DNA from: Fragilaria crotonensis
Lineage: Eukaryota > Bacillariophyta > Fragilariophyceae > Fragilariales > Fragilariaceae
Direction: 5' to 3'
Length of the DNA: 27,017 nucleotides
Assembly (NCBI GenBank): GCA_022925895.1
Contig: JAKSYS010000761.1
Span: 1 to 27,017, forward strand
Positions 1 to 27,017 of the stretch are shown here, one piece after another. The translations under genes and the position numbers were made by a program. The stretch's first letter is position 1, and every line of letters starts with the position of its first letter. The notes beneath the pieces are model-generated. The model made no database searches. It saw nothing but the letters and a program-made list of their open reading frames with translations, and had not been told where the DNA came from.

Positions 1-132
1 ACACAACCGTGCACAACCCATACCGTACACGTATTCCAAAGTCCGACCAATTGGGAGGTACCCACTAGTAAAGTATAAATTGTGGAATAGTTTCATCCCA
101 TACACTGAATGTACTGAAAAATTTTACTGCCT

Positions 133-203
133 GGTTTCGATTAGAATGCAAGGAAATGACGTCAAGGATGACGTCACAGAACTGACTCTTTCACGTACTA
201 CCG
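133..203 (+). repeat. Dispersed repeat, copy A, with two CRE palindromes
   Basis: This segment matches the reverse complement of 20917-20984 nearly base for base, and its first part also matches 20830-20854 in direct orientation. It contains two perfect TGACGTCA palindromes at 157-164 and 169-176, 12 bp apart. The match to the other copy stops exactly at 203, where the CACTA-type terminus of the next element begins. The copy therefore looks like the left flank of an insertion. In diatoms TGACGT-type sites are known to bind CREB/ATF-like bZIP factors in CO2-responsive promoters. No gene is nearby, so a regulatory role here is only a possibility. Confidence 0.75.
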
Positions 204-1299
204 CACTATGGCTGGGTGCAGCAAAAAAGAAATTAGGGTAGCCTCCGTAGAGCTGGTATGCTATTTTTTTATTTCATCCCTTCACCGATGCATCTATCAA
301 GTCGAATGTCGTGCATTATTGACGATGACCTTCATCATCAATTATCTTGTGATCAAACAAACCTCCCGTGTGGGTGATTAGCTTCTTTTGACAACCATGA
401 GCACTACTAGCGATCGCACTCTTCGCCCACACGGCAAACTGAATCCTTCAACTTTTATCGTGTTATCTGTGACGACGGTTTTCAGTGACAAGGGTCGTCA
501 TGGAAGTTGGTTGCCGGCAGAACAACTCTATGTGTGCATGCACATGACAGACAAGTTTGTTGGGTGCTGAGGAGGAAGGCTTAAGGCACAAGAGAGTGCT
601 GACAAAGTGGAGGCGTTTCCACTGCAGAACGCTGTTGTATTTGTATTCAACATGGTGGTGTAAACGTGTAAACTATGACATAGTGGCAACATGACTCTTG
701 ACAACGCAGCAGTTCCTTTGGGTCTGCAGGTGAGCGAACAACTTTTGGCGGACACATGGATATGTCAGGAAAGGGAGATGATGACAATTTTTTTCACATT
801 GCATCTACTTGGTACATCCATTTGTGCATCATAGCGCATCGAAACCCTAAGGCGCACAGATGTAGTACGAATAAGCTGATTGTATTGATTTACAATGCCT
901 GAAGATGCTGACACTTGACGATAATAACAATTAACTAAAGTTACATTCACATATACATACTATTTTAGAACAATCCAGCATGGATTACGTGATCGAGAGG
1001 TCCACCCACATTAGATTGGGCTTGATAGTCGTGGATTGAGGATTGATGAAGCGCGCATTCACGGGTCCACGTGGGCATCACCTGCTCGAACGCCGGGTCT
1101 TGGAGCTTGTAATCTACTGCCGTAGTGATTGTTATGACATCGGAACACTTGACACTATCCCATTTCAAACACACAAAGTACACGTCACTGATTCCATTAT
1201 CCATGCCAACAAGAGGCGATTCGGGACAAAGGAAAACTGCGATATCCATAACCTGAACATCGTAGAATACCTCGTATTCGTCGGTTTAACCCAAAGGCA

Positions 1300-1586
1300 T
1301 CTCGGGACACGAAGCAACTGGGATATTCACTTCCCTTGTCGAATCTGCTTCTTCAGGAACATTGAGATCATCGTCATCAACATCATCGGCTGTTGCTGTA
1401 GCTGATTTTCTTGAGCAATCGAATAAATGATTCGATCAACCTCACAATCACTCAACGGCGTCTCAGCACACGAGACAAATGGTAAATTGCTTCCCTTGTC
1501 CACTCTGGCTCGGGAATAGTGAAATCATCGGCTGTTGCTCTTGCTGATTGTTCTTGCGCAATCGAATTAATGATTTGATCGACCTC
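1300..1586 (-). repeat. Two diverged direct repeats, apparently decayed coding sequence
   Basis: Stretches at about 1300-1443 and 1461-1586 are imperfect direct copies with a period near 142 bp. The clearest part is 1384-1443 against 1526-1586, with a 1-bp length difference. Read on the minus strand, both copies encode a similar peptide beginning EVDxIIxSIAQE, but frameshifts and stops break it. It is probably a remnant of a repeat-containing protein carried inside the CACTA-type element. I do not recognise the protein family. Confidence 0.55.
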
Positions 1587-1958
1587 AAAGACAGGCCCAC
1601 GGTCAGGTCACCAACAGATGTCTTGATAGCGACGTCCTCTTCATGAGGGACGACATTTTCAGATCATGCTGGGTCCTCAGAGCCTGACGAAGTGGTATCT
1701 TCTGTCAAAGAAATAACATCAGCGACGGGATCCACAACTGACGAGATCTGCTGCGAAGGGGCCTCATTGTTGTTAGCACATGACTGCCGCATGAGAGTGC
1801 ATCACCGTCGATTTCAGAGTATCATGTGCATACAAAAGTATACAACATCGTAGCTTTTTATATACAACACTTATCCTTTGATGAGTTGACCAATAAATTT
1901 ATCTTATACGAGAGCTACGGTGGCTACCATAATCACTTTTTTATTGCACCCAGCCATA

Positions 1959-1979
1959 GAGACCATTCGGGGATTAATT
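1959..1979 (+). repeat. Left terminal inverted repeat of the 5.8-kb element
   Basis: This 21-bp sequence beginning GAGACCATTCGGGG is identical to the reverse complement of 7757-7777. TA at 1957-1958 is the left copy of the target duplication. Confidence 0.9.
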
Positions 1980-2129
1980 CGGTTGTTCGATCCAGCCGGC
2001 TAAACGTTATCTGTCGGTTTCACTCTTGAATTTTTACTGAAGTCGATTCGATTCTTTGCTCCAGAGAAGATAACGGTCATGTGGCATCTTCAAAACCCGA
2101 TAACTTGACGATTTCGTCGAACACCGTGA

Positions 2130-2184
2130 AAAGCGTGCACTATGTTGCTCCATGCATGGTGGTGAATGACATAGTGCACGCTTT
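2130..2184. repeat. Perfect 16-bp inverted repeat (stem-loop) in transposon 5' region
   Basis: AAAGCGTGCACTATGT at 2130-2145 pairs perfectly with ACATAGTGCACGCTTT at 2169-2184 across a 23-nt spacer. The spacer itself contains the palindrome CCATGCATGG at 2150-2159. It lies about 170 bp upstream of the transposase start codon and about 170 bp inside the left TIR. A transposase- or repressor-binding site, or an mRNA leader hairpin, are possible roles. Neither can be chosen from sequence. Confidence 0.75.
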
Positions 2185-2357
2185 CTTCGCTACTCGCATT
2201 TTTGAAGACGTCGTTAACAGCCGTCGAAAAGAAGTTCCACGTGGAAGAATTCGTTTTTGTAGTGGGAAATCACGTAGGTTCTACTCAAGAATGAAAGAAT
2301 TTTTGGATCTTTGACGCAGATGCGAATGTCTGCAATCGCACAATCTACCGGAGTACC

Positions 2358-5300
2358 ATGAGCCGACAATCAAACGCAAGAATGCAGCCACATGAGCTCT
2401 ACAAGCGTTCGCGAAGTTGCGACGTTACATGCCTGTCATTTGGGGCGAACAGAAAAGAAGAATTTCCTGACTACTTCTTTTGTCACGGATGTGACCTTCT
2501 GGAAGATTCAGTGCTAAACAGCATGCTCTCAACACGACGTTCTTGTGCAGGTCGTAATCAGAAGAGGTACAGGTGTACAGGCGGTCATGTGAATTTGGCA
2601 CACCCGACGACCCTGAAGAAAGCATATCGGTCCAATAGTGTCCGATCTGAAAGGCCCACAAGTTCAGTCCAAAGTGGTTCCCACAACACCGGTGATAAAG
2701 CTATCGGAGCTGACGAAGCAACAAATATGATTCGGAGTGATGTTCACGAATGGAATGTGTTGTCACCCAGCAACACAAATGATGCTGGTCTCCTGACCCC
2801 AGCACCGGAAAGGATGGATTTATTTTCTTGTGACCCCCGAAGATTGTTCACCTCCTCTAGTACCGATGGCTTTTCCTTAGTATCTGCTTCCGGAATGGAG
2901 GAATTCAAAAGTACAGTTGCCAGTACTTGCCTCACCTGCATGACAGGCTCATTGATCTCAACAAAAGGAAGTAGCACAACCACTCAGCATGAACTTGAAT
3001 TTCAAATTTCATTTTTAACAGGACGCTGCCTGGAGCTTGATAAAAAAAATACTTCTCTCGAAAAAGAAGTTCTGGAGCTCAAAACACAGATTGCTCATTT
3101 GGCGGGGAACAAGAAAACAGCACTGCTGAACCGCAAAGGGGATGATGATGTGATCCCTGAGCTGTCTGATAAGAACAATAATGACGAAGCCACTGCCTCG
3201 GAAAAACTCAGAAGACAAAGGCTTCGCGTATCCGACGAGAATGCTAAACTGACACAGACATTCTCAATTCTTATTGGAGACTTTGTTTCAAGGGCCGATA
3301 TTGCAGATCGTAGGCGGTTTCCAGAGTGTCGTTTGGCAAAGATAATTATTGATAGTGTAACTGCCTTTGAATGGACACATTCCGAAGTCTTGCGGTTTGC
3401 AAGCCAACTGAACAGCAACTCTAGGATGCGTGATGCATCGAGAACTGATGATGAGTGTAACAGTGCAAGAGAACTCGCGGCAGAGCTGTTGGCAGTGCTT
3501 CGTAAGAGAAAGCAAGGCCGACATCGTGGAGACAAGAGCAAGGCGGCCCTGTTGATCAATTGCATGTGGGCTGATGACTTTCTTCACGGAGAAGCAAAAG
3601 CATGTATGATTGCTCATGTTCGTCAATACCTCCGACAACATGTGTTTTCCCCGTGGAAAATCCTTAAAGCTATGGACATTGCAGGGTTCAAACTTAGCTT
3701 GGCAGGGATTGAAGTTTTGCGACATGTTGAGAATGATTCGAAGTATGGTCGCGGGTCCCTTCCGAGCAAATCTACAATTCTTCGTTCCGCTCGAAAGCTG
3801 GAGGCGGCTGCTTCAGAAATATGTCCATTCACGATGATTGGCCGAACATTTTGCCCGGACTTGCAATATGACGAGATGGAAGACAACATTGTTGGGGAAG
3901 GTTTTGAGTTTGATGCCGTCAAGGTCACCGAGACACTCTTTCAAGCATTTGGCTTAATGGATGAAGCCAAGCGGCGTCCTGTGGAGTTGGGCCTTGCATC
4001 CGACGGAGCACAGCTGACCAATACAATATCACATGTAGCTGCTGGCCTTAAGTTTAATGACGTTGCAATGAGAGATCCCATAACAAAGCAGCCTATGCTC
4101 CTTCACAATCCCGACTCCCTCGTGCAGAGCCGTAACCTTTGTTTTCCGCTAAGAATTGTCATCGCAAAAGACAGCAAGAAGACACTCGAGGGGTTTCGGT
4201 GTCTCTACAAGAGCTTCGATGCTGGTGATGTGGCTGAGGCATTAAAGTGTCACCCGTTCAAAATGTCCTTTCCAGGCGACATGAAGTTGCAATGGGGTGC
4301 ACTGGACAAAGGTGGAGCTGCCAAGGTAAAAGAGAAATTTTGCTACATTTGCCCTTGTCGATCATCAACGATCCATGTTCCACAGGATAAAAATAAGTGT
4401 CTATTGTGTATGTCCAAAGTCAATTCACGACAAGGCGGAGATGGCGAATACGACATTGACGAGTGCTATCACTACCCTTTCTTTGCCGATCCTGGTGTCC
4501 GAGCGGCATTAAATGAAGAACTTGATGTTCTCACTTCCCTCCTTGACAAAGAAAATGTAACCATTCCCTGCGGCGACGACGCTGCGGACAGACCAGACAA
4601 ACAACGAATGTATGTAAGGCGTCCAGGTGAACTTTCGGTAGATGGAGATCTACTCGATATTGACTACCAACCAAGTACAACTCGCAATAAAGCAGCATGG
4701 GCTGCTCTAATAACAGCTGAGCTCTCTGAACGGGAAATGTCAATCAGCGGCATTCTTGAAGAACGCAGACAGCGCCTTCGTGACATTCTGTTGAAAGAAC
4801 AACGAGCCCGTGACCTATCTCGCATGCTAAAAGAGAGTGAACCGAAAGAACAAGCAATGTATCTTGTACTCCAGGCAGTTGTCTGCATCCTTCACTTAGA
4901 GAACCGAGTGGGTTTAAAGTCAATCGAGAGCATTCTTCGATCAGGTCTTTCCAATGCACAAAAGGGTATCCTTGATTGGACTACGGGAGGAGCCAAGCAT
5001 CGGCAGGATCAGTATATACAGCGGATTTCCAATATCATTGGAAGCAAGATTCTTGGAACAGTTGTCGCTCCTGCACAATGGCGATTTCCCCTTTCCGATG
5101 ATGGGATAAGTATGGGAACTTTGTCCATGGATAACAATCGGACGCGATCAATAATGAGCGAATTCGATTGAGCTGCTTGTTGAAGAGTCTTTTCCAGAAC
5201 AGGCATCAGACATCAATAAACTGCGACTGCTTCGCTGCTTTCCAAAATACAGGGCAGCACTGGCCCTCCTTCGAAAGAGCACTGACTTGAATGATGACGA

Positions 5301-5841
5301 GATAATGGCGTTTCAGTGTCATATCGATGGTTGGTTCAATGACTGGGTAAAAGTATACGGGAAAGAGGGTTGTACAAATTATACTCACATGTTGTCGTCG
5401 TCGCATGTTATGAAATACATGCAGGAATGGAAATGCCTGCATCGATTTTCTCAACAGGGGTGGGAAGCATTAAATGCACTCATCAAGTCTTACTTTTTTC
5501 GCCGGACAAACCGTGGAGGCTTATCGAGGAATGGCACACAGAAAAGTAAGCTGCTTGGAATAGCACGATGGTTACAAAGACGAATAATGTGGTATAGTGG
5601 GCGTGGAGGTGAGCTTTTTCTGGATGCTGACGTGCAGAATAACCGTAATGAAAACGTCGGTGACGAGAATGACTACAATCAGCAGGATGAGGAAAGTAAT
5701 AGTACAAGTGACGACGAGATCAGTTACAACAGCACAAATGACTTTTACTATGCATCTGAGGATGATGATGATGATTTCAGTATCGGTGTGACAAGTAGCG
5801 AGATTAATACTTTTACTAGTGACAACAATGAGCTCGTTTAG
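2358..5841 (+). pseudogene. DDE-type transposase with zinc-binding insertion, one frameshift
   Basis: The start ATG (context TACCATGAGC) opens a 937-codon frame ending at TGA 5169-5171. The protein continues in the +1 frame from about 5158 and ends at TAG 5839-5841, making roughly 1,150 residues. Visible features are a Cys/His-rich N terminus (C42, C45, C63, C73), a coiled coil at about residues 210-250, candidate catalytic Asp in ASDGAQL (D549, base 4002) and PGDMK (D641), then a zinc-ribbon-like insertion (C662, C665, C667, C681, C684). After the shift comes a QQGWEALN motif with the candidate Glu at 5464-5466, followed by FFRRTNRGG. This Asp, Asp, zinc insertion, Glu order fits large DDE transposases that I recall only as unnamed proteins in algae and cnidarians. 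The break may be a 1-base insertion near 5169. Alternatives are a 49-bp GT-AG intron (5110-5158), a sequencing error or recoding. Confidence 0.75.
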
Positions 5842-5842
5842 A

Positions 5843-7669
5843 TTACTGGAGCATCTTTTGAATTTGTAGATGGACATCTTCAGCATCGGTGTAGATCACA
5901 ATCTCAGATGAGTGCACCGACATAGTTCTCTTTGTTGCTTGATCGACAATCTTATGAACTCGCTTTGCATGAATTTCATTCGAGAACACTTTCTGTACGC
6001 GCATGACGTACATGTCGTCCACAAACTCCATTCCAGGAGCTATGTCGCTCATGCAGTCAAAAGTACTACTTGTAGAGCAATCTGAAGAAGGATTTTGTAA
6101 CGAACTTGATCTGCCTCTTCCATCAGCACATGTCGCAACTCCAACTGAAGCGAGAGCACCAATGGACATATTGGTGACTACCAGCTTGCGATACCGAAGG
6201 ACAATCTGCAGCACGCCTTCCGATGCATCGTACGCCAGATCAATACCATCATCAGTAGTACCGAAGCGTTTAAATGGACCATGATCAACACATTCCGTCG
6301 AGTTTCTGTTTTCATTTGTTGAATCATTCTCCTCTTGCGATGGGCAGGATATGACATTTAAGACGTCATTTAGGCTCAACAATGACTTTCCATCCCTATA
6401 CCTCGGCCGTTTTTTCCTTACGCCGAACCCTGACATAATGCCGAACAATCGTCAAAAGCCATCCATTTTCTCTTTTGTGTCAAACCGGATTATATCCAAG
6501 GACCCGGTTTGTGGACATGAATACAAAGTGAGTCCCCAAGTCAGGACGGATTTGGGTTGAGTGTAGCTTACTGCGGGAATACTCTGTATCCCTTCGGAAG
6601 CTAAGCTGCTTTTAATATAGAACCAACTGCAACTCGGCAATTGTATTTTGGTTGTTTTCACTGAGAAGTCACCTTGCGACTGCGCGACTCGGCAAAGACT
6701 GCGTTGCATATCTTGACGTATTTGTCTGATACTGTTAAATATCATCTGACAGTGATCCACCGACCACAATTTGCAAAAAGGCTTGAGACAACTTGGGAAC
6801 GGTGGACACGAGTCACTTGGAATACAAGATATTTGACCTTCGGTGTCTATCCGATACTTCAATAGATATGCATTGTACATTCCACGACAATCATCAAATG
6901 TGTGGGGCAACATAACATTGTCAGCTTCGGGGAAAACAAATGCCAGTCCAACAACTGCTGACGATGGAATCCAATCATATTCGCAAAGCTGAACAAGTCT
7001 CTGCCATGTTGATTTGCCATTCGAAGCTTGTGACAACGCACTTTGATCAAGGCAGACTTTGTTTGAGATTACGGATTGATCTCGGAACACGTTAACCTTC
7101 ACATACTGAACCGATACATCCGCTGGTTGTTGCAACAAGGAGGCTACGTCATCTGGAAATGCCGCCGAACTTGCGAAGTGCTCAAAATTATCGATTTCTT
7201 CGACTGAATTGACCACTTTGATGATTCGACCAACACAGTTCGACATTTTATTCAATTCTTCTCCTGGTTGACCTTCAAGTGTGCTGGTCCTCAATCCTTT
7301 CTCATTGTTGGCATCCCTTGAAGGCGGAGCTTGTGCTGACGATGGCTGCTGCATTTCAGGTCGGCTGTAGAGGATGAAGCTTCCTGGCGTTATTGAGATC
7401 TTCAAGCTTGGAACATAAAGCGTTGTCTTAAATGACGATGGGCTGAGTTCTTCCCATGATACTGCAGCAGCAGCTGGATGATGCATTCTTGTATTCAGGG
7501 GTGTTGCACCGGTGCCAGGAGTCAACTTGTGCTTTATGTGTGCAATGCCATGAATCAATGCGACTGTATCAGCTGTCGAAGCACCAGAATACACAGGTGC
7601 AAGAGCTCAGATTGCAAAATTCCGCGTATTAAAATACTTATCCAATTTTTTTAAATTTCTCAGCTTCAT
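5843..7669 (-). pseudogene. Unidentified companion gene of the 5.8-kb transposon, two in-frame TGA codons
   Basis: One minus-strand frame runs from ATG 7669-7667 to TAA 5845-5843 (about 608 codons). It is interrupted only by TGA at 7609-7607 and TGA at 6454-6452, with no TAA or TAG. The segment before the first TGA encodes about 20 basic residues (MKLRNLKKLDKYF...). No catalytic motif is recognisable. The middle part is mixed alpha/beta-like with scattered cysteines, and the tail is acidic. It is convergent with the transposase and its stop lies one base from the transposase stop, so the two mRNAs must overlap at their 3' ends. Both TGAs could derive from CGA by C-to-T change. Small introns are a weaker alternative (an in-frame 87-nt GTCCAC...TGTCAG segment would remove the second TGA). 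Function is unknown; an accessory transposition protein is inferred from position only. Confidence 0.6.
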
Positions 7670-7756
7670 CGATGTAGCATCAAATTACCAAAAAGGCGTT
7701 AACTTATGAATATGCAGGCGTGAAAATATGGCTCATAACCAAAAACTGATCACCTC

Positions 7757-7777
7757 AATTAATCCCCGAATGGTCTC
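7757..7777 (-). repeat. Right terminal inverted repeat of the 5.8-kb element
   Basis: This is the perfect reverse complement of 1959-1979, followed by the right TA copy at 7778-7779 and then by GTG, the displaced tip of the outer CACTA-type element. Confidence 0.9.
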
Positions 7778-7782
7778 TAGTG

Positions 7783-8072
7783 TACCCCGTACCTGGTACT
7801 GTAGTAATGTAAGATGTACTGTAAGCAGATGTATGTTTTGCATACATATCATATTCATATCTCACTCGGACTACCGGTAGCTACTAGTACTCGTACTCTA
7901 GAGCTCTACTTAGTAGGGAGTAGAGAGTACAGACCCCCTACCGTATGACGTCGTAGTTATCAAGATCTTAAAATAGTCGTACCAGGTAGCAGCACAACTG
8001 CCAATGCCCATTGACAAGTTGCTACAACCGGTAGTATAGTGTACTTATCAATCGAACGACCGAACACCCAAT
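7783..8072 (+). promoter_or_regulatory. Upstream region of the TMTC-like gene
   Basis: No reading frame of note lies here. The stretch is rich in short GTAC, CTAG and TACCGGTA-type palindromes, for example CTACCGGTAG at 7871-7880 followed by CTACTAGTAC. No convincing TATA box is visible. It presumably contains the promoter of the gene starting at 8073. Confidence 0.4.
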
Positions 8073-9887
8073 ATGGATTGCGTTGACAGCAGTGAGGAAC
8101 ATCACGCCCGAAAGCGCCAGAGTGAGGGTGAGCGCGACGTGACTAAGGTCGAGAAATTATCGCCGGTCATCAAGTACGCGGCCATCATTCTTGTCCACAT
8201 TCTCTGCCTGGTCGTCTATCTTATTCCAATTCTGACCCACAATAACGATGTTGAACCCGTCTTGGATGAAGCACACATTGTACCAACAGTAAATAGTGAT
8301 GTTGCTGGGACTTCAACGCTCGAGCAAGTGTTTACCAACGACTATTGGGGCAGAAACATGAACACGGCGTCAAGTCACAAATCCTGGCGTCCTCTTACCA
8401 TTCTGACGTTTCGATGGCTCAAGGGTCCAGGATTCTTGCATACCTTGACAACGTATCGAATTGTCAACATTTTGGCGAATGCCGCCGTGGGAGAATGTGT
8501 CTCGATCATGGCCGTTAAGATTTTCCCTCATCTCTCCGACGCGCAATCGCTTCTGCTGCGATGTTGTGTCAAACTGTTCTTTTGTCTGCATCCTACTCAC
8601 GTCGAAGTGACCGCCAATGCTGCGAACCGACCCCATTTGCTTGCCGTACTTGCTGCCGTTGTGCTGTGCGACCCTAAGCTTCATGTATTCGGTGTTGCTC
8701 TAACGCATCTCACCGGTCTGTTGTGTAGCGAAACGTTCATTTTTCAGATGCCAGCCGTTGTCATAACCTTGGTATTGATTCAGTGGAAAAATCTCACTGG
8801 CAAGGATTTCAACTCTCTGATTTCAGCATTCATATCGGTGCTGCCGAGGCTCGTACTGCTCTTTCTTCTGTCCGTTTCCTACCTCGTCATGCGATTCATG
8901 TTGGATTGGCTATCCATCCCCACGGGTCTCATCCGACCTGCTGAAAATCCTTTTTTTCCTCTTGAAGGCATGGAACGTGCAAGGAATTACGCCTACGTGC
9001 TAGTCATTCATATTTTCAAAGGGTGGAATCTCGACTTTATCGGCTTCTCACACGAATATGGTTTCGAATGCATCAGGAAACTCAAGAAATGGACCGATCC
9101 ACGATTTGGCATGGTAATCGCTACGGTCACTATTTTGGTATACGCTGCCAGAAAATGTCGTCAAAAAGGACTGGGTGCTAGTTTGCTTCTTCTCTTTCAC
9201 CTATCATGGATGGCAACTCTCTTTCCCATTAGTGGAGTTGTCAAGGTCGGAACCTTCATTGCGGACCGCATCGTAGTTGCATCAACTGTATCGGTCAGTG
9301 TTCTGGTAGGCCGATGGTTGACAGGGTGGGTCATGCCCGATGGGGCAGCAACGCCGCATCGTTTCAAGTCATGCCTGGTGTTCGGACTCTTCGCCTTGAT
9401 GTGGTTTCGGGTGCACAATCGAGCCTTGGACTGGATGGACAGCTACCCACTCCTGACGTCGTCCCTCAGGACATGTCCTCGAAGCGCCAAAAGTAACCTT
9501 GAAGTGTCAAAAGTGTACTCTGGACTTGTTTCCGAATTGTTTGATCTGAACAGGTCGCTGTCTCACTTGGAAAAGGCTGAAGAGATTGATCCCACATACT
9601 GCGATGTTCATCAGCAGTTTGCACATGTCTACATTCAACAGCAGAATCTCTTGGAATTTGAATCACGCCTGGCGAAAGCCATTTTGTGCCCCTTTAGTAT
9701 GGCAGGAGCGTCGGATATGTGGAGGCGGTATTGGCCAGTCGTATTGCAGGATCCTAATGCTGCCGCGGAAGGAAAAGCTCGAATGGACAGGTATCAGATG
9801 CTTATTGAAAGAGCCGTTGCGCGCGAGCAGCAAGAATTAGATAACGGGAAGCCGCAGTGGAGAGGAGCTTCGTTAGACGAGTTTTAG
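8073..9887 (+). CDS. TMTC-like O-mannosyltransferase (membrane GT-C fold, TPR tail)
   Basis: The 604-residue intronless gene encodes a multi-pass membrane protein of the transmembrane-and-TPR (TMTC) family. In animals these ER enzymes transfer mannose from dolichol-phosphate-mannose to cadherin-type substrates. Family signatures in order: a cytosolic N terminus, a first membrane segment at about 32-53, a luminal acidic DEAH motif (D65-E66) as in GT-C enzymes, NDYWG and SHKSWRPLT (about 89-109), HPTHVEVTANAANR (about 173-186), a DUF1736-like segment starting at ENPFFP (about 291-332), LFPISGVVKVG and FIADR (about 383-399), then one or two degenerate TPR repeats (about 476-545). It is shorter than animal TMTCs, which carry many TPRs. 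The ATG at 8073 precedes all conserved motifs. Neighbours are transposons and give no functional context. The acceptor substrate in algae is unknown. Confidence 0.88.
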   Translation: MDCVDSSEEHHARKRQSEGERDVTKVEKLSPVIKYAAIILVHILCLVVYLIPILTHNNDVEPVLDEAHIVPTVNSDVAGTSTLEQVFTNDYWGRNMNTASSHKSWRPLTILTFRWLKGPGFLHTLTTYRIVNILANAAVGECVSIMAVKIFPHLSDAQSLLLRCCVKLFFCLHPTHVEVTANAANRPHLLAVLAAVVLCDPKLHVFGVALTHLTGLLCSETFIFQMPAVVITLVLIQWKNLTGKDFNSLISAFISVLPRLVLLFLLSVSYLVMRFMLDWLSIPTGLIRPAENPFFPLEGMERARNYAYVLVIHIFKGWNLDFIGFSHEYGFECIRKLKKWTDPRFGMVIATVTILVYAARKCRQKGLGASLLLLFHLSWMATLFPISGVVKVGTFIADRIVVASTVSVSVLVGRWLTGWVMPDGAATPHRFKSCLVFGLFALMWFRVHNRALDWMDSYPLLTSSLRTCPRSAKSNLEVSKVYSGLVSELFDLNRSLSHLEKAEEIDPTYCDVHQQFAHVYIQQQNLLEFESRLAKAILCPFSMAGASDMWRRYWPVVLQDPNAAAEGKARMDRYQMLIERAVAREQQELDNGKPQWRGASLDEF

Positions 9888-10864
9888 TGCCTCGTCATTT
9901 TGAAGGAACAAGTTGCTTCTTGATTTCACAAAACGGCAATTCTTCTAAACTCTTGTAGTAACGCGGAAATGAACCTCTCGGAGGATTTTCTTGCTACACG
10001 GATAAAGTGAAGCCATCGCCTGCAGTGGTTGCACGACAACCAGATGGATATGTTTCGAGTACGGTAGTCTCGCCTATCGGTAAATGTTTTATAGGTGTTG
10101 CTTCCGTCAAACTCATGATACCTTGTGGTACCGCATGTTATATGTTTTCGTGATACAACCACAAACACTGGAGTCTGGCAGAACTCAATGCAACTTCTCT
10201 ACTAGGCGATAAGATTGACAACGATGAAATAGATTACAAATACATTGATGTTTTCCTAGTGATTGGGTTTGGAAGAAGGATGCCTTTGTTCATCGACGTA
10301 ACCTTGAACTTGTCAATCTGTAGCAAAACGATTTGTCGTCGCGTTTGGACGCCTGGATGAAAGCGCGTCCGCGAGTTCTCCAGACTCGGAAGTAGTGGAT
10401 ACGCGATTGTTGGCTTGAACAAGCCGGCATACTAAAGAATCATATATGAGAATGAGTTGCGAATGGACATCACCTGGGTTCTATGCATACCTCGCCAAGG
10501 AGCATCCATGCGAATGGGATGCGTATGGACGTCCCCTGGGTTCTCGTCTACCTCGCCAGGGAACAATAGTGTTCGGCTTTTGGTACCAGGTAACAATAAA
10601 GTGGATGTACAGTACGACTTCGTCTCCATAACGACAATAACGGCATCAGATTTCTTCATCGTACTTGGCGTACACTCAATGTAGTACTAGTACTGGAGTT
10701 TCATAGACTGTTGACTCTTTGTACTCCCAGTCGCCGAGTGTGACATGTGACATGTCGTACTCAGACAAATGCGTATGCATACAGTTGATAAATGTTGCCG
10801 TCGCACATATGCGTATCTACGAGACCTTGATATTTACGAGAACACAGGATGTTACGATGCATAA
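9888..10864. other. Intergenic stretch without recognisable genes
   Basis: Only short shadow frames occur. The one structured item is the 62-bp duplication at 10450-10573. The remainder shows short GTAC/CTAG palindromes but no gene-like sequence. Confidence 0.6.
10450..10573 (+). repeat. Tandem duplication, 2 x 62 bp
   Basis: GAATGAGTTGCG at 10450 and GAATGGGATGCG at 10512 start two diverged copies sharing ATGGAC, CCTGGGTTCT and ACCTCGCCA(A/G)G at the same spacing. No open reading frame of significance depends on it. Confidence 0.8.
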
Positions 10865-10966
10865 GAGCATCCTCACCGCTGGAGCTAAATCTGAGATATG
10901 ACCCGATAGGACCATTTGCGTCGACAATTTTGTCCAAAATGCATGGCACCGCTTGGGCTCGATACC

Positions 10967-11051
10967 TCAGATTTCGCGCCCGAAGGGCGCGAAATCTGAA
11001 TTGGGGCGCCAGAATTCAGCAAAATCGATGAATTCTGGCGCCGGCGCCAGA
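10967..11051. repeat. Cluster of three perfect hairpins/palindromes
   Basis: First hairpin: 15-bp arms TCAGATTTCGCGCCC (10967-10981) and 10985-10999 around a 3-nt GAA loop. Second hairpin: 14-bp arms GGCGCCAGAATTCA (11005-11018) and 11029-11042 around a 10-nt loop. Third: an 18-bp perfect palindrome TCTGGCGCCGGCGCCAGA at 11034-11051 that shares bases with the second. All are inside the Harbinger-type MITE. Confidence 0.9.
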
Positions 11052-11206
11052 TTCTCGCGCCCCCTCGTTTTGTCCTATTTGACCCATTCGAATAAAACAT
11101 TAACCAATAGAATTTTATCACGGATGCCGATGCACACCGTGACTCATGTCAGTTTGTCTGTCATCTGAATGGAAAAATTGACATCATCTCGGAAGAGGAT
11201 GATGAC

Positions 11207-11527
11207 CAGAGACGGGAATTTCTGAAAACATCAAACCCATGGGTACCCACGTAAAGCTACGCTCACGGAAGTACCAGCCCAAACCCACCCAGAACCCATA
11301 CGATCTACCAAGACCAACCCAAACCCACCCAAACCCAGTAGCCAGTCCTGGAGTACATGGTTCTACTACTACCGGTAGCAAACATCTACTGTCATTTTTT
11401 GCTATGATTTGCCGGCCCACCCAGACCCACCCATGAAATCCTGAGCTCACCCAAAACCCACCCTTAACCCAATGGGTTTGGGTGGGCCGTGGGTTTGGGT
11501 GGGCTGGGTTTGAAATTCCCGTCTCTG
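11207..11527. mobile_element. hAT-type MITE, 8-bp target duplication
   Basis: Perfect 16-bp inverted repeats CAGAGACGGGAATTTC (11207-11222 and complement 11512-11527) are flanked by ATGATGAC at 11199-11206 and 11528-11535. The 8-bp duplication fits the hAT consensus nTnnnnAn, and the CAGAG tip fits hAT TIRs. The 321-bp element has no coding capacity. Its interior is filled with CCCAAACCCACCC-type runs that could serve as subterminal transposase-binding repeats, as subterminal motifs do in plant Ac. It is inserted in the Harbinger-type MITE and is therefore younger than it. Confidence 0.93.
11278..11508. repeat. G-tract/C-tract subterminal repeats of the hAT MITE (G4-prone)
   Basis: Regular CCC tracts occur at 11278-11297, 11318-11336 and 11416-11432. 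Seven GGG tracts occur at 11474-11508 on the plus strand. Loops are 1-4 nt, so each block fits the G3+N1-7 quadruplex rule, on the minus strand at the left and on the plus strand at the right. The long frames crossing this region are products of the repeats and are not genes. Confidence 0.85.
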
Positions 11528-12036
11528 ATGATGACACCATGGAAACAATGACGAGATCCGGCACAAGCAGATTTCTTCTGGTACCAGTAGTACAGGTACA
11601 GTACTCTACTAGGGTTTCTACTAGTCGAATAACACCCAACAAGAGGTGCTTTGCCGGTTTTTTCTCGCCTGTCCTCTTCCATGATTTTGTAGAATTTCTT
11701 GATGCCACTACCGGTACTGGTAGTACTACTTACTCCATGTAAAGGTAGTGCATACAACGCAAGTTCCACATTCCATTACCACCGCGTCATACAGAAAAAG
11801 CAGTCTAATTTACAGAGTGCGTGTCAGATTTTAATCCTGCTGCTCGAAAAAATTATGAAAGCGGTGCGAGAGAAAGATACCACAAATATGTCCAAAATAG
11901 GTTTCTAAAGGCGCGAGACCAATTTGTCCGATTCAGATTTAGCTCCAGCGGTGAGGATGCTCTAAGGAGCGTATGTATGTCATCCATTTCCTCCACAGTC
12001 CACAGCACAAATTTAGTCGTACATTATATAGAATTA

Positions 12037-12225
12037 GGCCGATGCTTACAGGCAAACTGAAAACAAAACAAAGCAAACGGGATTGATTGTTTTCCGTTTG
12101 TTTTGTCAAATACCACAGCTTACAGGGGTACAAAACAAATGAAATCGTGTGTCATGGTTTGTAAATTCTGGTTCGTTCAAGATCCTGAACAAACGGGGGA
12201 GCGCCGTTTGTTAAAGTAACCCGGC
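12037..12225 (+). repeat. Left subterminal region with repeated CAAAC/GTTTG motifs
   Basis: After the TIR come ACAAAACAAA, CAAACGGG, CCGTTTGTTTTG, ACAAAACAAA, GGTTTGTAAA, ACAAACGGGG and CCGTTTGTTA. Related motifs recur at the right end (16390-16490: CGTTTGTTTGG, ACAAACCGTCGG, GGTTTGTTTTGTAAA). Shared subterminal motifs of this kind commonly bind the transposition complex; binding here is inferred. Confidence 0.6.
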
Positions 12226-12363
12226 GTGCATTTTTACAAAACAGAAGCAAAACATGCTGTGAACGTCGAGATCGCCACTCGCCACACGAGTTTAACATGT
12301 ATGTATCATAAAACCACGACATTCTCAATACATCAGACAAGTCGATCCAATTGTAGCGTCGTC

Positions 12364-14187
12364 ATGGGTGTTGCTAGTTCGAAGGTCTTCGTTAATCGGA
12401 TGCTCAGAAATGGGTTGGACGAAACAAATGATCCTGTGTGTGCAGGTAGCCACTACAACAGGACGAGATTGGATACCGTCAACTGGGTTGAAGAATCATT
12501 TCATCATCAACAGGTGGATGATTATGAGGACGATACAACGACAAATCTTCTCTTGAGTTTGCTTGCGCATCATTCCAATCTACGTAAGAAGAAGCAATTG
12601 TTACAACGAAAAGTGGCTGCGCTGAGAAGACGCCGGGCACGTGTAACACTGCCCGAGAAAAAGAGACGTATAGCACGTCGAAGGTTCTTCGTTGATCCAA
12701 TCTCAGGCGTGCGTCGCCCTATGACACCAACACTAAGCAATTGGTGGGTGGTGTACATCCAAGACCCAAACCCAGAATGCCGTCACTGGTCGAAGTCGTT
12801 CCGACAAAGGTTTCGGTTGCCTTATGACGAATTCCTGAAACTTTTAAGTATGATGCAGGACGACAGCAGTAATGATGTTTATTTTCGACGTTGGAAGACG
12901 GCTGTATCCTCCTTACAACTTGGAGAGGATCAAGAAAGCAATCCATGTCCTTCCGTAGCTCCGCCAAGGAAGGTCTCTCCTATGGAACTGTTATTGTTAG
13001 GAAGCTTACGCTATCTTGGCAGAGGGTGGACGTTCGACGACCTCGAAGAATCTACGTACATTAGTCGAGATGATGTCCATCGATGTTTTTTCCACCAGTT
13101 CTGTGCATGGGGTGCAAAGGTGTTGTATCCTATGTACGTTCAATTGCCAAAGACTCTGCAGGACTTGAGAGCTTGCGAGAAAGAGTACAGTGATGCAGGG
13201 TTCCCTGGGTGTGTTGGCAGTACGGATGCTACGCACATACCCCTTGAAAAGGTTTCGTTTGGACTCAGGCAGGGGCACCTTGGATACAAAATGTCTTCTA
13301 CCTCCCGGACCTACAATTTGACTGTGAACCATCGTCGGCAGATACTTCACTCTACAACCGGTCACCCCGGAAGGTGGAATGACAAGACTTTGGTTCGTTT
13401 TGATTCGTTTATGGCAGAATTGCGAAACGGTGCATTGAACGAAACAATGTCATTTGAATTGAGAAACAATCCTATTCAAAGTGGTGCACAAGAACAGGAG
13501 GAACCGGTGGCGGCAGCAACAGAAACAACAAGAACCATTAAAGGTGCTTACGTGATTGTCGACAACGGGTATTTGAATTGGTCGTCGACCGTGCCCCCAA
13601 TTAAGCATTCGTGCAATCGTTCTGAGATTCGGTTTTCTCAATGGCTTGAGTCCTTGCGGAAGGACGTAGAGTGTACCTTCGGCATTCTGAAAGGACGATG
13701 GAGGGTGCTGAAAAGCGGGATTCGAGTGCATAACACCGTGGCTGCTGACAACATATGGCTTACCTGCTGTGCTTTACACAATTTACTATTAGACGTTGAT
13801 GGTCTGAGTGTTGGCTGGGAAAATGGTGTGCCTTCTCACTGGGAAGGGGAACGCGGACAGTTTGAAGATGATGAAATTCCGGAGGCAATTCGAAGATTGA
13901 TTTCTCCGGATGAGGTCAGAACATACGATCAAAGTAGCTGTGGGTACAATCCAGCAGCACGTACTGCCCCAGCTGCTGTCAGTGACGACAAGAACGATGA
14001 CGGACAGTGTTATATTCAAAGTCAAAGGATCATAACAGAAGGTGAAGAAGTTGCAGTGAACGAGTTGACCCTGTCTCAATTTCGGGCGATGCTCATAGAA
14101 CACTTCAATATTTGTTTCCACGAGCACAAAATCAAATGGCCAAAAAGACTTGCAACAAAGACGCCTCCCCGACATGTTCCAAATTGA
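12364..14187 (+). CDS. PIF/Harbinger DDE transposase, apparently intact
   Basis: The 607-residue protein starts at ATG 12364. An upstream ATG at 12301 is possible but precedes nothing conserved. The N terminus is basic (KKKQLLQRKVAALRRRRAR region). The DDE_4/IS5-like catalytic core shows Asp288 in GSTDATHIPL, Asp400 in VIVDNGY and Glu436 in RKDVECTFG, with 35 residues between the last two. The Glu is followed by GILKGRWRVLKSG, matching the family's LKGR signature. The enzyme would cut and join the element's ends at TTA targets, usually with a partner protein that brings it to DNA and the nucleus. No stop or frameshift is seen. The N terminus MGVASS fits an N-myristoylation pattern, probably by chance. 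It is convergent with the accessory gene, stop to stop 118 bp apart. Confidence 0.93.
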   Translation: MGVASSKVFVNRMLRNGLDETNDPVCAGSHYNRTRLDTVNWVEESFHHQQVDDYEDDTTTNLLLSLLAHHSNLRKKKQLLQRKVAALRRRRARVTLPEKKRRIARRRFFVDPISGVRRPMTPTLSNWWVVYIQDPNPECRHWSKSFRQRFRLPYDEFLKLLSMMQDDSSNDVYFRRWKTAVSSLQLGEDQESNPCPSVAPPRKVSPMELLLLGSLRYLGRGWTFDDLEESTYISRDDVHRCFFHQFCAWGAKVLYPMYVQLPKTLQDLRACEKEYSDAGFPGCVGSTDATHIPLEKVSFGLRQGHLGYKMSSTSRTYNLTVNHRRQILHSTTGHPGRWNDKTLVRFDSFMAELRNGALNETMSFELRNNPIQSGAQEQEEPVAAATETTRTIKGAYVIVDNGYLNWSSTVPPIKHSCNRSEIRFSQWLESLRKDVECTFGILKGRWRVLKSGIRVHNTVAADNIWLTCCALHNLLLDVDGLSVGWENGVPSHWEGERGQFEDDEIPEAIRRLISPDEVRTYDQSSCGYNPAARTAPAAVSDDKNDDGQCYIQSQRIITEGEEVAVNELTLSQFRAMLIEHFNICFHEHKIKWPKRLATKTPPRHVPN

Positions 14188-14305
14188 AGAGTGTATGGCA
14201 TTTGCGGTAGTACTAGACTACTCTTTTTATTACTAGTACTAGAATATACTAGAATGTGAGCGACGTCGTTGCAAGATGCTGTATACGTGGTAACGTCGTT
14301 GACGC

Positions 14306-16297
14306 TCAAATGATCTCGTTGTCAGATTCATAGTTTCCTTCACGAATTGTTTTCTGATTAGTCAAACTTTCATTGTCAAAACATTCTGCACACCACCAAA
14401 TCATTTCCAGTCCGCGTTGGGTATAACAGCATAAATCGCAGACGTATCTTCGGCATCGACGACACTTGTGCGTTGTCGGCGTTATCGAACATTCAATGCA
14501 CACTAGCACCTCTTGAGATGCAATTGACAACATTGCTTCTGCTGGCGACTTTGTTGGAGATGCAAATGATACAAGTCCAGAAGGAGGGACTGTGTGCTGT
14601 CGGACAGGGGTAGTTGTCAACACATTGTCTACACTGCCGTCTTCTCGTACGAGGTCTTGTTTTTCCACGACAGCAAATGAGGATCGCTGATGACTGCTGA
14701 CAGATGCAGCTGCAGCACCAGCAGCAGCTCGGTTGGCAGCTCTTTCAGATATGACTTTCAACTGACGATCTGCCTCTTGGTTTTGGAGGACACTCAAGTA
14801 CTCTTCATGCTCGCGCAACGTTGCCTCAAGAGCATCCATCTTTTCCATTAAGCTATCGGCATGAAGACTTCCCTCCTTTGCATGGTAAAACCGCCTGGAA
14901 GCACTCTCCACTTGACCCTTCAGTGACGAGATCTCATCTCGCACACGAAGACAAGACAGCATAGAATGCTTCTGTCGTGCCTTCTCAAGTGACTCTGAAT
15001 CCAAATAGTCCAATGCCTGCTTCAGGATTCCGTCATCCTCTGCGCAAACAAAGGATGTAGCTGCAGTATCGTCATCAGCACCGCCATATGAAGTAGTTGC
15101 TTCCTCGTTGTCATCGTTAGTAGGCAAACCCCGCTTCTGTTTCTTAGTACCCCGCCGGTTATCGACAGGAATGCCAGCATCCGAACGTAGTGCAGCGGCC
15201 GCTTTGAGGGCGCTTCGCGAACCAGTTTTCCTTCCAAAACTGGTACCAACCTTGCTTTCCGTAAACGACATTGATTTCATATCCTCATCATTCTCGATGG
15301 GAATATGGCCCCAGAGACAAAGCTATGAAACCTTTGAAAACTTTCCATCAGGCTCCTCGTCCGCATTGTCTGCTCCCGCAAATTCCTTGTTGCCAGGTTC
15401 ATTGTTACTAGCTGTGCTGGTTGCAACGACCAGCAATTCAGGAGCAGCATCAGGAGAGTTCTCAGCCATGGTCGTGTCAACAACAGGACTTCTTGCAATC
15501 ATGCCGGCCTCCTCAGTAGCGACAACCACAACGGGACTTGCAATCATGCCCACCTTCTCAGTAGCCACGACCTTTTTCATTTCTGCAATGCACCACCTAA
15601 TGTAGTCGTCCCAATTTGTCCCAGAAGGGAAGTTGCCATCCTTGTACGGTGAGTTTGATGCAGTGACAATGGCCATCATCTTTTTACAGCTACGAAGAAC
15701 CTCCTTTGCTGCCCGTAGCAACGTCCTCCCTGTAACATGGGTTACAGTAGCTCCAACTGTCTTTCCAATGAGCAGCGACCTCTCGATTGATCCCTTGCCG
15801 ACAAAAATGTTCACTTCGTTTCCCCGTTGGTGCAATATTGGGAGCAGTGTTAGTAACATCGCTGGTGGCGTGTTGGGTGATACTCCTGGTTGAATCTCAA
15901 CAGAAGATGTCGTATACACACCATGGAACTTATTGAGTCCATGAAGAAATTGGTCGACATAGCACAGAAAGTCTGGGTTATCATCGCTGTTGCCAAAGAA
16001 AAGATCTGCAATTTTCGTCCCTTGTTGTGTTTCCGTCATGGAAGTAGCACCACAAAGGAGCGCTGGCGAATCATAGCACGCATACGCAATCGCTGCCTGG
16101 AACTCTGTAAGCAGTGGCGCTCGAACGTTGGACTTGTTAGTCTTTGACGTGTACACCCTTTTCTTCTTCCCTGATTCAGGTACCACCATGGTTAAAAAAG
16201 GAGGCTCGTGCTTGAAATTGCCATACAATCAACGAGAAAGCCTTCTTGCTGGTGCCACAGCAATCATGTCGGAGGGGAGTTCATACAAGGCTTTCAT
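14306..16297 (-). pseudogene. Harbinger accessory protein gene (coiled coil plus zinc finger), two nonsense codons
   Basis: A single minus-strand frame runs from ATG 16297-16295 to the stop at 14306-14308. It is broken only by TGA at 16231-16229 and TAG at 15325-15323, in total about 663 codons. Coding character continues across both breaks. The middle of the protein contains a short tandem repeat (VATEKVGMIASPVV / VATEEAGMIARSPVV). The C-terminal half has a Glu/Lys/Leu-rich coiled coil ending in an Ala-rich run. The C terminus has a cysteine-rich finger of spacing CxxC-x8-CxxC-x4-CxxC and a final CxxC. Harbinger elements normally pair the transposase with a Myb/SANT or trihelix protein, but I see no clear Myb signature. 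Both stops are one C-to-T step from CGA or CAG. This copy is probably non-functional, or the breaks mark introns I could not define. Confidence 0.7.
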
Positions 16298-16384
16298 TCT
16301 TCTGTTGTTGTACTGTTTCCACGTGAATCTACGACGTTGACATCTTTGGAGGGAATTTATGCATGGTCTCCATGATCGTATATA

Positions 16385-16505
16385 CTATATGGCGTCGTTT
16401 GTTTGGTTAATCGGCTCGTCCGTAAGGCATGGCTTTTACAAACCGTCGGGAAAATTTCGACGTATGGTTTGTTTTGTAAATCGTCAAATCCCGTAAGCAC
16501 CGGCC
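16385..16505 (-). repeat. Right subterminal region and TIR of the Harbinger element
   Basis: It holds CGTTTGTTTGG, ACAAACCGTCGG and GGTTTGTTTTGTAAA motifs that echo the left subterminal region. It ends in CCGTAAGCACCGGCC, which is followed by the TTA duplication. Confidence 0.75.
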
Positions 16506-16508
16506 TTA

Positions 16509-16986
16509 GCTTAACAGACGTCATGGGCACGACGTCTGAAAATTATCGCCATCTCTGAAAGTCATTACGAACATTCCTCACCTACCATCCTTTAGGCCTT
16601 TCCATGTAGTCATCGAACTTCGAAGAATTCCACGACTATTTATTGCTCAGATTCAACGGCCGATCCGCACAAGTCTTCCGAACACTCTATACAAACAAGG
16701 TACTTGTACGACTACTGTAAAACAAGAGACATTTTTGTTCCATCCGGCATTTCCACAAATCTTCATTCGCGAGAGTTTTTCTCATCCGCACTCCTATTCG
16801 TAACAAATCCACGTAGACGGGTCGTACATACATGTCTCTGGGGCGACAGGAGCCGTTTTGTAATCTCCGAAAAATGCACCGTCACCCTTGATACTTCTTG
16901 GGTGTGTGCGTGTGTTATAAAATTGCATAGACAGCACGCGTAGTTCGGCCGTTGTAAAAACCAACTCTCCCTCTCTCTCTGTCATC
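16509..16986 (+). promoter_or_regulatory. Upstream region of the 295-aa gene, with candidate TATA box
   Basis: A TATAAAA box at 16916-16922 lies about 65 bp before the start codon. A pyrimidine tract (CTCTCCCTCTCTCTCTGTC) ends just before the ATG. Near the transposon edge, CAGACGTC (16515-16522) and GACGTCTG (16531-16538) form an 8-bp inverted repeat with ACGTC cores. No gene is seen in the stretch. Confidence 0.5.
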
Positions 16987-17874
16987 ATGGCGAATATCGT
17001 TAGTAGAGTTCCCAATAAATCAGAACGAAAACGCCAAATGCGGTTCGATGGGCTTCGATTTGCTGCAGTGAAGCGCCTCCAGAAGGATGTGAAGGAGTAC
17101 ACAACAGTAATTCTTCCTTGTTGCAAGCACAGACCATCAGTGTACAACGAAGTGTCAAGTATTGCGAAAAAACTACTCAGCAAGATTGAGTCGATCCACA
17201 AAGAAGAAGTGTATCCTCCAGATGAGGATTTTGAATGGTTCTTACCTCAGTTCATCCCCAGCAGTATTGTGGAGCTGCAGAAGGATCGAGACCTTTTGGA
17301 TCAACTTCTGAACGTGGATATTCCTCAGAGTCCCAGCATTCGTTCTAGCCTATCATCAATCCGCGATCAAATTCAAGCCGACATTGACACTTTTATCGAA
17401 ATAAAGCGTACCAAGGTACAACAGATGCAAAAGGAACGTGAATTCGACCTTGAAATAATGGGTTTTGTTGCAGAACAAGTGGAGCATCGACCCCACATTT
17501 ACAATCGAGTCATGGCGCAATTACAGAAGATGCAACGCGAAGTTGTACTCGAAGAAGAAATTCAATCACCGCGACGACGGGCTTTGGGTTTAAGATCATC
17601 AAGTTCTTCTGGGCGAAGTCGAAGTGCCAGTCCCCTGATGCGTTGGAAGAGAGAGGAACATGCGACTGCTCACAATCGCTGGATTGATGTGGTGACGATA
17701 GATGAAATCGTGGATGTTGTGCCAGAAACTAAAGTGTTCCTGCGGGATCTGCTCGTTGAATTGAAGGAGGAGTGTCGCGGAGAAGCGAAGGAACTGCAGA
17801 AAATGGAAAGTTGTTGCTTATCCACAAGGATCAATTTCAAGAGCGCGAAGTTTTGTAACAAGTTGATTACGTAA
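16987..17874 (+). CDS. Unrecognised 295-aa protein with repeated helical HRPxxYN motif
   Basis: I do not recognise the family. The single-exon frame has a good start context (ATCATGGCG), a TATA box about 65 bp upstream and a basic N terminus. Its main feature is internal repetition. HRPSVYNEV (residues 48-56) and HRPHIYNRV (167-175) each precede a Lys/Leu-rich helix. Weaker versions follow QSPSIRSSL (about 114-122) and VPETKVFLRDLL (about 239-250). The pattern of P-x-x-Y-N before an amphipathic helix slightly recalls paired amphipathic helix (Sin3-type) domains, but key features of that fold are not evident. A Ser/Arg-rich linker (RSSSSSGRSRSASP, about 203-216) suggests phosphorylation or a nuclear protein. 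It is predicted soluble and mostly helical. It directly follows the Harbinger element but shows no transposase features. Confidence 0.75.
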   Translation: MANIVSRVPNKSERKRQMRFDGLRFAAVKRLQKDVKEYTTVILPCCKHRPSVYNEVSSIAKKLLSKIESIHKEEVYPPDEDFEWFLPQFIPSSIVELQKDRDLLDQLLNVDIPQSPSIRSSLSSIRDQIQADIDTFIEIKRTKVQQMQKEREFDLEIMGFVAEQVEHRPHIYNRVMAQLQKMQREVVLEEEIQSPRRRALGLRSSSSSGRSRSASPLMRWKREEHATAHNRWIDVVTIDEIVDVVPETKVFLRDLLVELKEECRGEAKELQKMESCCLSTRINFKSAKFCNKLIT

Positions 17875-18707
17875 CTATAGGCATATTTCATGAAAACAAG
17901 TACAACTACTCATCAAATGTTACTACACCTGCATGCTATGCCCATTACGCTGAAGTTATAGAAGTGACTATCTCATCCTTTATGTACTGTCTAACACATC
18001 GTTTCCCTTGACCTGACTGATTGTTCGATCCATACATACACCCTGTGGTAGTTCTATGTATGATACATGTACAAGGATCCACCTTACGACTACCGGTACT
18101 AGTACTAGTAGTAGTAGATCAGACACGGAGGACGGAGGCGCTTGAAGAGGTACAGTACAAGTACGACAGTACTCCAACCAGGTATCATACGTAGCTACAT
18201 AGGGAATTGAAATGGAAGTGCGAGTACTTGTAACACAGATGTTCAGAAGGGACTGGTGGATGAATTGAAAGAACAATTGCCCAACGAAATACTGAGTGTC
18301 GTAAATAACATCATCATCAATCCCGTTGATGCAAAGGATTATTACATACATGCAAAGATCATAGATCCATATGCATTGTGATCACGGGATGTATGCATAG
18401 CAAGCAGCATGGAAATTATCGGTTCGCTCACTGACGGCGACCTCGGCAGATGGATCGGCATCTTCTTCGTCTGTACTGGGACAGACAAAACGGACCATGA
18501 CGACGTGGTTGTGACGACAACTTTTCCCACCAAAGATCGTACAGTATCAATGTGAAGAAAAATGTCACAATTACGTCGTGAGAACGACATTCGCCACTCG
18601 TCGATCAAGGATTGACTCGAAAGGTGCGAGGGTCTGGAGGTATAACGTATTACACAATACAACAACAACGACAACACACCGCCAACAGAAGGAGAATTAA
18701 GTTCAGA
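17875..18707. other. Intergenic stretch with short palindromic motifs
   Basis: No convincing gene is present. TACCGGTACTAGTACTAGTA begins at 18091 and is followed by TAG trinucleotides, the same vocabulary of short palindromes seen in other intergenic parts. The end of the stretch presumably holds the promoter and 5' leader of the gene starting at 18708. Confidence 0.5.
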
Positions 18708-20582
18708 ATGTCGTGTTCTCCTCACTTCCTACTTTTTAAAGCTTTCCTCGCATTCAGCTGCTCCATCCAAACGTCTGTTTCCGGCCTCACGAACCTTGCC
18801 GATCTCATTGTCGGTCCCAGATCTCAAGAATGGGCTCGAACCTACTGTCCAGAAAGCATGCAATCCCAGCACCAAGAGGAGTTTGAGAGGACGCATGCTC
18901 TTTTCACCACCATACGCGACACGATTCGCCGCAGCGGCAGCGGCCGTAGTGGTAGTGGCAATGCTGCTGCGTCGCCCTTTTTCATAAAGTGTGGTGATTC
19001 GACAACTCCCGTCGTGACATTCGGCACGACACAACTCCAAGCCGCACTTCAAAGTGATTATTTGGATGCAGGAGAAGGATCGACTGACGAACGTCGAGGA
19101 TGGAAGATGAAACCAGTCGCGAGAACGAATTTGCAAAACGAAATGAGCAGCAACGCCAGCACGGCTAGCACAACGAGTACGAACTGTGCATTCCTCCAAT
19201 CGCGAGTTTCCTTTGCAGATTTGGAACAAGCCAAAGGGACTGTCATTTTTAATTCAGCCGGAGCGTATACATCGTCAACTTTGGCGGCAACATGCCTTGC
19301 GGCACTCGATGGAATGAACACTTACCATGGTGAGGGGGCGACGACGACGACGACGACAACAACCACGGCATCGACTGCAGTAGGCGTGTGCCTCAACATG
19401 TACGTGACAACCAGTGGTACGGCAAAGACCTCGGCGCCGCCCCATACGGACATGCAAGATGTTGTTGTCTTGCAGACACAAGGAAGGAAACATTGGAAGG
19501 TATACTCTCCTCCGGATAATCAAGTCGCCCTCGTCGAATCCGTTTGCGAGGGGGAAGGGAGCTGACGATCTTCCGGTGGAAACGTTGGGGCATCGGGGTC
19601 TAAACTTTTGTTTGAAGTGACTCTGAATCCTGGCGATGTGTTGTTTGTGCCTTCTCGGTTCCCGCATACAACGGACACCTTGTCTTGCTACCAGGACGAA
19701 CCTGAGAAACAGTTTGGAGTGGAGGATTGGTCCATCCATCTAACAGTGGGCCTTGACAGTCACGTGTGGTCTATGAATTACCTGTCGATGCGACGAATGG
19801 GACTCATCAAATTTGGTTTGGTGGACGTGCTCGCCCAAACAGGGTGCTCCACTGTCCATCACGACAGTGCTTGTGTGGGGTTTGTCAACAATCTTAGTTT
19901 AGACTTGCGTGAGCAGCTATTTCGGTCTATTGATGGCGATTTTCTTTCCCACATGGCTGTCACGGACAACGATGGTGATGATGCAGCTGGACCCTCCATG
20001 TGCGCAACAGCAGCATCAGTTGTGGTGGAGAATCATGCAATGGCTGCGGAATTGTATCTGTTGAACCTGAGAGTCAATGCCGAAGCTACGGGTCACGAAG
20101 AAATCGTTACGCTATCATTGGAACAGTGTATTGAGATCGTGGCAAAGTTCTGCGCTGTTGGCCAAAAGATATGGAAGACTCACAAGGAAATGTACATTGC
20201 TGCGTTGGACGAGGAGCACACAAGGAGAACAGAAGAAGTGCAGCGGATTGCCGGCGAGCCAATTGCCGAGGAACGCCCGGAAAGACTCTCTATTTTCCGA
20301 GTTCCGGCATTTTTTGAAACGTTGGATCAGTGTCGTGACGACCTCCTATCGTGGGCTATGGATGGGACGTATGGATGTGAACAAGATCAGCCTCTTCTCT
20401 TGCGTGGCGATCAAATAGAAGTGGATCTACTGGGGCAGATCAGGAGATCCTGGATCCCGGGCAAGGTGGTTGAAGTTCGGTCCGACGGCCTTTTTGACAT
20501 TCAACTTTTTGGCGGGGAATTGAAACGTGGAATACGAAGGAACGACGTCAAGGGACCACATGGTATTGGCATATTCATTTGA
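18708..20582 (+). pseudogene. Cupin_4/JmjC-type oxygenase with C-terminal Tudor-like module, in-frame TGA
   Basis: From ATG 18708 one frame runs to 20582 (about 624 residues), broken only by TGA 19563-19565 (position 286). The family (ribosomal oxygenases MINA/NO66 and relatives) uses Fe(II) and 2-oxoglutarate to hydroxylate or demethylate proteins. Visible are PPHTDMQDVVVLQTQGRKHWKVY-type sequence with iron ligands H246 and D248, then LNPGDVLFVPSRFPH with distal ligand H320. The TGA lies between these ligands, so the truncated product would lack a complete metal site. The C terminus (about 566-615: GDQIEVDLLG, SWIPGKVVEV, DGLFDIQLFG) resembles a Tudor/agenet-like SH3 barrel. The first 26 residues look like a signal peptide (FLLFKAFLAFSCS), which is odd for a chromatin or ribosome enzyme. 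No GT-AG intron in compatible phase removes the TGA. It is a nonsense allele, sequence error or readthrough. Confidence 0.8.
19339..19357 (+). repeat. (CGA)n microsatellite inside the oxygenase gene
   Basis: Six CGA units plus a partial one encode part of a run of nine threonines in the linker before the catalytic HxD motif. Such triplet runs vary in length without breaking frame. Confidence 0.9.
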
Positions 20583-21436
20583 AGTAAATGTGGTCCTCCA
20601 ACATTTATGCTAACCGCTTGCCTGTGAACGATCGAGGTTTGTAACTCAATCAAAATGCGAAACGCTAGCAAGTCAACGTTATGCCTCGGGTCTTTGAGAC
20701 TCGCTTTCCACCACTGTAGCTGAAACAAGGGGTAGATTCGTTCGATGGATCCATCGTCATCTTGAAGTTGATTGTTACTAGACAGTACAAGTAGTGGACA
20801 ACTTACTGAGACTCGTCTGGGCTGGATCCGATTAGAATGCAAGGAAATGACGTCGAGCCGTAACAATCAGCATGCTCTCCCTATGTTACTGTCGTACTGG
20901 AGTACTGTAAAACCGTCGGTAGTACGTGAAAGGGTCAGTACTGTGACGTCATCCTTGACGTCATTTCCTTGCAAAATCGAAACCGCTAAATTCATTTCAT
21001 TCCCCGGGAAAAAGTGTCAGCTTGTCATCATTATTTCCTTAGTCTCGTAGAATGTTGGAACTAGTACTTTTTGGTCGTAAAATTCTACACGTTGACACAG
21101 TGAAATACATGTGTGATACAAAAACTTGAACCTCGACTATCAACCTATCAAATAGCCAAATTCTTATTGACGTAGGATTTCTACGTCAAAACGAACACGA
21201 ATCTATCTGCTCAACTAGTAGAGCACTCCCAGTAGAGGATAATCAGGTACTGTACTCCAAGTAGGACGTACACCAAGAAATGAGCCGGATCTCTTTCTCA
21301 ACAAAATTCATGACACATTTTATGTTCTGAGAACAAAACTGACGATTGCACATTAGAAGTGCATATTCGTTGATGATCCTGCTGAACCAAACAGGTCCCT
21401 GCCGTATCCCTTAAACCGTTGGATAGCATTAGCACC
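20583..21436. other. Intergenic stretch containing the CRE foldback repeat
   Basis: No gene is recognisable. The foldback repeat occupies 20828-20984. The rest, up to the start of the PCMT-domain gene, is AT-leaning with GTACTCC/AGTACTGT-type short palindromes and should include that gene's promoter. Confidence 0.5.
20828..20984. repeat. Foldback repeat, copy B, with CRE palindromes
   Basis: The left arm GATTAGAATGCAAGGAAATG (20830 on) is mirrored by CATTTCCTTGCAAAATC at 20962-20978. The right half, 20917-20984, is the near-identical inverted copy of 133-203. TGACGTCA occurs at 20944-20951 and 20956-20963 with the same 12-bp spacing as in copy A. The foldback shape and about 157-bp length suggest a small MITE-like element, but no clear target duplication is visible. 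Confidence 0.75.
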
Positions 21437-23588
21437 ATGGCCTGGCGAAGTGGTGGCACGTCAAATGACGAAATGGTAGCAAACTTGAAACGTAAGTTTT
21501 GATGTGCGTGCGGAACTCAAATTGTTCTTTTCTGTAGAATTGAGAATCATGGAACGAATTTCATGTTGTTGGTGCGGGACTGGGAAGTGGGTGATCTTCG
21601 CATCGTCTCTCTAGGATTCGTAGAATAGGTCATGCTTTGTTGGATGGGATCTACGTTATCCGTGTGAGGTTCAGGTGCGGTCTAGTTAGAATGACGTTTG
21701 TCCCTGTTTTTTTTTGCCATTCCGTTGTGGTGAAACACATGATTGATGTTTGGCGGGTTTGCGAAGTCCTGTTCCTCTCCGACTTTCCTGTTCCGCTCGG
21801 AATTTCTTTTCCTCCACTTCCGTCATGTCGATTTCCATCCACTTCATTGTCTGCGGCCAGTTCTGTGGTCCCTTTCGAAAGTATCACTTAATCATGACAC
21901 GTGTCAAATAGATCCCTGCCTTTGGTACTTTGTGGTAATCAAAACTCTAACCTTCAATCATTCTCATACTCGCATCAGGTTTCGGCGTCATTTCTAGCGC
22001 CGCCGTAGAACGCGGCTTCCGTAGCGTCGATCGAAAGTTCTTTGTGCCTCAGGTAGGTTCTGGTTTTGTCCAGTCGAGAGCCACGCAGTGAATCAGTCGC
22101 AACGTATCCATATCATCGGAGCTCAACCTACCCTTGCATTCCTATCATCACACAGGAACGACGTGATGACCAAGCGCACTCTGACCAGCCCCTTCGAGAG
22201 GGAAATGTACACATCTCGGCTCCGCACATGTACGGTGCAGCGTTGGAGGCGCTCGATCTTCAGGAGAATTCATCCATGTCTTTCCTCAATGTGGGATCGG
22301 GTACCGGATACATGAATTGCATCGTTGCTGTAATTCTTGGCCCCTACTCCACCAACTATGGGGTTGAGATCCATAAGGATGTTCTCGATCATTGCGAAGG
22401 TGCCATTGCCAGGTGGAAGGCTATGTACCATGACAAGTTACCGCACTTCCAGCTTATTCATGGCAACGCTCTCAATATTTCAATGAATGAAGGCGAATCC
22501 TTGGTTGGCTTCGACCGAATCTACGTGGGTGCATCTATTAGTCGAAATAATCTCTCCGCATTGACGTCATTACTCAAGCCAGGAGGGATCCTCGTCGGAC
22601 CAGGTAAGTCGTTTTTAGTGCACAGTTCTCGAGCCCAGTCCCGGCAGCGCTAATGTATCTCGTCATCCCGTCAGTCGGTGATGAACTTGTCAAAGTCATC
22701 CGCAAGAGGCAGTCCACGCCTGGCGTAGGAAACAGCAACGACTTCTCGCAGAATGCCCTCTCTGGAGTTCGTTTCTCAGCCCTTTTAACAACTCCCGTCA
22801 TGAAGACTGTTCTTCCCTCGCGCGTCTGGAGTCCCTCAATCCACCAGGCATATCCAGAGTCATTCCGAAAAGCCAGTAAAGCGCTGATGCTTTGTTCGTA
22901 TGCTCCTTACGTGCAGCCCATACCCAAGAATAGGGTGGAACACCAAGTCAATCTGGCGGCAACACTTCCTAACGTGATTTGGATGGAAATATTGTCCTAT
23001 ACACACCACAATTGGTTCGATCCGCCCGACTCCCACGGCTTATTTTTGCAACAGCGGCTCCTTGAGGAACAAGAGAGTGCTCGCAAAGCTAATCAGGCTC
23101 GCATCGAAGCTGAAGCAAGGTGCCACGTTGCCCAGCGCGAACGGGATATTTATCGCTTGCTCGCACGTCGGTGGCAAGCTCGACTTCAGTCCATGTTGGC
23201 CCGGCGCCAACGCGTTGCGACCGAGGATGCGGACGATGTTGAAGACGTACATACTCATTTCAGTGCGCCGATGGAATTCCGCAGTTCGGGTAGTGATGAC
23301 GGATCGTCGGATGATGACGATGACGGAGATAGTGACATGGACGTGGACGACTCGGAATACGCCGCTCACGCACTGGGTGACGATGGGCAGGATGGCATTT
23401 CCATTGATGGGATTTCGGAGAGCGATGGATATAATTTTCTTTCCCAGGAGTACTTTAGTGATATTCCAGATTTGGGGGAGAGTGAGACTTCCGTGGCCGA
23501 CAGCTTTTCAGCATCGCCGTCCTCTGTCAACGGAATGATGATGGCAAAATCGCAGGTACGGACTGTCTCGATTTCGGAAGAAGCGTAG
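21437..23588 (+). CDS. PCMT-domain (protein-L-isoaspartate O-methyltransferase-like) protein, four exons
   Basis: Exons at 21437-21491, 21979-22052, 22156-22603 and 22675-23588 join in frame to give 496 residues. Introns have GT-AG ends (GTAAGT, GTAGGT and GTAAGT donors). Exon 1 encodes MAWRSGGTSNDEMVANLK, the typical PCMT N terminus. Exon 2 gives FGVISSAAVERGFRSVDRKF and FVPQ. Exon 3 holds AHSDQPLREGNVHISAPHMYG and the SAM-binding VGSGTGY (about 89-95). Exon 3/4 joins LLKPGGILVGP to VGDEL. PCMTs methylate isoaspartyl residues as a repair step. The long C terminus is unlike classic PCMT (about 230 residues): an F-box-like LPNVIWMEILSY segment (about 290-301), a Gln/Arg-rich coiled coil (about 315-371) and a strongly acidic tail (about 375-425). 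It resembles PCMTD-type proteins in being a PCMT domain with an added module. Convergent with the lipase gene. Confidence 0.9.
21492..21978 (+). other. Long first intron of the PCMT-domain gene
   Basis: This 487-bp GT-AG intron (GTAAGTTTTG to CGCATCAG) is several times longer than the other introns in the window (71-103 bp). It separates the short first coding exon from FGVISSAAV. It contains a short open frame at 21637-21891 with no recognisable product. A nearer acceptor (TTTTCTGTAG, 21529-21538) exists but leads into sequence without PCMT similarity. Confidence 0.75.
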
Positions 23589-23781
23589 ATTAAGGCGTCC
23601 TCGTCACGTATTACATTAGTATGCATATGTATAGTTACAAAGGTTTGTACGACGAATAAGTACAAGTACTATCTCCTTCTTACTTCTTACAACCCTACAA
23701 AAGCAAAAGATGACAGCGTTGGCTTGATTCTTTATGAAAGGCATGGTCAACAGGGGGGGGGGAGTCCTGTCGAAGTTGGGT
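23589..23781. other. Short region between convergent genes, with a G10 run
   Basis: It separates the stops of the PCMT-domain gene and the lipase gene. A run of ten G occurs at 23753-23762. Both 3' ends and polyadenylation sites must lie here or overlap it; none is individually recognisable. Confidence 0.6.
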
Positions 23782-26486
23782 TCAACGACCGTCTGTGAGA
23801 TCGCCATCCGTGAAATCTCTCTCGCTCTTCGAGCGTTGTCTGCCATGTTTCTTGTATGCATCCTTGCGTAGTTGTTCAGCGCTGTGCGATTGCTTGAAGA
23901 GATTTTCTCCGCTTTGATCCTTGCGGTAGTAGAACTTCGCCATGCTCGATGTCTTCACGTACAAATCATCTAGATTCATCGCATTTGAACTATCGTGAGA
24001 CGAGCTGAGAGGGTTTTCTCCCGCAACTTGGTCGGTTGAAGCGTCGTCATCGTCAATCAAAAAGAGACCCGATGCGCCCGAGTTTGACCTGTTAAGACTC
24101 GCCGCCGAATGATTGCCGCGCAAGCCTCGACCCGCCCATCCGTGTTGAATATCCCCGTCGACGGGCACCGTTGTGATTTCCATAGGTTTATGTTCGCCGC
24201 CTTTGCGCATAGCGTCGTAGGCCTCCTGTGCCGAGTCGGCAAGATTGGTCTGATCGGCGACACCAAGTCCGCCCATGTTGACAAGGCTTGGGCTTGTGAA
24301 GAATGATGGCACGCGATCTCCAAGCTTTTGGTCCGACACTTTCTGATCGGGCGCTTTTTGCCGTCTCTTCTCCCACGACTCCAAAACTAAGCGTTTGCGA
24401 AGACGTTGCACGCATCGATCCAGAGTAACCTCTTCCGCAATGTGGCTCTTGATGGCAGGAATGTACTTCCACGTTTCTCGTTCCGCGGCGCGTCCCCACT
24501 CCACAAACTCCTTCTCGCCTGGATTGTAAATACAGTGCGCCAGTGCACTGAAAAATCCGCGATGACTGATCCATGGAATCAAGGAGATGTCGCAGTCACG
24601 ACCTTCGTACTCTTGTGTGAAGAAGGAGCTCCATAAACCACGTCGAGTATCAAAAAGCGGGGCAATACGGCGACCGCCGACGAGCTCCACCAAGTGCTTG
24701 AACCAAGCTCTGGTCTGATTCTTGAGGAACACCAGCATCGATGTGGTGATTCCCATTATTGGGTTGTTCCAAATGGTCTTACTCAACCCGAAGGACGCAA
24801 ACATGACGGCGTGTGGATTCGCTTGACTAATGATAAAGTGATTGACGTTGAACATTTCAGAGAGTTGCGACATTGGCAAGTCAGCTTCCATGCTTCCGTC
24901 AGAAAAAATGGTAGGCTCCGCCGACTCGAATCGTTCCGTTCCATCAGCATCCTTGACCATGAGTTTATTTGCCTCAAAGACTCCTGGAAGTGATGATGAT
25001 GCAACAGCAGCACTCCAGACAAGAACGTGAGGAGCAGTCAGATAATTGAGCAGCCGAGGAGGATCGCTGCTGTTGTTAGGCGTGACAGTGATGTTGAGAA
25101 TGCGCCCGGTGCGATCAAAGGCCTCTTGAAAGGTGAAGTTTCCAACGTTTAAGCGAAGGCACTCGCGAAAGTGCTCCGTGTCATGATTGAGGACATCTTG
25201 CGGACGGCGATGACCGGTTAATACATCGTAGAGAGTCGACGTAAAATGTCTCAAACCAATAGGAACAAGGACCTGCCACGTTCGTTTCACATCCCGGAAC
25301 CCGCCGGCCGAGTTGTGGAGGACAGTGCCAAAATCCGAATCCGCAGGTTTCGCCGCTCCATCTCCGCCAATGGGACTGAAAAAGTTGAGAACTATGCGAC
25401 CAGAATGACCAGGAGCTACTGTACCCTTTGCCTCAAACAAATCTCGCATGCACTCTGCATCCGTCCTCGTACCAACCATGGCGCAAAGGATGCTTCCAGC
25501 CGACGCTCCACCAATTACTCGTGGCATCAACCCATTCTCCATGAGACACTTGACCACGCCGACATGATAAAAGCCCAAAGCCGCGCCTCCGCTCAACAAG
25601 AGCGCCGTGCGTCCGTAGGAATGTCTCGTTTCATTGAAAAAGGCCAATCTCGCTTCCGTGGGAATGGGCGCTTCTCCGGGAGGGACGGGTGCGTCGCAGA
25701 CAAAATCCAGGGCCGCGCAAACGACATTGTGATAGGTCTCGACCAACACTTTGGATCCCGCCATGGCCTTGCTAAAGAGCCCCTCGTGCAAGAGTCCGAA
25801 TTTGTTTCGATTAATGCCGCCGCGTAATGTGAACATGAGTTCAAAGATATCGTGGCGCCTCATGAGGTGGACGTATTCATCAATACGATGTGAAATTCGA
25901 CTGCGCTCGTAGAGGGGACAATCCGGATCGGAACGCCAGGCGTCGTTGCCTTGAATGCTATCAATGCGTTCAGCCAAATCCATCCATTCGTCTTGAGATT
26001 CCGCAAGGGCTTGATGTTTTTGCAATTGTCGAATAAGGCGGGATCGGGATGAAAAGTTGGAGAGGAAGCCGCGAATAAGATTGACCACGGAAGTAATTGT
26101 GACCTTAACAGTTGGTTGGAACAAATGGAGAAGGAGTTAGATTCGCGTAGCATAGTGAGATGTCGGATGCGACTGCCTTGGTAAGCAACAGAAAGAGCCA
26201 TCGTACCATTCCAGTTTGCAGAGCAACTGCCAATGCCAGTTGCTTCGCTATGATCTTGGGCACAAAGACAGTGTCGACAAACTCCATGGCAATCGCTTTC
26301 ATAGCAGGAAAATTGGCGACCAGCAGCTTGGCGGCCCTGTCAGAAGGGAAAGAGGGTGTATTAGCTAACGACTATCATGGCATTAGTAGCAAGCAAGTCC
26401 AAGGCATGCGCAAAAACGTACTCGTCGAGAAGGGCCTTGATCATCTCCAGAGGAAGGACATCATCAGCGTTGTCGGTTGCTGACAT
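23782..26486 (-). CDS. SDP1-like patatin-domain triacylglycerol lipase, three exons
   Basis: Exons 26486-26422, 26336-26207 and 26103-23782 join in frame to 838 residues. Introns are 85 bp (GTACGT donor, CTGACAG acceptor) and 103 bp (GTACGA donor, CTAAC branch-like site, GTTAAG acceptor). Residues about 77-200 match the DUF3336 region that precedes the lipase domain in plant SDP1 and yeast TGL3/4/5. The patatin domain shows the oxyanion loop LLSGGAALGFYHVGVVK (G237-G238), nucleophile Ser266 in GGASAGS and catalytic Asp467 in FSDGSMEADLP, followed by FNVNHFIISQANPH. These lipases start storage triacylglycerol breakdown at lipid droplets. The C-terminal 150 residues are Ser/Asp/Lys-rich and probably disordered and phosphorylated. 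The second-intron donor is weak, so residues 60-66 are the least certain. The start was chosen because the ATG is in frame through both introns. Confidence 0.92.
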
Positions 26487-27017
26487 TATATTTGATTGTT
26501 TCAGATAAAAGTTCAAAGTTCAATCGCTGACTGCTTTGAGTTGTGTTGCAATCCGGACTCTTATTGTTGTGCCCACAGCCTGCTGTGCATGAAATGTGTT
26601 CGAAGAAGGGAGGAGTGAAACAAACTGTTCGTGTGGGAAGGAGAAATTTGATGGATGTCAGAGCTATTCCAGGTTGGGATGCAACATGCAACCCAATCCA
26701 GAGTACAGAACGTCTTCTAGAGTAAAGAGAGCAGGATTATGAGTTGTGATCGCACTATATAAAGTACGTATATACATGCACGAATACAATTCAAATACGA
26801 GTACTGCACTTGGTGTCAAGTATCACCTTGACATCCTTTCTAATTTTGCGCCCCTGTCACGAGGTGACGCTCTGAATTTCCAACGCGTGTACGCTTGTCA
26901 GAAGTCAAAAAGGCCAAGCGACATGACGTGTCTGCTTGAAACAAAACGAATTGTGTGGATAGAGTGGATAGTCGATAGTGGATAGTGGATAGTGGATAGT
27001 GGATGGTGGATAGTGGA
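26487..27017. promoter_or_regulatory. Region upstream of the lipase gene
   Basis: No gene is convincing here. The first part must contain the lipase promoter (transcribed leftward). A TATATAA on the plus strand at about 26755-26761 could serve a rightward transcript beyond the window, but no coding frame follows it. The edge is filled by the heptamer repeat. Confidence 0.4.
26955..27017 (+). repeat. GTGGATA heptamer tandem repeat, cut by the window edge
   Basis: Nine near-identical units of GTGGATA run to the last base, with one 9-nt unit (GAGTGGATA), one GTCGATA and one GTGGATG variant. The array may continue past the window. Confidence 0.9.

Follow-up and report, generated by a model that had tools for sequence, protein, structure and literature searches.

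The window analysed here, a 27,017-nucleotide stretch of the Fragilaria crotonensis contig JAKSYS010000761.1, carries near its left end a two-gene DNA transposon that is interrupted by a smaller element. Without this nested insert, the window element extends from 204 to 7782, is 5,829 bp long and is bounded by perfect 26-bp terminal inverted repeats. The outer five bases of the left repeat (CACTA; 204..208, plus strand) place the true left end at 204, and family ends likewise start with CAC. Joined to the inner 21 bases (1959..1979, plus strand), they perfectly match the reverse complement of the right repeat (7757..7782, minus strand), which reads CACTAGAGACCATTCGGGGATTAATT inward from the true right end at 7782. 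With the insert cut out, CACTAGAGACCATTCGGGGATTAATT stands at both ends, perfect over 26 bp; in the sequence as it is, positions 1957-1979 and 7757-7779 pair over 23 bp with zero mismatches. A preliminary description of this DNA had reported 21-bp perfect inverted repeats bounded by 1959 and 7777. Perfect inverted repeats are indeed present, but the true limits of the element are 204 and 7782, and the full repeat is 26 bp.

A different element, one that targets TA, later inserted into this copy and split its left end. This second element (209..1956; 1,748 bp) sits at a TA of the left repeat, in the arrangement CAC-TA[209-1956]TA-GAGACC, and has its own inverted repeats (TGGCTGGGTGCA.., which agree at 45 of their first 60 bases). 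Its target duplication consists of the TA at 207-208 and a second copy at 1957..1958. The latter had been taken for a TA duplication of the larger transposon, apparently confirmed by restored host sequence; what lies left of 1957, in fact, is the right end of the nested element. The end motif of the nested element occurs at 35 genomic sites, at which the TA is constant and the three bases outside it are variable; among 31 one-mismatch sites, the mismatch falls in these three bases in 23 and in the TA in none. An arrangement in which the left neighbour is a second CACTA element (ends CACTATGG) abutting the window element was considered and dropped: the bases outside its TA vary, and it is therefore a TA-duplicating element nested in the window element. 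These junctions also bear on a reading of the larger transposon as a TA-duplicating element ending at 1959 and 7777, either a Tc1/mariner relative or a new TA superfamily. Such an element would account for the TA flanking each of these two positions in the window, but the CAC or CAA outside the TA belongs to the conserved end in other copies, and the left TA stems from the nested element's own target duplication. That reading is refuted and retains practically no probability.

Two convergent genes occupy the larger element. The transposase begins in one plus-strand frame (2358..5168, with an N-terminal Cys/His motif and a stop at 5169-5171) and continues in another (5158..5841, plus strand), whereas relatives have one continuous frame (a single open frame in L006, L007, L008, L010 and L012-L015); the frameshift of the window copy lies near 5158-5171. 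Counted by hand from the sequence, the plus-strand codons of the motif residues are those of the first Asp (4002-4004), the second Asp (4278-4280), the C(2)C pair (4341-4343 and 4350-4352), the LH pair (4890-4895), the H(5)H pair (5386-5388 and 5404-5406) and the candidate catalytic Glu of QQGWEALN (5464-5466). The second gene (5843..7606, minus strand), which encodes about 500 residues in relatives, is broken by an in-frame stop at 6452-6454. With its transposase frameshifted, its second gene stopped and its left end split, the window copy is dead.

The element belongs to a family with at least 31 transposase loci in the genome, a lower bound derived from 49 scored candidates out of 80. A convergent second gene lies within 5 kb at 25 of these loci, with the main match to it, among the rows listed, on the strand opposite the transposase. 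A short extra match to the second gene (C26:27912-28058) lies on the same strand as the transposase. With at most one mismatch allowed, the 17-base motif of the ends is found at 131 genomic sites compared with none for the reversed control, and a type-B end (CAATAGCGACCA) at 88 sites compared with 12 for its control. CAC..GTG (type A) or CAA..TTG (type B) is present at both ends in 47 of 49 elements, which were selected by such ends with one mismatch tolerated for most of type A. Short non-autonomous derivatives also belong to the family.

Across relatives, the motif residues of the transposase are strongly conserved. In the numbering of L007, D576, D668, C689 and C692 are each invariant in 19/19 covering rows of the family alignment, L867-H868, between C(2)C and the His pair, in 16/16, and H1029, H1035 and E1055 in 15/15; these counts refer to covering rows only, some of which are near-identical copies. 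C689 follows D668 by 21 residues, and five residues separate H1029 from H1035, giving H(5)H. The candidate residues D549, D641 and the Glu of QQGWEALN named from the window copy correspond to positions invariant in 19/19, 19/19 and 15/15 rows, and the long transposase with a Cys/His-containing insertion claimed there is likewise recovered, in reading frames 2358-5168 and 5158-5841 with C(2)C and H(5)H. Tc1/mariner transposases are short, about 350 residues, and TA duplication is typical of them. In contrast, counted from the first Met, eight relatives have transposases of 1,029-1,149 residues, and the duplicated base varies rather than being TA, which agrees with the initial view that the element is not a typical Tc1/mariner. 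The L010 transposase (1,102 residues) lacks the N-terminal part in its frame. Transposase dN/dS values of 0.08 and 0.18 and a second-gene value of 0.13 were obtained from the pairs with computable dS, which number 3 of 15 for both genes together; on these values, both genes are under sequence constraint.

Searches against known protein families place neither gene. No Pfam family scored above the curated cut-off in any of the eight transposases scanned; the strongest of the weak hits (E 0.006) falls on a coiled coil, and the classification as a poorly classified branch stands. PF02992 had no match in the family proteins; PF02992 and PF18758 had none in the organism's own genome, where the controls were equally silent and the blank results thus carry no information. 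For the element proteins, neither PHROGs nor PDB sequences yielded a meaningful match, and peptide-pattern scans of limited distance reach found no relatives in viral or prokaryote contigs. The weak sequence matches look like coiled-coil or chance matches. For the second gene, a Pfam scan of seven rows gave no kelch and no PHD match, and only NinF (E 0.035) and GMPPB_C (E 0.25) appeared. Judged from its sequence, the second protein is constrained and of no known family.

The target duplication of the family is, as a rule, a single base pair. After removal of six duplicates from 55 paired elements, an identical single base was found on both flanks in 38 of 49 non-redundant elements, compared with a mean of 13.7 and a maximum of 26 matches in 20,000 shuffles of the pairs. 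The duplicated base is variable (17 A, 9 C, 7 G and 5 T), and longer direct duplications are confined to a 2-bp match in one element and a 3-bp match in another. No matching flank base is present in 11 of the 49, the window copy included. L005 and L009 (no clean end pair), L015 (no family inverted repeat found) and several further end pairs from genome scans did not enter the flank count. Candidate empty sites exist at 18 loci, and at nine of these (L006, L013, L014, L017, L057, L058, L076, L078 and L079) the difference is exactly +1 bp. Deviating values are 0 at two sites for L022, +2 for L034 and -1 for L035; in addition, one of three empty sites for L057 (L099) gives -1 rather than +1, and L006 has an unclean site (L049) among its three. 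L008, L032, L067, L074 and L028 were unreadable owing to other differences where the element joins its flanks, and the candidate empty site for L018 proved not to be one. The many copies with shared ends and both genes that the preliminary description had named as a check exist, with a duplication of 1 bp in place of TA.

Two other readings of these junctions were weighed. Blunt insertion, reportedly the mode of Spy to go by the title of its report, would leave no duplication and make the flank matches a product of chance. It would fit the 11 of 49 elements without a match and the two empty sites at 0 for L022, but 38 matches where about 14 are expected and nine loci at exactly +1 refute it as a general rule and leave it very improbable. 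The family may instead be an ordinary CACTA/EnSpm family whose true duplication of 2-3 bp only looks shorter. This reading draws on the CACTA ends, on C(2)C, LH and His-pair motifs like those in available descriptions of CACTA and Chapaev elements, and on the +2 empty site for L034. However, 2-bp and 3-bp duplications occur in only one element each among 49, and the empty sites of nine loci show a difference of exactly +1. This reading is considered unlikely.

Structural modelling points weakly towards RAG1, which cuts human antibody genes. The transposase model used has a mean pLDDT of 52.9, with most of the RNase H core below 50, and a full-length model, at 36.1, was too poor for use. RAG1 fills the first six PDB rows in Foldseek, with a best E-value of only 0.09. 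Model residues 418-601 align to RAG1 790-951, and RAG1 occupies rows 1-24 with Z 8.1-10.1; this aligned part is helical, and Z below about 13 can reflect a common helical arrangement. HzTransib matches reach Z 6.5 and 6.2, with an unrelated chemoreceptor above them at 7.8, and no entry of a viral fold library matched at E <= 0.001. An RNase H core had been put forward for structure prediction: the core itself is mostly modelled below pLDDT 50, and the modelled helical insertion has RAG1 as its best match, in a weak model.

The order of motifs reinforces the resemblance. The available part of the published account of mouse RAG1 gives D600, D708, C727, C730, H937, H942 and E962 (PMC4914335), an order of D, D, C(2)C, His pair and E common to the family transposase. 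On these positions, the distance from the second Asp to the first Cys (21 residues in the family, 19 in RAG1), the Cys-Cys spacing (identical) and the distance from the last His to the Glu (20 in both) are alike, whereas the Asp-Asp distance (92 versus 108) and that from the second Cys to the first His (337 versus 207) differ. The first bases CAC are also shared with RAG1, Transib and RAGL ends. However, RAG1 and RAGL have H(4)H where the family has H(5)H, with no sequence similarity detected, and RAG1, Transib and RAGL elements have 5-bp duplications; the family's 1 bp falls outside the RAGL definition. A relation to RAG1, Transib and CACTA, suggested by motifs and structure, did not figure in the preliminary description. 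An alternative is a DDE superfamily unrelated to RAG1 and CMCT that acquired its zinc insertion and CA..TG ends by convergence. It is consistent with the lack of meaningful sequence similarity to a known family and with the weak model of the catalytic core, but it has to explain all at once why the motifs run D, D, C(2)C, LH, H(5)H, E, why some of their spacing follows RAG1, why the ends start with CAC and why RAG1 is the top structural match, and it is considered rather unlikely.

Plant CACTA elements, like those of this family, carry two genes. CAC..GTG ends, C(2)C, LH and a His pair link the family to CACTA/EnSpm, Chapaev and Mirage as partially described; Chapaev hallmarks include C(2)C, LH, H(4)H and CAC..GTG ends, with duplications of 3-4 bp (PMC4079192), of which the LH motif is present in the family and the duplication length is absent. 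For the CMCT group, C(2)C is described with H(3-4)H and with 2-5 bp duplications, an observation on known lineages in the part of the account available (PMC12730594); the family differs in its wider H(5)H and its 1 bp. The same source describes ESTA, EnSpm-like fungal elements with a TA 2-bp duplication and a TET/JBP gene (PMC12730594). As far as that description goes, ESTA resembles the family in having a RAG1-like transposase outside the classical superfamilies and a short duplication, but the family duplicates 1 bp of any base, and its second gene has no Pfam match. The convergent layout is also that of ProtoRAG in the available portions of two reports (PMC7204232, PMC9435367), whereas in AanRAGL of the stramenopile alga Aureococcus both genes point in one direction, according to the latter (PMC9435367). 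The ProtoRAG-type second gene is RAG2-like with a kelch propeller; that of the family has no kelch or PHD Pfam match in the seven rows scanned. The likeliest role for the product of the family's second gene is to assist or regulate the transposase, as proposed solely from its retention, its constraint and the two-gene layout of RAGL elements.

Taken together, the family probably represents a cut-and-paste DNA transposon with a 1-bp duplication, a divergent branch of CMCT, the group of CACTA/EnSpm, Mirage, Chapaev, Transib and the transposon ancestor of RAG1. In this branch, the transposase would bind both inverted repeats, and the C(2)C and H(5)H pairs may, as in RAG1, hold a single zinc between them. 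The acidic triad would cleave the element ends and attach them to the two target strands at positions one nucleotide apart; repair of the one-nucleotide gaps by the host would then leave the 1-bp duplication. To our knowledge, one-nucleotide spacing would be the shortest for a DDE transposase. Exact-phrase literature searches for 1-bp duplications, judged by titles and abstracts and with most subscription papers and Repbase/Dfam beyond their scope, found no transposon with such a duplication; one hit concerned LINE-1. More tentatively, and with somewhat less than even confidence, the family may be a new superfamily-level RAG1-fold branch with one-nucleotide joining and a convergent second protein unrelated to RAG2, in which case the layout of RAG1 plus partner would have arisen more than once.

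Among the features that define superfamilies is the length of the target duplication, a reflection of strand-transfer complex geometry. If true, a 1-bp duplication made by an enzyme of RAG1/CACTA type would make this length an unsafe marker of the RAG1/CACTA group and widen the 2-5 bp range recorded in the available part of PMC12730594. Screens demanding a longer duplication, such as the 3-8 bp required in the screen partially described in PMC7204232, would miss the family. The family's many copies, its empty sites and its short non-autonomous derivatives would make the reaction of this two-gene RAG1-like system directly testable.

A two-gene transposon, proposed in the preliminary description to span window 1959-7777, is indeed present, but its limits lie at 204 and 7782. 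Inverted repeats occur at window 1957-1979 and 7757-7779; copies elsewhere in the genome (62.1-Mb assembly, 881 contigs, with a gene content that points to a eukaryote) have a terminal repeat that begins three bases farther outward (CACTAGAGACCATTCGG). In the window the left repeat is split, its five outermost bases (204-208) standing apart from the remainder because a 1,748-bp insert (209-1956), with its own inverted repeats (TGGCTGGGTGCA..) and a TA target duplication, entered at TA, producing the junction CAC-TA[insert]TA-GAGACC. Once the insert and a single TA are taken out, CACTAGAGACCATTCGGGGATTAATT is found at both ends (26 bp, zero mismatches) and the element proper measures 5,829 bp. 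The end motif of the insert is present at 35 genomic sites (19 forward, 16 reverse; none in the control), four exact and 31 with one mismatch. The mismatch falls in the three bases outside TA at 23 of these 31, including the window insert's own right end, at inner positions at eight, and within the TA at none. The motif thus keeps TA and varies outside it; therefore the TA pair earlier taken for the transposon's duplication is the target duplication of the insert, and the supposed restored host sequence is the insert's terminal repeat. The insert is probably non-autonomous; the longest stop-to-stop frame among those listed has 121 residues.

Several other features occupy the window. An open frame of 655 residues (12220-14187), matching DDE_Tnp_4 (PF13359, E 5e-19) and Plant_tran, is a separate transposase gene, presumably of Harbinger type. 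A family of short repeats whose ends read TGCAAGGAAATGACGTC, represented by dozens of matching rows in the genome search, has copies at 147-203, adjoining the transposon's left end, and at 20838-20973; another transposon copy (L028) is inserted within a member of the same family. A 31-bp perfect inverted repeat (arms 10864-10894 and 11933-11963) encloses a CCCAAACCCA-like repeat stretch (11278-11512).

The transposon family comprises type A (CAC..GTG ends, including the window copy) and type B (CAA..TTG ends). Allowing at most one mismatch, type-A ends are present at 131 genomic sites versus none in the control, and exact type-B ends at 88 versus 12. From 55 elements with both ends, six with flanks common to another were dropped; 38 of the 49 counted have an identical base directly outside both ends (type A 19/28, type B 19/21). 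Randomly re-paired flanks yielded a mean of 13.7 and a maximum of 26 matches in 20,000 shuffles, and the top count among 15 other flanking-position pairs was 20/49. The duplicated base can be any of the four, and direct duplications of 2 bp and 3 bp were each seen in one of the 49. Paralogous empty sites were sought with joined flanks, and a candidate was aligned for 18 loci. The filled site has exactly one additional base at nine: L006 (two of three sites), L013, L014 (three sites), L017, L057 (two of three sites), L058, L076 (four sites), L078 and L079, with other small differences near the junction in L006, L078 and L079. Comparison with the empty site gives two extra bases at L034, none at L022 (two sites) and one base lost at L035; candidates were unreadable at five loci (L008, L028, L032, L067, L074), and that for L018 turned out not to be an empty site. 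Shared outside bases and empty sites thus establish one duplicated base as the rule, with exceptions. No duplication is visible in the window copy, because its outside bases are G and T. A further locus (L090, C215:58260-58450) has the flanks of L067 and, beside the right one, just a remnant of the right repeat some 11 bases long, possibly an excision footprint or an internal deletion.

The transposase carries the residues expected of an enzyme of the CMCT/RAG1 type (CMCT: CACTA/EnSpm, Mirage, Chapaev, Transib and the RAG1 transposon ancestor). Across 20 aligned members of the family, some being nearly identical to one another, D576, D668, C689-x2-C692, L867-H868, H1029-x5-H1035 and E1055 (QQGWEA; L007 numbering) are invariant wherever covered, and these include counterparts of the Asp, Asp and Glu (QQGWEALN) originally put forward as candidates. 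For mouse RAG1, PMC4914335 gives D600, D708, C727, C730, H937, H942 and E962. The family and RAG1 share Cys-x2-Cys and a distance of 20 from the last His to Glu, and they place the first Cys 21 and 19 residues, respectively, after the second Asp; larger differences separate Asp from Asp (92 versus 108) and second Cys from first His (337 versus 207). Searches of Pfam, PHROGs and PDB sequences returned no named family above cut-off. A core model built from 17 family sequences (mean pLDDT 52.9) is confident in parts of a helical insertion (several blocks >80) and lacks confidence in the RNase H core. The first six Foldseek rows are RAG1 (best E 0.09, probability 0.98), as are the first 24 of a second structure comparison (Z 8.1-10.1; the usual alignment pairs model 418-601 with RAG1 790-951), followed by an unrelated chemoreceptor (Z 7.8) and, lower, HzTransib (Z 6.5 and 6.2). 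The His pair lies at 585 and 591 in model numbering, and the aligned range therefore extends past the His pair of RAG1. Since helical bundles may attain such Z through a common arrangement, as the structure tool cautions, this match counts only jointly with motifs and ends.

Chapaev hallmarks listed in PMC4079192 are C(2)C, LH, H(4)H and CAC..GTG ends, and the wider CMCT group is described in PMC12730594 by C(2)C together with H(3-4)H, ends of the form CA..TG and a duplication length of 2-5 bp. By ends and motifs the element resembles CMCT transposons and is a candidate member of the group rather than a formal one, because a 2-5 bp duplication, tested in the family, is not its pattern. ProtoRAG has a similar convergent two-gene layout (RAG1L and RAG2L) and CAC ends, but a 5-bp duplication (PMC7204232; PMC9435367) rather than one base as a rule, and the Pfam scan gave no kelch match in the gene 2 protein. 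RAG-like elements with 5-bp duplications are reported from a stramenopile alga (PMC9435367), which means that finding a RAG1-like transposase in a unicellular eukaryote is no novelty in itself. Exact-phrase literature searches turned up no transposon for which a duplication of 1 bp is described, though records may exist elsewhere.

The first transposase frame of the window copy matches at least 56 stretches, grouped into at least 31 loci; 49 of 80 candidates were scored, making these copy counts lower bounds. The frame is uninterrupted in eight of the 11 copies fetched first (1,035-1,162 residues stop to stop); in the window copy it is frameshifted at 5158-5171, and gene 2 is interrupted by a stop (6452-6454). 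Types A and B differ, with roughly 30-40% identity within matched transposase stretches. Both genes are conserved between types: the transposase identity of L007 to four type-B copies is 29-31%, and that of gene 2 products is 27-28%. Both are under constraint, with pairwise nonsynonymous divergence of 0.15-0.42, differing synonymous sites of 0.51-0.84 and dN/dS of 0.08-0.18 in the three of 15 pairs with computable dS, the remainder being saturated. At 25 of the 31 transposase loci, gene 2 lies on the opposite strand no more than 5 kb away, and nine of 34 gene-2 loci are without a nearby transposase match. One such locus (L074, C38:79900-83036) is a type-B element of 2,897 bp that has both its ends and shows a 1-bp duplication; at C76:102397-105297, gene 2 sits between type-B ends 2.9 kb apart, again with no transposase match nearby. 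Gene 2 seems to be retained alone in some mobile copies. Groups of type-B elements with common flanks (L061/L066, L062/L065, L071/L072/L073) suggest that the assembly contains segmental duplications or allelic contigs.

The ends, copies, gene pair, motif set and one-base duplication form the established part of a mechanism in which the transposase would pair two transposon ends, its D, D, E site would cut them, and the ends would be joined to the target strands at positions separated by one nucleotide. Filling of the gaps would then create the one-base duplication, with the 0, +2 and -1 cases arising through slippage or later repair. Because gene 2 is retained near most transposase loci and constrained, its product may act as a partner or regulator.
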